This document shows positions 1 to 64,000 of a stretch of DNA of 64,000 nt, one piece after another. The notes beneath the pieces were generated by a model. The model did no database searches. It had not been told where the DNA came from and worked only from the letters and a program-made list of their open reading frames with translations. The translations under genes were made by a program, and so were the position numbers. The stretch's first letter is position 1, and each line of letters opens with the position of its first letter. This DNA comes from Palleronia rufa (GTDB lineage: Bacteria > Pseudomonadota > Alphaproteobacteria > Rhodobacterales > Rhodobacteraceae): positions 139,620 through 203,619 of the forward strand of contig NZ_JQEY01000002.1 of the NCBI RefSeq assembly GCF_000743715.1. The letters are read 5' to 3'.

Positions 1-654
1 GATCCGGCCGGAGGAGAGCGAGCGGGCCATGTCGTCGAATCCCTCCGGCTCGACCGTGCGGACGCGGAGCGCCGGGCGCTCGGCCTCCAGCGCCAGGGCG
101 ATCCCGGCGCTGAGCCCACCGCCGCCGCAGCAGACCAGCACATCGCCGGAAACGTCGCCGGGAAGCTGGCGGGCCAGTTCCAGCCCCACGGTGCCCTGGC
201 CCGCGATGACCTCCGGGTCGTCATAGGGGCGGACCAGCGCCAGGCCGCGTTCCCGCGCCAGGGCGGCGCCGATCTCCTCGCGGTTCTCGCCGCGCGCGCG
301 GTCGTAGAGCACGACCTCGGCCCCCAGGGCGCGCGTGTTGGCGATCTTGAGCGCGGGCGCGTCCAGCGGCATGACGATCACCGCCGGCATGTCCAGCCGC
401 TCCGCGGCCATGGCGACGCCCTGGGCGTGGTTGCCAGAGGAATAGGCCAGCACGCCGCGCGTGCCCTTGGGCAGGGCGGTCAGCGCCGACCACGCGCCGC
501 GGAACTTGAAGCTGCCGGCCCTTTGCAGCGGTTCCGCCTTTACGTGGACGCGCCGGCCGGCGAGATCGTCCAGGAACGGCGAGGTCAGGATAGGCGTGAT
601 CCGCGCATGTCCGTTCAGCCGTTCGGCCGCCGCATGGATTTGCTCGACGGTCAC
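1..654 (-). CDS. threonine/serine dehydratase, PLP-dependent (3' part cut off by window edge)
   Basis: Fold type II pyridoxal-phosphate enzyme that would deaminate L-threonine or L-serine to the 2-oxo acid. About 218 N-terminal residues are visible. The Schiff-base lysine is in SFKFRGA (Lys50), the substrate loop is SSGNHAQG (about 72-79), and the glycine-rich phosphate-binding loop CGGGGLSAG lies further on. The chosen start is GTG at 652-654, which overlaps the stop of the upstream hydrolase as GTGA, so the two are translationally coupled. The ATG one base out of phase runs straight into a stop. The C-terminal end, including any regulatory domain, lies outside the window, so anabolic IlvA cannot be told from the shorter catabolic or racemase-like forms; the lack of an N-terminal extension slightly favours the short type. 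Confidence 0.85.
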   Translation of the reverse strand, partial: MTVEQIHAAAERLNGHARITPILTSPFLDDLAGRRVHVKAEPLQRAGSFKFRGAWSALTALPKGTRGVLAYSSGNHAQGVAMAAERLDMPAVIVMPLDAPALKIANTRALGAEVVLYDRARGENREEIGAALARERGLALVRPYDDPEVIAGQGTVGLELARQLPGDVSGDVLVCCGGGGLSAGIALALEAERPALRVRTVEPEGFDDMARSLSSGRI

Positions 655-1469
655 ATCAGCGCCCGCCAGCGCGCGATGGCGTCTAGCGCCCGGGGCTCGT
701 CCAGGAACGGAACATGGCCGCGGTCGGGCACTTCGGCCGCGACCATGTCGGGACGGCGGGCCTGCATCTCGGCGAAGGTGGCGGGCGACAGCAGGTCGGA
801 GTTCGCGCCCCGGATGCAGGCCAGCGGCAGGCCGCCCAGCGCATCGAAGGCCGGCCAGAGATCGGCGGCAGGCTCCGCGCCGCCGGCGCGCACCGTCTCG
901 GCCAGGGCCGGATCGTAGTTGATCACCAGCCCCTCGTCGGTCTCCTCGTAGTGTTTTTCGACCTCCTGCCGCCAGCGGCTTTCGGGGACGTTGGCGAATC
1001 CGGCCATCAGGTTGGCGCGGACGGCAACGGCCTCGGCATGGGTTTTCTGCGCCGGGTTGCGCCCGATATAGCCCATGATCACGTCCAGCCCCTCCGGCGC
1101 GATTTCCGGGCCGATGTCGTTGAGGCAGGCTCCCGCCAGCCGGTCCTTGGCCATCGCGGCCAGGATCATGGCGATCAGCCCGCCCCGGGAGGTGCCGATT
1201 ACCGCAGCACGCCCCAACCCCAGATGATCCAGAAGTTCCACCGCGTCCCGCGCCTCCACCGGAACGGTGTAGCTGGCCGGATCGCCCCAGTCCGACCGTC
1301 CCCGGCCCCGGTAGTCGAGCGCGATCATCCGCGCGTCGTCCAGATGCGGCGCGAGGTAGTCGAAATCGGTCGAGTTGCGGGTGAGACCCGACAGGCACAG
1401 GATCGGCTGGCCCTCGCCCCGGTCCTGATAGTGCAGGCGCAGGCCGTCGGAGGTGGTGAAATCAGGCAC
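651..1469 (-). CDS. alpha/beta hydrolase
   Basis: A 272-residue alpha/beta hydrolase fold protein. The nucleophile elbow is GTSRGG (Ser94), a candidate acid is Asp225 in the loop GANSDL, and the catalytic histidine is His252 in DRGHVPFL. The oxyanion strand follows the pattern of C-C hydrolases and proline iminopeptidase-like proteins (LCLSGLTRNS near residue 25). No signal peptide is visible, so it is probably cytoplasmic. It starts at GTG 1467-1469, inside the last codons of the dehalogenase gene, and ends on the start of the threonine dehydratase, so the three minus-strand genes form one tightly packed operon. Substrate cannot be told from sequence. Confidence is high for the fold and low for the reaction. 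Confidence 0.85.
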   Translation of the reverse strand: MPDFTTSDGLRLHYQDRGEGQPILCLSGLTRNSTDFDYLAPHLDDARMIALDYRGRGRSDWGDPASYTVPVEARDAVELLDHLGLGRAAVIGTSRGGLIAMILAAMAKDRLAGACLNDIGPEIAPEGLDVIMGYIGRNPAQKTHAEAVAVRANLMAGFANVPESRWRQEVEKHYEETDEGLVINYDPALAETVRAGGAEPAADLWPAFDALGGLPLACIRGANSDLLSPATFAEMQARRPDMVAAEVPDRGHVPFLDEPRALDAIARWRALM

Positions 1470-2148
1470 GGGCGATCTCCGGGATGGGGGTCAGGTCGGC
1501 AAGGACGTGGTGCGGGGCTGCGGGAAGGCGGTCCATGGGCTTGCCGGCGCGGTTCACCCATGCGGTGTCGAAGCCGTATCCCGCGGCGGCGCAGACGTCC
1601 CAGCCGTTGGAGGACACGAACAGCACCTCCGACGATGCGATGCCGAAACGCGCGTCCACCATGTCATAGACCTGCGCCGCGGGCTTGAAGACGCCCACCG
1701 TCTCCACCGACAGCACCGCATCCAGCGTGCCTGACAGCCCGGCGGACGCCACGGCGCCGTCGAGCATGGCGGGCGATCCGTTCGACAGGATCGCGGTCTG
1801 CAGGCCGGCGGACTTCAGGGCGGTCAGCGTGGCGGGCGCTTCGGGAAAGGCGGACAGCTGCCAATAGAGCGACAACAGGCGCTGGCGCAGATCCGCATCG
1901 CCGGCAAGATCGTGCGCCTCAAGCGCCCAGTCGAGCCCGTCCTGGGTTACGCCCCAGAAGTCCCGATGCGTGCCCATGATCGCCCGGAGCCAAGAGTATT
2001 CCAGTTGTTTCGCGCGCCAGTCCCGCGACAGGTCCTGCCAGCAGCCCGCCAGCGCATCCCGGCCCGGCTCGTCTGCCGCGGCGCGCGCGGCGGCGTCCAC
2101 GTCGAAAAGCGTGCCGTACGCGTCGAACACACACAGTCTGATGGTCAT
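1462..2148 (-). CDS. haloacid dehalogenase, type II
   Basis: A 228-residue HAD-superfamily protein most like type II (L-2-)haloacid dehalogenases, which hydrolyse 2-haloalkanoic acids. Motif I is FDAYGTLFDV with the nucleophilic aspartate at residue 9. Motif II is the ILSNGSP segment near residue 120, and the cap region between them has the length usual for this class. The start is ATG 2146-2148 behind GGAGGGG; longer upstream reading lacks family similarity. It is first of the operon with the hydrolase and dehydratase and overlaps the hydrolase by 8 bases. Many proteins with this signature have never been tested on halogenated substrates, so a general phosphatase-like role remains possible. 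Confidence 0.85.
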   Translation of the reverse strand: MTIRLCVFDAYGTLFDVDAAARAAADEPGRDALAGCWQDLSRDWRAKQLEYSWLRAIMGTHRDFWGVTQDGLDWALEAHDLAGDADLRQRLLSLYWQLSAFPEAPATLTALKSAGLQTAILSNGSPAMLDGAVASAGLSGTLDAVLSVETVGVFKPAAQVYDMVDARFGIASSEVLFVSSNGWDVCAAAGYGFDTAWVNRAGKPMDRLPAAPHHVLADLTPIPEIARA

Positions 2149-2388
2149 CCGCCCCTCCGCTACCGGGTCTTCGTGACATGGCGAACATGGCTCGGCAAGG
2201 GCCGGGGTTGCGTGCGCTGACGCGGGAACGTCCGTCGCGCGGATCCCGAAACCGGCGCGTTCCCCGGCAAAACGGGTCACGCGGGGTTTACAACCGGGGT
2301 TCTGTTTCCCACGTCGGACCGGAGCCGGGGAGACCGACGCAGATGCCTGCGGTGTCCCCGAAACCACTGCGACCCGAAAGGACATCCC

Positions 2389-2817
2389 ATGAGCCAAGCC
2401 AAGCCAGGCGACACCGTTCGTATGCATTACACCGGCAGCCTAGCCGACGGCACCGAGTTCGACAGCTCCGCAGGGCGCGACCCGCTGGAGTTCCGACTGG
2501 GATCCGGCCAGATCATTCCGGGCCTCGACGCGGGCGTGACCGGCATGGAGGTCGGCGACACCAAGACCGTCGTGATCGAGCCGTCCGACGCCTACGGCGA
2601 CCGCGACCCGGCCCGCGTGCAGGCCGTCCCTCGCGAGCAGATCCCGGACCACATTCCCGTCGAACCCGGCACCCAGTTGCAGATGCAGACCCCGGACGGG
2701 CAGACCATGCCCGTTATGGTGGCCGAAGCCGACCAGAGCCAGGTCACGCTTGACGCGAACCACCCGCTGGCCGGTCAGCAGCTGACGTTCGACGTGGAAC
2801 TGGTCGAGATCGTCTAA
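2389..2817 (+). CDS. FKBP-type peptidyl-prolyl isomerase, SlyD-like
   Basis: A 142-residue cytoplasmic prolyl isomerase and chaperone of the SlyD group. The first FKBP segment (GDTVRMHYTGSLADGTEFD, residues 7-25) is followed by the inserted-flap domain that replaces the FKBP flap (about residues 70-120), and the protein closes with the family tail NHPLAGQQLTFDVELVEI. The histidine-rich metal-binding tail of enterobacterial SlyD is absent, as in most alphaproteobacterial members. ATG 2389 lies 7 bases after AAAGGAC. It stands alone between a divergent dehalogenase operon and the DUF302 gene and is followed by a strong hairpin at 2856-2878. Confidence 0.9.
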   Translation: MSQAKPGDTVRMHYTGSLADGTEFDSSAGRDPLEFRLGSGQIIPGLDAGVTGMEVGDTKTVVIEPSDAYGDRDPARVQAVPREQIPDHIPVEPGTQLQMQTPDGQTMPVMVAEADQSQVTLDANHPLAGQQLTFDVELVEIV

Positions 2818-2855
2818 CCGCGCCGGAGGCCGCAACTCCGGATCGCACAGTGCGG

Positions 2856-2878
2856 GCGGCGCCTTCTCCGGGCGCCGC
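2856..2878 (+). terminator. hairpin after the FKBP gene, possible terminator
   Basis: Perfect 8-bp inverted repeat GCGGCGCC / GGCGCCGC with a 7-base loop, 38 bases after the FKBP stop codon. No T-run follows, so termination would be inefficient or factor-assisted. The rest of 2818-3133 shows no gene. Confidence 0.4.
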
Positions 2879-3133
2879 TCTGCGCGTTTCCGCGACACCC
2901 CATCGCGAACTGCCAGAGGCGGAATTGCCAGAACGCGGTCGGGCACATGTGCCATTCCGGTCACGGGGCTGCGACCAAGCAGGCGATGTGTCAAAAAGGC
3001 GATATGTGAACTGGTTTGCCGATCGCCAGGCGATGCCCGGGTCCGGGCGACGGTCCGTGCCGCCACCTGTCGGGGACTTGACAACGGCGCGGCAAGGCAG
3101 TGTCGTCGCGGCTCTCACGGTAGGGGCCATCGA

Positions 3134-3628
3134 ATGATATTTGCGCGTCACGCGATCCCGGTTCTCGCCCTCGTCCTGTCGCTGTCCATGCCGGCCGACG
3201 CCCAAGAGGTCGCCGACATGGCGCCGCGGGAGGGCTGGGCCGTCGCTCGCGCCCAGGTCGGTGCCGACGCGCTGGCCGAGGCCGTGCGAACTGCTGTCGC
3301 GGAAGAGGGTCTGGCGGTCGTCACCCAGGCCGGACCCACAGGTGCCGCCGCGGCGCGCGGGATAGATATTCCGGAAAACCGGGTCATCGGAGTCTTCAAC
3401 AACGATGTCGCCGTCCGCGTCCTGCGCCTGTCCACCGCCGCGATGATCGAGGCGCCGATGCGGCTCTACATCACCGGAAACGCCGATGGCACGGCCAGCC
3501 TCAGCTACAAGCTGCCCTCCGCCGTTCTGGCCCCCTATCGCGATGAGGGCGGCGCGGCGCTGGCCGACATCGGCCAGGAACTGGACGCGACCTTCGCGCG
3601 GATTGCCGACGCGGCACTGGATCGTTGA
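3134..3628 (+). CDS. exported DUF302 domain protein
   Basis: A 164-residue protein of the DUF302 family, a small alpha/beta domain of unknown function often found in envelope or electron-transfer contexts. Residues 1-23 form a signal peptide (hydrophobic core LALVLSLSM, cleavage after ADA), so it should be periplasmic. The DUF302 core with its pattern of an early glycine-rich turn and the segment NRVIGVFNND lies at about 30-155. ATG 3134 is the only good start. Its TGA overlaps the TTG start of the next gene (TTGA at 3625-3628), which ties it to the thiamine-diphosphate enzyme and CoA transferase. What DUF302 contributes to such a set is not known. Confidence 0.8.
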   Translation: MIFARHAIPVLALVLSLSMPADAQEVADMAPREGWAVARAQVGADALAEAVRTAVAEEGLAVVTQAGPTGAAAARGIDIPENRVIGVFNNDVAVRVLRLSTAAMIEAPMRLYITGNADGTASLSYKLPSAVLAPYRDEGGAALADIGQELDATFARIADAALDR

Positions 3629-5226
3629 GGGCCGCCGATAGCCTGGCCCGCCGTCTGGCAGAGGCGGGATGCCGCCGCGCCTTCGGGATGCCGGGCGGAG
3701 AGGTGCTGACCCTTCTCGACGCGCTGGGTCGGGCGGGCATCGCGTTCCATCTGGTCAAGCACGAGAATTCCGGCGGCTTCATGGCCGAAGGCGGCAGCCA
3801 CATGGACGGCGCGCCGGGCGTGCTGGTGGCGACCCTTGGACCCGGTATCCTCAACGCCGTCAACGTGATCGCCAATGCCTGGCAGGACAGGGTGCCGCTG
3901 ATCGTGCTGTCGGGCGCGGTCGATGCGGACGACGCGCTGCGCTACACCCACCAGGTGCTCGACCATCGCGCGGTGCTGGCCCCCGTCACCAAGGCGACCT
4001 TCACGCTGAGCGCCGCGGAGGCGGACACCATCGCCGACAAGGCATTGGCCATCGCGACGGAGGGTCGGCCCGGGCCGGTCCTGATCGACGTCCCGATCTC
4101 GGTCGCCGATGCGCCGGCCGGGACCGCGCGCCGCCGCCGGGCCCGACCCGCCCCGGTCGCGCCGTGCGGCGCCGCGCTGGATGAGGCGCGCGCGTGGGTC
4201 AGCGCAGCCGAGCGTCCGCTGATCGTGGCCGGGCTGGACGTGCTGACCGACCGCGGCGAAGCGGCCCTGTCGCGCACCGCGCGGCGGCTGGGCTGGCCGG
4301 TGGTCACCAGCTACAAGGCCAAGGGCATCCTGGATGAGCGCGATCCGCTGGCCTTGGGCGGGGCAGGCCTGTCGCCCAGGGCCGACGCGATCCTGGGCGA
4401 TGTGGTGCGCGCCGCCGACACGGTGCTGTGCCTGGGCTACGATCCGATCGAGATGCGGCCGGGCTGGCGCGATCTCTGGGATCCGGCCCGCCAGCGGGTG
4501 ATCGACGTACATGCCGCGCCGAACCATCACTACATGCACCACGCGGGCCTCAGCTTCGTGGCCGATACCGCCGCGTCGCTGGCGGCGCTGACCGATGGCA
4601 TGACGCCGCGTCCGGTCTGGCCGGGCGGAGAGATCGCGTCTGCCCGCGCGGCCCTGGCCGAGACGTTTCCGGGCGACGAGGACTGGGGACCCGCCGCGGT
4701 CATCGCCGAGGCCCGCGCCGCCTTTCCCGACGACGCCATCGCCACCGTGGATTCCGGGGCACACCGCATCCTGCTCAGCCAGATGTGGACCTGCGCGCGG
4801 CCGCGGACGCTTCTGCAATCCACCGGCCTGTGCACCATGGGCTGTGCGGTGCCGCTGGCGGCCGGCGCGAAACTGGCCGATCCCGCGCGGGAGGTCGTGG
4901 CCTTCACCGGCGATGCCGGCCTGCTGATGGTGGCCGGAGAGCTTGCCACCCTGGCGGAAATGGGTCTGGCGCTGACGGTCGTGGTGTTCGTGGACGCGCG
5001 TCTGGCCCTGATCGACCTCAAGCAGCGCCAGCGCCAGTTGCCCCGGACCGGCGTGGGGTTCGGCCGCCACGATTACGCGGGCCTGGCGCGGTCGCTCGGC
5101 GGCACGGGCCACCGGGTCGAGACCCGCGCAGAGCTTCGCGCGGCACTCGCCGAGGCGAGCGCGTCGGACCGGTTCACCCTGATCGCCGCCGAGATAGACG
5201 AGGACGCCTATGACGGACGCCTCTGA
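3625..5226 (+). CDS. thiamine-diphosphate enzyme, acetolactate-synthase-like
   Basis: A 533-residue ThDP enzyme with the three-domain build of acetolactate synthase, benzoylformate decarboxylase and oxalyl-CoA decarboxylase: pyrimidine-binding domain about 1-165, central domain about 185-320, pyrophosphate-binding domain about 350-520. The cofactor-activating glutamate is Glu47 in KHENSGGFMAEG. The metal and diphosphate motif starts GDAGLL rather than the usual GDG, and the asparagine expected about 28 residues later is replaced by aspartate (VVFVDARLAL). It starts at TTG 3625, overlapping the DUF302 stop, and its end overlaps the CoA-transferase start by 17 bases. No small regulatory subunit is nearby, so branched-chain amino acid synthesis is unlikely. 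A decarboxylase or lyase acting on a 2-oxo acid or acyl-CoA is a better guess. Confidence 0.75.
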   Translation: MRAADSLARRLAEAGCRRAFGMPGGEVLTLLDALGRAGIAFHLVKHENSGGFMAEGGSHMDGAPGVLVATLGPGILNAVNVIANAWQDRVPLIVLSGAVDADDALRYTHQVLDHRAVLAPVTKATFTLSAAEADTIADKALAIATEGRPGPVLIDVPISVADAPAGTARRRRARPAPVAPCGAALDEARAWVSAAERPLIVAGLDVLTDRGEAALSRTARRLGWPVVTSYKAKGILDERDPLALGGAGLSPRADAILGDVVRAADTVLCLGYDPIEMRPGWRDLWDPARQRVIDVHAAPNHHYMHHAGLSFVADTAASLAALTDGMTPRPVWPGGEIASARAALAETFPGDEDWGPAAVIAEARAAFPDDAIATVDSGAHRILLSQMWTCARPRTLLQSTGLCTMGCAVPLAAGAKLADPAREVVAFTGDAGLLMVAGELATLAEMGLALTVVVFVDARLALIDLKQRQRQLPRTGVGFGRHDYAGLARSLGGTGHRVETRAELRAALAEASASDRFTLIAAEIDEDAYDGRL

Positions 5227-6433
5227 CGCATCGCCGCCCGGACCGCTCGCCGGGCTGACGGTGCTCGACCTGAGCCGGATTCTCGCCGGGCCGACATCCA
5301 CGCAGATGCTGGGCGACCTCGGCGCGCGGGTGCTCAAGATCGAGAACCCCGCCACCGGCGGCGACGATACCCGCCAGTGGGGCCCGCCCTTCGTCGCCGA
5401 CGCGGATGGGTCGGACACGGACCTTTCGGCCTATTTCGTCTGCGCCAACCGCAACAAGTTCTCCGTCGCGCTGGATATTTCCACGCCCGAAGGCCAGCGT
5501 GCGGTGCGGGCTCTGGCCGCCGGGGCAGACGTGGTCGTGGAGAACTTCAAGCCGGGCGGGCTGAAGCGCTACGGGCTGGACCATGAGACCCTCAGGGCGG
5601 AGTTTCCGCACCTGGTCTTCTGCTCGATCTCCGGGTTCGGGCAGACCGGACCGAATGCGCCGAAGCCGGGCTATGACCTCATGGCGCAGGGCTACGGCGG
5701 GATCATGAGCCTGACCGGACCGGCCGACGGTCCGCCGATGAAGGTCGGCGTGGGGATCGCCGACGTGATGTGCGGAATGTATGCCGCGATCGGTATCCTT
5801 GCCGCCCTGCACCACCGCACGAAGACCGGTGAGGGGCAGCATATCGACCTGTCGCTGGTGGATTGCCAGGTCGCCTGGACGATCAACGAGGGCGTGAGCA
5901 CGCTGGTCACGGGGATGCCGCCCCGGCGGCGCGGCAACGCCCATCCCAACATCGTGCCCTACAACGTCTATGCCGTCGCAGACGGGCATGTGATCGTCGC
6001 GGTGGGCAACGACAGCCAGTTCCGTCGCTTCGCCGCGTGGCTGGGTCAGGATGGCTGGGCCGTCGATCCGCGCTTTGCCACCAATCCCGCGCGACTGGCC
6101 AACAGGGACAGCCTTGAGCCGCTGGTCGCGGGGGCGCTGCGGGACCGGACCGGGGCGGCGGTCATCGCCGGGCTCGAAAGCGTCGGCGTGCCGGTCGGCC
6201 CGGTACAGACGCTGGATCGGGTCCTGGCCTCGGACCAGGTGGCGGCGCGGGACATGGTTGTCCGGATGGAGGCCGCGGGCACCGCCGCGCCCGTGCCGGT
6301 CCTTGGCAATCCGCTGAAATTCTCTGCCACGCCGGTGACCTACCGCCGCGCGCCGCCGCGGTTCGGCGCCGATACCGATGCCGTGCTGTCCGGGATCCCG
6401 CCGGTGGCGGATGGCGATGGGCGGCGCCGCTGA
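5210..6433 (+). CDS. CaiB/BaiF family CoA transferase
   Basis: A 407-residue class III (CaiB/BaiF, Frc type) CoA transferase that moves CoA between carboxylic acids through an aspartyl-CoA intermediate. The catalytic aspartate is Asp185 in VGIADVMCGMYA. The N-terminal Rossmann part (LDLSRILAGP, about 19-28) and the double-loop build typical of intertwined dimers are present. It starts at ATG 5210 inside the end of the thiamine-diphosphate enzyme gene. The pairing recalls oxalate catabolism (frc-oxc), but the thiamine enzyme does not look like oxalyl-CoA decarboxylase. It probably activates or hands on the acid that its partner cleaves. Confidence 0.85.
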   Translation: MTDASDASPPGPLAGLTVLDLSRILAGPTSTQMLGDLGARVLKIENPATGGDDTRQWGPPFVADADGSDTDLSAYFVCANRNKFSVALDISTPEGQRAVRALAAGADVVVENFKPGGLKRYGLDHETLRAEFPHLVFCSISGFGQTGPNAPKPGYDLMAQGYGGIMSLTGPADGPPMKVGVGIADVMCGMYAAIGILAALHHRTKTGEGQHIDLSLVDCQVAWTINEGVSTLVTGMPPRRRGNAHPNIVPYNVYAVADGHVIVAVGNDSQFRRFAAWLGQDGWAVDPRFATNPARLANRDSLEPLVAGALRDRTGAAVIAGLESVGVPVGPVQTLDRVLASDQVAARDMVVRMEAAGTAAPVPVLGNPLKFSATPVTYRRAPPRFGADTDAVLSGIPPVADGDGRRR

Positions 6434-6532
6434 TCGTCACAAGGCCGTGGAATACTGTCATGTTCGGGTGCGAAGCCTAGGCTGCGGGGGGCGGCGCGGG
6501 GTATGTAAAATGACCTAAGGAGGGCGCCGCGC

Positions 6533-7882
6533 ATGAGACAGGATCAATACGGCCAGCCGGTGGATCTGCCCACGGAGCGGGCGTTGGCCGACTGGAACGC
6601 CGTCATGCAGGGGGTCCTGAGCCATTCCGCCGCCGCGCCCGCGCATCTGGCCGCCTGCCTGGAGGCCGCGCCGGACTTTGCGCTGGGGCACGCCACCAAG
6701 GGGCTGTTCCTGGTGCTTCTCGGGCGAAGAGAGCTTTTCGGCGCGGCGGCGGAGAGCCTCGCGGCAGCGCGTGCCGCTTTTGCCCCGGACGCGCGCACCC
6801 GGGCCATGATCGACGCGCTGGCCGCCTGCATCGACGGGTATCCGGTGCAGGCCGTCGCGCATCTGTCGGCCCATGTGGACCGGGCGCCCGGGGACGCGCT
6901 GCTGGTCAAGCTGGAGCACGGTCTGCGTTTCGTCCTGGGCGACGCGCGCGGCATGAACGAGCGGCTCCGGGCCGTGGCGCCCGCCTATGGGGCGGACCAC
7001 CCCGCGGCGGGCTATATCGGCGGCTGCCGGGCCTTCGCGCTGGAGGAGACGGGCGCCTACGGCGACGCCGTCCGCGCCGGGCACGACGCGCTGGATCGGG
7101 CCCCGGACGACGCCTGGGGCCTGCACGCCGTGGCCCATGTCCACGACATGCGGGCGGACGCCGCCGCCGGGATCGAATGGCTCACGCGGCAAGAGGGCGC
7201 CTGGGCCCATTGCAACAATTTTCGCTACCACGTCTGGTGGCACAAGGCGCTGATGCTGCTCGACATCGGCCGCACCGACGAGGCCCTGGCCCTCTATGAC
7301 CATGAGATCCGCGCCGAGCGTACCGACGACTACCGCGACATCGCCAACGCCACGTCGCTGCTGTCGCGACTGGAACTGGAGGGGGTGGCGATCGGCGACC
7401 GCTGGTCGGAACTTGCCGACCTGTCGGAGCGGCGGTTCGAGGACGGATGCCTGATCTTCGCCGACCTGCACTACCTGCTGGCGCTGGTCGGCGACGGGCG
7501 GCGCGACGCGGCGCAGCGGCTGGTGGCGCGTATCGCCCGGGACGGAACGGGCGACACCGACACCGCCCGCCGCATGGCCCGGCCCGGCGTGTCGGCGGCG
7601 CGCGGTCTTGCGGCCTTCGGAGAGGGCCGGTACGACGACGCCTTCCGCGATCTCGCCGCGGCGCAGGACTCGCTTCATCTGGCCGGCGGCAGCCACGCCC
7701 AGCGCGACGTGTTCGAGCGGCTGACCATCGACGCGGGGATCCGCGCGGGCGCGTGGGGTGCCGCAGAGCGGATCCTCGACCGCCGCCAGCGCACCCGCGG
7801 CCGGCACGAGGACGGCTATGCCGCCACCCGCCGCGCGCTGATCGACGCCGGCCGCGGGCATCTCAGGACCCCGGCGGAGTGA
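6533..7882 (+). CDS. tetratricopeptide-repeat protein, TTC38-like
   Basis: A 449-residue helical-repeat protein resembling the TTC38 family found in bacteria and animals. The family hallmark is a run of conserved His/Trp positions: HAVAHVHDM near 200, WLTRQEGAW near 220 and NNFRYHVWWHKALMLLDIG near 232-250. The repeats run the whole length and no membrane segment or signal is seen, so it is probably a cytoplasmic scaffold or an uncharacterised enzyme. ATG 6533 follows a near-perfect TAAGGAGG at 6516-6523. Only one base separates its stop from the opgC start, so the two are very likely cotranscribed. Function is unknown. Confidence 0.75.
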   Translation: MRQDQYGQPVDLPTERALADWNAVMQGVLSHSAAAPAHLAACLEAAPDFALGHATKGLFLVLLGRRELFGAAAESLAAARAAFAPDARTRAMIDALAACIDGYPVQAVAHLSAHVDRAPGDALLVKLEHGLRFVLGDARGMNERLRAVAPAYGADHPAAGYIGGCRAFALEETGAYGDAVRAGHDALDRAPDDAWGLHAVAHVHDMRADAAAGIEWLTRQEGAWAHCNNFRYHVWWHKALMLLDIGRTDEALALYDHEIRAERTDDYRDIANATSLLSRLELEGVAIGDRWSELADLSERRFEDGCLIFADLHYLLALVGDGRRDAAQRLVARIARDGTGDTDTARRMARPGVSAARGLAAFGEGRYDDAFRDLAAAQDSLHLAGGSHAQRDVFERLTIDAGIRAGAWGAAERILDRRQRTRGRHEDGYAATRRALIDAGRGHLRTPAE

Positions 7883-7883
7883 C

Positions 7884-9104
7884 ATGACGCTGACGGCCGA
7901 CGCCTTCCCCGCCCATCGCGCCGACGCCCCCGGCCGCCCGGCCACGGGAGGCGTGCGCCTGCGCGACCCGCGGCTGGATTTCTTCCGCGGCATCGCCATG
8001 TTCATCATCTTCATCGCGCATGTCCCGGGCAACCGCTTTACCGGCTGGATCCCTGCGCGCTTCGGGTTCTCCGACGCGACCGAGATTTTCGTGTTCGCCT
8101 CCGGAATGGCCTCGGCGATCGCCTTCGGCACGGTGTTCGACCGGGCCGGCTGGAGGCTGGGAACCGTGCGCGTGGGCTTTCGGGTCTGGCAGGTGTACTG
8201 GGCCCATATTGGCCTGTTCCTGGCCTGTGCCACGTTCCTTACCGCGCTCGACCAGACCGGTGCGTTCGACAAGGTGTATATCGGCACGCTGAACCTGTGG
8301 AAGTTCTTCCGCGACGATCCGGGTCCGCTGTTGGTCGGTCTGATGACGCTGACCTACGTGCCGAACTATTTCGACATCCTGCCCATGTATCTGGTGATCT
8401 TGGCGATGATCCCCGTGATCATGGGGCTGGCGCGGATCCATCCGGGCATGGCGGGCATCGCTGTGATCTGCGTCTGGGCGCTGGCGCAGGGTCGGGCGTG
8501 GTCCTGGGGCGGGATCAACCTGCCGGCAGAGCCGTGGTCCGACCGGAGGTGGTTCTTCAACCCGTTCGGCTGGCAGCTCGCGTTCTTCACCGGTTTCGCC
8601 TTCATGCGCGGTTGGCTGCCGGCGCCCCCTGTGCGCGCGTGGCTGGTGCTGCTCGCGGCGCTGATCGTCGTCGCGAACCTGCCCCTGTCGGACGTGGGCA
8701 TCCGCGAGTTCGGCCAGTCCTGGGCACGCACGTGGCGCGCGGACAACGGCCTGCTGGTCTCAAAGAGCGATTTCGGCATCCTGCGCTACGTGCATTTCCT
8801 GGCGCTGGCGTATCTTGCATGGGTCGCCGCGGGTCCGGGGGGGCGGGCGCTGAGTTCCGCCGGCATGCCGCGCGTCTGGCGGCGGGTCGTGGCGATCGTC
8901 AGCAAGGTGGGGCAGCAATCGCTGGCGGTCTTCCTGTTCTCGATGTTCTGGGCGCGGGTGACGGGCCTGGGACTCGACATCGCGGGACGCAGTGCGCCGA
9001 CGACGGTCATGGCCAACGCTCTGGGCTTCGTGCTGATCGTTGCGGTCGCCTATGTCGTCGCCTGGATCAAGGGTCAGCCCTGGCGGCGGCCGCGCGCCGG
9101 CTAG
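7884..9104 (+). CDS. OpgC-type membrane acyltransferase
   Basis: A 406-residue integral membrane protein of the OpgC (MdoC) family, inner-membrane acyltransferases that add succinyl groups to periplasmic glucans. Near the N-terminus the family motif RLDFFRGIAMFIIFIAH (about 31-47) leads into the first of about ten transmembrane helices, and the segment YVPNYFDILPMYLV (about 157-170) is also characteristic. ATG 7884 starts one base after the TPR gene. The stop codon TAG (9102-9104) falls exactly on the insertion point of the IS element. Removing the IS and one TA copy gives the same TAG, so the protein is not shortened. No opgGH genes are nearby. Confidence 0.85.
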   Translation: MTLTADAFPAHRADAPGRPATGGVRLRDPRLDFFRGIAMFIIFIAHVPGNRFTGWIPARFGFSDATEIFVFASGMASAIAFGTVFDRAGWRLGTVRVGFRVWQVYWAHIGLFLACATFLTALDQTGAFDKVYIGTLNLWKFFRDDPGPLLVGLMTLTYVPNYFDILPMYLVILAMIPVIMGLARIHPGMAGIAVICVWALAQGRAWSWGGINLPAEPWSDRRWFFNPFGWQLAFFTGFAFMRGWLPAPPVRAWLVLLAALIVVANLPLSDVGIREFGQSWARTWRADNGLLVSKSDFGILRYVHFLALAYLAWVAAGPGGRALSSAGMPRVWRRVVAIVSKVGQQSLAVFLFSMFWARVTGLGLDIAGRSAPTTVMANALGFVLIVAVAYVVAWIKGQPWRRPRAG

Positions 9105-9870
9105 GTCGTGGACTCATTAGTCCTGATCCAGATGCGGGTTGAGGCGAGGTGGAGGGCGGCGAGGAAGTTCGTTGCGGTCTTGAAGTAGCGCGTGGCGATG
9201 CCGCGGAAGTGTTTCAGGCGGTTGAAGAACCGTTCGATCCTGTTGCGCTGGCGGTAGAGGTCCCGGTCGACGCTTCGCACCACCCTGACGTTCGATTGGC
9301 TCGGGATATGTGCCGTCGCACCGCTCGCCTCGATGGCGGCGATCACCGCCTGTCCGAAGTAGCCCCGGTCGCCGACGACGTCGCCGGTCAGTCCGAGCGG
9401 CGCGACAAGCTCCGGCGCGGTGGTCTTGTCCGAGGCCTGGCCGGGCGTCAGGAGCAGCCGAACCGGCAGGCCGCGACCGTCCACCACCGCATGGATCTTG
9501 GTCGTCAGGCCTCCACGGGAGAGACCGATGGCGTGATCCTCGCCCCCTTTTTTCCGCCGGCGGCGTGCTGGTGGGCGCGGACGATGGAACTGTCGATCAG
9601 ATGCAGCGACCCCGGGGAGCGCTCCGCCAGAGCCTCGAAGATGCACAGCCAGACGCCGCTCTTGGCCCACCTGTTGTACCGGTTGTAGACGGTCGTCCGA
9701 GGACCGTAGCGCTCCGGGAGATCGCGCCACGGTGTCCCGGTCCTGAGAATGTAGAAGATGCCGCTGATGACCCGCCGGTCGTCAACCCGCGCGACGCCCC
9801 GTGGCTTGTTCGGCAGGAGCGGCGCGATCACAGCCCACTCCGCATCCGTCAGATCGTGCCTGCCCGACAT
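9101..9870 (-). CDS. IS427-type transposase OrfAB made by -1 frameshift
   Basis: Joining the upstream frame to the downstream frame at the slippery heptamer A AAA AAG (9553-9547 on the minus strand) gives a 256-residue DDE transposase. The downstream part has the core SRGGLTTKIHAVVDGRG, the DRGYFG block around the second acidic residue, and the C-terminal RNRIERFFNRLKHFRGIATRY signature with the catalytic glutamate. The stop codon is not inside the element: TAG is completed by the duplicated target TA plus the next flanking base (9103-9101). Because the target is CTAG-like, every proper insertion supplies a stop. A similar dependence on CTAG has been reported for IS870 of Agrobacterium. Confidence 0.85.
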
Positions 9871-9942
9871 ATATCACCTCCACCTCCCGGAAGTGAATCA
9901 CGACACAGAAACCAAGGGAATCCTGTTTATGGGTTCACGACC
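9104..9942 (-). mobile_element. IS5-family insertion sequence, IS427 group (839 bp)
   Basis: A complete element. The outer ends match as inverted repeats: GGTCGTGGACTCAT at 9104 against GGTCGTGAACCCAT read inward from 9942, with 7 identical end bases and more matches inside. It is flanked by a 2-bp TA duplication (9102-9103 and 9943-9944) within the tetranucleotide CTAG on both sides. Two overlapping minus-strand reading frames encode the transposase through a -1 shift. Size, TA duplication and frame arrangement fit the IS427 group. No internal decay is visible, so the element may be active. Confidence 0.9.
9505..9870 (-). CDS. IS427-type transposase OrfA (unshifted product)
   Basis: A 121-residue product of the first transposase frame, read when ribosomes do not shift. 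It holds the N-terminal helix-turn-helix-like region of IS5-family transposases (LTDAEWAVIAPLLP near the start) and the first catalytic block ending LIDSSIVRAHQHA, which carries the first aspartate. After the A-rich slippery site it continues about 12 residues in the wrong frame and stops. In related elements such a short product can act as a DNA-binding regulator; whether it does here is unknown. Confidence 0.8.
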   Translation of the reverse strand: MSGRHDLTDAEWAVIAPLLPNKPRGVARVDDRRVISGIFYILRTGTPWRDLPERYGPRTTVYNRYNRWAKSGVWLCIFEALAERSPGSLHLIDSSIVRAHQHAAGGKKGARITPSVSPVEA

Positions 9943-9944
9943 TA

Positions 9945-10620
9945 GGCCCGGAGCGGTGGGGGGCGGCGGCTCCGCGAGCCTTGTGGGGTTGCACTTGGTT
10001 CTGACGGGGGGCGGTTTCGCGCTGCAATGAGGTCAGTGGCTTACGTGGTGTCGCGTTGCAGAGGTTTTGGCAGCTCGGGCGGTTCTCGCGCCTGTCCGGC
10101 CCGATGTCCGGACGATGTATCGGACGAGATGAAGGCCCCGATTTTCCGACTCTGCGCCAAAGAGCCCGCGCCGCACGATCTGCCGATCAGCTTTCCGGCG
10201 ATACCGTATGCCACTCCGTGACGCCCGGTTGATGTCCGCGGATCTGCGCACGGTCACGCCGCACCGCATCTTCGGGATGCCTGCAATCTTCGTGGATCGG
10301 AACTTCGAGCGGCGAATGCGGCTGCCGGTCGCCAGAGGCTTGCGTGGCGGCGAAGGGCCCGCCTTGCGCTGACCCGAACAACGTCCAGAGGTCCGCTGGA
10401 CGGCTCGCCATCTGCATCATGCCGGCGAAGTCATCCTTCGCCGCCGCATCTGCGTGGATGCATGGCCGCGCTCATCATGCGGGGTTCGTCCCTGACGCTC
10501 TGAGCTGCTGAGCACGTCAAAAGGCACAACCTCACGAAGGCGCGTCCTGGTCAGTGGAACGGTCCGACAGCAACGGCGCTCCGGGAGCAGGTTGCGTCCG
10601 AGCCAGTTTCGCAAACCGCG
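9945..10620. other. no recognisable gene; left flank of the Mu-like remnant
   Basis: Short open stretches only, none with a good ribosome binding site or family similarity. This is where a Mu-like phage would carry its left end, repressor and ner genes, so the segment may be eroded phage DNA. I cannot show an attachment end. Confidence 0.4.
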
Positions 10621-10624
10621 CCAC

Positions 10625-11306
10625 GGGACTGAAGGTCAGCGAAATCTGCGGCATTGGCCGTATTCCGCAGCACCAACCTCGGCTTCGGAATGGCTGCGCC
10701 GTGAAGGCATCGCGATCGCCCTGACAACCGGACGCGGCGGCTCCTGCGAAACCGTCCGTCTTGCCGGCCTTCCCCAGCCGGAGCGTCGGGCGTATCTCGA
10801 CCGCCAGGCCGAAGATGCCGGGATCGAGCCGGGCGCGCATGACAGCGCGGCGAAGCTCCTGTTCATCGTGAAGCGGGAGAGCGTCGGTCCGAGAGGGCCG
10901 GAGATCGAGGAGGCTGGCCGGAACATCTTCGGCGCCTTCCCTTCGCGAAACACGGTCAAGGTCCGGAAACGCCGGACCGACGCCGTCGCGCCCGCGAACC
11001 GGGCGCCCGCGCTGGCGCCGAGCTGGTCGGGCGGCGGCGTCGGCGATCCGGTCTCGGCCGAGGCTATGGCTCGGATGCTGGACCTGATGAAGCTGTCGGG
11101 CAAGAACCGGCGCGGCTGGTCGCTCAAGCACGCGCACCGGATGGTCGCCGATGAAGCCGCGCGCAAAGGCTGGGCCTGGCCAAGGCCCCCTAACGTGCGG
11201 CGGCGCTGGAACGCCCTCGACCCGAACGAACGCCTCTTCGCCACGCTCGCAGAAGAGCGGTTCACCACCCGCATCCATATGCAACACCCCCGGCACACCA
11301 AGGGCA
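10625..11306 (+). pseudogene. Mu-like transposase A, N-terminal fragment
   Basis: Degraded MuA-type transposase, N-terminal part. A first piece, LKVSEICGIGRIP, is in one frame. After a frameshift near 10660 the reading continues SASEWLRREGIAIA and then RGGSCETVRLAGLPQPERR, which matches the winged-helix start of Mu-family transposases (residues about 10-60 of the family). Further on, MARMLDLMKLSGKNRRGWSL and RPPNVRRRWNALDPNERLF resemble the DNA-binding helices before the catalytic core. The catalytic core is missing here and reappears about 1.2 kb downstream, so the gene was split by the degraded IS3-family element. The gene is clearly non-functional. Confidence 0.6.
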
Positions 11307-11339
11307 TGGCCGGTCTTGCCCCGTTTCACCGGACACTCG

Positions 11340-12178
11340 GGCGGTTGCGATCTGAGCTGCGATGAACGCGCGGGGTGAGCGCATCCTCGGCCTCGGGTGG
11401 TTGTCGTCGTCGCACCACCCTGCGATCGGTCCGGGGACGGTCGCTTCGTCGGGCAGCGGCGTGATGCGGGCGGGGTCGCGCTTTGGCGTCGTCACGGATG
11501 CCTCGGCTATCCCGGTGCTCCGCGGGCTATTCACCGGCGTGCAGCGGGGTTTTCGGGCCGATTTGGCGGCCGAGGATGCGGGTGTCCCTGGCGCTGTCGG
11601 GCGCGCCGTTGCCGGTGAGCATCTCGACGGGATTTGGCGTCTTGCAGGCCGCGAACCGTCGCCCGACCGCATCATTTCGCGGATGTCCGATGCCGGCATC
11701 CACCACGGCCCGCCGAAAGACGATCTCGCGGTCGAGCGCATCCATGACGAATGCGCCGCGGACGACATCGCGGTGCCAGCGGGGGAGCTCGAACCCGTCC
11801 GGACACCGGCGGATGCTGGAGCGCATCGTGACCGCTTTGCCCGCCTGGGTGGGTTCCGGCTGCGCGGTGGATCCGCGCGCCTGCCCGATGCGATACACGC
11901 CTGTGGTGCACGGGCGCGGCGCCTTCGGTCCAAAGCCCCCGGTTCGGGAGAGCGTCTGCGGTGGTCGCTCGGACCGGTGGCGCAACCAGCGGCACCTCCG
12001 CCGCTATCCGCAGGTCGGCCGCGCGGCGATCGGCGGCACCGCCTCGCGCGTCGCGATGGCGCCGACGCGGCTCTGCGCTTCCCTTCGGATCATGCGGATC
12101 GGCGCGGGAAACACCGAAGCGCCCGGCGACGCTCATCGGGAACGGTCCTTCGGCCGGTGCGCCGCACGCGCGCGCCAC
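11340..12178 (-). pseudogene. IS3-family OrfB (integrase-core transposase) remnant
   Basis: Minus-strand pieces in at least two frames follow IS2-type OrfB in order: GRFGVSRADPHD at the start, then RRCPDGFELPRWHRDVVRGAF and MDALDREIVFR, then VEMLTGNGAPDSARDTR, and after a frameshift TPVNSPRSTGIAEASVTT followed by RMRSPRAFIAAQ. The second catalytic aspartate, normally in LTDNGS, is changed to glycine (LTGNGA). It interrupts the Mu transposase and shows that the prophage was already a target for insertion before or during its decay. Confidence 0.7.
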
Positions 12179-12387
12179 GGCGGTTTTCCTGAGCGCGACG
12201 TGCCGAGCGCCTCCTCGGGGCTCTCGACGTCGCGAGTCTTTCGCCCCGGTCGGCGCGCCGAGACGCGAATGCGATCCGCCATCTGCCGGACGGCGCGGTT
12301 GCCTGTGACGTCATCGTCTCCGGCCCCTCCCGCCAGACGCCGCCGACGATACGGCAGGTCGGGCGCCAAACCGCTGCGGCGCGCCAC
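12133..12387 (-). pseudogene. IS3-family OrfA remnant
   Basis: The minus-strand frame reads MARRSGLAPDLPYRRRRLAG, then GNRAVRQMADRIR and GRKTRDVESPEEALG. These line up with OrfA of IS2-like elements (helix-turn-helix followed by the leucine-rich stretch usually read as GRKTMEVEILKEAL). The family pattern is intact enough to recognise, but hydrophobic heptad residues have been replaced, and no start or natural end remains. Confidence 0.6.
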
Positions 12388-12534
12388 GACCGGGGTGCCG
12401 GCGGCCTCGTCCCGCGCCTCCTCGACGACCCGCCGCGTCCCGGACGACGTCCCGCGACGCCCGCGGTGATGATGTCACGGTCAGACACAAGCACGTGCCT
12501 GGGGCTCTCCCCAAGCCTCCATGGTCCTGCCTGT

Positions 12535-12853
12535 GGGTCCGGTCGAAAAGGGGACCGGTTCAAGGGCCGCGATGGATGCGGTTCACGGCGACGGACGCGC
12601 GTTCAAGGGACGGATCCGCTGGCCGGAGGGATCGGTCTGGTGCCTTGGGTGGTGGCGCTCGTGGACCATGCCAGCCGCAGGCCCGTCGGATGGGCCATCG
12701 GCCGATCCGAGAGCGCCGGCGTGACGGAAGCGGCCATCGTCCCGCTCGGCCCCGCCCGGCCCGTCACCTTCACCTTCGACAACGGCAGCGCCGTCAACAG
12801 CAAGCGGATCGCCGGAACGGACACTCGACCGACCGGATCGCCAAGACCCTGAA
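12535..12853 (+). pseudogene. Mu-like transposase A, catalytic-core fragment
   Basis: Second part of the split MuA gene. One frame gives MDAVHGDGRAFKGRIRWPEG, matching the strand that carries the first catalytic aspartate. After a one-base shift comes PWVVALVDHASRRPVGWAIG with SESAGVTEAAI, and then VTFTFDNGSAVNSKRIAG, matching the second aspartate block (DNG). Reading stops soon after, so the glutamate part and C-terminus are gone. Order and orientation agree with the N-terminal fragment at 10625. Confidence 0.65.
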
Positions 12854-12944
12854 CGTCAACGTCCGCGCCGTGACCCGCTACCGCGCGCGGCTCCGCGCCC
12901 ACGGGCATGCCTTCGCCCGGGCCACCGACAGGACCCCAAGATGA
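12826..12944 (+). pseudogene. helix-turn-helix fragment, probably phage terminase or regulator
   Basis: A short stretch reading DRIAKTLNVNVRAVTRYRAR and ending RATDRTPR. It has the shape of a helix-turn-helix as in small terminase or DNA-packaging proteins of Mu-like phages. It follows the MuA piece after a frame change and its TGA overlaps the gpT start (ATGA at 12941). Too short to assign firmly. Confidence 0.35.
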
Positions 12945-13270
12945 TCGTGAACAGCCAGAACCTCGACCTCGCCTTCAAGGGCTTCAAGTCCGTCTATACG
13001 GACGCCTACAACACCGCCCCGACCACCTGGGACAAGATCGCGATGACGGTTCCCTCGGGCGTCCGCGAAGAGACCTATGGCTGGCTCGGCCAGTTCCCGC
13101 AGATGCGCGAATGGCCGGGCGGCGGGCGCGTGCTGAAGGACATCGAGCCGCAGTCCTACACGAGCGCGAACCGCGCGTTCGAGAGCGCCTTGAACATCCG
13201 GCGCGAGGACGTCTCCGACCGCCTGGGCATCTTCGAGCCGATGATCGCCGGGACGGCCCAGACCGCGCGG
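12941..13270 (+). pseudogene. Mu-like major head protein gpT, N-terminal fragment
   Basis: The first about 108 residues clearly match Mu gpT (major head subunit): start MIVNSQNLDLAFKGFKSVYT, then WDKIAMTVPS, TYGWLGQFPQMREWPGG and NIRREDVSDRLGIFEPMIAG. After about 13265 the frame stays open to 13573, but similarity stops and the sequence turns arginine-rich, so roughly two thirds of the protein is lost. In Mu, gpT lies far downstream of A. Here it follows MuA directly, so most of the phage genome between early and head genes has been deleted. Confidence 0.75.
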
Positions 13271-14064
13271 CTGCCGCCCGAAGAGCCCCTCTACGGCCTG
13301 CTGGAACCCGGAGCCTCGGCGGAGCGCGTCCATCGCTCGCCCCGGTTCGCCAGGTTCGGCGCCTCCCGTGCCGCCTTGTCCGCAGATCCGCGGCATGTCC
13401 GAAAGCGACGAGCAGCGCGCGAAGGCACCCGCACATGCCGCTTCGGCATTCGGGGCGCCGGCACGGGCCCTGCGTCCGGAAGGCGTCGCCGTGACGGGCG
13501 CGGCCCGGAATGGCGCTCGATGTCCTGCAAGGGCAGCCGCGCGGACGGCCGGGCCGAGGCGCGCCGCGGATGACCGCCGCGGCCCCCGACGGCTCCACGC
13601 GTTGCCTGGCGCCCCGACGGCTCCGGCGCACGGCCTGCGGCGCTCGCGACCGTGGACGACGCCGCCGCCGCGCTGGCAACCGTCCGGGCCGCGCCCGACG
13701 CCGCCCGTGAACGGGATGTTCAACGCCCCCGAAACACCCGTTCACCCCGCCCGTCACACCGCCGGAAGAACACCGGCGCGCGCACCGATCCCGACGGCCG
13801 CGCCGGATCGACACCGACCCGGACCCGCGCGCCTTCGCCAGCGACCAGATCGACCGCATGATGTCCGCGCAGGTCGCAAACGCCGTGGCCACGTCCCGCC
13901 CGCCATCCACGCCTGCCGCCCCCCCCCCGGCGAAACGCGACCCCCCGATCCCGACCCCATCCGGCGTCGCACCATTCCCGCCAGACGCCGGACCTCCGTC
14001 CCCTTCCAGCGACAAATCCACCGAAACCCGGTGACAAACCCGGTGAAAGAGCAAAATATTTCGG
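13271..14064. other. eroded DNA without recognisable gene; C10 tract
   Basis: Arginine- and proline-rich open frames on both strands with no family similarity. One plus-strand stretch (about 13798-14033) has coding-like composition (FASDQIDRMMSAQVANAVAT) before a proline-rich tail, but no start or match. A run of ten C lies at 13919-13928. Probably more prophage decay. Confidence 0.4.
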
Positions 14065-14132
14065 GAAAGATGAAGACCCCCCTTCATCTTTCTCCAAATA
14101 TCCCGGGGAGCGCGAGGGGCAGCGCCCCTCGC
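14065..14132. repeat. double-hairpin intergenic element, copy 1
   Basis: Two perfect stem-loops side by side: GAAAGATGAAG / CTTCATCTTTC (14065-14075 and 14082-14092, 11 bp) and GCGAGGGGC / GCCCCTCGC (14112-14120 and 14124-14132, 9 bp, 3-base loop), joined by TCCAAATATCCCGGGGA. A second copy with the same core order CCTTCA..TTTC..AAATA..CC then GGGG/CCCC stem lies at 39072-39124. It looks like the dispersed palindromic elements found between genes in Rhodobacterales. Confidence 0.55.
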
Positions 14133-14150
14133 CCGCACGCTTCGCGCGGA

Positions 14151-14228
14151 TCAATCGTCCAGCAGCGCCAGCACGGCCCGCTCCATCGCGCGCAGTCCGC
14201 GCCGGGCGGGGGCATGAAACGCCGTCAT
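14151..14228 (-). CDS. possible 25-residue ORF coupled to the EEP pseudogene
   Basis: Starts at ATG overlapping the stop of the preceding pseudogene (ATGA) and ends at TGA 14153-14151. The product is MTAFHAPARRGLRAMERAVL plus five residues ending in LLDD. Composition is coding-like, but no family is recognised and it may itself be a remnant. Confidence 0.25.
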   Translation of the reverse strand: MTAFHAPARRGLRAMERAVLALLDD

Positions 14229-14930
14229 GCGGTCCGCAGGACAAGCGTTGCGTGATCGGACATGTCCGGTTCAGCCATGACGTCGAATGCCTCGACCGCT
14301 ACCGCATCTTCAACCAGCACGTCGAACCGCTCCGCTTTGGTGCAGAGCGCCGGGCGCGTGCGAAACCTCGGGCCGTGACGCGTTCGGTCAGGCCCGGCCG
14401 CCGCCGCAGGATTCCCGGTGTCTCGCTGTCGGGACGGACGTTCGGATCGCCGCACGTCGATCAGATCGGCGACGCGGTGCGCCTGTGCCGCGCGTGCCCG
14501 GATGTCGCCCTTGCCCGCGAGATCGCGCAGACCGTGGAGATGGAGCGCATGGTCCGCCGCGACGTCCTAAAGGCACGGGGGGAACGGGGATGCCCGCCAT
14601 GGCCGTGCGCTCCGACGTCGCCATGCGCAAAGTCCCGCACCCGACCGATCGCGGCGCCGCACCAAGGTCGCCAGACCCCACTTGGACGGGTACGACACGT
14701 CTCCATGCCACGGATCGCCACGCGCGGCGGGGCAGAATGCGGCGCGGAGGTCCGGCATGGCGGCGCTGAGTCGGTCGAACATCGCCGCCCGCTGGGGCAG
14801 CGCCGTTCCGAGCCGCGGGTCACGGTACTCTGGGGCAGCTGCCGGCGCGGCCGGCGTGTAAACCTCCTCCGGGCAAAGGATAGCCGGGTCAAAGGCCAGG
14901 ACGCGCTCATAGGGCCGCCCGCCCCAGGCA
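14225..14930 (-). pseudogene. endonuclease/exonuclease/phosphatase (EEP) family protein, frameshifted
   Basis: On the minus strand, pieces in different frames follow the order of an EEP-superfamily protein: FDRLSAAMPDLRAAF and DVSYPSKWGLATLVR (14660-14785), HGLRDLAGKGDIRARAAQAH (about 14480-14545), the catalytic block CGDPNVRPDSETPGIL (family form GDFN..PDS), GLTERVTARGFARA, and finally EDAVAVEAFDVMAEPDMSDH followed by ATLVLRTA and a stop. The SDH motif near the end is the usual catalytic His segment. At least two frameshifts and the Phe-to-Pro change in GDFN show loss of function. It lies divergent to zur, where other relatives usually carry znuA. Confidence 0.6.
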
Positions 14931-15115
14931 TCGAGAGGTGCTATACGCCTGGAAGATCAGCCTATGCCGGCGCGCGGCGGCGCGCGCGGTTCGAGGCGGC
15001 GACGAAGTTCTCTGGACGGTCCTCGGACCTCGACCCTTCGTCGAAGCGGCACCTCGCGCTGGCGCAGCCGGAAGAGGGGCATCCGAACGGCCTCCGTCAT
15101 GCCCGGTTGCGTATC

Positions 15116-15138
15116 GAAATGTTACACTATAACAGAAC
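15116..15138. promoter_or_regulatory. Zur box overlapping the zur promoter
   Basis: GAAATGTTACACTATAACAG is a near-palindrome around GTTA-N5-TAAC that fits the alphaproteobacterial Zur operator (form GAAATGTTATANTATAACATTTC): the left half is perfect, the right half keeps TATAACA. TATAAC (15128-15133) could serve as the -10 element, with TTGCGT at 15107 as a weak -35. The start codon of zur is only 5 bases beyond the box, so the message would be nearly leaderless and directly repressed by Zur-zinc. Confidence 0.6.
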
Positions 15139-15142
15139 CGTC

Positions 15143-15610
15143 ATGACGTGTCCCTCCTTCGATCCCCATGACCACGCCGCCTGCCGGCGCGCCGGAATGG
15201 ATGCGGCGGAATCGCTCTGCGCGGACCGCCGCCTGCGCCTCACCCCGGTCCGCCGACGGGTGCTGGAGCTTCTGCTCGCCGCACCGAAGGCACAAGGCGC
15301 CTATGACGTCCTGTCCGGCCTCAACCGCGATGCGCCCCCGCGCCAGCCCCCGGCCGCCTACCGCGCGCTCGATTTTCTGGTCGCACACGGGCTGGCCCAT
15401 CGGATCGAGCGCCTCAACGCCTATGTCGCCTGCGCCAGCCCCGGCAGCACCCACCGCCCCGCATTCCTGATCTGCCGCGCCTGCGACCGGGTGGCCGAAA
15501 CGCCCGACCTGACACCGGACCGCCTGAAGCGGGAGGCCGATGCGCAGGGATTCCGCATCGAGGCCACGGTGGTCGAGGCCGTCGGCCTGTGTCCGGCCTG
15601 CGCGCCATGA
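15143..15610 (+). CDS. zur: Zur, Fur-family zinc uptake regulator
   Basis: A 155-residue Fur-family repressor. The N-terminal winged helix follows the HDHAACRRAG segment (His/Cys metal ligands) with LTPVRRRVLELL at about residues 33-44, then YRALDFLVAHGLAHRIERL. The dimerisation part holds CRACD and CPAC cysteine pairs for the structural zinc. With zinc bound it should repress its own operon through the box at 15116-15138. ATG 15143 is chosen because relatives start in the same HDHA context. The stop overlaps the znuC start as ATGA. The genes downstream make the zinc ABC transporter, so the assignment to Zur rather than Fur is strong. Confidence 0.9.
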   Translation: MTCPSFDPHDHAACRRAGMDAAESLCADRRLRLTPVRRRVLELLLAAPKAQGAYDVLSGLNRDAPPRQPPAAYRALDFLVAHGLAHRIERLNAYVACASPGSTHRPAFLICRACDRVAETPDLTPDRLKREADAQGFRIEATVVEAVGLCPACAP

Positions 15611-16335
15611 GCCTGGTCGCGCTGGAACGGATCGTGGTGGCCGAGGGCGGCCGGCAGATCCTGTCGGGGGTCGACCTGGCCATCGACCGCGGTGAGATCG
15701 TCACCATCGTCGGCCCCAACGGGTCGGGCAAGACCACGCTTCTGCGCACCGTCCTGGGCGCCGTCCGGCCACGGGCGGGCCGGGTCCGCCAGGCGCCCGG
15801 CCTGCGGATCGGCTACGTGCCGCAGAGGCTGGCGCTGGATCCGACCCTGCCGATGAGCGTCGGGCGGTTCATGGCCCTGCCGGCCCGTCCGCCCGCCGGC
15901 GCCGTCCCCGCGGCGCTGGCAGAGGCGGGCCTGCCCGACATCGCGGACCAACCCCTCGCCTCGTTGTCCGCCGGGCAGATGCAGCGCGCGCTTCTGGCCC
16001 GCGCGCTGCTGTCGGATCCCGACCTGCTGGTGCTGGACGAGCCCACGGCCGGGCTCGACCAGCCCGGATCGGCCGCCTTCTACCGGCGGATCGAATCGCT
16101 CCGCAACGCGCGCGGATGCGCCGTGCTGATGGTCAGCCACGACCTGCACGTGGTCATGGCGGCGTCCGACAGGGTGATCTGCCTCAACGGCCACGTCTGC
16201 TGCGAGGGCACGCCCGAAAGCGTCGCCTCTGCACCCGCATACCGCGCGCTCTTCGGAGAGGGGACGCGGGGGGCGCTGGCGCTCTACCGCCACGAGCACG
16301 GGCACAGCCACGACCACGGCACCCGCGATGGATGA
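15607..16335 (+). CDS. znuC: ZnuC, zinc ABC transporter ATP-binding subunit
   Basis: A 242-residue ABC ATPase: Walker A GPNGSGKTT (about 36-44), signature LSAGQMQRA (about 119-127), Walker B LLVLDEPTAGLD, and the switch histidine in VSHDLHVV. The C-terminus ends with a histidine-rich tail (HEHGHSHDHG) typical of ZnuC, which may bind zinc. It drives uptake through ZnuB in the inner membrane. The start is ATG 15607, overlapping the zur stop; it overlaps znuB by 8 bases. The periplasmic binding protein gene znuA is not in this window. Confidence 0.93.
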   Translation: MSLVALERIVVAEGGRQILSGVDLAIDRGEIVTIVGPNGSGKTTLLRTVLGAVRPRAGRVRQAPGLRIGYVPQRLALDPTLPMSVGRFMALPARPPAGAVPAALAEAGLPDIADQPLASLSAGQMQRALLARALLSDPDLLVLDEPTAGLDQPGSAAFYRRIESLRNARGCAVLMVSHDLHVVMAASDRVICLNGHVCCEGTPESVASAPAYRALFGEGTRGALALYRHEHGHSHDHGTRDG

Positions 16336-17104
16336 TGCGCTGATCCGCGCGCTTCTGGCTGGAACCGGACTGGTGCTGGCCACGGCGCCCCTGGGCTGTT
16401 TCGTCATCTGGCGGCGGATGGCCTTTTTCGGCGATGCCACGGCCCATGCCGCCCTTCTGGGCGTGGCGCTGGCGCTGGCGCTGTCGCTGCCGGTGGGGCT
16501 GGGCGTGCTGGCCGTGGCGCTGGTCTTCGCGCTGCTGCTCTTTCGCCTGACCCGCGGCGGAGAGGCGCCCGACACGGTGCTGGGCGTGCTGAGCCACGGC
16601 GCCCTGGCGCTGGGGCTGATGGCCGTCGCACTGCTGCCGGACGCGCAGGTGGACCTGGAGGCGCTGCTGTTCGGCGACATCCTGGACGTCGGTCCGCGCG
16701 ACGTGGCGCTGGTCTGGGCCGGCAGCGCCGGCGTGCTGGCCGTGGCGCTGTGGCGCTGGCAGGGGCTGGTGACCGCCAGCCTCAATCCGGACCTCGCCCG
16801 CGCCGCGGGGCTCAGGCCAGAGCGCGACGACGCCGTCCTGACCCTGCTGCTGGCGCTGACCGTGGCGCTGTCGCTCAAGCTGGTGGGGGCGCTGCTGATC
16901 TCGGCGCTGCTGATCCTGCCGGCCGCGGCGGCCCGCGCCTTCGCCCGCTCGCCCGAAGCCATGGCGGTCCTGGCGGCGGCGGCGGGCGCGGTCTCGGTCG
17001 CGGCGGGGCTGGCGCTGTCGGTCGCGCTCGGCACGCCGGCGGGCCCGTCGATCATCGCCGCGGCCGCGGTCCTCTATGCCCTGGGCCGGGTGGTGGCGCG
17101 ATGA
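16328..17104 (+). CDS. znuB: ZnuB, zinc ABC transporter permease
   Basis: A 258-residue ABC-3 family permease with about eight transmembrane helices and the family start GCFVIWRRMAFFGDATAHAA, which lies at the cytoplasmic side of the first helices. It forms the membrane channel for zinc together with ZnuC. It overlaps znuC by 8 bases and ends 4 bases before the end of the convergent galE. Last gene of the Zur-controlled operon. Confidence 0.92.
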   Translation: MDDALIRALLAGTGLVLATAPLGCFVIWRRMAFFGDATAHAALLGVALALALSLPVGLGVLAVALVFALLLFRLTRGGEAPDTVLGVLSHGALALGLMAVALLPDAQVDLEALLFGDILDVGPRDVALVWAGSAGVLAVALWRWQGLVTASLNPDLARAAGLRPERDDAVLTLLLALTVALSLKLVGALLISALLILPAAAARAFARSPEAMAVLAAAAGAVSVAAGLALSVALGTPAGPSIIAAAAVLYALGRVVAR

Positions 17105-17108
17105 TCCG

Positions 17109-18122
17109 TCAGTCGCGGAACCCGTTCGGATTGGCCTGCTGCCATGCCCAGGTAGAGCCGCACATATCCGGCAGATCGCGGCGCGATTCCCACCCCAGCA
17201 GATCGCGCGCCTTGTCCACGGAGGCAACGTAGCTTTTCACGTCGCCGGGACGGCGGTCGGTCAGCCGGTAGGGGATGGCGACGCCGGTCGCCGCCTCGAA
17301 CGCGGCGACCATCTCCAGCACGGTAGAGCCGGTTCCGGTGCCGACGTTGCAGACGTCATACCCCGTCCGCCCGGCGACATGGGCCAGCGCGGCGACATGC
17401 GCCTCGGCCAGATCGGAGACGTGGATGTAGTCCCGCTCACCGGTGCCGTCGCGGGTCGGCCAGTCGGCGCCGAAGATCGCCAGTTCCTTCCGCCGCCCGA
17501 TGGCCACCTGGGCGATGAACGGCATCAGGTTGTCCGGCACCCCGATCGGATCCTCCCCGATCCTGGCCGACACATCCGCCCCCACCGGATTGAAATAGCG
17601 CAGCGAGATGGCCGAGGCACCGTCGGTCGCGCCGGCCCAGTCGGCGATGATCCCCTCGCTCATCAGCTTGGTGCGGCCGTAGGGGTTGGCGGGCCGGGTC
17701 GGGTGGTCCTCGTCCAGCGGCAGATAGTCGGGAGAGCCGTAGACCGTCGCCGATGAGGAGAACACGATCCCCCCGCAGCCGTGCCGGTCCATCGCCGCCA
17801 GAAGCGCCACCGTCCCGCCCACGTTGATGTCGTAATAGAGAAGCGGCGCGGACTCCGATTCGCCGACGGCCTTCTTGCCGGCGAAGTGGATCACCGCCTC
17901 CGGGCCGAAGCCTTCCATCGCGGCGTCGAGCGCGCTGTCCTTGCGCACGTCACCGCGCGTCAGGCCGATCCGCCCGTTGGTCATGGCGCCGACGCGGGCC
18001 AGCGCCTCCGGCGACGCGTTCGAGAAATCGTCGAGCACATGGACCTCATGGCCCGCGCGGAGCAGCGCCAGGACGGTGTGGCTTCCGATATAGCCGGCGC
18101 CGCCGGTGACGAGTACGCGCAT
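17109..18122 (-). CDS. galE: UDP-glucose 4-epimerase
   Basis: A 337-residue extended short-chain dehydrogenase that interconverts UDP-glucose and UDP-galactose using tightly bound NAD. The NAD-binding motif is GGAGYIG (7-13) and the catalytic set is Ser124 in SSSATVYG with Tyr148 and Lys152 in YGRTK. FNPVGAD and ERDYIHVSDLAEAH are GalE-typical. Length matches the family. It is transcribed alone on the minus strand, tail to tail with znuB, and supplies galactose units for envelope polysaccharide. The nearby amino-sugar genes leave open activity on UDP-GlcNAc as well. Confidence 0.92.
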   Translation of the reverse strand: MRVLVTGGAGYIGSHTVLALLRAGHEVHVLDDFSNASPEALARVGAMTNGRIGLTRGDVRKDSALDAAMEGFGPEAVIHFAGKKAVGESESAPLLYYDINVGGTVALLAAMDRHGCGGIVFSSSATVYGSPDYLPLDEDHPTRPANPYGRTKLMSEGIIADWAGATDGASAISLRYFNPVGADVSARIGEDPIGVPDNLMPFIAQVAIGRRKELAIFGADWPTRDGTGERDYIHVSDLAEAHVAALAHVAGRTGYDVCNVGTGTGSTVLEMVAAFEAATGVAIPYRLTDRRPGDVKSYVASVDKARDLLGWESRRDLPDMCGSTWAWQQANPNGFRD

Positions 18123-18276
18123 GGGACGGATCCAGATCTCTGCAATCGCCCCGTCTCTACCGCAAGGGCGCCGGCCGACAAAGGCCCCCTGTCCGAATGA
18201 GACGCGGCACTGGCCATTGCGGGGCGGATCGCTACCTTCGGCGCGGTCTGGACCGCATGGGCATGGGAACACACGG

Positions 18277-19146
18277 ATGATCGGTGGCATCGACCTTGGC
18301 GGCACGAAGATCGAATCGCGCCTCTTCGATCGCGGGGGCGCCCCCCGGGGCGAGGCGTTGCGCCTGCCGACGCCGCGGGACTACCCGTCGCTGCTGGACG
18401 CCCTGGCCGGACAGGTGCGGGCGCTGGACGACCGGGCCGGGATGCGGGTGCCGGTGGGTCTGGCCGCGCCGGGGGTGGTCGCGCCCGGCACGGGGCGGCT
18501 CTTCGCCGCCAACCTGGCCGCGACCGACCGGCCGCTGGGCGCCGATCTGGCCGCGCGCGCCGGCCGCCCCGTTCCGGTGGTCAACGACGGCATGGCCTTC
18601 GCGCTGTCCGAGGCGCGCGGCGGGGCGGCCGCGGACGCCCGCGTGGCGTTGGGTCTGGTCATCGGCACCGGGCTGGGCGGCGGCGTCACCGTGGACGGCC
18701 GCCTGCCGCCGCGCCACGCCGGCTACGGCGTGGAGATCGGCCATGCGGGCCTGCCCGGGCGTGCGCTTCTCCGCCACTCTCTGGACCTGCGTCCCTGCGG
18801 CTGCGGGCGGCTGGGCTGTGCCGAGGCCTATCTCTCCGGCCCCGGCCTTGCCGCGCTGGCCGGCGGCGGGCTGCCGCCCGGCGCGGCGGTCCCGGACGCC
18901 GCGCTCGACATCTGGGCCGATCTGGCGGCAGAGACGCTCCAGGCGCCGGTCCTGGTGCTGGACCCGGCGGTGATCGTGCTGGGCGGCGGCGTGTCGCTTA
19001 TCCCGGGCCTCATCGACCGGCTCGGCGCGGCGCTGGACCGCCACCGTCTGGGCGGCGCCCCCGCCCCGGCGCTGGCCCCGGCGCGGTTCGGCGCCACCTC
19101 CGGCGCGCGGGGCGCGGCGCTTCTGGCGGGGGATGCGTCATGCTGA
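18277..19146 (+). CDS. nagK: ROK-family N-acetylglucosamine kinase
   Basis: A 289-residue ROK sugar kinase. The phosphate loop is DLGGTKIE (residues 5-12), and the ROK zinc site is PCGCGRLGCAE (about residues 172-182). The catalytic aspartate lies in VVNDGMAFA. It should phosphorylate N-acetylglucosamine recycled from the wall or taken up from chitin, feeding the deacetylase coded directly after it (7-base overlap). The start ATG 18277 has only a weak ribosome site; no better in-frame start fits the DLGG motif. The substrate is inferred from the nagA partner. Confidence 0.85.
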   Translation: MIGGIDLGGTKIESRLFDRGGAPRGEALRLPTPRDYPSLLDALAGQVRALDDRAGMRVPVGLAAPGVVAPGTGRLFAANLAATDRPLGADLAARAGRPVPVVNDGMAFALSEARGGAAADARVALGLVIGTGLGGGVTVDGRLPPRHAGYGVEIGHAGLPGRALLRHSLDLRPCGCGRLGCAEAYLSGPGLAALAGGGLPPGAAVPDAALDIWADLAAETLQAPVLVLDPAVIVLGGGVSLIPGLIDRLGAALDRHRLGGAPAPALAPARFGATSGARGAALLAGDASC

Positions 19147-20231
19147 TCGCGCCGGACCGGCTCTGGACCGGCGGACGGCTTGGCGCCGGGATGGCGGTAG
19201 AGGTTGCCCGGGGCACCGTCGCGGCGGTCCGCCCGCTGGGGGCGGACACGCCGGACCTGACACCGCATCTGCTCATCCCCGGCCCGACGGACCTGCAGGT
19301 GAACGGCGGCGGCGGCGCGCTCTTCAACGCGGACCCCACCCCGGCGACGCTGGAGACCATCGTCGCCGCCCATCGCCGCCTGGGCACCGGAGAGATCCTT
19401 GCCACACTGATCACCGACACGCCCGGCGTGATGGAGGCCGCCGTCGATGCCGCGATCGCCGCGCGGGACATGCCCGGTCTCCTGGGCCTGCATCTCGAAG
19501 GACCGCATATCGCCGCCGCGCGCCGGGGCACCCATGCGGCGGAGCATATCCGTCCGCTGGACGCGCGCACGGTCGCGCAGGTCACCCGCGCCCGCCGGGC
19601 CGGCCTGCCGGTCATGGTGACACTGGCCCCCGAGGAGACCGGCGCGGCGGTCCTGTCCGATCTGCTTGCCACCGGCGCCATCGTCTCCGCCGGCCACAGC
19701 GCCGCGGACGCGGCCACGGCGCGGGCCGCCTTCGCGGCCGGGATCACCTGCGTCACCCATCTGTTCAACGCCATGGCGCCGATGACGTCGCGCGCGCCGA
19801 ACCTGCTGGGCGCGGCGATCCTGTCGGACGCCCATTGCGGCCTCATCGCCGACGGCCACCACGTGTCGTGGGAGATGATCCGCCTGGCCCTCTCCGCCCG
19901 CCCGCGTCCCGACCGCACCTTTCTGGTCTCCGACGCCATGGCCACGGTCGGCGGGCCGGACCGCGTCACGCTCTACGGACAAAAGATCCGCCTGGACCGC
20001 GGTCGGCTGATCAACGCGGAAGGCAACCTTGCCGGGGCGCATCTCGACATGGCGACAGCACTGGGCAACCTGCACCGCATGGCCGAAGTGCCGCTTGCCA
20101 CCGCCGTCGCCATGGCCACGGACATTCCCCGCCGCGCCATGGGGCTGGCGCCGGTGGACGCCGCCCCGGGCCTGCCCCTCGCCCGGCTCACCGCGCTGGA
20201 CGCGGGCCTCAGACCGGTCGCACTGGCCTAG
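19140..20231 (+). CDS. nagA: N-acetylglucosamine-6-phosphate deacetylase
   Basis: A 363-residue amidohydrolase that deacetylates GlcNAc-6-phosphate to glucosamine-6-phosphate. NagA signatures are present: GPTDLQVNGGGGALFN near residue 45, LHLEGPHIAAARRGTH with the metal-binding glutamate, GHSAADAATARAAF, THLFNAMAPM and the catalytic aspartate in LVSDAMATVG. It overlaps nagK, so the two proteins act in sequence. No nagB is nearby. Its stop codon shares the palindrome CTAG with the stop of the convergent CLC gene. Confidence 0.92.
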   Translation: MLIAPDRLWTGGRLGAGMAVEVARGTVAAVRPLGADTPDLTPHLLIPGPTDLQVNGGGGALFNADPTPATLETIVAAHRRLGTGEILATLITDTPGVMEAAVDAAIAARDMPGLLGLHLEGPHIAAARRGTHAAEHIRPLDARTVAQVTRARRAGLPVMVTLAPEETGAAVLSDLLATGAIVSAGHSAADAATARAAFAAGITCVTHLFNAMAPMTSRAPNLLGAAILSDAHCGLIADGHHVSWEMIRLALSARPRPDRTFLVSDAMATVGGPDRVTLYGQKIRLDRGRLINAEGNLAGAHLDMATALGNLHRMAEVPLATAVAMATDIPRRAMGLAPVDAAPGLPLARLTALDAGLRPVALA

Positions 20232-21916
20232 GAATGCTCTTCCGCCGCCGTGGCCGCCAGCGCCTTGTTGTAGCGTTGCAGCGCGTCCACGTGGTGCAGC
20301 GTGCCCAGGATCTTCGGCGCCTCGCCGCTGTCGCCGATGCGCACCACCGGCAGCCACATCCGCGCGGTGTCCTGGAACATCGGCATGGCGGTCTCCAGCG
20401 TCGCGTTGGGGTCGATGAAGATACCGGCCTCCAGCGCCTCCCAGACATCGTCGGTGGGCACGGCGCGGGCGTGATCGGGCGGACGCATCACGTTGGCGAC
20501 GCGGAACATGCACAGAAGATACGCCTGCGGGCCCTTCGACAGGTGCACCTTGCGCCGCTCCAGCTGGGTCAGAAAGAAGCTGCGGTCCACCAGCCGGGAG
20601 GCCAGCGCCGTGGAGGTCGAGACCGCGACCATCACCGCCAGGCCGGTCTGCCAGTCGCCGGTCAGTTCGAACACGATCAGCGTGGTCGAGATCGGCGCGC
20701 CCAGCACCGCCGCGGCGACGGCCCCCATGCCCGCCAGCGCATAGAGCGTCTCGGACCCAGACACATCGGGAAAGACCGACGTGGCGATGAGGCCGAAGGC
20801 CAGCCCCGCCAGACTGCCGACCATCAGCGACGGTGAGAACACGCCGCCGCCCATGCGCCCGCCCATGGTGATCGCCACCGCGGCGACCTTGACCGCCGCC
20901 AGCACCACCGCCTCATGGGCCAGCATCTTGCCGGTCAGCGCCAGGGACGTGGTCTCGTAGCCCACGCCGATGATCTGCGGAAAGCCCAGCGCGATGACCC
21001 CCAGGATCGCCCCCGCCGCCGCCGGACGCAGCCAGGGCGGGATGTTCCAGCGCGCGCGCCACCTTTCGGCCGTGTCGTCCACCCAGAAGATGGCGCGCAT
21101 CAGGATCACCGCCACGGCGCCGCAGACCAGCCCCAGGATCAGGAACGCCGGCAGCTCCACGTAGAACGACAGCACCCCCTGGCGCTCCAGCGTGAACTCC
21201 GTCACGCCGCCGAACTGCAGCCGGTTGATGACGGTGCCGGCGGCGCTGGCGATGACGATGGGCGCGAAGGCATGCACCGCAAAATGGCGCAGCACCACCT
21301 CTAGCGCGAAGAGCGCCCCGGCGATGGGCGCGTTGAACGACGCCGACACGGCGGCCGCCACGGCGCAGCCCAGAAGGTCGCGCGCGGTGATCCCCCGGGC
21401 GTCGATGAGATCGTTGACCTTGGTGGCGATGACGGCGGCCAGATGGACCACCGGCCCCTCCCGCCCCGACGACCCGCCCGATCCCAGCGTGATCAGCGAC
21501 GCCGCGGCCGAGGCCAGGCCCGCCCGCACCTCCACCCGCCCGTCGCGGAGCGCCGCCCCCTCGATCACCTCCGCGACCGAGCGCACGCGCCCCCCGGCGG
21601 ACAGGCGGAACAGGATCAGCCCCACGACCAGGCCGCCCAGGGTCGGCCACAGGATGAACAGATACCACGGCAGGTCCACCGCGCTGGAGGCCAGCCGCGT
21701 CACGTCCTCGACCCGGTAGAGTGCCGCCTGAAGCGCGTCGATACCGATGCGGAACCCCAGCGCCGCGAAGCCCGAGGCGATGCCGATGACCAGCGCCAGC
21801 AGCCAGAACTGGAACTGCCCCGGTCCATGCTGGCGCAGGACGGTCCAGCCGCGCCGCCCCCGCGCCAACATGCCATCGACCAGGTGCCAGTCCCGCACGG
21901 CCTTGGGCGCCGCCAT
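20228..21916 (-). CDS. CLC-type chloride channel/transporter with CBS domains
   Basis: A 562-residue CLC family protein. After a short cytoplasmic N-terminus it shows about ten membrane segments (about 35-420). Family motifs are GSGGSSGREGPVV (selectivity region), AAVSASFNAPIAGALFALEV, and GRMGGGVFSPSLMVG. The C-terminal about 120 residues form a CBS pair. In the inner membrane it would pass chloride or exchange it for protons. ATG 21916 lies just after GGAGGAACAGGG, which fixes the start; the much longer open frame upstream is not coding. Transcribed alone. Confidence 0.9.
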   Translation of the reverse strand: MAAPKAVRDWHLVDGMLARGRRGWTVLRQHGPGQFQFWLLALVIGIASGFAALGFRIGIDALQAALYRVEDVTRLASSAVDLPWYLFILWPTLGGLVVGLILFRLSAGGRVRSVAEVIEGAALRDGRVEVRAGLASAAASLITLGSGGSSGREGPVVHLAAVIATKVNDLIDARGITARDLLGCAVAAAVSASFNAPIAGALFALEVVLRHFAVHAFAPIVIASAAGTVINRLQFGGVTEFTLERQGVLSFYVELPAFLILGLVCGAVAVILMRAIFWVDDTAERWRARWNIPPWLRPAAAGAILGVIALGFPQIIGVGYETTSLALTGKMLAHEAVVLAAVKVAAVAITMGGRMGGGVFSPSLMVGSLAGLAFGLIATSVFPDVSGSETLYALAGMGAVAAAVLGAPISTTLIVFELTGDWQTGLAVMVAVSTSTALASRLVDRSFFLTQLERRKVHLSKGPQAYLLCMFRVANVMRPPDHARAVPTDDVWEALEAGIFIDPNATLETAMPMFQDTARMWLPVVRIGDSGEAPKILGTLHHVDALQRYNKALAATAAEEHS

Positions 21917-22555
21917 CCCCTGTTCCTCCGACCGGATCCCCGCCCTTCTACGGGCAATGGCGGCGAAGGGGAACCTCGACGCGGACCCGCACCCCGTGCC
22001 GGCCCGCACCCATGCCCGCCGCCCCCGGGGACTGCCCGACGCCTTCCGCTGCGTCCCGATGGCCCGGCGTCGCAGCGCGAGCCTGACCCCGCGCTCCGAA
22101 GGCGGATGTCGTGAAAGCGGCCGGGATCCGGCGGCGCGGCCGCGGGGCCAACGAAACCGCGCGTCGCGGTGGGCCGGGGCGGTTTTCGCACCCTCGTCCC
22201 TCCGGATCGGGCGGCGGGGTCCGCGCCGCGCGGGGGCCGGCTGTCGCCACGGTCCTTGCCCAAGCGATTCTCTCCGGCCGGATCGCCCTCCGGCGGGCGC
22301 CCATGGCCGAGCGGCGCACCGGGCCCGGCTGGCGCTGCGTCTCGACCCGGCGCACCGGCAACCGTCCGGGTGCGGAAACCGTGGCGCCCGGCCCCGGCGG
22401 CCCGCCGCCCGCCCGGGATCGCGGCGGCTGACCCGAACCGGCCCGGCGCGGCGCAGGTCCGTGACGCCGCGCTCGGCGAACCCGGCCCGGCAAACTCTGT
22501 CCGGCAAACCTGGGCCCGGCACGCCCCTCTACGCGCGGCCCCGGACCCCGGCGCC
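21917..22555. other. 639-bp gap between clc and recN, no gene seen
   Basis: Very GC-rich, with long open frames on both strands that have arginine/proline-rich composition and no family similarity. Both flanking genes read on the minus strand. I see no RNA gene, IS or repeat here. Confidence 0.4.
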
Positions 22556-24214
22556 TCAGCCCAGCAGGGACCGTGCCGCGCCGCGCGCTTCGTCGGTCAC
22601 AATGTCGCCGGCCAGCATCCGCGCGATCTCGTCGATCCGCGCGGCCTCGTCCAGCGGCGTCACGGTAGAGGTGGTCATTCCCTCCGCCACGCGTTTCTCG
22701 ACCCGCCAGTGATGCGCGCCGCGGGCGGCAACCTGGGGGGAATGGGTGACCACCAGGACCTGCGCGGACTCCGCCAGCGCGGCAAGTCTGCGGCCCACCG
22801 CATCCGCCGTGGCCCCGCCCACGCCGCGGTCGATCTCGTCGAAGATCAGCGTCAGCCCGCGGGAGGTGCCGGTCAGGCAGACCTTGAGCGCCAGCAAAAA
22901 GCGCGACAGCTCTCCGCCCGACGCGATGCGGCCCAGCGGACCCGGCGGCGCGCCCGGGTTGGTGGCCACGGTGAATTCCACCGCGTCGCGGCCGTCCGGG
23001 CCGGGGGTGCCCGGCGCGATCCCGGTGGAGAACACCGCCCGCTCCATCTTCAGCTGCCCCAACTCGCCGGCCATGGCGGCATCCAGCCGCCCGGCGGCGT
23101 CGCGGCGCAGGTCGGTCAGCGCCCCCGCCGCCACGTCATAGGCCCGGTCGGCCTCGGCCAGCGCGCGGCGCAGCGCGGCCAGATCCCCCTCGCCCGCGTC
23201 GAGCGCGGCAAGCCGGTCGCGCAGCGCCGCGGCATGTGCGCCCAGATCGTCGGGCAGGACCTCGTACTTCCGGGCCAGTCCGCGGATCGCGAAGAGCCGC
23301 TCCTCGATCCGCTCCAGCTCATGGGGGTCGAACTCCATGGCCTCCAGCACCCGGCCCAGGCCCTGCTCGGCCCCGGCAAGCTCATCCATGGCCCGCAGCA
23401 GCGCCGCAGAGACCGCCTCCAGATCCCCCGCGTCCCCCACGTCCCCCGCCGCGCCGTCGAGCCAGCGGGCGGCGTCGGTCAACAGCCCCTCCGCCCCCTC
23501 CCAGCCCATCGCGGCCTGGGCGCGGGCCAGATCGCCCCGCACCCGTTCGGCGGCCTGCATCTGCCGGCGGCGGGTGTCGAGCGCCGCCTCCTCGCCCGGA
23601 TCGGGATCCAGCGCATCCAGCTCCGTCACCGCGTGGCGCAGAAAGTCCTCCTCGGCGCGGGCGGTCTCAAGCGCCGCCTCTGCCGCCGAAAGCTGGCGCG
23701 CCGCGGCTGATTTCGCCGACCAGGCGGCACGCGCGGCCGACAGCGCCAGATCCGCACCGGCAAACGCGTCGAGCAGCCGCCGGTGCCCGCGCGCGTCCAG
23801 AAGTCCGCGGTCGTCGTGCTGGCCGTGCAGCTCGACCAGGGTCTCGGAGATCCGCCGCAGCGCCTCGCCGCTGGCGCGACGGTCGTTCACCCAGGCGGTC
23901 TTGCGCCCGTCGGGCGTGTTGACGCGGCGCAGGATCAGCGGCTCTCCCGGTTCCAGCTGAAAGCCGGTGTCCTCCAGCACGGCGCGCGCCGGATGGCCGT
24001 CGTCCAGGTCGAACTCCGCCACCACCTCTCCGCGCTCCGCGCCCTGCCGGACCAGTTCCGCCCGGCCGCGCCATCCCAGCACGAAGCCCAGCGAATCCAG
24101 CAGGATGGACTTGCCCGCCCCGGTCTCACCGGTCAGCACGTTGAGGCCGGGCCGGAGGTCCAGGTCCAGCCGGTCGATCAGCAGCATGTCCCGAACGCTC
24201 AGCCCGCGCAGCAT
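22556..24214 (-). CDS. recN: DNA repair protein RecN
   Basis: A 552-residue SMC-like ATPase for double-strand break repair. The start MLRGLSVRDMLLIDRLDLD leads to Walker A GETGAGKS (about 31-38). The middle is coiled coil (about 160-370, alanine/arginine/glutamate rich), and the C-terminal head has LSRFLLALK and Walker B LIFDEIDRGVGG, then VTHSPQVAARG. ATG 24214 matches family starts; the frame is open further upstream without similarity. It is the last gene of the minus-strand block starting with mraZ. I found no convincing LexA site upstream; a perfect 9-bp stem-loop lies at 24364-24390. Confidence 0.93.
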   Translation of the reverse strand: MLRGLSVRDMLLIDRLDLDLRPGLNVLTGETGAGKSILLDSLGFVLGWRGRAELVRQGAERGEVVAEFDLDDGHPARAVLEDTGFQLEPGEPLILRRVNTPDGRKTAWVNDRRASGEALRRISETLVELHGQHDDRGLLDARGHRRLLDAFAGADLALSAARAAWSAKSAAARQLSAAEAALETARAEEDFLRHAVTELDALDPDPGEEAALDTRRRQMQAAERVRGDLARAQAAMGWEGAEGLLTDAARWLDGAAGDVGDAGDLEAVSAALLRAMDELAGAEQGLGRVLEAMEFDPHELERIEERLFAIRGLARKYEVLPDDLGAHAAALRDRLAALDAGEGDLAALRRALAEADRAYDVAAGALTDLRRDAAGRLDAAMAGELGQLKMERAVFSTGIAPGTPGPDGRDAVEFTVATNPGAPPGPLGRIASGGELSRFLLALKVCLTGTSRGLTLIFDEIDRGVGGATADAVGRRLAALAESAQVLVVTHSPQVAARGAHHWRVEKRVAEGMTTSTVTPLDEAARIDEIARMLAGDIVTDEARGAARSLLG

Positions 24215-24363
24215 GTGGCCCCCTTGGTCGGCGCAGCTATCGCACGGGCCGGAGGGCTGTTCCAGTGCGCGGGATCCCGCCGCGCCGGGATCTCCCGAAC
24301 CGCGGTGTTCCGCCCGGTCCGCGATGCGCGGGAACGTCCGGTCCGGCCCGTCCGTTACACCAG

Positions 24364-24390
24364 TCTTCGGGGACATTCCCGCCCCGAAGA
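24364..24390. repeat. perfect 9-bp inverted repeat between bamD and recN
   Basis: TCTTCGGGG (24364-24372) and CCCCGAAGA (24382-24390) with a 9-base loop, 150 bases upstream of the recN start. No T-run on either side. It could be a bamD 3' end structure or a protein-binding site. Confidence 0.45.
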
Positions 24391-24511
24391 TTGGGTAACG
24401 TGTGAGCGTAACCAGTTCGCTTACCAGTGCCCCGGACATGTTCCGGACTTCGGATCGGGTCGGCAACCCCGGTCCGGGCGTCGCGTCCCAAGGGGCGCGG
24501 CGCCGATCCGG

Positions 24512-25351
24512 TCAGAGCCACTCGCCCCGCACCACCTGCCGGTAGACCTGTGTCAGCCAGCCGTCTCCCGCCGCCTCCACCGTCAGGCCGCGGCCCGTGA
24601 GCAGCGCATAGGCGCGCTGGTACCATTCGGTCGATTGATAGTTGTAGCCCAGTATCGCCCCGGCGGTCCGCGCCTCGTCCTCCAGCCCGAGGGAGAGATA
24701 GGCCTCGACCAGCCGCAGAAGGGCCTCCGGGGTGTGGGTGGTGGTCTGGAAATCCTCGATCACCACCCGGAACCGCGTCACGGCGGCGGCATAGTTCTTG
24801 CGCTTGAGGTAGTAGCGTCCGATCTCCATCTCCTTGCCCGCCAGATGGTCGAAGGCCAGGTCGAATTTCAGCACGGCGGAGCGGGCGTATTCGGTATCGG
24901 GATATTGCTCGATCACGGTGCGGAGCGCCTGCAGCGCCTGAAAGGTCAGGCCCTGATCGCGTCCCACGTCGTCGATCTGGTCGTAGTAGCTGAGCGCCAG
25001 GAGATACTGGGCATAGGCCGCGTCCTCACCGGTTGGATAGAAGTCCAGGTAGCGCTGCGCGGCGCCGCGCGCGCTGTCGTAATCGCGGTCGCGGTGAAAG
25101 GCCAGGGCCTGCATCACCAGCGCGCGCTTGCCCCATTCCGAATAGGGATAGAGCCGCTCGACCTCACCGTAGAGTTCGGCCGCGCGCTCCGGATCGTCGG
25201 TCTCCAGGCTCAGCTCGGCGCGCTGGAAGATCGTCGCCGCGTCGAGATTCTCCAAAGGCGCATCGCGTGAGGCCAGGCGGGAGCCGCCGCAGCCCGAAAG
25301 CGCCAGCCCGATCAGTCCCAGACCGATCAGGCGTCCCGTCATCCCTGCCAT
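24512..25351 (-). CDS. bamD: outer membrane assembly lipoprotein BamD
   Basis: A 279-residue lipoprotein with tetratricopeptide repeats, part of the Bam complex that inserts beta-barrel proteins in the outer membrane. The signal peptide ends in the lipobox LALSGC, with the acylated cysteine at residue 21. TPR-like helices cover about 40-260, with the BamD patterns SEWGKRALVMQALAFHRDRD, FYPTGEDAAYAQYLLALSYY and IEQYPDTEYARSA. ATG 25351 gives the usual signal length; ATG 25342 is an alternative. It lies between lpxC and recN, the usual alphaproteobacterial order. Confidence 0.93.
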   Translation of the reverse strand: MAGMTGRLIGLGLIGLALSGCGGSRLASRDAPLENLDAATIFQRAELSLETDDPERAAELYGEVERLYPYSEWGKRALVMQALAFHRDRDYDSARGAAQRYLDFYPTGEDAAYAQYLLALSYYDQIDDVGRDQGLTFQALQALRTVIEQYPDTEYARSAVLKFDLAFDHLAGKEMEIGRYYLKRKNYAAAVTRFRVVIEDFQTTTHTPEALLRLVEAYLSLGLEDEARTAGAILGYNYQSTEWYQRAYALLTGRGLTVEAAGDGWLTQVYRQVVRGEWL

Positions 25352-25413
25352 GTGTCCGGCCCCGTTCGTCGCCCCGTCGCACGTCGCCGACGGACCGTCG
25401 GCCCGCCGCGCGC

Positions 25414-25429
25414 TTCTGTTAGCACAGAA
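25414..25429. promoter_or_regulatory. 16-bp palindrome upstream of bamD
   Basis: TTCTGTTAGCACAGAA, a perfect 6-bp inverted repeat with a 4-base spacer, 63 bases before the bamD start and 26 bases after the lpxC stop. On the minus strand it is preceded by TTTTT. It could be an operator; no known regulator fits. Confidence 0.3.
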
Positions 25430-25454
25430 AAATCCGGGGCAAAACGTCTCGATG

Positions 25455-26378
25455 TCACGCGGCGCGCCGGGGCGCGTCTTCGGGCATCAGCCCGGCACCC
25501 GGCAGCCGCGCCAGAAGCGCGGCGTCGGCCTGGATCATCCGCCAGGCGCCCTTGCGCGCGAACAGCGTGCGCAAAAGCGCGTTGGTCAGCGCGTGGCCGG
25601 ACCGGACGCCGGTGTAGCGGCCCAGGATCGGCGCACCGGCCAGGGCCAGATCGCCCAGCGCGTCCAGCATCTTGTGGCGCACCGCCTCATCGGCATGGCG
25701 CAGACCGCCGGGGCTGAGAACCTCGGCGCCGTTCACCACCACGGCGTTGTCATAGGTGCCGCCCAGGGCCAGCCCGCGGGCGCGCATGGCCTCCACATCG
25801 GCCTGCCGGCAGAAGGTGCGGCTGTCGCACAGCTCATGCACAAAGGTGCCGTTGGCCAGATTCAGCCGCTTTTCCTGACGCCCGATGGCGGCATCCGCGA
25901 AGTCGATGGAAAAGTCGATCTCAAGCCCGCCGGCCGGTTCCAGCCGCGCCAGCGCGGGGCCGTTGCGCACCTCGATCACGTCGAGGATCTCCAGCGCCCG
26001 AACCGGGGCGCCCTGCCGCACCGTGCCCGCGGACAGGATCCTGGCCACGAAGGGCGCGGCGGAGCCGTCAAGGATCGGCACCTCGGGCCCGTCGATCTCG
26101 ATCAGCAGGTTCTGGATGCCGCAGCCGGCCACCGCCGCCATCACATGTTCGATTGTGGACACCTCGGTGCCGTCCGCATTGGCGATCCGGGTGCAGAGCT
26201 CTCCCTGCACCACCGCGTCCCACTGTGCCGGAACCATGGATGCGCGGGGCGGCAGATCGGTGCGGCGGAACCACAGGCCGTGGTCCACCGGCGCGGGGAC
26301 AAGCCGCAGCCGCGCGGGCCGGCCGGAATGAAGCCCGGTGCCGTGAAACGTGACGGCCGTCGCCAAAGTGCTCTGCAT
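25455..26378 (-). CDS. lpxC: UDP-3-O-acyl-N-acetylglucosamine deacetylase LpxC
   Basis: A 307-residue zinc deacetylase, the committed step of lipid A synthesis. Zinc ligands are His78 in STIEHVMAA and the His/Asp pair in RHKMLDALGDLALAG. The N-terminal HGTGLHSG and the C-terminal SGHALTN blocks are present. ATG 26378 is preceded by GGAGAGGACC. It lies downstream of ftsZ, separated by a terminator, so it should have its own promoter in 26379-26540, as in other Rhodobacterales. Confidence 0.95.
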   Translation of the reverse strand: MQSTLATAVTFHGTGLHSGRPARLRLVPAPVDHGLWFRRTDLPPRASMVPAQWDAVVQGELCTRIANADGTEVSTIEHVMAAVAGCGIQNLLIEIDGPEVPILDGSAAPFVARILSAGTVRQGAPVRALEILDVIEVRNGPALARLEPAGGLEIDFSIDFADAAIGRQEKRLNLANGTFVHELCDSRTFCRQADVEAMRARGLALGGTYDNAVVVNGAEVLSPGGLRHADEAVRHKMLDALGDLALAGAPILGRYTGVRSGHALTNALLRTLFARKGAWRMIQADAALLARLPGAGLMPEDAPRRAA

Positions 26379-26543
26379 CCTGCGGTCCTCTCCGGTCTTC
26401 GGCCGGTTGCCTGCACGATCAGTTAAGAGCGCCGGGAAATCGGTACAAATCAAGCCTTGCAACCGAGTGTTACAAAGCCCGCCGCCGGTCGGCAGAGACT
26501 CGCCGCAACTTGAGGGATACCGCACAAACCATTGTGCAAGAAC

Positions 26544-26567
26544 AGAAAAGGCCGGCTTTCGCCGGCC
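26544..26567 (-). terminator. rho-independent terminator of ftsZ
   Basis: Minus strand GGCCGGC-GAAA-GCCGGCC followed by TTTTCTG, 26 bases after the ftsZ stop. A textbook intrinsic terminator that closes the dcw operon. Next to it, GCACAA/TTGTGC (26522-26537) is a further small inverted repeat at the lpxC promoter side. Confidence 0.8.
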
Positions 26568-26592
26568 CCTCCATCACGGGAAGCGTGATCGG

Positions 26593-28200
26593 TCAGTTGG
26601 CCTGACGGCGCAGGAAAGCGGGGATCTCGATGCGATCCTGCTCGCCGGCCTCGGCCTCGTCCTCGTAACGCGGCAGCGGCGGCGCGGCACGGCGGGCGGC
26701 CGGCTGGGCCGGCGCGCGGGGTTCCTGGGCGGCGGGACGGGCCTGACCCTCACCGGTCATGCGGTTGATCAGGCTGTTGATCCCGAAGCGCGCGGCCTTG
26801 TCCGGCATGCCGGCCGGAACGGGGCGCGGCTGCACCGCCGCGGGGCGCAGGGCGGCCGGACGCGGCGCCTGGCCGGACCCTTGGCCCGCACCCTGGCCCG
26901 CGGCCGCGGGACGGCCTTCGGCGCCCGGAACCTTGCGGACCGCGCGTTCCAGCCGCTCCAGGGCCTCGGCGGACGGCTGACCCGGGGCGGCCCGCTGCGC
27001 GGCGGTCTCGGCCGGGCGCGGTGCTGCGGCGTCGTGCTGGTCCGCGGCTTCCGCGGCGCGGCGGCTTTCCCAGTCGGCGAAGAAATCCGGCTCGCCGGAG
27101 GCGCTCGCGGCAACCTGCTCCGGCGCGGTCTCGGCGGCCATGGCGTACTCGTCCGCCTCCTCCTCCTCGACCACCGGGCGGGCCAGAGGCTCGGACAGGC
27201 GGCGGCGGTCGGCGGGCGGGTCCATCGTCGCGGCGATGGCGTCGATGCCCGTGGCCACCACGCTGACGCGCATCCGGCCGTTCATCTCCGGGTCCAGGGT
27301 GGAGCCGACGATGATGTTGGCGTCCGGGTCCACTTTCTCGCGGATGACGTTGGCGGCCTCGTCCAGCTCATACAGGGTCAGGTCCTCGCCGCCGGTGACG
27401 TTGATCAGCACGCCCTTGGCGCCGTTCAGGCTGATCTCGTCCAGGAGCGGGTTGGCGATGGCCTTCTCGGCGGCCTGCAGCGCGCGATCCTCGCCCTCGC
27501 CCTCGCCGGTGCCCATCATCGCCTTGCCCATCTCATCCATCACGGAACGCACGTCCGCGAAGTCGAGGTTGATGAGGCCCGGACGCACCATCAGGTCCGT
27601 GACGCCCTTGACGCCCTGGTAGAGCACGTCGTCGGCCATGCCGAAAGCGTCGGTGCAGGTGGTCTTTTCGTTGGCCAGGCGGAACAGGTTCTGGTTGGGG
27701 ATGATGATCAGCGTGTCGACCATCTTCTGCAGCGCCTCGATGCCGTCCTCGGCCTGGCGCATCCGGCGCGCGCCCTCGAACTGGAACGGCTTGGTGACGA
27801 CGCCGACGGTCAGCACGCCCAGCTCGCGCGCGGCCTGGGCGATGATCGGCGTGGCCCCGGTGCCGGTGCCGCCGCCCATGCCCGCGGTGATGAAGCACAT
27901 GTGCGACCCGGCCAGGTGATCGACGATCTCCTCGATCGATTCCTCGGCCGCCGCGGCGCCGACGGAGGCGCGGGCGCCCGCGCCCAGCCCTTCGGTGACC
28001 TTGACACCCATCTGCACGCGGTTGGCGGCAGCGGATTGGGCCAGCGCCTGCGCGTCGGTATTGGCGACGACGAACTCGACCCCTTCGAGCTGCTTTTCGA
28101 TCATGTTGTTGACGGCATTGCCGCCCGCGCCGCCGACACCGAACACGGTGATCCGGGGCCGCAGCTCTTCCTGCGTCGTCATGGTCAGATTGAGTGTCAT
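26593..28200 (-). CDS. ftsZ: cell division protein FtsZ
   Basis: A 535-residue tubulin-like GTPase that forms the division ring. The GTP loop is GGGTGTG (109-115), after [15 protein letters not shown] (19-33). The long linker from about 330 to 520 is rich in Ala, Pro and Gln, as in other alphaproteobacteria. The C-terminal conserved peptide [10 protein letters not shown] binds FtsA and other partners. ATG 28200 is chosen from the MTLN start shared by the order. A 173-bp gap with AT-rich stretches separates it from ftsA, large enough for an extra promoter. It is followed by a strong terminator. Confidence 0.97.
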
Positions 28201-28373
28201 GCTATGTCCGCCTGTCTGTTCCCGCTTGAGCGCGCGAGTTTCTGCCAAATTTTCTTGAATTCTAGCGTTACCGGGCCGTCGCGTCACCCATAAATCTGCC
28301 CGAATCATACAAAATAAAGGGGAGGCCGCCGGCGCCATCGGCGGCATGTCGCCGAATCAGCTAGATATGGCGG

Positions 28374-29702
28374 CTACCAGTTGTCCTTGAACCACTTCAC
28401 CGCCCGCCGGAGCGACCGGGCCGGGTAGCGCTCGGACGGGATCTCGAAATCCCACCATTCGTCCTGCGGGTCGGCGGCGAAGAGGCACAGGCCCACCGCG
28501 CTGGCAAAGGCCGGTCCGGTCGCCTTTTCCGGCAGGCCCGCCACGCGCAGCGGCCGGCCGATGCGCACCTGCTGGCCCAGGATCCGCGGCGCCAGCGTGT
28601 CGAGCCCGGGGATCTGGCTGGCGCCGCCGGTCAGCACGATCTGCCGGCTCGGCAGCGTCTCGAACCCCGCGACGTCGAGCCTGCTGCGCATCTCCTCCAG
28701 GATCTCCTCGACCCTGGGGCGCATGATGCCGATGAGTTCCGCCCGGCTCGCCGTGCGGCGGTCGAGGTCCCAGTCGCCGGTTTCTCCGCCCAGCTCGATC
28801 AGGTCGCGGTCGTCCATGGAGGTCGCCACCGCGCCGCCGTGCAGCGTCTTGACCCGCTCGGCCGTGGCCAGGCTGACGCGCAGCCCCTTGGAGATGTCGG
28901 CGGTGACGTGATCGCCGCCCATGGACACCGCATCCGCATAGATCAGGTGCTTGCGCCAGAAGATCGACAGCCCCGTGGCACCGCCGCCCATGTCGATGCA
29001 GGCCGCGCCCAGCTCCTGCTCGTCCTCGACCAGACTGGCGATTCCCGACACGTAGGCAGAGGATGCCAGCCCGGCCAGTTCCAGATCGCACCGCTTCACG
29101 CAGTGGATCAGGTTGGCGACCACGCGATCGTCCACGGTCAGCATGTGCAGGTCGCACGACAGCACGTCGCCGACCTGCCCGCGCGGATCCTGCAGGCCCG
29201 ACCGGTGGTCGAGCGCGAAATTCACCGGCTGCGCGTGCAGCACCTCCCGGCCCGGCCCCACGTCGGGCATGTCGCAGGCGGCCAGCACCTGGGCCACGTC
29301 GCGCTCGGACACCTGGGCGCCGCCCAGCACCACCTCTCCGGCCAGCCCATAGCTGCGCGGCTGTCCGCCCGACACGGCCGCGATCACGTGGTCCACGCGC
29401 ACCTGCGCCATCTTCTGCGCCGCCTGGACGGCGGTGCGGATCGCCCGCTCGGTCTCGTGCATGGCGTCCACCTCGCCGAAGCGCACCCCGCGCGACCGGG
29501 TGGTGGCCGCCCCGATGATGCGGAACCGCGACTGCCCGGCCATCCGGCCGACGCCCTCTCCGGGCTCGGTCTCGCCGTCGAAGCGCAGCACCAGGCAGGC
29601 GATCTTCGATGTGCCCACGTCGAGGATCGCGATGACGCCGCGCTGGATGGCGTTCTGGCGCATGGCGCGCATCGCCCGCTGGGATTGGTAGAGGTCGAAC
29701 AT
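28374..29702 (-). CDS. ftsA: cell division protein FtsA
   Basis: A 442-residue actin-like ATPase that anchors FtsZ to the membrane. Recognised by VIAILDVGTSKIACLVL (phosphate 1), DMGGGATGLSIF (phosphate 2) and VLTGGASQIPGL (adenosine site). The C-terminal amphipathic tail ends RRAVKWFKDNW and should insert in the inner membrane. The N-terminal about 20 residues before VIAILDVG are basic. ATG 29702 shares a base with the ftsQ stop (TGATG), so translation is coupled. Confidence 0.96.
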   Translation of the reverse strand: MFDLYQSQRAMRAMRQNAIQRGVIAILDVGTSKIACLVLRFDGETEPGEGVGRMAGQSRFRIIGAATTRSRGVRFGEVDAMHETERAIRTAVQAAQKMAQVRVDHVIAAVSGGQPRSYGLAGEVVLGGAQVSERDVAQVLAACDMPDVGPGREVLHAQPVNFALDHRSGLQDPRGQVGDVLSCDLHMLTVDDRVVANLIHCVKRCDLELAGLASSAYVSGIASLVEDEQELGAACIDMGGGATGLSIFWRKHLIYADAVSMGGDHVTADISKGLRVSLATAERVKTLHGGAVATSMDDRDLIELGGETGDWDLDRRTASRAELIGIMRPRVEEILEEMRSRLDVAGFETLPSRQIVLTGGASQIPGLDTLAPRILGQQVRIGRPLRVAGLPEKATGPAFASAVGLCLFAADPQDEWWDFEIPSERYPARSLRRAVKWFKDNW

Positions 29703-30604
29703 CAGTCGTCTCCCAGCTCGGTAAGCTTGACCTGGCGCAGCGCCCGCGCCGTCTCCGGCGCCAGCCGCACGGTCGGCCGGCGCGGGTTGCGCATGTCCAC
29801 CAGCACCACGTCGCGGGCGAAGAGATCCTGCGCCTCGTCCACGGCGATGACCTGCTCCAGCGCGCGCACCGGATCCTTTTCGGGCAGCTTGATCTTCTGG
29901 CCGTCGGCCAGGATCATGTCCCAGCGCCGCTCGCCGATCCGCTGCAGCCCGCGGATCCGCGCCGCCACCGGCCGGGAGGCGCGGATCAGGCGCCCGGCCT
30001 CCTCCGCGACCCGGTCCGCGCCCAGCCCGGAGATCAGCGGCAGGTCGGCCCTGTCGGCCCTGGCGGTCAGGCCCGCCACCCGCTGGCCGGTCGCGTCCAC
30101 CAGCTGCAGCCCGTCGGGCGCGCGCCAGACGAAGGCGGGCACCCGCTCGGCCACGCGGATCTCCAGGACCCCGCCGGGCTTCACCCGCAGGTCGGCATCC
30201 TCCACGGCGTCCAGGCCCATGACCCTGGCCTGCATCTCGCGCAGGTCCATCTCGAACGAACTGACCGGAAACGCCAGCGGCACGATCCCGCGGATCGCCG
30301 CCGCCACCCCGTCGCTGGCCCCGTCGATGGCCATGCTCTTGACCATGAACGCGTCGCGGGACTGGAAGTCGGCCTTGACGTCGTTGACCCAGACCCGCAC
30401 GGCATCGCGCCGGTCGCGGTCGGCGAAGGCGAGCGTGCCGATCAGCGCCACCGCGAACAGCGGCATCCCGAAGGTAAAGCCGCGCCGCACCGACGGCGTC
30501 AGCGCCAGCCGCTGCATCCGGTAGGCAAGGCGCGAGGGCGCGGGATCCGGGCGGGCGCGCCCGCGGCCCCGCGGGGCGGTTGTCGGGGCGGTCATCGGTC
30601 GCAT
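29702..30604 (-). CDS. ftsQ: cell division protein FtsQ
   Basis: A 300-residue bitopic divisome protein: basic cytoplasmic N-terminus (about 1-42), one membrane segment (about 43-60, FGMPLFAVALIGTLAFA), POTRA domain about 85-155, then the beta domain. FtsQ bridges early and late division proteins together with FtsL and FtsB. ATG 30604 is preceded within the end of ddl, which it overlaps by 13 bases; the end overlaps ftsA by one base. No ftsB is in the window. Confidence 0.9.
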   Translation of the reverse strand: MRPMTAPTTAPRGRGRARPDPAPSRLAYRMQRLALTPSVRRGFTFGMPLFAVALIGTLAFADRDRRDAVRVWVNDVKADFQSRDAFMVKSMAIDGASDGVAAAIRGIVPLAFPVSSFEMDLREMQARVMGLDAVEDADLRVKPGGVLEIRVAERVPAFVWRAPDGLQLVDATGQRVAGLTARADRADLPLISGLGADRVAEEAGRLIRASRPVAARIRGLQRIGERRWDMILADGQKIKLPEKDPVRALEQVIAVDEAQDLFARDVVLVDMRNPRRPTVRLAPETARALRQVKLTELGDD

Positions 30605-31515
30605 GAGGCATCCTCTACCAGAAAGCGGCACAGATCCCCGAAGGACAGGCCCGCATGGACCGCCTGTTCGGGGGTGAGAGACGTGGGCGTCATGCCCGGC
30701 TGGGTGTTGGTTTCCAGCAGGATCAGCCCGTCCAGCCCGCGCGACTCGTCCCAGCGGAAGTCGGTGCGGCTGATGCCGCGGCACCCCAGCGCGTCATGGG
30801 CGCGGCGCGCGTAGTCGCCGCAGGCATCGGCGATGTCGGACGGTACATCCGCGGGGATCACGTGGCGCGATCCGCCCGGCGCGTATTTGGCGTCGTAGTC
30901 GTACCAGCCGTCGGAATAGATGTCGGTCAGGCCCAGCGCCCGGTCGCCCAGGACGGTCACGGTCAGCTCGCGCCCCGGCGCGAAACGTTCCACCATCACC
31001 ATGTCCGGCATGTCGGGGGCCAGCTGCGGAGGGCCGTTCGCCGCCTCGTGGATCAGGTACACCCCGACAGAGGATCCCTCGTTCACCGGCTTGACCACAT
31101 AGGGCGGGTCCATGGCATGGGCGCGGCGCACGTCCTCTGCCCGCGCGACCAGCGACGGGACCACGGGCAGGCCGGCGGCGCGATACGCGGCCTTGGTGCG
31201 TTCCTTGTCCATGGTCAGCGCAGAGCACAGCACGCCCGAATGGGTGTAGGGGATGCGCATCCATTCCAGCAGCCCCTGGACGCAGCCGTCCTCTCCCCAG
31301 CGGCCGTGGAGCGCGTTGAACGCCACGTCCGGGGCGATCCGGGACAGCCGGAGGCACAGGTCAGGACCCGCATCCACCTCGACCACTTCGAATCCCTCGC
31401 CCCTCAGCGCAGCGGCGCATTCGCGCCCGGAAGACAGGGACACCTGGCGCTCGGCCGAGGGTCCGCCCATCAAAACTACCACCTTGGGGGCTGTCCTGCT
31501 CGACATACCCGCCAC
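30592..31515 (-). CDS. ddl: D-alanine--D-alanine ligase
   Basis: A 307-residue ATP-grasp ligase that makes D-Ala-D-Ala for the peptidoglycan stem. Typical blocks: VVVLMGGPSAERQVSLSSG near the start, FNALHGRWGEDG, the ATP-grasp lysine loop in YVVKPVNEGSSVGV, and the C-terminal LLETNTQPGMTPTSL. It overlaps ftsQ by 13 bases, as in many dcw clusters. ATG 31515 is used; ATG 31506 is an alternative. Confidence 0.94.
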   Translation of the reverse strand: MAGMSSRTAPKVVVLMGGPSAERQVSLSSGRECAAALRGEGFEVVEVDAGPDLCLRLSRIAPDVAFNALHGRWGEDGCVQGLLEWMRIPYTHSGVLCSALTMDKERTKAAYRAAGLPVVPSLVARAEDVRRAHAMDPPYVVKPVNEGSSVGVYLIHEAANGPPQLAPDMPDMVMVERFAPGRELTVTVLGDRALGLTDIYSDGWYDYDAKYAPGGSRHVIPADVPSDIADACGDYARRAHDALGCRGISRTDFRWDESRGLDGLILLETNTQPGMTPTSLTPEQAVHAGLSFGDLCRFLVEDASCDR

Positions 31516-31581
31516 TCGATTTTTTGTTGCGAGACCCTTGTTTCCGGGCCTTCGACTGCCTCTACGCGGCGTTTTCCGCCA

Positions 31582-32508
31582 TCATTCCAGCGCGTGTTTG
31601 CCCACGCGTCTGATCTCCCACTGTAACCGAATGCCGCTGTTTTGGAAGACCCTTTCTCGCACCAATTCACCCAGACGTTCCAGGTCCGCAGCACTGGCGT
31701 TTCCGGCGTTCAGAAGAAAATTGGGATGCTTTTCCGACATTTGCGCGCCGCCAAGGCGGTGGCCGCGCAATCCCGCCCGGTCGATCACCGTCCAGGCTTT
31801 CAACTCATGGTTGTCATCCGCCCGCCCCGTAGAGGACCGCCCCGCCGGGTTGCGGAAGGTCGAGCCGGCGCTGCGTTCGCCGGTCGGCTGGCTTGCGTCC
31901 CGACGCGCGACCTGCGCCTCCATCGCGGCGGCCAGCGCCTGGGGCGCGCCCCGCTTTGCGCGCAGCAGCGCCGAGGTCAGGACCCAACCCTCCGGCAGGT
32001 CGGACGCGCGATAGGCCAGGTTCAGGTCGGCGGCGGGGATGGTGACCGCGCGTCCCGTGCGCGTCACCGCCTCGACCTCCAGCAGGTGGTCGGCCACATA
32101 GGCGCCGTAGCATCCGGCGTTCATGCGGACCGCGCCGCCGATGGCGCCGGGGATCGTGCGCAGGAACGTCAGGTCCAGCCCCGCCGCCGCCGCCTTGCGC
32201 GCCACATGCGCGTCCAGCGCCGCGGCCCCGGCCCGCACCCGGTCGCCGTCTATGTCGATGCCGTTGAAGCCGCGGCCCAGCCGGATCACGACGCCGTCGA
32301 TGCCGCCGTCGCGCACGATCAGGTTCGAGCCGACGCCGATGGGAAACACCGGCACCTCTGCGGGCAATGCGGCCAGAAAGCCGCACAGGTCGTCCCGGTC
32401 GGCGGGCTGGAACAGCCATTCGGCCGGACCGCCGACCCTGAGCCAGGTCAGATCCGCCAGCGGGCGGGCGGCGGTCAGCGGTCCGCGGGCATCGGGAAGG
32501 TCGGTCAT
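31582..32508 (-). CDS. murB: UDP-N-acetylenolpyruvoylglucosamine reductase MurB
   Basis: A 308-residue flavoprotein that reduces UDP-GlcNAc-enolpyruvate to UDP-MurNAc. FAD-binding blocks [32 protein letters not shown] and [17 protein letters not shown] are present, as is the type II catalytic segment GSTFRNPAG; the serine of GERSAGSTF is the proton donor. It lacks the tyrosine loop of type I enzymes. It sits between murC (117-bp gap) and ddl (66-bp gap), so it is less tightly packed than its neighbours. Confidence 0.94.
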
Positions 32509-32625
32509 GGGGCGCTCCGTCGTCGCATCTGTGCCGGTGGGCCGGATCGCGCCACGCGGTGGACGGCGGCCGGGCGCCGCGCCCCCTTGGCCGCGCGGGC
32601 GGCGTTCCGGGCCGGGACCGCGGGG

Positions 32626-34035
32626 CTAGGCCCGGACCTCCAGCCGCTCGGCCAGGTTGCCGGCCCAGGCCGAGATCGTCCCCGCCCCCAGGCAGACCAC
32701 GATATCGCCCGGCCCGGCCTGCTCGCGGACCAGCCGCTCCAGGTCGTCCTCGTCCAGCAATGCCCGCGCGTGGCGGTGGCCGTGGCGGATCAGCCCCTGG
32801 ACCAGGTCCTCTCGGGTGGCGCCGGGGATCGGATCCTCGCCGGCGGGATAGACCTCGGCGATGGCCACCACGTCGGCCTCGTTGAAGCAGGAACAGAAAT
32901 CGTCGAACAGCGAATGGAGGCGCGAGTAGCGGTGCGGCTGGTGGACCGCGATCACCCGGCCCTCGCTGGCCTGCCGCGCGGCCTTGAGCACCGCGGCGAT
33001 CTCGACCGGGTGGTGGCCGTAGTCGTCGATGATGGTGACGCCGCCGACCTCGCCCACGCGGGTAAAGCGCCGGTTGACCCCGCCGAACCCCGCAAGCCCC
33101 GCGCGGATCTCGTCCAGCTTCAGGCCCAGATGCCGCGCCACGGCCACCGCCGACAGCGCGTTGGACACGTTGTGATCGCCCGGCATCGGCAGGGTGCAGC
33201 CCTCGATCACCTTGTCCTCGGCGGCCAGCACCACGTCGAAATGCGCGATACCCTGCCGGTAGGTCAGGTTCACCGCGCGCACGTCCGCCTGGGCGTTGAA
33301 GCCGAAGGTCACCACCCGCCGGTCGGTGATCCGGCCGACCAGCGTCTGCACCTCATGGTGGTCGGTGCAGCACACGGCCAGCCCGTAGAACGGGATGTTG
33401 GACACGAAATCCAGGAACCCCTGCTTCAGCCGGTCGAAATCGCCCCAGTGCTCCATATGCTCGGGGTCGATGTTGGTGACGATGGCGATGGTCGCCGGCA
33501 GCCGGTTGAACGAACCGTCGCTCTCGTCGGCCTCGACCACCATCCATTCGCCGTCGCCCATCCGCGCGTTGGAGCCGTAGGCGTGGATCACCCCGCCGTT
33601 GATCACCGTGGGATCGACCCCGCCGCCGTCCAGCAGCGCCGCAACCATGGTGGTGGTGGTGGTCTTGCCGTGGGTACCGGCCACCGCGATGTTCGACTTC
33701 AGCCGCATGAGCTCGGCCAGCATCTCGGCCCGGCGCACCACCGGCAGGCCCTGCGCCCGCGCGGCGTCGAGCTCGGGATTGCCCGGCTTGATGGCAGAGG
33801 ACACCACGACCACCTCGGCCGCCTCCAGGTTGTCCGGCGCCTGGCCCATGAACACCCGCGCGCCCAGGCTCTCCAGCCGTTCGGTGATCGGCGACGCCTT
33901 CAGGTCGGAGCCCTGCACCTGATAGCCGTGGCTCAGCAGCACCTCCGCGATGCCGGACATGCCGATGCCGCCGATGCCGACGAAATGGATCGGGCCCATG
34001 TCGGTGGGCAGCTTCGTCGCGCGCGCGGCATTCAT
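32626..34035 (-). CDS. murC: UDP-N-acetylmuramate--L-alanine ligase MurC
   Basis: A 469-residue Mur ligase that adds L-Ala to UDP-MurNAc. Three domains: N-terminal Rossmann ([16 protein letters not shown]), ATP domain with [10 protein letters not shown], and C-terminal domain with [10 protein letters not shown] and [10 protein letters not shown] prefer ATG 34035, which gives the MNAA start usual in Rhodobacterales and has AGAGAGG 5 bases away. A GTG at 34068 that overlaps the murG stop (GTGA) behind AAGGAG is a serious alternative adding 11 residues. Confidence 0.93.
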
Positions 34036-34064
34036 GGCGACCTCTCTGCGAATGACCTCGTCCT

Positions 34065-35195
34065 TCACCGCATCTCTCCTTCTGTTCGTCCATTGTCCAG
34101 ACCGGCCAGCGCCGCGACCAGGTCCGCGAGTTCGTCCGCCGCGTCCGGGCGGCCCAGCGACAGGGCGGCGCGGGCCATCTGCTCGGCCGCGTCCGGCTGG
34201 CTCAGGATAGCGCCCACATGATCGGCCAGCGCGGCGGGGGTAAAGCGCGACTCCGGCATCAGCACGGCGGCACCGGCGGCCACCAGGCCGCGCGCATTGG
34301 CCGTCTGCTCGTCGCGCACCGCCTGGCCCAGCGGCACCAGCACCGACGGCCGCCCGATCACGGTCAGGTCCGCGATCGTCGAGGCGCCCGCCCGGCTGAT
34401 GACCAGCTGCGCCTCCGGCATCCAGCGCGGCACGTCGAAGAACGGCTCGACCGTGGCCGAGAGCCCCGCCGCCGCATAGGCCGCGGCGACCCGCGCGCGG
34501 TCCTCCGGCCGCGCCTGGTGGAGCACGCGGACATGGCGGCGCAGCGCGTCGGGCAGTTGCGCCATCGCCGCGGGCACCACGTCCGACAGGATCCGCGCGC
34601 CCTGGCTGCCGCCCAGCACCAGCAGCGACATGGGCCAGTCGCCGGGTGCGATATAGCCCGCCCCCGCCCGCGCCCGCACCGCGGCGCGCACCGGATTGCC
34701 GACATGGATGCCCTCGACCCCTTCGGGCAGGTCCGTGGGCCAGGTCCCGCAGGCCACGGCCGCGACACGGGGCGCGAAGATCTGGTTGACCCGGCCCAGC
34801 ACGCCGTTCTGCTCATGGATCAGCCGCGGGATCTTCAGCATCCCCGCCGCGGCCATGGCCGGGATCGACGGATAGCCGCCGAAGCCCGCCACCACCGCCG
34901 GCCGGTCGCGCCGCATCCGCAGCAGCGACTGCGCCACGCCCCCCGCCACCCGGAACGGCACGCCGGCCCGCGCCAGCCCGCCGCCCCGCGCGAAGGTGGC
35001 CGAGGCCGACCGCTCGACCGGCACGGCGTCGGGAAAGCCGCCCGCGTATCGCGCGCCCCGCGCGTCGGTGGACAGGCGCACCCGCCAGCCGCGGTCCAGC
35101 AGCGTCTCGGCCAGGGCCTGGGCCGGGAACATGTGGCCGCCGGTGCCGCCCGCCGCGATCAGGCAGAGCGGCGCATATGGGCCAGGCCCGCTCAC
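34065..35195 (-). CDS. murG: UDP-GlcNAc--lipid I transferase MurG
   Basis: A 376-residue GT-B glycosyltransferase that adds GlcNAc to lipid I at the inner face of the membrane, giving lipid II. Characteristic segments: [54 protein letters not shown], and in the C-terminal nucleotide site [19 protein letters not shown] followed by DEQTANA. The start is GTG 35195, overlapping the ftsW stop as GTGA. Confidence 0.95.
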
Positions 35196-36358
35196 CGCCC
35201 GCGCCGGATCAGGATATCGCCGATCTCGCCCTGGGGACGCTTGCGGGTAAAGGCCAGCAGCATCCCCATCCCCAGCCCCATGGCGATGACCGACGACCCG
35301 CCGTAGCTGACGAAGGGCAGCGTCATGCCCTTGGCCGGCAGCAGCCGCACCGCCACGCCCATGTTGATCATCGCCTGCACCCCGAAGGTGCAGGCCAGCC
35401 CCGTGCCCGCCAGGCGGATGAACGGATCGCGCTCGCGCGTCAGGCGGATCAGCGACCGCACCACGATCGCGGCATAAAGGGCGATCACCGCCAGAACCAG
35501 GACCAGCCCGTATTCCTCCGCCGCGACGGCGATGATGAAATCCGTATGGGCATCCGGCAGGGACCACTTGACCTGCCCCTCGCCCACGCCGACGCCGAAG
35601 AACCCGCCCTCCTGGATGGCATTGGCGGCATAGCCCAGCTGCGTGCGCGGATCCACGTCGGGGCTGAGGAACCCGTCGATCCGGCGCGCGAAATGCTCGG
35701 AACTGGAATAGGCGACGCTGCCGCCCAGCGCCACGAACCCGGCCAGCACCAGCAGCAGCAGGATCGGCGCGCCGGCCACGAAATAGATCACCGCCCAGCT
35801 GAACAGCACCAGCACGGCCTGTCCGAAATCCGGCTGCATGGCCAGCAGCCCCACGATGAACAGGCAGAGCGCCAGGCTCATCCCCTTGCCCGGCGGGCCG
35901 TTCACCTCCTGGCTGGCGGCCATCATCCAGGCGGCGACGACCACGAAACCGGGCTTGAGGAATTCCGACGGCTGGAGGCTGGCGAAGCCCAGCGAGTACC
36001 AGCGGACGGCCCCCTTGCCGAAGTCGGTTCCGGCGAAGGGCAGCCCCAGAAGCGCCACGAAGGCCAGCGCGAAGCCGATCACCGCCAGCCGCCGGACCAG
36101 CCGCGGCGACATCATGGTGGTCAGCGCCAGCGCGATCAGCGCCAGCCCGCCGAACACCGCCTGCCGGGTGACGTAGTAGAACGGTTCGAACCCGTTGCGC
36201 GCGGCCAGGGGCGGAGACGCGGCCAGCCCCAGCAGCAGCCCGATGGCGAAAAGCGCCACGACGCAGCCCAGCGACCACTTGTCGATGGTGCGCCACCATC
36301 TGGGAAGAATCGGCTCACCCGCCTGGAGCGGAACCGCCCCATAGACCATCTCTGTCAT
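35192..36358 (-). CDS. ftsW: lipid II glycan polymerase FtsW
   Basis: A 388-residue SEDS-family membrane protein with about ten helices that polymerises lipid II in the divisome together with FtsI. SEDS marks: RRWYSL-type loop (here [20 protein letters not shown]), [20 protein letters not shown] and [16 protein letters not shown], and the closing [24 protein letters not shown] 36358 (MTEMVYG) is used; ATG 36349 would also work. A plus-strand gene lies between ftsW and murD, so ftsW may be transcribed from a separate promoter. Confidence 0.95.
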
Positions 36359-36504
36359 GGTATAGACTGCCTGTGCCTCGTTCCGCCCGTTTCCCGGGTC
36401 TGGTCGGCAGGGTAGCGACTCCGCCCGGGCGTGACCAGTTTTTTTGCGTCCCGCCCGCGCATCGTGCGGTTGCGTTGCGCGCGCTCCCCGCGCAGAGGGG
36501 GGCG

Positions 36505-37692
36505 ATGGAGGTCAAGACCCTGATCCTGGGCGCCGGCGCGGCCGGCATGATGTGCGCGGCCCGGGCAGGCGCGGGCACGCTGGTGGTCGACCACGCCCGC
36601 GCGCCGGGGGAAAAGATCCGCATCTCCGGCGGCGGGCGGTGCAACTTCACCAACCTGGCCACGGCGCCGGAGCGGTTCCTGTCCCGCAACCCGCATTTCG
36701 CCAAGTCCGCGCTCAGCCGCTACAGCCAGTGGGATTTCCTGGATCTGGTGCGGTCTCACGGCATCTCCTGGCACGAAAAGACGCTGGGCCAGCTTTTCTG
36801 CGACGGCAAGGCCACGCAGATCGTCGCTATGCTGCGCGACGCGATGGCCCGCGCCGGCGCAGAGCTGCGCCTGCGCACCCGGCCCGTCGAGGTCGGCCAT
36901 GACGGCACCGGCTTTCGCGTCGTGCTGGAGCGGGACGGAACGCGGCAGACCGTGACCGCCCGGCATCTGGTGCTGGCCACCGGCGGGCTGTCGATCCCGA
37001 AGATGGGGGCGACGGGACTGGCCTACCGTCTGGCGCGGCAGTTCGGGCATGACCTGGTGGCGACCCGCCCCGCGCTGGTGCCGCTGACCTTCTCGGGCGC
37101 TTCGCTGGAACCGCTGGCCGCCCTTGCCGGCGTCGCCGCGCCCGCCCGCGTGACCTGCGGCGGAACCGGTTTCGATGAGGCCGTGCTCTTCACCCATCGC
37201 GGACTGTCGGGGCCGGCGATCCTGCAGATCAGCTCCTACTGGCAGGAGGGCGACACGATCGCGCTGGACTTCGACCCGGACGCGCGACTGGCCGGCGCGC
37301 TCGGCGCCGCGCGGGCGGCAGAGGGGCGCAAGGCCCCGGCCACGGTCCTGGCCCAGCATCTGCCCGCGCGACTGGTGGCCGCGCGTCTGCCGCGCGGGCT
37401 GCCGCCCCGGCTGGCCGAATGTTCCGACGGAACTCTTACGGAACTCCTACGGAATTATCATGCCTGGAATATCCGCCCCGCCGGCACCGAGGGCTACCGC
37501 ACCGCAGAGGTGACGGCCGGCGGGATCGACACCGCCGGCCTGTCGTCGCGGACCATGGAAAGCCGGTCGCAGCCGGGACTCTTCGTGGTCGGAGAGGCGC
37601 TGGACGTGACCGGCTGGCTCGGCGGCTACAACTTCCAGTGGGCCTGGAGCTCGGGCTGGGCCGCAGGGGAAGAGATCAGGTCAAGGCCCTGA
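36505..37692 (+). CDS. BaiN/HI0933-like NAD(P)/FAD-dependent oxidoreductase
   Basis: A 395-residue flavoprotein of the HI0933/BaiN family. The FAD dinucleotide fold is at the start ([17 protein letters not shown], about 6-22), followed by [11 protein letters not shown] (the family hallmark, about 40-50), [18 protein letters not shown], and the C-terminal [24 protein letters not shown]. The reaction is unknown; one gut relative acts in bile-acid reduction. ATG 36505 follows AGAGGGGGG. It is the only plus-strand gene inside the dcw cluster and overlaps the end of murD by 17 bases tail to tail. A small triple repeat (ACGGAACTC/ACGGAACTC/ACGGAATTA, 37427-37457) lies in it. Confidence 0.88.
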
Positions 37693-39061
37693 CCAGACGG
37701 GTGAAATCCTCTCCCCGGCGCTCGAAGTCCGGGTACTGGTCGAAGCTTGCCGCGGCCGGGGCCAGCAGCACCACCTCGCCGGCCTCGGCCTCTTCGGCGG
37801 CACGGGCGACGGCCACCTCCATGGTCTCGCAGATCTCCACCGGGACGCTCGTCAACTGCACCGCGAACTCCCGCGCCGAATGGCCGATCAGGTAGGCCTT
37901 GACCACCGACCCCAGCACCGGCTCCAGCGCCGCCACGCCCCCCTCCTTGCCCAGGCCGCCTGCGATCCAGCGTATCTTTTCAAAGGCTTGCAGGGCCTTC
38001 CCGGCGGCGTCCACATTGGTCGCCTTGCTGTCGTTCACATACCGGACCCCGGCCCGTTCGGCCACCAGCTGCGAGCGGTGCGGCAGCCCGGCAAAGGACG
38101 CCAGCGCCGCCCCGATCGCCTTGGGAGACAGGCCCAGCGCCCGCGTGGCGGCATAGGCCGCACAGGCGTTTTGGTGGTTATGGCTTCCCGGCAGCCCGGC
38201 GATGGGGCGCAGGTCGATGGCCCCCACCTGGCGCCCCTTGCGCCATTCCGACAGGAACCCCTTGCGCGCCACCACGGTCCAGCCCGCACCCGGCAGCTTG
38301 CGCTCGACCGACACCCGGATCACCCGGTCGTCGCCCAGACCCTCCATCATCTGCCCGGCCAGGAACTGGCCCTCGACCTCATCCACGCCGATCACCGCGC
38401 GGTCCGGTCCACCCTCCGAGAACAGCCGCCGCTTGGCCGCGAAATATCCACCCATCCCGCCGTGACGGTCCAGATGATCCGCAGACAGGTTCGTGAACAC
38501 CGCCACGTCCGGCGTCAGCGCGCGGGCAAGCTCCGTCTGGTAGCTCGACAACTCCAGGACGACCACGTCCCCCTCTCCCGGCGGATCGAGGTCCAGCACC
38601 CCCCGCCCGATATTGCCGGCAAGCTGCACGCGCCGCCCCTCGACCCCCAGGATATGCGCGATCAGCGCCGAGGTCGTGGACTTGCCGTTGCTGCCGGTCA
38701 CGGCCACCACCCGGGGGGGGCCGTTCTGTCCCGCCCCGACGGACCGGAAGAACAGGCCGATGTCATTGTCCACCGGCACGCCGGACGCCAGGGCGGCCGA
38801 AATCACCGCGTGGGGCCGCGGGTAGAGATGCGGGATACCGGGGCTGACCACCAGTTCGGACACGCCTGCGAACGCGCCGCCGCGGGCCAGGTCGCGCAGG
38901 TCGAACCCCTCGGCCGCGGCCCGTGCGCGGCCCTCCTCGCCGTCGTCCCAGCACAGCGCCGTTCCGCCGCCCGCGCGGATCGCCCGCGCCGCCGACAGGC
39001 CGGACCGCCCCAGCCCCAGCACCGCGACGCTCCGCCCCTCTACGCCCACGACGGGGATCAT
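37676..39061 (-). CDS. murD: UDP-MurNAc-L-alanine--D-glutamate ligase MurD
   Basis: A 461-residue Mur ligase that adds D-Glu. ATP loop [16 protein letters not shown], substrate blocks [11 protein letters not shown] and [16 protein letters not shown], and C-terminal [17 protein letters not shown] with [22 protein letters not shown]. The start ATG 39061 follows GGAGGGCGGCGC. It is preceded by a palindromic repeat at 39072-39124 and mraY. A G8 run (38713-38720) lies inside the coding region without breaking the frame. Confidence 0.95.
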
Positions 39062-39071
39062 GCGCCGCCCT

Positions 39072-39124
39072 CCTTCACCCTTTCGGAAATACCCTGCGGG
39101 GGTGCGGGGGTGCAAAACCCCCGC
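39072..39124. repeat. double-hairpin intergenic element, copy 2
   Basis: CCTTCACCCTTTCGGAAATA followed by CCCTGCGGGGGT and the perfect stem GCGGGGGT / ACCCCCGC (39104-39111 and 39117-39124, 5-base loop). Same layout and core words as the element at 14065-14132, but without the first long stem. It lies in the 79-bp gap between mraY and murD, so it would be transcribed within the dcw message. Confidence 0.5.
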
Positions 39125-39140
39125 GACGCACCACCGCCCA

Positions 39141-40226
39141 TCAGCGCAACTTGAGCGTGGCCAGCCCGATCAGCGCGAGGATCAGCGAGATGATCCAGAA
39201 ACGGATGACGATCTGCGGCTCGGCCCAGCCACGCTTTTCGAAATGGTGGTGGATCGGCGCCATCAGGAACACCCGCTTTCCCGTGCGCTTGAAATAGAGC
39301 ACCTGCACGATCACCGAAAGCGCCTCGACCACGAAGAGCCCGCCCACGATGGCCAGCACCAACTCATGCTTGATGGCCACCGCGATGGCCCCGAGCGCGC
39401 CGCCAAGGGCGAGCGATCCGGTATCGCCCATGAACACCGCCGCCGGGGGGGCGTTGTACCACAGGAACCCAAGTCCGCCGCCGATCAGGGCAGAAGTGAA
39501 GATCAGGATCTCCCCCGTGCCCGGCACATAGTGCACGTCGAGATACTCGCTGAAATCGGTGCGTCCGACGGTATAGGCAATCACCCCCAGCGTACCGGCG
39601 GCGATCATCACCGGCATGATCGCAAGCCCGTCCAGACCGTCGGTCAGGTTCACCGCGTTCGCGGCGCCGACGATGACGATCATGGCGAACGGCACGAAGA
39701 AGAACCCCAGGTTCAGCAGCACATCCTTGAACACCGGAAACGCGAGCATCCCGGTCAGATCCTCGGGGTGCGCCCATGCGGCCCAGGCGCCGGCTACGGC
39801 CGCGATGCCGAAGCCGATCGCCAGCCGGGTCCGGCCGGAAAGGCCCGCATGGGTATTCTTGGTGACCTTGCTGTAGTCGTCGAGGAACCCGATGATCCCG
39901 AACCCGCCGGTGACGAACAGCAGCATCCAGATGTAAGGGTTGTCGAGCCGCGCCCAGAGCAGGGTCGAGACCAGGAGCGCCCCCAGGATCAGCACCCCGC
40001 CCATGGTGGGGGTGCCGGCCTTGGTGATCAGGTGCCCCTCCGGCCCGTCGGTGCGGATCGGCTGTCCGTAGCGCTGACGCTTCCGCAGCAGCGCGATCAG
40101 CGGCCGGCCGAACACGAATCCGAAGATCAGGGCGGTGAAGAACGCGCCCCCGGACCGGAACGTGATGTACTGGAACAGGTTGAAGACGTCGCCGCCATCC
40201 GAGAGCTCGGTCAGCCAGTAGAGCAT
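39141..40226 (-). CDS. mraY: phospho-MurNAc-pentapeptide transferase MraY
   Basis: A 361-residue integral membrane enzyme with ten helices that makes lipid I from UDP-MurNAc-pentapeptide and undecaprenyl phosphate. Signatures: [32 protein letters not shown] with the acidic pair, [34 protein letters not shown] and [14 protein letters not shown]. The start is ATG 40226 (MLYWLTEL); murF ends 4 bases upstream. Confidence 0.96.
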
Positions 40227-40230
40227 GGGG

Positions 40231-41646
40231 TCAGGTGTCCTCAGGGGCGGGTCGGCGGTGGCGATGGCCCAATTTGCGGATGGCGTCAACGACCAGCGCC
40301 GTGCGGGCGCTCTTGGACCCCTTCACCAGGACGATATCCCCGGAGTGCAGCATCTGTCCCACAACGGCGCCCAGCGCCTCGGCGGTCTCGAACCAGCGCC
40401 CGCGTCGGCCGTCGGGCAGCGCGTCGTGAAGTGCGCGCATCCGCGGACCGGCGGTATGGATGCAGCCGATTTTTTCCATAGCGGCATGACCGGCAAGTGC
40501 CGCATGGATCGCCTCCTCGTCGCGGCCGAGCTCCAGCATGTCGCCCAGGATCGCGACGCGCCGTCCGCCGGCGTCCGGGCGCGCGGCGGCCAGCCGCTCC
40601 AGCGCCGCGCCGACAGAGGCGGGGCTGGCGTTGAACGCATCGTCGATCAGCTCGATCGCGCGGCCCTCGACCTCATCCAGCAACACCGTCTCACGGGTCC
40701 CGCGCCCCCGGGGCGGATGCCAGCCCAGCATCGCCTGCGCGGCAAGGTCCGGGTCCGCGCCCAGCGGCTCCGCGGCGGCGACGACGGCGGCGGCGTTCAT
40801 CGCCAGATGCCGGCCGGGGCCGCCGATGCGGAAGATCAGCTCGTGCCCCGCATGGCGGCAACGCACCACGGTCGTGTCCTGCTGCACGCGCACGTCCAGG
40901 ATCTGCAGATCGGCGCCTTCGGTCTCACCGAAGGTCAGAACCCGCGGTCCGGCGGCGGCGGCCAGGATCGGGGTCGTGTCCAGGTCGGCGTTCAGGATCG
41001 CCGTGCCGCCGGACTCCAGCCCCTCGAAGATCGACGCCTTCTCCCGCGCGATCGCGTCGAGGCCCGAGAACGCCTCCAGATGCGCGGGCGCCACGCTGGT
41101 GACCATGGCGACATGGGGGCGGGCCATCCGCGTCAGGGGCGCGATCTCGCCGGGATGGCTCATGCCGATCTCGATCACCGCAAGCTCGGTTCCGGGGGGC
41201 GTGCGCGCCAGGGTCAGGGGGACGCCCCAGTGGTTGTTGTAGCTGGCCTCTGCCGCATGGACGCGCATCTGGCCGCCGAAAGCGATACGCGCCATTTCCT
41301 TGGTGGTGGTCTTGCCGACCGATCCGGTGATGGCCAGCACCCGCCCAGACAGCCGCGCCCGCGCATAACGGCCCAGCGCCTCAAGGCCGCGCTGCACATC
41401 GTCCACGACCAGCAGCGGCGCGGTCTGATCCAGCCCGTCGGGGATGCGCGACACCATCGCCGCGGCGGCGCCCTTTTCCAGCGCCTCGGCCACGAAGTCG
41501 TGGCCGTCCCGCGCCACGGTCAGCGCGATGAACAGATCGCCCGGCACCAGAGTCCGCGTGTCGATCGAGACACCGGAGGCCTGCCAGGGCGCGACGGACA
41601 CGCCCCATGTCGCCTCCACGGCATCGCCGGAGGTCCACAGGATCAT
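40231..41646 (-). CDS. murF: UDP-MurNAc-tripeptide--D-Ala-D-Ala ligase MurF
   Basis: A 471-residue Mur ligase that attaches D-Ala-D-Ala. ATP loop [17 protein letters not shown], substrate segment [26 protein letters not shown], and C-terminal [15 protein letters not shown] and LGDMLELG. Length and domain order are standard. It overlaps murE by 4 bases (ATGA). It sits between murE and mraY in the usual order. Confidence 0.95.
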
Positions 41647-43130
41647 GCCACCCGCCCGTCGAGCGCCGCGACCGCGACGCTGGCCTGTTCGGCGTCGTCG
41701 AAGGGATAGACCGTGTCGCCGACGATCTGGCCCGTTTCGTGGCCCTTGCCCGCGATCAGCAGCGCGTCGCCGGGTTCGAGCGCATCGACGCCGCGCAGGA
41801 TCGCCTCTGCGCGGTCGGCCACCTCCGTGGCATCGGGGTCGGCGGCCAGGATCTCGGCCCGGATCGCCGCGGGATCCTCGCTCCGGGGATTGTCGTCGGT
41901 GACGATGCGCAGGTCGGCCTGGGCCCGTGCGGCGGTCCCCATCAGCGGCCGCTTCGCGCGGTCCCTGTCGCCGCCGGCGCCATAGGCCACGACAAGCCGT
42001 CCCATGACATGGGGGCGCAGCGCCGAAAGCGCCGTCTCCAGCGCCGCTGGGGTATGGGCGTAATCCACGAAGACGGCGGCGCCGTTCTCACGGGTGGCGG
42101 CGTGCTGCATCCGCCCGCGGACGGTTTCGAGCGTCGGAAGCACGTCGAACACGGCCTGCGGGTCCGATCCGCTGGCGATGGCAAGGCCCGCGGCCAGCAG
42201 CACGTTCTCGGCCTGGAACCCGCCGATCAGACGCAGCCGTACCTGCCGCGCGGCCCCGTTCCAGCTGAACCGCAGGTCCTGTCCCGTGGCGTCGAAGCGC
42301 TGGCCCAGGATGCGCAGCGCGGCGTCCGCATGGCGCCCGACGGTCAGGATGTCCTGCCCGCGGGATTCGGCGATGTCGCGGATCTGCGGCCCGCGCCCGT
42401 CGTCGATGTTGACGACGGCGGTCCCGTCCTCCGACAGGACACGGGCGAAGAGCCCCGACTTGGCCGCGAAATAGGCGTCGAAATCGGCATGGTAGTCCAG
42501 ATGGTCCTGCGACAGGTTGCTGAACCCCGCTGCGGCCAGGGTCACGCCGTCCAGCCGGTGCTGGTCCAGGCCGTGGGAAGACGCCTCCATCGCCGCGTGG
42601 GTGATGCCGGCGTCGACGGCCTCCGACAGCGCGCGATGCAGCGACACCGGCTCTGGCGTGGTGTGCAGCAGGCGCGCGTGCCAGTCGCCCTCCACCCCGG
42701 TGGTCCCGAGGTTCACCGCAGACTCGCCGAGCGCCTGCCAGATCTGCCGGGTAAAGGTCGCCACCGAGGTCTTGCCGTTGGTCCCGGTGACCGCGACCAT
42801 GGTGGAGGGCTGCCGCCCGAACCAGAGTGCCGCCGCGAAGGCCAGCGCCTGGCGCGGCGCTTCGGCGACCACCAGCGCCACGTCGCGCCCCTCGATCTCT
42901 GCCGCCGCGATGCGCGCGCCGTCGCGATCGGTCAGGATCGCGGCCGCCCCCATGCGCAGCGCGGCGGCGATGTAGTCCGCCCCATGCGCCCGGCTGCCGG
43001 GCAGCGCCGCGAAAAGGTGTCCGCGACGGGTCTGGCGGCTGTCGACGCTGAGCCCGGTGATCCGCGCATCGCGGCCTCCCTGGGCGGACAGCCCCAGATC
43101 GGCCAGGCTTCTTGTGGTCTGTGTCATCAT
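41643..43130 (-). CDS. murE: UDP-MurNAc-L-Ala-D-Glu--meso-diaminopimelate ligase MurE
   Basis: A 495-residue Mur ligase. ATP loop GTNGKTSVATFTRQI, substrate block TTPEPVSLHRAL, AMEASSHGLDQHRLDG, and in the C-terminal domain the specificity motif DNPR (VTDDNPRSEDP), which marks meso-diaminopimelate as the added amino acid, in line with a Gram-negative wall. FVDYAHTPAALETAL is also present. ATG 43130 is used; the next codon is also ATG. The gap to ftsI is 7 bases. Confidence 0.95.
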   Translation of the reverse strand: MMTQTTRSLADLGLSAQGGRDARITGLSVDSRQTRRGHLFAALPGSRAHGADYIAAALRMGAAAILTDRDGARIAAAEIEGRDVALVVAEAPRQALAFAAALWFGRQPSTMVAVTGTNGKTSVATFTRQIWQALGESAVNLGTTGVEGDWHARLLHTTPEPVSLHRALSEAVDAGITHAAMEASSHGLDQHRLDGVTLAAAGFSNLSQDHLDYHADFDAYFAAKSGLFARVLSEDGTAVVNIDDGRGPQIRDIAESRGQDILTVGRHADAALRILGQRFDATGQDLRFSWNGAARQVRLRLIGGFQAENVLLAAGLAIASGSDPQAVFDVLPTLETVRGRMQHAATRENGAAVFVDYAHTPAALETALSALRPHVMGRLVVAYGAGGDRDRAKRPLMGTAARAQADLRIVTDDNPRSEDPAAIRAEILAADPDATEVADRAEAILRGVDALEPGDALLIAGKGHETGQIVGDTVYPFDDAEQASVAVAALDGRVA

Positions 43131-43137
43131 GCCCCCG

Positions 43138-44928
43138 CTACTCCGAGGCCAGTGTTACCCCGGATGCCGCGACCGGTTCAATCTTCGGCCTGAGGCCCAG
43201 GAGCGGCGCCGTGCGGCGGATCACCTCCGCGGCGACGGGAACGGCCGTCCAGCCGGCCGTGCGGCGCGGCTCTTGGCCCGAATTGTCGCTGGCCTCATCG
43301 AGCATCACGATCAGCACATAGGCAGGGTCGTCCGCCGGAAAGACGCTGGCGAAGGTATTGATGTTCTTGTCTTTGTAGTAGCCCTTGCGCCCTGCGATCG
43401 GCTTGTTCGCGGTGCCGGTCTTGCCGCCGACCTCATAGCCTGGCACGCGCCCGAAGCTGGCCGTGCCCTCCAGGACCACCTGCCGCAGCATCTTGGCCGA
43501 CGCCCGGCTCACCCGCTCGCTCACCAGCCGGTCGCCCGACGGCGCGCCGTCGCGCTTCAAAAGCGTGGGCTCCACCTTGGTTCCGCCATTCAGAAGCGAC
43601 GAATAGGCCGCGGCCAGATGCAGGGGAGAGGCCGAAAACCCGTGCCCGTAGGATGCGGTGATGGCCACGATCTCGGACCATTTCGGCGGCAGGAGGGGCT
43701 TGGCGCCGCTCGCCTCGACCAGCTCGACCGGGGTCGGGTCGAACACGCCGAAACTCTCCAGGAACGCCTTCTGCCGCTCCGGCCCGATCTGCAGGGCAAG
43801 CTTGGCGGTGCCGACGTTGGAGCTCTTGGTGATGACGTCGGAGACCGACAACAGCGGACCGTAGTTCTTGTTCTGGAACTCGCGAAGTGTGAACCGGCCC
43901 CATTTCATGGGCGCATCCGCATCGACAAGGGTGTTCGGCCCGACCAACCCCAATTCCATCGCCTGAGCCACCGCGAATATCTTGAAGACCGAGCCCAGCT
44001 CATAGACCCCCTGCACCGCGCGGTTGAAGAGCGGGCTGTCGCCCGCGTCGCCCTTGGTCAGCGGTCTGGGCCGGTCGTTGGGGTCGAAATCGGGCAGCGA
44101 CACCATGGACAGGATCTCACCGCTGTCGATGTCCATCAGAATGCCGGCGGCACCCTTGGCGTTCATCAGCCTCATGCCACCGTAGAGAACCTCCCGCATG
44201 GTGCTCTGGACCGTCATGTCGATGGACAGGACCAGCGGGGCGCCGCCGCGCGCGGGATCGCGCAGCGTATCGTCCATGGCCTTCTCGATGCCGGCGACGC
44301 CGATCACCTCGGCCGAATTGACCCCCTCGCGCCCGAAGCTGGCGCCGCCCAGAACATGCGCGGCCAGGCGGCCATTGGGGTAGAGCCGCATTTCACGCGG
44401 TCCGAACAACAGGCCCGGATCGCCGATGTCGTGGACCGCCTGGCGCTGCTCCGGGCTGACCTTTTTCTTTATCCACAGGAACTTGCGCGTGCCGGTGAAA
44501 TCCTTGACCAGACGTTCCTCGTCGAGGTCCGGGAAGATGGCGGCAAGCTTCTTGGCGGCACCGACCCTGTCGATCATCTTTGGCGGCTGGGCGTAGAGCG
44601 CGTAGGTGGACAGATTCGTGGCCAGCACCCGGCCGTTGCGGTCCGTGATGTCGGCGCGTTGACCGACGATCGGGTTTCCGGCCAGCTCGGCGCGCGGCTC
44701 CTGCGGCTCGGCGGCCGCCATCAGCCCCATGCGCAATCCGACGACGCCGAAAGCCAGGACGAACGCGCCCGCCAGCACGACAAGGCGGCCCTCCGCCCGG
44801 CGCCGGGCGGAGTCGCGCATCGCCTCGTGGCGCAGGCGCAGGTTCTCGCGCTCGATCGCGTCGGGATTCTCGCCGCGCTGGCGAGCGTCCAGGATCCGGG
44901 CGAGCGGTCGGAGCGGTGTGCGGGTCAT
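43138..44928 (-). CDS. ftsI: division-specific peptidoglycan transpeptidase FtsI (PBP3)
   Basis: A 596-residue class B penicillin-binding protein. Cytoplasmic N-terminus, one membrane segment about 50-72 (VVLAGAFVLAFGVVGLRMG), pedestal domain, then the transpeptidase with SXXK in ELGSVFKIFA, SXN in TKSSNVGTAKLA and KTG in GGKTGTANK. It cross-links new septal wall made by FtsW. ATG 44928 overlaps the ftsL stop (ATGA). Confidence 0.96.
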   Translation of the reverse strand: MTRTPLRPLARILDARQRGENPDAIERENLRLRHEAMRDSARRRAEGRLVVLAGAFVLAFGVVGLRMGLMAAAEPQEPRAELAGNPIVGQRADITDRNGRVLATNLSTYALYAQPPKMIDRVGAAKKLAAIFPDLDEERLVKDFTGTRKFLWIKKKVSPEQRQAVHDIGDPGLLFGPREMRLYPNGRLAAHVLGGASFGREGVNSAEVIGVAGIEKAMDDTLRDPARGGAPLVLSIDMTVQSTMREVLYGGMRLMNAKGAAGILMDIDSGEILSMVSLPDFDPNDRPRPLTKGDAGDSPLFNRAVQGVYELGSVFKIFAVAQAMELGLVGPNTLVDADAPMKWGRFTLREFQNKNYGPLLSVSDVITKSSNVGTAKLALQIGPERQKAFLESFGVFDPTPVELVEASGAKPLLPPKWSEIVAITASYGHGFSASPLHLAAAYSSLLNGGTKVEPTLLKRDGAPSGDRLVSERVSRASAKMLRQVVLEGTASFGRVPGYEVGGKTGTANKPIAGRKGYYKDKNINTFASVFPADDPAYVLIVMLDEASDNSGQEPRRTAGWTAVPVAAEVIRRTAPLLGLRPKIEPVAASGVTLASE

Positions 44929-45266
44929 GGCAAGGTCTCGCTCATCAGGGTGATGGTGCCGTTCAGCGGGCCGAGGTCCTCCGGCGGATAGCCGATCTGG
45001 TCCACCCCGGCGAAATGATACGGCAGCAGCGGCATCAGCCCCAGCGCCGTAAAGTTCAGGTCGGCAAGGTCGCGCAGCCGCTCCGGGCGGCTGAGATAGG
45101 CCCATTCCGCCCTGAGGATCGCCAGCGTCTCATGCTCGATCCCGATCTGGCGCTGCAGATCGCGCACCCGGGAAAGCGATTTCTGCGTCTCGTAATTCTC
45201 GGAATACGCCCAGAATGCTAGGGCCACGATGGCCAGTCCGGGAAGCACGTAAAGCAGCAGTCGCAT
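44925..45266 (-). CDS. ftsL: cell division protein FtsL
   Basis: A 113-residue bitopic protein: one membrane helix right at the start (LLLYVLPGLAIVALAFWAYS, about 3-22) and a periplasmic coiled-coil stretch (about 25-65, SLSRVRDLQRQIGIEHETL). The place between rsmH and ftsI and the size identify it, since sequence conservation is low. It starts one base before the rsmH stop ends, so translation is tightly coupled. Confidence 0.9.
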   Translation of the reverse strand: MRLLLYVLPGLAIVALAFWAYSENYETQKSLSRVRDLQRQIGIEHETLAILRAEWAYLSRPERLRDLADLNFTALGLMPLLPYHFAGVDQIGYPPEDLGPLNGTITLMSETLP

Positions 45267-46256
45267 TCAGACCTCTCCCTTGATCTCGACCCGCGGCAGG
45301 TCCAGCGCGTCGCGGTCCACGGGACCGGCGGGCGCCTCCGTGCGCCGCCCGATTCGCAGCCGTGCCGACCGGGCCCGCGGGTTGGCGTCGATTTCGGGCG
45401 CGTCGGCCGCGATGCCCCGCGTGGTGACGTCGAAGCGCGGCGCCACGGGGTCGGCCGCGGGCTGGAAGCGGTTGCCGCCGCCGCCCGTGCCGCCGCGCTG
45501 CTGAAAGAACCGTTTCACCACCCGGTCCTCCATGGAATGGAACGACACTACCGCCAGCCATCCGCCGGGCGCCAGGGCGCGCTCGGCCGCCTCCAGCCCC
45601 GCGGCGAGCTGGCCGAACTCGTCGTTCACCGCGATGCGAAGCGCCTGGAAACTGCGCGTGGCCGGGTGGCTCTGGCCCTGCTTGGGGCGCGGCAGTTGCC
45701 GTTCGACGATCCGGGCAAGGTGGCCGGTGGTGCGGATGGGGGCGACGGCGCGCGCGGCGACGATGGCGCGCGCGATCCGCCGCGAGGCACGCTCCTCGCC
45801 ATATCGAAACAGGATGTCGGCGAGCGTGGTCTCGGTCGCGTCGGCCACGATGTCCGCGGCGCTGGGGCCGGTATTTCCCATGCGCATGTCGAGCGGGCCG
45901 TCGCGCATGAAGGAAAACCCGCGCTGCGGCTGGTCGAGCTGCATGGACGATACGCCGAGGTCGAGCACCACGCCTGCCACGGGCTTGTCCGCCACCGTGT
46001 CGAGATCCGAGAACGTGCCCTCGACCAGGTGCAGCGCCTCGCCGTAGTCGTCCGCCCAGGCCGATGCGAGGCCGAAGACGGTCGGATCGCGGTCGATGCC
46101 GACGACCCGGTCCGCGCCTGCCGCCAGAAGACCGCGTGCATAGCCGCCCGCGCCGAAGGTGCCGTCGATCCAGGTACCGCCGATCGGCGCGCAGTGCCGC
46201 AGGATCGGGTTCAGCAGGACCGGAACGTGGGGGCGGTCGTGGACGGTCCGGATCAT
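45267..46256 (-). CDS. rsmH: 16S rRNA m4C1402 methyltransferase RsmH (MraW)
   Basis: A 329-residue SAM methyltransferase that methylates N4 of C1402 in 16S rRNA at the ribosomal P site. Blocks: [12 protein letters not shown] at the start, SAM site [48 protein letters not shown], and [14 protein letters not shown]. The start MIRTVHDR at 46256 lies 4 bases after the mraZ stop. Second gene of the dcw operon. Confidence 0.95.
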
Positions 46257-46260
46257 CGCC

Positions 46261-46773
46261 TCACGCCTCATCGTCCTCATCGTCCCCGCCGATGTATTCC
46301 ATCGGATCCTTGTCGGGATCGTAGCCGGTCTTCGGATCCGCAGGAGGACGGACGAATTTCGTCGCGTGGGTGTCGGGATGCCAGATCCGGAACGTATCGC
46401 CGCGGCCCAGGATGAGCGCCTTGTCCTCAAGCCCGAGCTTGCCGCGCGCATAGGGCGGCAGCACGATCCGGCCGGTATCGTCCAGGACAAGCTGCTGGGC
46501 GCGTTCGTAGATCATGTTCTCCAGGTCGAGCCGGCGCCTGTCATACTCGGGAAGGCGGCGGATCTTCTTGTTCAGGATCGCGAGGCGCCGCATGGACATG
46601 ACCTCGAGGAAATCGCGCCGGTCGTCGCCGAAGATCATCACCATACGCGGAAGCGTGCCCGGTTCGCGATCCCGATCCTTCTCGTCCAGCACCTTGCGGA
46701 AATCGGCCGGGATCGACACGCGCCCTTTGCTGTCGATCTTGTTTTCGTGATGTCCGATGAAGACGTCGAACAC
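46261..46773 (-). CDS. mraZ: transcriptional regulator MraZ
   Basis: A 170-residue protein with two AbrB-like SpoVT/MraZ folds (about 5-60 and 85-135): [20 protein letters not shown] in the first and [18 protein letters not shown] in the second. MraZ binds repeats upstream of its own gene and controls the dcw operon. The start is GTG 46773, fixed by AGAGGAG six bases upstream and by the family start just before the GHH motif; the longer open frame upstream has no similarity. The acidic C-terminal tail (GGDDEDDEA) is an extension. I did not find clear MraZ boxes in the leader. Confidence 0.93.
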
Positions 46774-47150
46774 CGAAAACTCCTCTTGACCAAACCCCCC
46801 TTCTCGGATTCTGCTGATTCCCGTGAACGGAAACGGCGACCCGAACTGCTGCCACTGTCCGGATCGCCGCTCTAGTCCCGTCTCCGGGTATGTCCGATAG
46901 CGCGCGCCACCTGGGGGGATGTCTGCTCGCCCGCGCACCGGATCTTCACATCGAGAAGCGCGTTTTTACTCCGCCTGTACGAAACCTAAGCCTCTGTTTT
47001 TTATCGGATCCTGCGGATCTTCTTGTCCGCCTGTCCGTCGCCTCTCGATGACTTACGAATGGCATGGGAAATCATGGTACACAACTTTTTTCTGGCTTCG
47101 GGCCCTGCTGCGACGCGGTGAACCAACACGGATCCGTGTGCAGGTCGGCA
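46774..47150 (-). ncRNA. long mraZ leader, possible UpsM-type small RNA
   Basis: About 375 bases separate a promoter-like AT-rich block (47152-47188) from the mraZ start, with no coding potential on the minus strand. In Rhodobacter sphaeroides the dcw cluster has an unusually long leader from which the small RNA UpsM is made. Position and length suggest a homologous leader here. I cannot show sequence similarity, and I see no intrinsic terminator, so the RNA ends are unknown. Confidence 0.4.
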
Positions 47151-47151
47151 A

Positions 47152-47188
47152 ATTATAGCTATATGATGTGGTCACACCGATTTGTCAT
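47152..47188 (-). promoter_or_regulatory. candidate promoter of the dcw leader
   Basis: On the minus strand ATGACA (47188-47183) lies 17 bases before CATATA, and a perfect TATAAT follows at 47157-47152. The block AATTATAGCTATATGATG is strikingly AT-rich against the surrounding GC-rich DNA. Which hexamer is used is unclear. Confidence 0.4.
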
Positions 47189-47193
47189 GCAAC

Positions 47194-47361
47194 ATGAAGT
47201 GGGCAGATAATTTTCAGAGCGCGCTGAATTTAGACCGATATCTCGGATGGAAAATTCGCTTGCCTGTGGCGAAGGTACATCAGGGGGCCAATTTTGGCCT
47301 TTGGTGGCAGCCGAATCCAGCCAGTCTCACGTATTCCCATGGTTTGCCGATTCTCGACTGA
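47194..47361 (+). CDS. possible 55-residue protein, AT-rich, unknown
   Basis: An open frame starting MKWADNFQSALNLDRYLGWK and ending SHGLPILD, with protein-like composition and codon use unlike the GC-rich genes around it. No good ribosome binding site precedes ATG 47194 and I recognise no family. It occupies the place where R. sphaeroides has a DUF1127 gene before its CcsR RNAs, but it is not DUF1127. Could be chance. Confidence 0.2.
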   Translation: MKWADNFQSALNLDRYLGWKIRLPVAKVHQGANFGLWWQPNPASLTYSHGLPILD

Positions 47362-47462
47362 AGAGCTGTTCCGTGAGGACCTCAGGCCCGGCCGGTCCCA
47401 ACCTCGGCCCGGCGCCGCGCGCAGGAATGCGCTTGCTGCATAGCAGCATTGCCGAGGGGTTC

Positions 47463-47491
47463 CTTGTGCATTTGCAGCATGCGCCTATCTT
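47463..47491 (+). promoter_or_regulatory. candidate heat-shock-type promoter for the repeat RNA
   Basis: CTTGTG (47463-47468), 17-base spacer, TATCTT (47486-47491). The CTTG start and the C-TATCT form resemble RpoH-type promoters of alphaproteobacteria. Transcription would begin near 47498, about 36 bases before the first stem-loop. Read by eye only. Confidence 0.4.
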
Positions 47492-47533
47492 CGTCTCAAC
47501 CAAGGCGAACATATCGTCGGCAGAGATTTCGAG

Positions 47534-47786
47534 CGTCCCACCTCCTCCCGGGGCGGTCGAATAGGCGGCGGCACCTACCTCCTCCCGGGTGTCGCCGCAC
47601 GAAACACCGCAATCGCGGGGCGCGCCCACCTCCTCCCGGGCACCCTCGTGACCAGAGCGGCGGCACCTACCTCCTCCCGGGTGTCGCCGCACGAAACACC
47701 GCAATCGCGGGGCGCGCCCACCTCCTCCCGGGCAACCCTCGTGACCAGAGCGGCGGCACCTACCTCCTCCCGGGTGTCGCCGTTTT
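47534..47786 (+). ncRNA. CcsR/cuckoo-type small RNA cluster, six anti-SD-loop hairpins
   Basis: Six stem-loops in a row, all presenting the same 10-base loop ACCTCCTCCC, which contains CCUCCUCCC, the motif that names the CcsR (conserved CCUCCUCCC motif stress-induced) RNAs of Rhodobacter sphaeroides. Loops lie at 47540-47549, 47577-47586, 47628-47637, 47669-47678, 47720-47729 and 47762-47771. Hairpins 2, 4 and 6 have a 12-pair stem (GCGGCGGCACCT / GGGTGTCGCCGC); hairpins 3 and 5 have a shorter GCCC/GGGC stem with an outer GGG/CCC. From hairpin 2 on this is a tandem repeat of 92-93 bp. Hairpin 1 stands alone with stem CGTCCC/GGGGCG. Such RNAs can pair with Shine-Dalgarno sequences. No DUF1127 gene is next to it. 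Confidence 0.75.
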
Positions 47787-47787
47787 G
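47751..47787 (+). terminator. terminator formed by the sixth hairpin
   Basis: The last stem (47751-47761 with 47772-47782) is followed directly by TTTTG, so the final repeat doubles as a rho-independent terminator for the plus-strand RNA. The other copies lack the T-run. Confidence 0.65.
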
Positions 47788-47803
47788 CTGTGAGGTGTTT
47801 ACA

Positions 47804-48199
47804 TCAGCCGTAGCTACGCTGGCGGGATCCGGTGCGGTGGCCGCGGCCGGTTTCGTACTCGATCACCGCCAGAAGTTCGAAGATGCTCACCGGCTTGCGC
47901 AGCACCGAGGTGATGTTCGGAGCCATGCCGAAAAGCTCTCCGCGCGCGAAGAGCGCGGATCCGGTAACCACGACCACGCAGCAGTCCGGGTTGGCGTAGT
48001 TGGCCAGCGCGGCGACGGACAGTCCGCTGTCCTCACCCAGCATGAGATCGAGAACGACGGCGTCGAACGCATGGGTCAGCAGGAGCTTGCGGGCGCATTC
48101 TGCCTCGTCCACGACAATCGCCTCATGGCCCGCATCGACCAGCACCTCATGCCAGATGCCGCCAAGAAGCGCATCGTCTTCCACAATCAGTGTTCGCAT
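47804..48199 (-). CDS. single-domain response regulator (receiver only)
   Basis: A 131-residue receiver domain without output domain. Acidic pocket Glu7-Asp8-Asp9, phosphoacceptor Asp51 in VVLDLML, switch Thr79 in VVTGSA and Lys102 in RKPVSIF. Such proteins act as phosphate relays or by protein contact. No histidine kinase is nearby. The start is ATG 48199 (MRTLIVEDD). It converges on the small-RNA cluster, with only 17 bases between its stop and the T-run. It reads in the same direction as uvrD upstream of it (73-base gap). Partner unknown; alphaproteobacterial stress relays use receivers like this. Confidence 0.85.
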   Translation of the reverse strand: MRTLIVEDDALLGGIWHEVLVDAGHEAIVVDEAECARKLLLTHAFDAVVLDLMLGEDSGLSVAALANYANPDCCVVVVTGSALFARGELFGMAPNITSVLRKPVSIFELLAVIEYETGRGHRTGSRQRSYG

Positions 48200-48272
48200 G
48201 CCGGTTCCTCTATCTGCTCCACGCAAACCTGCACGATCAGCGTAAAGAAACACTGAAACGGCGCCCGGTTTC

Positions 48273-50663
48273 TCAGAACGGCACGTCTCCGGCCTGATCC
48301 GCGCCGACAAGGAACCGCCCGACGACCTTTTTCTTTCCCGCCTTGTCGAATGCGACCTCGACCTTGTCGCCTTCCAGCGCCGCGACCGATCCATAACCGA
48401 ACTTCTGGTGGAACACCCGGTCGCCTTCTGCGAAGGCGGACACGGCTTCGGCGTCGATGACCATGCTCCGGCTCTCTCGCGGCTGGCTCATGGGACGCGA
48501 CTGGCTGCGGGCCTGCAACCGACGCCACCCCGGGGAATTGTAGACATCCGCCCGGCTCGCGCGGTCGTGCAGATCCGATTGCGACGCGGCCACGATCTGC
48601 GGAGAGGCGCTCGCCGCCATGCCCGCCGCACCGTAGCCGCCGCCATAAAGCCCCGGAGGCGTCAGCACGTCGACATGATCGGCGGGCAGTTCGTCGATGA
48701 ACCGCGACGGCATGGACGATTGCCACTGACCATAGACGCGACGGTTGGCGGCGAAGCTGATCGTCGCCAGCTCCTCGGCGCGGGTGAGGCCGACGTAGGC
48801 CAGGCGCCGCTCTTCCTCGAGCCCCTTCAGGCCCGATTCGTCCATCGACCGCTGGGACGGGAACAACCCGTCCTCCCAGCCCGGCAGGAACACCGCGGGA
48901 AACTCCAGCCCCTTGGCGGCATGGAGCGTCATGATCGACACCTTGGCCTCTCCCGCATCGCTCTCATTGTCCATGATGAGCGCGACATGCTCCAGGAATC
49001 CCTGCAGGTTCTCAAAGGATTCCAGCGCCTTGACCAGTTCCTTGAGGTTCTCCAGCCGGCCCGGCGCCTCGGGTGTCTTGTCGGTCTGCCAATGGCCCGT
49101 GTAGCCGGATTCGTCCAGGATACGCTCGGCGAGTTCGATATGGCTGGTCTGCCCCGCGCGCACCAGCTCGTGCCAGCGCGCGAGGGCGTCGACCAGCATC
49201 CGCAGCTCCGCGCCGCCCTTGCCACCGAGCCCCTGGTCGGCCAGCAACAGGCGCGCGCCATCGACAAGGCTCACGCCGTTCTCCCGCGCCGTCACCTGGA
49301 TCCTTTGCTGGGCCTTGTCGCCAAGGCCGCGCTTTGGCGTGTTCACGATCCGCTCGAACGCCAGGTCGTCGTCCGGACTGACGGCAAGGCGGAAATAGGC
49401 CATGGCATCACGGATCTCCAGCCGCTCGTAGAAGCGTGGTCCGCCGATGACGCGGTAGGGCAGGCCGATGGTCAGAAAGCGGTCCTCGAAAGCGCGCATC
49501 TGGTGCGAGGCGCGGACCAGGATCGCCATGTCCTCCAGTCCGAACGCCCGCATCCCGCGCGTTCCGCCGGACATGGCGTCGATCTCGTCTCCGACCCAGC
49601 GCGCTTCCTCGTCGCCGTCCCAGTGACCGATCAGACGGACCTTTTCGCCGGCCTGCTCGGCGGTCCAGAGGGTTTTTCCCAGGCGTCCCTTGTTGCCGTC
49701 GATCACCCGGGAGGCGGCGGCCAGGATATGCGGGGTCGAGCGGTAGTTCTGCTCCAGCCGCACCACCTTGGCGCCCGGAAAGTCCTTTTCGAACCGCAGG
49801 ATATTGCCGACCTCGGCACCGCGCCAGCCGTAGATCGACTGGTCGTCGTCACCCACGCAGCAGATGTTCTTGTGACCTTGGGCCAGCAGCCGCAGCCAGA
49901 GATACTGGGCCACGTTGGTGTCCTGGTACTCGTCGACCAGAATGTAACGGAACCAGCGCTGGTATTGCTCCAGCACATCCGGGTGCTCCTGAAAGATCGT
50001 CACGACATGCAGCAGCAGGTCGCCGAAATCGACGGCGTTCAGGGTCTTCAGCCGGGTCTGGTAATAGTCGTAGAGTTCCGTCCCGCGATGATTGAAGGCC
50101 CCCGCCTCTGCCGCGGGCACCTTCGCGGGCGTCCAGGCGCGGTTCTTCCAGTGGTCGATGATGCCGGCCAGCTGCCGCGCGGGCCATCGCTTTTCGTCGA
50201 TATTCTCAGCCAGGATGAGCTGTTTCATCAGCCGCACCTGATCGTCGGTGTCCAGGATCGTGAAGTTCGACTTCAGCCCCGCCAGTTCCGCATGGCGACG
50301 CAGCAGCTTGACGCAGATGGCGTGGAAGGTGCCCAGCCACGGCATTCCTTCGACCGTCTGGCCCAGCAGGCTGCCCACGCGGTTCTTCATCTCGCGCGCG
50401 GCCTTGTTGGTGAAGGTCACGGCCAGAATCTCGTTCGGGCGGGCGCGGCCGGTCATCATCAGGTGCGCGATGCGGGCGGTGAGCGCCTTGGTCTTGCCGG
50501 TCCCCGCACCCGCCAGCATCAGCACCGGACCGTCCAGCGCCTCGACTGCCTCCTGCTGAGCGGGGTTCAACCCGTCCAGATAGGGTGTCGGTCGCGCGGC
50601 GGCGGCCTGACGGGACAGCGGCACGGCGGCCTCGAACGCATCGCTTTCGTCGAAATCGGTCAT
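48273..50663 (-). CDS. uvrD: DNA helicase UvrD
   Basis: A 796-residue superfamily 1A helicase for nucleotide excision and mismatch repair. Q motif GLNPAQQEAVEA, Walker A AGAGTGKT (Lys58), motif II DEYQDTN, motif III VGDDDQSIYGWRGAE, motif IV LEQNYRST, motif V VSIMTLHAAKGLEFPAVF and motif VI LAYVGLTRAEE. The C-terminal part ends with a Tudor-like FGYGSVAALEGDKVEVAFDK domain that contacts RNA polymerase in relatives. It starts at ATG 50663, divergent from the flavin dehydrogenase gene. Confidence 0.95.
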   Translation of the reverse strand: MTDFDESDAFEAAVPLSRQAAAARPTPYLDGLNPAQQEAVEALDGPVLMLAGAGTGKTKALTARIAHLMMTGRARPNEILAVTFTNKAAREMKNRVGSLLGQTVEGMPWLGTFHAICVKLLRRHAELAGLKSNFTILDTDDQVRLMKQLILAENIDEKRWPARQLAGIIDHWKNRAWTPAKVPAAEAGAFNHRGTELYDYYQTRLKTLNAVDFGDLLLHVVTIFQEHPDVLEQYQRWFRYILVDEYQDTNVAQYLWLRLLAQGHKNICCVGDDDQSIYGWRGAEVGNILRFEKDFPGAKVVRLEQNYRSTPHILAAASRVIDGNKGRLGKTLWTAEQAGEKVRLIGHWDGDEEARWVGDEIDAMSGGTRGMRAFGLEDMAILVRASHQMRAFEDRFLTIGLPYRVIGGPRFYERLEIRDAMAYFRLAVSPDDDLAFERIVNTPKRGLGDKAQQRIQVTARENGVSLVDGARLLLADQGLGGKGGAELRMLVDALARWHELVRAGQTSHIELAERILDESGYTGHWQTDKTPEAPGRLENLKELVKALESFENLQGFLEHVALIMDNESDAGEAKVSIMTLHAAKGLEFPAVFLPGWEDGLFPSQRSMDESGLKGLEEERRLAYVGLTRAEELATISFAANRRVYGQWQSSMPSRFIDELPADHVDVLTPPGLYGGGYGAAGMAASASPQIVAASQSDLHDRASRADVYNSPGWRRLQARSQSRPMSQPRESRSMVIDAEAVSAFAEGDRVFHQKFGYGSVAALEGDKVEVAFDKAGKKKVVGRFLVGADQAGDVPF

Positions 50664-50784
50664 GACAGCACCTTATCCCCGTCGCCGTCGGAACGGAAGC
50701 GCCGCGTTCGCCATCCGTTCCATGACGTTTCCGCGTCTCGACTGGGTATCTTTCCGCGCCCCGCCGCAACCGGTAACAAGCGGC

Positions 50785-52011
50785 ATGGATCTCGACGACC
50801 GCTACCCAGCGCTGTCCGACCTGGCCCGGAAGGCGAAGTCCCGCCTGCCGCGCTTCGTCTGGGAATACCTTGATAGCGCGACCGGTAACGAGCGCGCGAA
50901 CCACGCGAACACCGAGGCGCTGGACGCCGTGGCCCTCTGCCCCGGGATTCTGGCGCCGGTGCCTGCGGACCTCTCCTGTCGCCTCATGGGCGCCGCCTGG
51001 TCCATGCCCGTCGGCATCGCCCCCGTGGGCATGTCGGGGCTGATCTGGCCGGGGGCGGAGGTCACCCTGGCGCGGGCCGCGCACGACGCCGGCATCCCCT
51101 ACAGCCTGTCCACGGTCGCCGCCGCGACTCCCGAAGAGGTCGGACCGGCTACCGGCGGCCGGGGCTGGTACCAGCTCTACCCGCCCCGCGATGCAGGGAT
51201 CCGCCATGACATGCTGGCCCGCGCCCGCGACGCGGGCTTCGACACGCTGGTCCTGACGGCAGATGTGGGCACGCCGTCGCGGCGCGAACGCCAGCGCCGG
51301 GCGCGCCTGACGAACCCCATGCGCCTGACGCCCCGCATCGCCGCCCAGGCCGCGCTGGCCCCCGCCTGGTCGCTGGCCACGCTGCGCGCCGGGACCGCCC
51401 GGCTGAAGACCCTGGACAGATACGCGCGCCCCGATGAACCCGGCGGGACCACCGGCCATATCGGCTATCGCCTGCGCACCGCGCCGGACTGGGATTACCT
51501 GCGGGCGCTGCGCGACGAATGGGACGGCCCGCTGGTCGTCAAGGGCGTGCTCGACCCCGGCGACGCCGCGCGGCTGGCGGACATCGTGGACGCGATCTGG
51601 GTGTCGAACCACGGCGGCCGCCAGTTCGAGGCGGCGCCCCCTGCCCTGCATGTGCTGCCCGCGATCCGCGCCGCCGTGGGCCCGGACGTGCCCCTGATTG
51701 CGGACGGCGGCGTGCGTTCGGGCACCGACGTGCTGCGCTACATCGCCATGGGCGCGGATATGGTCATGTTGGGCCGGGCGTTCCACCATGGCCTGGCCGC
51801 ACTGGGCCGACCCGGCGTCGATCACGCGGTCCACATCCTCCGCGCCGGGCTGGAGGCCGATATGGGACAGCTGGGACTTTCCGTTCCGCCGGGGGTCCGG
51901 GACCGGCGTTGCCTTGCAAGCGCCCCCGCACTACCGTTTTTCTGCACCTGCACAACGAGGCCCTGCCGCAATGACCGACTTCAAGAAGATCCTCATCGCG
52001 AACCGCGGTGA
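50785..52011 (+). CDS. FMN-dependent alpha-hydroxy-acid dehydrogenase, with unusual C-terminal tail
   Basis: A TIM-barrel flavoprotein of the lactate dehydrogenase/glycolate oxidase/mandelate dehydrogenase family. Blocks: LPRFVWEYLDSATGNE, MPVGIAPVGMSGLIWPGAE, YSLSTVAAATPEE, QLYPPRD, LVLTADVGTPSRRERQRR, VVKGVLDPGDA, and the active-site His-Gly-Gly-Arg in VSNHGGRQFEAAPPALHVL; the FMN phosphate site is IADGGVRSGTDVLRYIAMGA. ATG 50785 is the only start that fits. After the normal family end (LEADMGQLGLS) the frame runs about 33 more residues and overlaps the pyruvate carboxylase start by 41 bases, which looks like loss of the original stop. Confidence 0.85.
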   Translation: MDLDDRYPALSDLARKAKSRLPRFVWEYLDSATGNERANHANTEALDAVALCPGILAPVPADLSCRLMGAAWSMPVGIAPVGMSGLIWPGAEVTLARAAHDAGIPYSLSTVAAATPEEVGPATGGRGWYQLYPPRDAGIRHDMLARARDAGFDTLVLTADVGTPSRRERQRRARLTNPMRLTPRIAAQAALAPAWSLATLRAGTARLKTLDRYARPDEPGGTTGHIGYRLRTAPDWDYLRALRDEWDGPLVVKGVLDPGDAARLADIVDAIWVSNHGGRQFEAAPPALHVLPAIRAAVGPDVPLIADGGVRSGTDVLRYIAMGADMVMLGRAFHHGLAALGRPGVDHAVHILRAGLEADMGQLGLSVPPGVRDRRCLASAPALPFFCTCTTRPCRNDRLQEDPHREPR

Positions 52012-55000
52012 AATCGCCATCCGTGTCATGCGCGCGGCCAATGAACTCGGCAAGCGGACGGTCGCGGTCTATGCGGAAGAGGACAAGCTGAGCCTCCACC
52101 GGTTCAAGTCCGACGAAGCCTATCGGATCGGCGAAGGGCTCGGCCCGGTGGCCGCGTATCTTTCCATCGAAGAGATCATCCGTGTCGCGCGCGAATGCGG
52201 CGCCGACGCGATTCATCCGGGCTACGGGCTCCTTTCGGAGAACCCCGATTTCGTCGATGCCTGCACGGCCAACGGCATCGCCTTCATCGGTCCCAAGGCA
52301 GAGACGATGCGCCAGCTTGGCGACAAGGCCAGCGCCCGGCGCGTGGCGATGGAGGCCGGCGTGCCGGTGGTCCCGGCCTCGGAGGTTCTGACCGACGACA
52401 TGGACGCGGCCCGCGCCGCCGCCGAAGAGATCGGCTATCCACTGATGCTCAAGGCGTCTTGGGGCGGCGGCGGGCGCGGCATGCGTCCCATCGCCGGGCC
52501 CGACGAGCTGGAGGAGAAGGTGCTGGAGGGCCGGCGCGAGGCCGAGGCCGCCTTCGGCAACGGGGAGGGCTACCTGGAAAAGATGATCCTGCGCGCCCGC
52601 CATGTGGAGGTGCAGATCCTTGGCGATTCCATGGGCAACATCTACCACCTGTGGGAGCGCGACTGCTCGGTCCAGCGGCGCAACCAGAAGGTCGTGGAGC
52701 GCGCGCCCGCCCCCTACCTGTCGGGCGCCCAACGCGAGCGGATCTGCAACCTCGGCAAGAAGATCGCCGAGCACGTGGGCTACGAATGCGCCGGGACCAT
52801 CGAGTTCCTGATGGACATGGAGACGGGCGAGTTCTTCTTCATCGAGGTCAATCCCCGCGTCCAGGTCGAACATACCGTGACAGAGGAGGTCACCGGCATC
52901 GACATCGTCCGCGCCCAGATCCTCATCGCGGAGGGAAAGTCACTGATGGAGGCCACGGGCACGGCCTCGCAATATGACGTCACGCTGTCGGGTCACGCGA
53001 TCCAGTGCCGCATCACCTCCGAGGATCCGACCAACAACTTCATCCCCGACTACGGTCGCATCACCGCCTATCGCGGTGCCACCGGAATGGGCATCCGGCT
53101 GGACGGCGGCACCGCCTATTCCGGCGCCGTCATCACCCGCTACTACGATTCGCTGCTGGAGAAGGTCACCGCATGGGCGCCCACGCCCGAGGCCGCCATC
53201 GCCCGCATGGACCGCGCCCTGCGCGAGTTCCGCATCCGCGGCGTCAGCACCAATATCGACTTCGTCATCAACCTGCTGCGCCACCCGACCTTCCTGTCGA
53301 ACGAGTACCACACCAAGTTCATCGACCAGACGCCCGCGCTATTCGACTTCAAGCCGCGCCGCGACCGCGCCACCAAGATCCTCAACTACATCGCCGACAT
53401 CACCGTGAACGGTCACCCGGAAACGGAGGGCCGCGCCATGCCCCCCGCGGAGGCCCGCGCCCCCGTTCCGCCGCGCCTGCGCGCCGACAGCCCCCGCCCC
53501 GGCAGCCGACAGATCCTGGACGATTTCGGCCCCCAGGCGGTGGCCGACTGGCTGTCCGAACAGACTGAGGTGATGATCACCGACACCACCATGCGCGACG
53601 GCCACCAGTCGCTGCTGGCGACCCGGATGCGGTCGATCGACATGATCCGCGTGGCCCCAACCTATGCGCACAACCTGCCCGGCCTCTTCTCCGTCGAATG
53701 CTGGGGTGGCGCGACCTTCGACGTGGCCTATCGGTTCCTGCAGGAATGTCCCTGGCAGCGCCTGCGCGACCTGCGCCGCACCATGCCGAACCTGATGACG
53801 CAGATGCTGCTGAGGGGCAGCAACGGTGTGGGCTACACCAACTATCCCGACAACGTCGTTCAGGGATTCGTGACGCGGGCAGCGGCATCCGGCATCGACG
53901 TGTTCCGGGTGTTCGACAGCCTCAACTGGGTCGAGAACATGCGCGTTGCCATGGACGCGGTGCAGGACACCGGCAAGATCTGCGAAGGGACCGTCTGCTA
54001 TACCGGCGATATGCTCAATCCCGACCGCGACAAGTACGACCTGGACTATTACCTGAAGACCGCCCGGCAGCTCAAGGATGCCGGCGCCCATATCCTGGGC
54101 CTCAAGGACATGGCCGGCCTGCTGAAACCGGCCGCCGCCCGCGTGCTGGTCAAGGCGCTGAAGGAAGAGGTGGGCCTGCCCGTCCATCTGCACACCCACG
54201 ATACCGCCGGCATCGCCTGCGGCACGATCCTGGCGGCGGCGGATGCCGGCGTGGACGCGGTGGATTGCGCCATGGACTCGCTGTCGGGCAACACCTCCCA
54301 GGCGACGCTGGGCACGGTGGTCGAGAGTCTGGCCAATTCCGACCGCGCCTCGACCCTCGACATCGACGCGATCCGCGAGATCTCCAACTACTGGGAGACG
54401 GTGCGCAGCCACTACGCAGCCTTCGAGTCGGGCATGCAGGCCCCCGCGTCCGAAGTCTATCTGCATGAGATGCCCGGCGGCCAGTTCACCAATCTCAAGG
54501 CGCAAGCCCGCGCCATGGGGCTGGAGGACCGCTGGCATGAGGTCGCCCACACCTATTCGCAGGTGAACCAGATGTTCGGGGACATCGTGAAGGTGACGCC
54601 CTCCTCCAAGGTGGTTGGGGACATGGCCCTGATGATGGTCGCCCAGGGGCTGACCCGCGCCGAGGTCGAGGATCCAGCCACCGACGTGAGCTTTCCGGAG
54701 TCGGTCGTGGACATGATGCGCGGCGCTTTGGGACAACCTCCGGGCGGCTGGCCGAAGGGGATCCAGAAAAGGATCCTCAAGGGCGAAAAGCCGTTGACCG
54801 ACCGGCCTGGCAAGCATCTCAAACCGGTCGATCTGGAGGCCGCGCGCGCAGAGGCGTCGAAGGCCTGCGGCGGGGTCGAGATCGACGACGAGGACCTCAT
54901 GGGGTACCTGATGTATCCCAAGGTCTTCACCGACTACCGCCTTCGCAACGAGGAATACGGCCCCGTGCGCACCTTGCCGACGCACACGTTCTTCTACGGC

Positions 55001-55414
55001 ATGGAGCCGGGCGAGCAGATCTCGGCCGAGATCGACCCCGGCAAGACGCTTGAGATCCGCTGTCAGGCGCTGGGCGAGACCACGGCCGAGGGCGAGGTAA
55101 AGGTGTTCTTCGAGCTGAACGGCCAGCCCCGCACCGCGCGCGTGCCCAACCGCAAGGCCGCCGGCCGCGCGGCCGGCACGGCGAAGGCCGAACTGGGCAA
55201 TCCGAACCACGTCGGCGCGCCGATGCCGGGGGTGGTCGCCTCCATCGTGGCGGAGACCGGCAAGGCGGTGAAGAAGGGCGATCTTCTGCTGACGATAGAG
55301 GCGATGAAGATGGAAAGCGGTCTTCATGCCGACCGCGAAGCCACGATCAAGGCCATTCACGTCACTCCCGGCGCGCAGATCGACGCCAAGGACCTGTTGA
55401 TCGAGCTGGAGTGA
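51971..55414 (+). CDS. pyc: pyruvate carboxylase
   Basis: A 1147-residue single-chain biotin enzyme that makes oxaloacetate from pyruvate and bicarbonate. Biotin carboxylase domain about 1-450 (KKILIANRGEIAIRVMRAA, GGGGRGMRP, EVNPRVQVEHTVTE), carboxyltransferase domain about 530-800 (TDTTMRDGHQSLLATRMR, ECWGGATFDVAYRFL, LHTHDTAGI), then the allosteric/linker region, and a biotinyl domain with the target lysine about 1113 in IEAMKMESG. ATG 51971 lies within the overlap with the dehydrogenase gene. It replenishes the citric acid cycle; an oxidase making pyruvate from lactate directly upstream would fit metabolically. Confidence 0.96.
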   Translation: MTDFKKILIANRGEIAIRVMRAANELGKRTVAVYAEEDKLSLHRFKSDEAYRIGEGLGPVAAYLSIEEIIRVARECGADAIHPGYGLLSENPDFVDACTANGIAFIGPKAETMRQLGDKASARRVAMEAGVPVVPASEVLTDDMDAARAAAEEIGYPLMLKASWGGGGRGMRPIAGPDELEEKVLEGRREAEAAFGNGEGYLEKMILRARHVEVQILGDSMGNIYHLWERDCSVQRRNQKVVERAPAPYLSGAQRERICNLGKKIAEHVGYECAGTIEFLMDMETGEFFFIEVNPRVQVEHTVTEEVTGIDIVRAQILIAEGKSLMEATGTASQYDVTLSGHAIQCRITSEDPTNNFIPDYGRITAYRGATGMGIRLDGGTAYSGAVITRYYDSLLEKVTAWAPTPEAAIARMDRALREFRIRGVSTNIDFVINLLRHPTFLSNEYHTKFIDQTPALFDFKPRRDRATKILNYIADITVNGHPETEGRAMPPAEARAPVPPRLRADSPRPGSRQILDDFGPQAVADWLSEQTEVMITDTTMRDGHQSLLATRMRSIDMIRVAPTYAHNLPGLFSVECWGGATFDVAYRFLQECPWQRLRDLRRTMPNLMTQMLLRGSNGVGYTNYPDNVVQGFVTRAAASGIDVFRVFDSLNWVENMRVAMDAVQDTGKICEGTVCYTGDMLNPDRDKYDLDYYLKTARQLKDAGAHILGLKDMAGLLKPAAARVLVKALKEEVGLPVHLHTHDTAGIACGTILAAADAGVDAVDCAMDSLSGNTSQATLGTVVESLANSDRASTLDIDAIREISNYWETVRSHYAAFESGMQAPASEVYLHEMPGGQFTNLKAQARAMGLEDRWHEVAHTYSQVNQMFGDIVKVTPSSKVVGDMALMMVAQGLTRAEVEDPATDVSFPESVVDMMRGALGQPPGGWPKGIQKRILKGEKPLTDRPGKHLKPVDLEAARAEASKACGGVEIDDEDLMGYLMYPKVFTDYRLRNEEYGPVRTLPTHTFFYGMEPGEQISAEIDPGKTLEIRCQALGETTAEGEVKVFFELNGQPRTARVPNRKAAGRAAGTAKAELGNPNHVGAPMPGVVASIVAETGKAVKKGDLLLTIEAMKMESGLHADREATIKAIHVTPGAQIDAKDLLIELE

Positions 55415-55491
55415 GACCGCGGGAACAACAGCAGGTTGGCGCCGTTGGGCCTCATGCAATTGTGACAATTCTTTCGTGGAGGAACCTGCGC

Positions 55492-55662
55492 ATGTCGATC
55501 ATCCGGAACACACTCATCGGCGTCGCCTTCCTGGGACTCGCAGCCTGCGGAAACTCGGCGACCGAGCGCGCGGCGACAGGCGGACTTGGCGGGGCGGTCG
55601 TCGCGGGCCCGGCGGGGGCCGTCGTTGGCGGGACTGTCGGCGCGGCCACGACCGAAGAGTAG
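55492..55662 (+). CDS. small glycine-zipper lipoprotein
   Basis: A 56-residue protein. The signal peptide IIRNTLIGVAFLGLAACGN ends in the lipobox LAAC, with the acylated cysteine at residue 19, so it should be a membrane-anchored lipoprotein. The mature part is a glycine zipper (GGLGGAVVAGPAGAVVGGTV), a helix-packing repeat that often inserts in or lies on membranes, and it ends TTEE. ATG 55492 follows GGAGG. Similar tiny proteins are common in Rhodobacterales; the role is unknown. Confidence 0.75.
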   Translation: MSIIRNTLIGVAFLGLAACGNSATERAATGGLGGAVVAGPAGAVVGGTVGAATTEE

Positions 55663-56180
55663 GCCGCGCGTCCGGATGTCGCCGATCTTGACGATGGCCC
55701 TGTAGCGGGGCCGTCATCGCGGAGCGGGACGGCGGCAGGGCAGTGATACGCGCCACCAAGGGCGTGGCCCTACGCTGACCGCTTCGGGAGACGTCCTGCG
55801 CCCGCCCCAGGGCAAACTGCCATGCCTCGCCCGGCAGTTCTTCTGTGCAGGGCAGCCGCGCCTGCATCGACCCCAGCGCGATCCGCGCCATCGATCCCGA
55901 AAATCACCCTCACCTCATTGCACGGCAGGCCAGGGGCGGAAGCATCGGGGCCCGGTGATCGGACGTACCTTCGGCAACGCGCACAACAAAACCGTCACCC
56001 ACCGGGACCAGCCGTGGTCCGTCGGACGGCTGAAACCCAACGGATAGCGGCGGCCTTGGATGCCGCGGCGAAACGCCGGCGGGCAGACTTCCAGAACGTC
56101 CGCCCTACCCGACGCGGGGCCTTATTTTCCGCTTGCGCCCCGGCGCGCCCTTGTCTAAGTCCGCCCTCACCGATGGCAGC
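55663..56180. other. 518-bp gap, no gene seen; hairpin near start
   Basis: Contains the stem GATGGCCC / GGGCCGTC (55693-55700 and 55708-55715, 7-base loop, one G-T pair) 30 bases after the lipoprotein gene, possibly its transcript end. Otherwise only arginine-rich chance frames. The end carries the tRNA promoter region. Confidence 0.4.
56133..56161 (+). promoter_or_regulatory. candidate promoter of tRNA-Gly
   Basis: TTGCGC (56133-56138), 17-base spacer, TAAGTC (56156-56161), 19 bases before the tRNA. Weak -10, but spacing and position suit a tRNA gene. Confidence 0.3.
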
Positions 56181-56255
56181 GCGGGCGTAGCTCAGGGGTA
56201 GAGCATTACCTTGCCAAGGTAAGGGTCGTGAGTTCGAATCTCATCGCCCGCTCCA
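56181..56255 (+). tRNA. tRNA-Gly (anticodon GCC)
   Basis: A complete cloverleaf of 75 bases with encoded CCA. Acceptor GCGGGCG/CGCCCGC (56181-56187 with 56245-56251), D stem GCTC/GAGC, anticodon stem TTACC/GGTAA with loop TTGCCAA (anticodon GCC at 56213-56215), T stem GTGAG/CTCAT with loop TTCGAAT. Reads GGC and GGT glycine codons. No prophage or attachment-site duplication is seen next to it. Confidence 0.97.
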
Positions 56256-56272
56256 TCGGATCGTCCACAGAG

Positions 56273-56281
56273 TTATCCACA
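56273..56281 (+). promoter_or_regulatory. DnaA-box-like site TTATCCACA
   Basis: A perfect DnaA consensus nonamer in the short gap between tRNA-Gly and the end of adenine deaminase, with a partial TCCACAG just upstream. A single box; there are no origin features. Confidence 0.4.
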
Positions 56282-56291
56282 AGGCCGCCTG

Positions 56292-57983
56292 TCACCGGAT
56301 GATGGCGAACCTGTCCACGTCGACCATACCGCGATCGGTGATCTTGAGGTGCGGAATCACCGGCAGGGCGACGAAGGCGAGTTGCAGGAAAGGCTCTTCC
56401 AGCACCACGCCCAGCGACTTGGCCGCGCGCCTCAGATCCTTCATCGCCGCGCGCACCTCCTCGAACGGCGCAAGACTCATCAGCCCGGCCACGGGCAGCG
56501 CCAGCTCGGCCAGGACGGTCCCGTTCTCCACAACGCAGAACCCGCCCTCGATCTCCGCCAACCGGTGGGCGGCCAGCGCCATGTCACCGTAATCCGCCCC
56601 GACGACGATCAGGTTGTGATGGTCGTGGCAGACGGTCGAGGCAATGGCCCCCCGCGCCAGTCCAAACCCCCGGACGAACCCGTTGGCGACATTGCCGTTG
56701 ATGCCGTGCCGCTCGATCACCGTGACCCGTGCGAGGTCGCGCGCGGGGTCGGGGCACAGGTCGCCGTCGGTGGCCGAGATCTCCTCACGCAGGTGATCCG
56801 TGAGGATCCGGCCGCCGGTCACGCCGATCACCGGCGTGTCGCCCCCGGAACCCTCCAGGCGGAACGTCCCGGGTTCGATCCGCGGCACCCGTACCGATCC
56901 GCGGCCTATGCCTGGCGTACCGGACCGTCCCGCGAAGATCTCTTGCGTCAGTTCCACCCCATTGGCCCAGACCGCCCGCACGTCGCATCCTTCGACCGAG
57001 CCCAGCGCCACGATGTCCGCACGTTTTCCGGGCGCGATCTGGCCCCGGTCCTTCAGCCCGAATGCCTCGGCCGCCGACAGCGACGCGATCCTGTAGGCGA
57101 CCAGCGGCGCCACCCCGCGTGCGATCGCGCGGCGGATCATGTGGTCCAGATGGCCCTCTTCGCCGATGTCCAGCGGATTGCGGTCGTCGGTGCACAGGCA
57201 CAGATAGGGCGACAGCCGTTCGGTCATCAGCGGGATCAAGGCGTCCAGATCCTTCGAGACCGACCCCTCGCGGATCAGGATCCGCAGGCCCCGCGACAGC
57301 TTCTCCAGCGCTTCGGCGGTGCTGGTGGCCTCATGCTCCGTGCGGATGCCGGCGGCGGCATAGGCCGAGAGAGCCTGCCCGGAGAGAAGCGGCGCGTGGC
57401 CGTCGATGTGCCGCCCCTCGAAGGCCGAAAGCTTTTCCAAGCATTCCGCATCGCCGCCGATCACGCCGGGATAGTTCATGAATTCCGCCAGCCCGAGAGC
57501 CTTGGGATGGTCCTTCCGCGCGGCCAGCTCATCCGCGCCGATCCGCGCGCCCGACGTTTCCATGTGCGACGACGGCACGCAGGAGGACAGCATCACCCGC
57601 AAGTCGATCACGCTGGCGTCCGCCGCCGCAAGGGCCCAGTCGATCCCCGCGACGCCCAGGACGTTGGCGATCTCATGCGGATCCCATATGGCGGTTGTCA
57701 CGCCGCGCGGGCCGACGCAGCGCGCGAATTCGTCCGGCGTGACCAGCGCGCTTTCCACATGCAGGTGGGTGTCGATGAATCCCGGCACCAGCGTCAGCCC
57801 GGCGAGGTCGCGCACCGGCCCGTCCCAGCGTGCGCCGATCCCGGCGATGGCGCCGTCGACAATGGCCACGTCGCCGGAAATCCGCTCGCCGGTCACCACG
57901 TCGAGCACCTCTGCGCCGCGCAGCACCTGGTCAGCGGCCGCATCGCCGCGCGCCACCGCGATCCGCCGCGCCAGACCGCCCAT
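56292..57983 (-). CDS. ade: adenine deaminase
   Basis: A 563-residue amidohydrolase of the Ade family, converting adenine to hypoxanthine for purine salvage. Metal and active-site blocks: [19 protein letters not shown] (about 69-87), [29 protein letters not shown], and [19 protein letters not shown]; the C-terminal Ade domain carries [11 protein letters not shown]. Length is typical. ATG 57983 shares one base with the stop of the small regulator-like gene upstream (TGATG), so the two are translated together. It ends close to tRNA-Gly on the other strand. Confidence 0.92.
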
Positions 57984-58219
57984 CAGAACACGCGGAACGT
58001 GAGGGTCGTCAGGCTGCGCTCGATCCCGTCGATGCCGAGCAGGCGATCGTTGATGAACTTGCCCACATCCTCTTCGTCGGGGACGTAGAGTTTCATCAGC
58101 AGGTCGAAATCGCCGGAGGTGGAATAGAGCTCCGAATGGATTTCCTTCAGGACGATCCTTTCGGCGACGTCGTAGGCGGTGCCGGGCCGGCAGCGGATCT
58201 GTACGAAGACACAGGTCAC
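57983..58219 (-). CDS. stand-alone Lrp/AsnC ligand-binding (RAM) domain protein
   Basis: A 78-residue protein that corresponds to the C-terminal RAM domain of Lrp/AsnC regulators without the DNA-binding part: beta-alpha-beta-beta-alpha-beta fold with [20 protein letters not shown], then [17 protein letters not shown] and LTTLTFRVF. Such proteins form octamers or decamers and bind small ligands. GTG 58219 is fixed by AAGGAG 8 bases upstream; relatives start at the same place. It is coupled to adenine deaminase, which hints at ligand sensing around purine or amino-acid metabolism, but the ligand is unknown. Confidence 0.8.
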
Positions 58220-58498
58220 GGGGCGTTCTCCTTCGATTTTCCGGACAGAATCACCACCAGGACGGCAAGGCCAGCCCCGGTGACTGTCCGGGAATTCCGC
58301 ACGCCACCCGCCGCACGGTTCCAGGGACAACCGCTCCGCCGGTCGGTTGCCCCGCCTGTCAGCCGGACCGTCGCTTCGCCAGTCAAGAACGCGGCCGACC
58401 CCTTGGACACAGAGCCCGACGCCCGCCAGCCCATCCCCGAACCATGGCAGCAGCGCGCGAATTCCGGCGCACCGATCCGCCCGGTCGCGGCGCGTTTC

Positions 58499-58738
58499 TC
58501 AGCGTGCTTCGAGCGCCTCGATCCGGGCCTTCAGCGCGTCGTTCTCCTCACGCGCCTTCTGGGCCATGGCCCGCACCGCGTCGAACTCCTCACGGGTCAC
58601 GAAATCGCGATCCGCCAGCCAGCGATCGACGACGCCCTTCATGGCGGTTTCGGCTTCGGTCCGCGCACCCTGGGCCACGCCCATGGCGTTGGTCATAAGC
58701 TGCGACAGGTCCTCGAACATCTTGTTGCGCGTCTGCAT
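58499..58738 (-). CDS. ubiK: UbiK family ubiquinone-biosynthesis accessory factor
   Basis: A 79-residue protein of the UbiK/BMFP (formerly DUF526) family: amphipathic N-terminal part [14 protein letters not shown] and a C-terminal coiled coil with [20 protein letters not shown] and LKARIEAL. It trimerises, binds membranes and helps the aerobic ubiquinone complex. The start is ATG 58738; the longer frame upstream lacks similarity. It is divergent from lgt. Confidence 0.85.
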
Positions 58739-58839
58739 GGGACTCCCCTTTTCACTCGGCCAGCATATGGTCATCGAAGCGGCCGTTCTCAAGCATTCGT
58801 GTGGTTGACTTCCCCCCCGCCCCGTCATTTCTGCCGCCC

Positions 58840-59724
58840 ATGATCATGGCCATCCCCTTCCCCGACATCTCGCCCGAGATCTTCTCGATCGAGCTCGGCA
58901 GCTTCACGCTGGCGCTGCGCTGGTACGCGCTCGCCTATATCGTCGGCATCCTGCTGGGATGGCGGCTTGCCGTTCGCGCGGTGTCGCGGACGGACCTCTG
59001 GCCGGCGAACCGTCCGCCCATGGCACCGACGGCTGTCGAGGACCTGATGACCTGGATCATCCTGGGGTTGCTGCTCGGCGGGCGGCTCGGGTTCGTCCTG
59101 TTCTACCAGCCGGCCTATTACGTCGCCAATCCGCTTGAGATCCTGGCGATCTGGCAGGGCGGCATGTCGTTCCATGGCGGCATGCTGGGCGTCACGGCTG
59201 CCGGTCTGCTTTTCGCCTGGCGCCGCGACGTGCCGTTGCTCCAGATGCTCGATCTGCTGGCGCTGGCGACCCCGGCGGGCCTGCTCTTGGGCCGCATCGC
59301 CAATTTCATCAACGCCGAGCTGTGGGGCCGGCCCACGGACCTGCCCTGGGGCGTGATCTTTCCCGGTCCGGCCGCCCAGTCCTGTCCGGGGATCGAAGGG
59401 CTCTGCGCGCGGCATCCGTCGCAACTCTACGAGGCGCTGCTGGAGGGCCTTGTGCTTGGCGCGCTTCTCATCGTGCTCGCCTTCCGGCGCGGCTGGCTCA
59501 AGCGCCCCGGGGCGCTGACGGGCATCTTCCTGATGGGCTATGCGGTCTCCCGCATCCTGGTCGAGCTGGTCCGTCAGGCCGATCCGCAGTTCATCACCCC
59601 CGACAACCCGATGGGCTATGTCGTGCAGATCGGTGCGGCGGGTCTCAGCATGGGCCAGCTTCTGTCGCTGCCGATGCTGGCCATCGGTGCCGGGCTGGTG
59701 CTGGCCGCGCGCCGCAGGCCGTGA
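58840..59724 (+). CDS. lgt: prolipoprotein diacylglyceryl transferase Lgt
   Basis: A 294-residue inner-membrane enzyme with about seven helices that attaches diacylglycerol to the lipobox cysteine of prolipoproteins. Signatures: [44 protein letters not shown] and [15 protein letters not shown] use ATG 58840, with the segment [11 protein letters not shown] as in relatives; GTG 58801 would add 13 residues. Its stop overlaps the next gene (GTGA). Confidence 0.95.
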
Positions 59725-60782
59725 CCCCGCTGGCGGAGATTCTCATCCGCCAGATCGCGGCCACTGGTCCGATCAGCGTGGCCGAGTACATGACCGCCTG
59801 CCTGCTGCACCCCCGCCATGGCTACTACACGACACGCGACCCGCTGGGGGCGGCGGGCGACTTCACCACCGCGCCCGAGATCAGCCAGATGTTCGGTGAA
59901 CTGGTCGGCCTCTGCCTCGCCCAGGCCTGGCTCGACCGCGGCGCGCCGTCCCCCATCGCGCTGGTCGAGCTTGGCCCGGGCCGCGGCACGCTGATGGCGG
60001 ATCTTCTGCGCGCCACCCGCCGCGTGCCGGGCTTCCACGACGCGATCCGGCTGCATCTGATCGAGGTCTCTCCGACCCTGCGCGCGATCCAGGCAGAGAC
60101 CCTGCGCGACCACGCCCCGGTGCTCTGCACCTCCCTGGATCAGGTGCCGGACCTGCCGCTCTGGCTCGTCGCGAATGAGGTCTTCGACGCCTTGCCCATC
60201 CGCCAGTTCCTGCGCGACGGCGACAGCTGGCGTGAGCGGCTGGTCGGGGCGGCGGACGGCGCGCTGACCTTCGCGCTCAGCGACCCGGTGCCGCTGGCGG
60301 CCCTTTCCCACCGACTGGCCGACACCCACGATGGCGACATGGTGGAGACCAGCGGCGCGGCAGAGGCCTTGGCCCAGACCATCGGCGCCCGCGTCGCGGC
60401 CCGGGGCGGTGCGGCCCTCATCATCGACTACGGCAGCGACACTTCGCTTGGCGACACGTTCCAGGCGGTGCGCGGACACGCCAAGGAGGCGCCCCTTGCC
60501 TTTCCGGGCGCGGCCGACCTGACGGCGCATGTGGATTTCGGGGCACTGGCCGCCGCGTCGCCCGCAGCCGCCAGCCGTCTCGTGCCGCAGGGCGCGTGGC
60601 TGGAGCGGCTGGGCATCGCACCCCGTGCGCGGGCTCTCGCCCAGGGTCTCACGGATTCGGCCCTGGACGCCCATGTGACCGCGCACCGGCGGTTGACCCA
60701 TCCCGAAGAGATGGGCACCCTTTTCAAGATCATGGCCCTGCACGACGACGCGGGCCCGCCCCCCGGACTGGAGGCCAATTGA
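59721..60782 (+). CDS. MidA/NDUFAF7-like SAM methyltransferase
   Basis: A 353-residue methyltransferase of the MidA (DUF185) family, homologous to mitochondrial NDUFAF7, which methylates an arginine of a complex I subunit during assembly. Seen: [20 protein letters not shown] near residue 35, SAM motif [32 protein letters not shown], and ALIIDYGS near 235. It starts at GTG 59721 within the lgt stop and is followed by pgeF overlapping its own stop (TTGA). The lgt-midA-pgeF order is common in alphaproteobacteria. Confidence 0.9.
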
Positions 60783-61540
60783 CCATCGCGCCGATCCTCT
60801 CTGGCATCCTGTCGCCCGTCGCCCATGGATTCTTCACCCGCAAGGGCGGAGCGTCCTCCGGGGTCTTCGCGGGTCTGAACTGCGGGCACGGATCGTCCGA
60901 CCAGAATGACATCGTGCAGATCAACCGCGCCCGCGTGGCCGCTGCGATGGGCGTGGCGGTGGATGCGCTCAAGACCGTGCGGCAGGTCCATTCGGCGGAT
61001 GCCGTCATCGTCCGGGATGCTGATCGGACCCCCGACGGACCTGCGGACGCCATGGCGACGAACGTGCCGGGCGTGGCGCTGGGCATCCTGACCGCCGACT
61101 GCATGCCGATCCTGCTGTCAGACCCGCAGGCCGGTGTGGTCGGCGCAGCCCATGCGGGGTGGCGCGGGGCGCGCGACGGGGTGATCGGCGCGGTGCTGGC
61201 AGCGATGGAGGGTCTGGGCGCGAACCGCAGCCGGGTCCGGGCGGCCATCGGGCCCACGATCTCGCAGGCGCATTATGAGGTCGGTCCGGAACTTTTGGAC
61301 GAGTTTCTGTCGGAGGACCCCCAGGCGCATCGGTTCTTTGCCGGCGGACGGGGCGACCGGCTGCAATTCGACCTGCCGGGCTACGGGCTTCATCGCCTGC
61401 GCGCCGAGGGCGTGGGCGGGGCGGAATGGATCCGCCACTGCACCTACCGCGATGCCGGGCGGTTCTTCTCCTACCGCCGGGCGACCCACCGGAAAGAGGC
61501 CGACTACGGCCGCCTCATCTCGGTCATCCGCTGCGGCTGA
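60779..61540 (+). CDS. pgeF: peptidoglycan editing factor PgeF (laccase-like, DUF152)
   Basis: A 253-residue protein of the YfiH/DUF152 family, which removes wrongly placed L-serine-containing muropeptide precursors or acts as a purine nucleoside enzyme in relatives. Metal site blocks: FFTRKGGASSGVF, LNCGHGSSDQ, LTADCMPILL and VVGAAHAGWRGARDGVIGA. The start is TTG 60779, overlapping the stop of the methyltransferase gene; no better start exists before the first conserved block. Third gene of the operon. Confidence 0.88.
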   Translation: MTIAPILSGILSPVAHGFFTRKGGASSGVFAGLNCGHGSSDQNDIVQINRARVAAAMGVAVDALKTVRQVHSADAVIVRDADRTPDGPADAMATNVPGVALGILTADCMPILLSDPQAGVVGAAHAGWRGARDGVIGAVLAAMEGLGANRSRVRAAIGPTISQAHYEVGPELLDEFLSEDPQAHRFFAGGRGDRLQFDLPGYGLHRLRAEGVGGAEWIRHCTYRDAGRFFSYRRATHRKEADYGRLISVIRCG

Positions 61541-61804
61541 GCCGCCGCGCCATCGCCCGATCCGTGGCCGGGACACACATTGACGAAGCGCGACATGGGC
61601 AAGGCGGTCATGCCCACCCCCGGACCGGGTCGCAGGTCCCCTTGCCGGCCGGACTGCCCGCAGTTTCGCCGCACCGCCGGGCCCTGGCGGCGGTCGCCAT
61701 CGACGCCGCGGCCCAACCTGCCGAGAAGGCACAGCCGTCGGACATTGCAACTCAACGCGCGGGGTCCGCGGGGGCCGTCCAATCGGACAGCCATCGCCGG
61801 CCGG

Positions 61805-62305
61805 TCAGGCGCTGCGGGCCAGCCGGTCCTCAAGAATGTCGAAGGGCACGCCCGGCGCGTCCTTGGCTGCCCGGATCACCAGGGACGTCTTGACGCTGCC
61901 GACATTCGGTGCCGTCAACAGTTCCGTCGTCAGGAAGGTCTGGAAGGTCGACAGGTCCGGTGCCACGCATTTCAGCACGAAATCCACCTCGCCGTTCAGC
62001 ATGTGGCATTCCCGGACCAGCGGCCAGTTCCTGCACAGGGTCTCGAAGGCCGACAGGTCCACCTCGGCCTGGCTCTGCAACCCGACCATGGCGAACACCT
62101 GAACCTCGAATCCCAGCTGCCGGACGTTGACCCTGGCGTGGTAGCCGCCGATGAACCCCGCCTCTTCCAGCGTCCGCACCCGGCGCAGGCAGGGCGGCGC
62201 AGAGATGCCCACGCGCTTGGCCAGCTCGACATTGGTCATCCGGCCGTCGCGCTGAAGCTCCGCCAGGATCTTGCGGTCGATTGCGTCGAGTTTCTGTCCG
62301 GGCAT
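61805..62305 (-). CDS. Lrp/AsnC family transcriptional regulator
   Basis: A 166-residue regulator: winged helix (about 8-60) with [20 protein letters not shown] and [20 protein letters not shown], a linker, then the RAM ligand-binding domain (about 75-150, [36 protein letters not shown]). It is divergent from trxB with a 148-base gap, a pairing common in Rhodobacterales, so it may control its own gene and perhaps trxB. The effector is probably an amino acid. Confidence 0.92.
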
Positions 62306-62453
62306 GGAGTCCTCAACCCTTTTGCCGAACCCTTACGCCCGACCGTCCCCATGCGCAATAAAGTTTCGCCGCTGGCCTGATTCCCGGTGCGGGGTTTCGG
62401 CCCGCGTCGCCAGCGCCTATATCGCGCCGCAACCCGGAGTTCGGAGACAGACC

Positions 62454-63458
62454 ATGCCGCAGGATCGCCACGTCAAGCTTCTCATCATCGGCTCCGGCCC
62501 GGCCGGCTATACCGCCGCCGTCTATGCCGCCCGCGCGATGCTGGACCCGGTGCTGGTCCAGGGCATCCAGCCCGGCGGCCAGCTGACCATCACCACGGAC
62601 GTGGAGAACTGGCCGGGCGACGCCTCTGTTCTGGGGCCCGATCTGATGCAGCGGATGGAGCACCACGCCCGCGAGATGGGCGCCGAGATCGTGTCCGACC
62701 ATATCTCCTCGGTCGATCTTGGCCGCCGTCCGTTCACCGCCCGGGCCGACAGCGGCATGACCTTTACCGCCGACGCGGTGATCCTGGCCACCGGCGCCCA
62801 GGCCAAGTGGCTGGGCCTGCGGTCGGAAGACGCGTTCAAGGGCTTCGGCGTCTCGGCATGCGCCACCTGCGACGGTTTCTTCTACCGCGGCCAGGAGGTC
62901 GCCGTGATCGGCGGCGGCAACACCGCCGTCGAGGAGGCGCTGTTTCTCACCAACTTCGCCTCCAGGGTCACCGTGATCCACCGCCGCGACGAATTCCGGG
63001 CCGAAAAGATCCTTCAGAAGCGTCTGATGGACCACCCCAAGGTCAAGGTGATCTGGAACCACCGGCTGGACAGCGTTTACGGAACCGATGCGCCGAAAGG
63101 CGTGGAAGGCGTGCGTCTGGCCCATGTGGACAGCGGCAAGATCACCGATCTGCCGGTCAAGGGCGTGTTCATCGCCATCGGCCACGCGCCGGCGTCCGAG
63201 TTGGTGAAGGACCAGCTGGAAACCCATATGGGCGGCTATGTGGTGACCAAGCCCGATTCGACGGAAACCTCGATCCCCGGGGTTTTCGCGGCGGGTGACC
63301 TGACCGACCACATCTACCGCCAGGCGGTCACCAGCGCCGGGATGGGCTGCATGGCCGCGCTGGAGGCCGAGCGCTGGCTGACCGAACAAAGCCTCGACCA
63401 TGGCAAGGACGAAAGCGAACCGCTGGGCTACGGCGCACCGGTCGAACCGGCCGGCTGA
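62454..63458 (+). CDS. trxB: thioredoxin reductase
   Basis: A 334-residue NADPH flavoenzyme that keeps thioredoxin reduced. FAD site [18 protein letters not shown] (11-28), redox pair Cys136-Ala-Thr-Cys139 in [18 protein letters not shown] site [16 protein letters not shown], and the C-terminal FAD block [20 protein letters not shown]. The start is ATG 62454. The C-terminus is about 15 residues longer than in E. coli, as usual in the order. Confidence 0.95.
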
Positions 63459-63678
63459 GCCGAGAGAACCGCCTCCTGCCGTGGAACACTCGGTCCGGCA
63501 AGGTCCGGACGCGGCAGCGGACGCACCGATGGCCCGCGATCCGTCCCGTTCGGCGACGAAGCGAACCGCGCCCCTGTTTCATCCGGTCGGGATCTTCCCG
63601 TTTGGGGGGCAGGTGTCCGTCCCTGCCGGCGAAAATGGCTAAAACACCCGGGCAAGGGTTGTGCGGCGGCCGATTTAG

Positions 63679-64000
<322 letters not shown>

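Follow-up and report, generated by a model that had tools for sequence, protein, structure and literature searches.

What is the hairpin array that lies beside mraZ in Palleronia rufa, and how could it be expressed when the protein gene that usually precedes such arrays is missing? We analysed a stretch of 64,000 nucleotides of this genome, hereafter the window, for which an earlier reading (the original prediction) had proposed a six-hairpin RNA array of the CcsR/cuckoo type. Palleronia is placed in the Roseobacteraceae in NCBI. The CcsR RNAs of R. sphaeroides bind Hfq, act on flhR mRNA and are induced by stress. Their operon, ccaF1-CcsR1-4, was formerly RSP_6037-RSs0680, and a CIN1 locus is a DUF1127 gene with a CcsR-like RNA, the gene lying directly upstream and being co-transcribed. 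Published passages on this operon describe CcsR1-4 as products of the ccaF1 3' UTR, made from an RpoHI/II promoter and processed by RNase E. In R. sphaeroides, CcaF1 takes part in CcsR maturation.

Hairpin array and RNA family

The loop sequence CCTCCTCCC was found six times in the 64-kb window, always on the + strand (47541, 47578, 47629, 47670, 47721 and 47763). The chance expectation is 1.09, and six copies were reached in 0 of 100 shuffles. The array strand (47498-47800) folds with -146.3 kcal/mol (z = -4.43), and none of 100 shuffles was as stable. The six loop-bearing hairpins of the original prediction were confirmed, as were the T-run after the last of them (TTTT at 47783-47786, directly 3' of hairpin 6) and the tandem unit, which had been put at 92-93 bp and measures 92 bp within the array (2.4 copies, 99% matches). 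The further claim of identical loops on differing stems stood for the loop and only in part for the stems: hairpins 2, 4 and 6 are near copies, as are 3 and 5, leaving three independent stem types in the window, not six. Six hairpins may be a minimum, since short-read assembly can collapse near-identical units. Hairpin 6 and its T-run are likely to form the terminator of the array; a terminator scan, which admits loops of 3-8 only, returned no match there.

The array comprises the following units.

47525 to 47603, + strand: CcsR-like unit 1, with hairpin 1 (47528-47561) and hairpin 2 (47565-47598); RF02791, 54.7 bits, and fold
47611 to 47695, + strand: CcsR-like unit 2, with hairpins 3 and 4; RF02791, 43.8 bits
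47704 to 47786, + strand: CcsR-like unit 3, with hairpins 5 and 6; RF02791, 38.3 bits

The Rfam model CcsR1 (RF02791) matched the array three times end to end (E values of 1.1e-12, 2e-9 and 8e-8), each match covering model positions 1-83, or two hairpins. All three scores are below the gathering cut-off of 65.3 bits. The next family, RF02344 (alpha-r14), reached 46.1 bits against a cut-off of 58.8, which a congener array (L064) passes with 63.5 bits. The covariance-model search proposed in the original prediction thus found both families, every score in the array being below the Rfam cut-off; at its default threshold, Rfam reported nothing at the array. We attribute the low RF02791 score to a narrow model, because 163 of 198 family genomes match it and only nine pass the cut-off, and because all 14 Palleronia genomes match and none passes. 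We do not file the array as a formal member of RF02791. It does carry what defines CcsR/cuckoo RNAs broadly, namely CCUCCUCCC loops on several hairpins with differing stems.

In the Rfam alignment of CcsR1, one model unit comprises two CCUCCUCCC hairpins, and a published passage on the R. sphaeroides transcript RS0680a gives it two stem loops with an anti-Shine-Dalgarno motif in each (PMC3927594). With two hairpins per CcsR, the array amounts to three CcsR-like units. The statement setting its six loops against four in R. sphaeroides compared hairpins with RNAs, since four CcsRs imply eight loops. An expansion to six hairpins was rejected for the same reason and because Palleronia genomes carry 1 to 14 exact loops each, a range that includes two genomes cut by contig ends. 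Conservation in close relatives also favours the family assignment, with RF02791 matches throughout the genus.

Stem pairing was determined in 190 hairpins of 43 genomes. The four loop-adjacent pairs formed in 98-99% of hairpins, compared with 48-86% after the arms were re-dealt, with four to six pair types per position. The hairpins were picked by the loop motif, which makes loop sameness in this set a matter of construction; variant loops exist, and one congener (G004) was left out for want of two exact loops close together. The hairpin structure is supported by covariation, and the array is almost certainly a CcsR/cuckoo-type small RNA, as had been predicted.

Arrays of other sizes were also seen. 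The largest (L190, family genome G201) has 25 exact CCTCCTCCC in the 1500 nt that follow the promoter element described below. Six copies of CCTCCTCCC, mostly at 45-bp spacing, also occur on an actinobacterial contig (L063, a Demequina lutea MAG) and are probably unrelated.

Conserved locus and missing ccaF1 gene

The neighbours of the array are as follows.

46261 to 46938, - strand: mraZ reading frame (true start inside), divergent neighbour; Pfam MraZ, 49.8 bits
47804 to 48196, - strand: receiver gene of the single-domain response-regulator type, facing the array tail to tail; Pfam Response_reg, 39.2 bits
48273 to 50663, - strand: on the far side, the conserved gene for a uvrD-type helicase; Pfam UvrD-helicase, 304.5 bits

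All 14 Palleronia genomes have mraZ on one side of the array and uvrD on the other, G008 and G013 having it at contig ends with the locus split over two contigs. The mraZ-uvrD interval is the ancestral home of the array; the new location claimed for it was not borne out, and a novel site is ruled out by this conservation. What is unusual in the reported placement between mraZ and an orphan receiver gene is the receiver gene, which stands beside the array in 2 of the 14 genomes (the window's own and G004). It is an accessory gene outside the conserved locus. The R. sphaeroides numbers RSs0680 and RSs0682 (UpsM, upstream of mraZ) presumably refer to the same locus as the window array. A stretch upstream of mraZ (46900-46940, CGCGCGCCACCT..GGGGATGTCTGCTCGCCCGCGC) is nearly identical in congener G010 and may belong to a dcw leader resembling UpsM.

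No DUF1127-like peptide was detected by HMM in six frames of 46001-49000, in agreement with the original prediction, and none was found within 700 nt after the window's promoter element. In the genus, a DUF1127 gene lies within 700 nt after this element in 12 of 14 genomes, the exceptions being the window's genome and G010. It also lies no more than 700 nt upstream of the array in 32/32 other loci with enough sequence; these were chosen from 65 loci, of which 35 looked like the group, minus L044 and L093 (array at the edge) and L064 (same record as G003). Of the features of a CIN1 locus, the window therefore lacks the gene directly upstream, co-transcribed with the RNA, and retains the promoter of the ccaF1-CcsR operon, with the two-part element and the -10 as in congeners. 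Counted from where the element begins, the first exact loop is reached after 105 nt in the window versus 332-488 nt in other loci with the pattern, and some 50 bases separate the -10 of the window from its first loop. Given this difference in distance, it is very probable that ccaF1 was lost and its promoter kept. No ccaF1 remnant was detected by HMM between promoter and array.

The window's genome has three DUF1127 genes, two on contig C10 and one on C20. Relocation of ccaF1 to C10 was rejected: the C10 gene (G000_C10b) clusters with DUF1127 genes from G006 and G002 (support 100/99), and since these relatives coexist with ccaF1, it is a paralogue. A DUF1127 gene on C10 (L010, 1325-1380) shares the two-part layout of the ccaF1-CcsR promoter, and similar layouts precede the relatives of the C10 gene in G006 and G002 (L146, L149). 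Elsewhere in the family, L188 and L194 hold the promoter element with eight and five loops, respectively, and no detectable DUF1127 gene; ccaF1-less arrays thus recur in the family. The RNA itself is of a known kind, and its ccaF1-less, promoter-fused form is a recurring variant.

The two-part promoter and possible PhaR control

The promoter region contains the following elements, assigned by sequence.

47434 to 47448: TGCTGCATAGCAGCA, first half of the element, containing CTGCATAGCAG at 47436-47446; fits the PhaR consensus CTGCNNNGCAG
47463 to 47468, + strand: -35 box (CTTGTG) of a promoter putatively of RpoH type, the sigma factor being inferred from the R. sphaeroides operon
47464 to 47479, + strand: TTGTGCATTTGCAGCA, second half of the element (TGC-N4-GCAG), overlapping the -35
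47486 to 47491, + strand: -10 TATCTT, similar in several congeners

Both boxes of the CTTGTG-17-TATCTT promoter named in the original prediction are present with a spacer of 17, and the stress control that it suggested is plausible. Transcription would be expected to start near 47498. A sigma-70 promoter scan listed one site only, at 47182, and CTTGTG/TATCTT is absent from its list.

In relatives, the layout upstream of ccaF1 is CTGCATAGCAGCATTG with small variations, 12-13 bases, TTGTGC-N4-GCAG and then the -10. The two-part element occurs in 14/14 Palleronia genomes, the window's genome and G010 included, and the pattern was found in 46 of 48 loci of a wider set; of the two misses, G004 carries the element and G016 is truly without it. 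The G016 locus (L023) has a DUF1127 gene and three exact loops, with no mraZ or uvrD match in the available stretch. Exact CTGCN3GCAG was counted 30 times in the 48 loci (1.05 expected) and the one-mismatch form 47 times (15.45 expected), the expectations being taken from single-base shuffles; among the 30 are one match in a shifted register (L073) and others lying off the element (L068, L092). Across the family, the pattern was present in 102 of 198 genomes, and the reversed pattern gave no match. Thirty element loci were fetched from the matches in these 102 genomes: a DUF1127 gene lay within 700 nt in 27, at least two exact loops in 27, and both in 25. Because of these 25 loci, we conclude that the element marks the ccaF1-CcsR operon across the family. 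Among the others, L214 lacks a DUF1127 gene and has one loop, L209 has a DUF1127 gene and one loop, and L211 a DUF1127 gene only.

Of all the results, the conserved PhaR-like element holds the most interest. Passages of one paper (PMC12542648) give the R. sphaeroides PhaR site as 5'-CTGCNNNGCAG-3', the S. meliloti motif as YGCRNYGCR, and paired PhaR sites on either side of the -35 in phasin promoters of S. meliloti. CTGCATAGCAG in the first half of the element fits the R. sphaeroides site. Exact TGCTGCNNNGCAGCA occurs in the window's genome only at 47434, a single exact 12-base site being in itself not unlikely in 3.85 Mb, and 30 more match with a single mismatch, against 13 in the reversed control. 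Among the few of these 30 viewed, one is 20 bases before phaC (PhaC_N, 251.3 bits), one lies before a phasin gene (34.4 bits) of contig C22 and one precedes the C10 DUF1127 gene with the whole two-part layout; a further one, L163, has no gene assigned to it. A looser site, CCGCAGTGCAG, stands before a phasin-like gene (phaP) beside phaR; this phasin-like gene scores 20.0 bits, below the cut-off of 24.9. No PhaR-like site was present in the stretch viewed at the second phasin gene (C1). The genome encodes PhaR (92.8 bits).

PhaR control of the array promoter is predicted from these sequences, with chances that we put as even. The PhaR-like element belongs to the whole family of operons, not to the window alone, and the wider proposal is one that we hold in equal balance: the ccaF1-CcsR operon would be part of the PhaR regulon across the family, PhaR sitting on the CTGCN3GCAG/TGCN4GCAG pair around the -35 and coupling PHB storage to an anti-Shine-Dalgarno RNA that lowers uptake and carbon genes, and a few lineages, the window's included, would make the RNA alone from the same switch. 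In the literature searched, which did not extend to the main papers on CcsR, CcaF1 and cuckoo RNAs, we found no link of PhaR with CcsR or CcaF1; PhaR and DUF1127 occurred together in one genome comparison only, which names them apart. The literature passages on CcsR describe no carbon-storage input.

The same CcsR-type array could instead carry another regulator's site or an extended RpoH-type promoter with no PHB link, a reading that we regard as tentative and somewhat doubtful. The overlap of the second half with the -35 agrees with it, as does the departure of TGCATAGCA from the S. meliloti motif at some positions (in the passages of PMC12542648), and the available passages on the canonical R. 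sphaeroides promoter describe it solely as RpoHI/II-dependent. The first half, however, is a palindrome that fits CTGCNNNGCAG and is located 5' of the -35, and the near-matches at phaC, at the phasin gene and at phaP beside phaR also argue for PhaR.

Two further explanations would deny the RNA any present function. That the array is a decaying relic, which lost ccaF1 and whose RNA is no longer made or processed, is improbable: the gene is indeed missing here and in G010, but loops, stems, promoter and terminator appear intact, and 2 of 30 other family loci (L194 and L188), in which no DUF1127 gene is detectable, keep the element together with five and eight loops, respectively. A GC-rich minisatellite or coding repeat without RNA function is hardly credible. 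Its units are tandem and near-identical, and overlapping + strand frames of 105 and 114 aa run through it, but the compensatory stem changes across genomes, compared with re-dealt arms, together with a place, promoter and upstream gene that are constant across the family, speak against both forms. The coding reading was dropped given these stem changes and the constant locus.

Proposed working and candidate targets

We favour as probable a trans-acting CcsR/cuckoo-type array at its ancestral mraZ-uvrD locus that has lost ccaF1 and whose kept promoter drives the RNA, with stress-driven, PHB-gated transcription followed by Shine-Dalgarno blocking. From the observed family resemblance, locus, absence of ccaF1 and promoter conservation, we infer the following course. 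The former ccaF1 promoter would now drive the array RNA directly, firing under heat or oxidative stress through an RpoH-type sigma factor. PhaR on the two-part TGC/GCA element would hold the promoter down until PHB granules draw it off. RNase E would cut the transcript between units into two-hairpin RNAs, and the loop (ACCUCCUCCC) would pair with GGAGG-type Shine-Dalgarno sequences of target mRNAs and block translation, the loops being redundant and their number setting the dose. Such anti-Shine-Dalgarno silencing is quite likely. An array without CcaF1 might mature differently, given the part of CcaF1 in CcsR maturation in R. sphaeroides; if that role is still needed, another DUF1127 protein could supply it in trans.

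Known systems offer parallels for most of these steps. The array resembles R. sphaeroides ccaF1-CcsR1-4 in its tandem units of two hairpins with CCUCCUCCC loops, its final hairpin with T-run and its putative stress-type promoter; it differs in lacking ccaF1 in cis, in having three units rather than four and in scoring below the RF02791 cut-off. With S. meliloti alpha-r14/NfeR1 (RF02344) it shares the same loop motif in every hairpin on differing stems, whereas it has six hairpins against three and stays below that family's cut-off. Passages on NfeR1 report that its redundant anti-Shine-Dalgarno loops silence mRNAs at the ribosome-binding site and that it has its own promoter under LsrB and NtrC. 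A precedent for a PHB-binding repressor at a small-RNA promoter is S. meliloti PhaR, which represses the sRNA MmgR (passages of PMC12542648); MmgR is a different RNA from the window array. A family-wide PhaR-type operator, if true, would supply a carbon-storage input to CcsR. The ccaF1-less arrays offer a natural test of whether RNA maturation needs the RNA-binding partner in cis, or at all.

Targets were sought as GGGAGGAGG lying 2-9 nt ahead of an ATG; the search returned six matches, which fall at five places, against two in the reversed control. Two of the places, in a molybdopterin-oxidoreductase frame (L179) and in L180, may be internal starts. At the other matches, three open frames begin, encoding an ABC permease, a TRAP DctQ protein and a phosphonate-binding protein, and these three transporter genes offer a weak lead to targets of the array.
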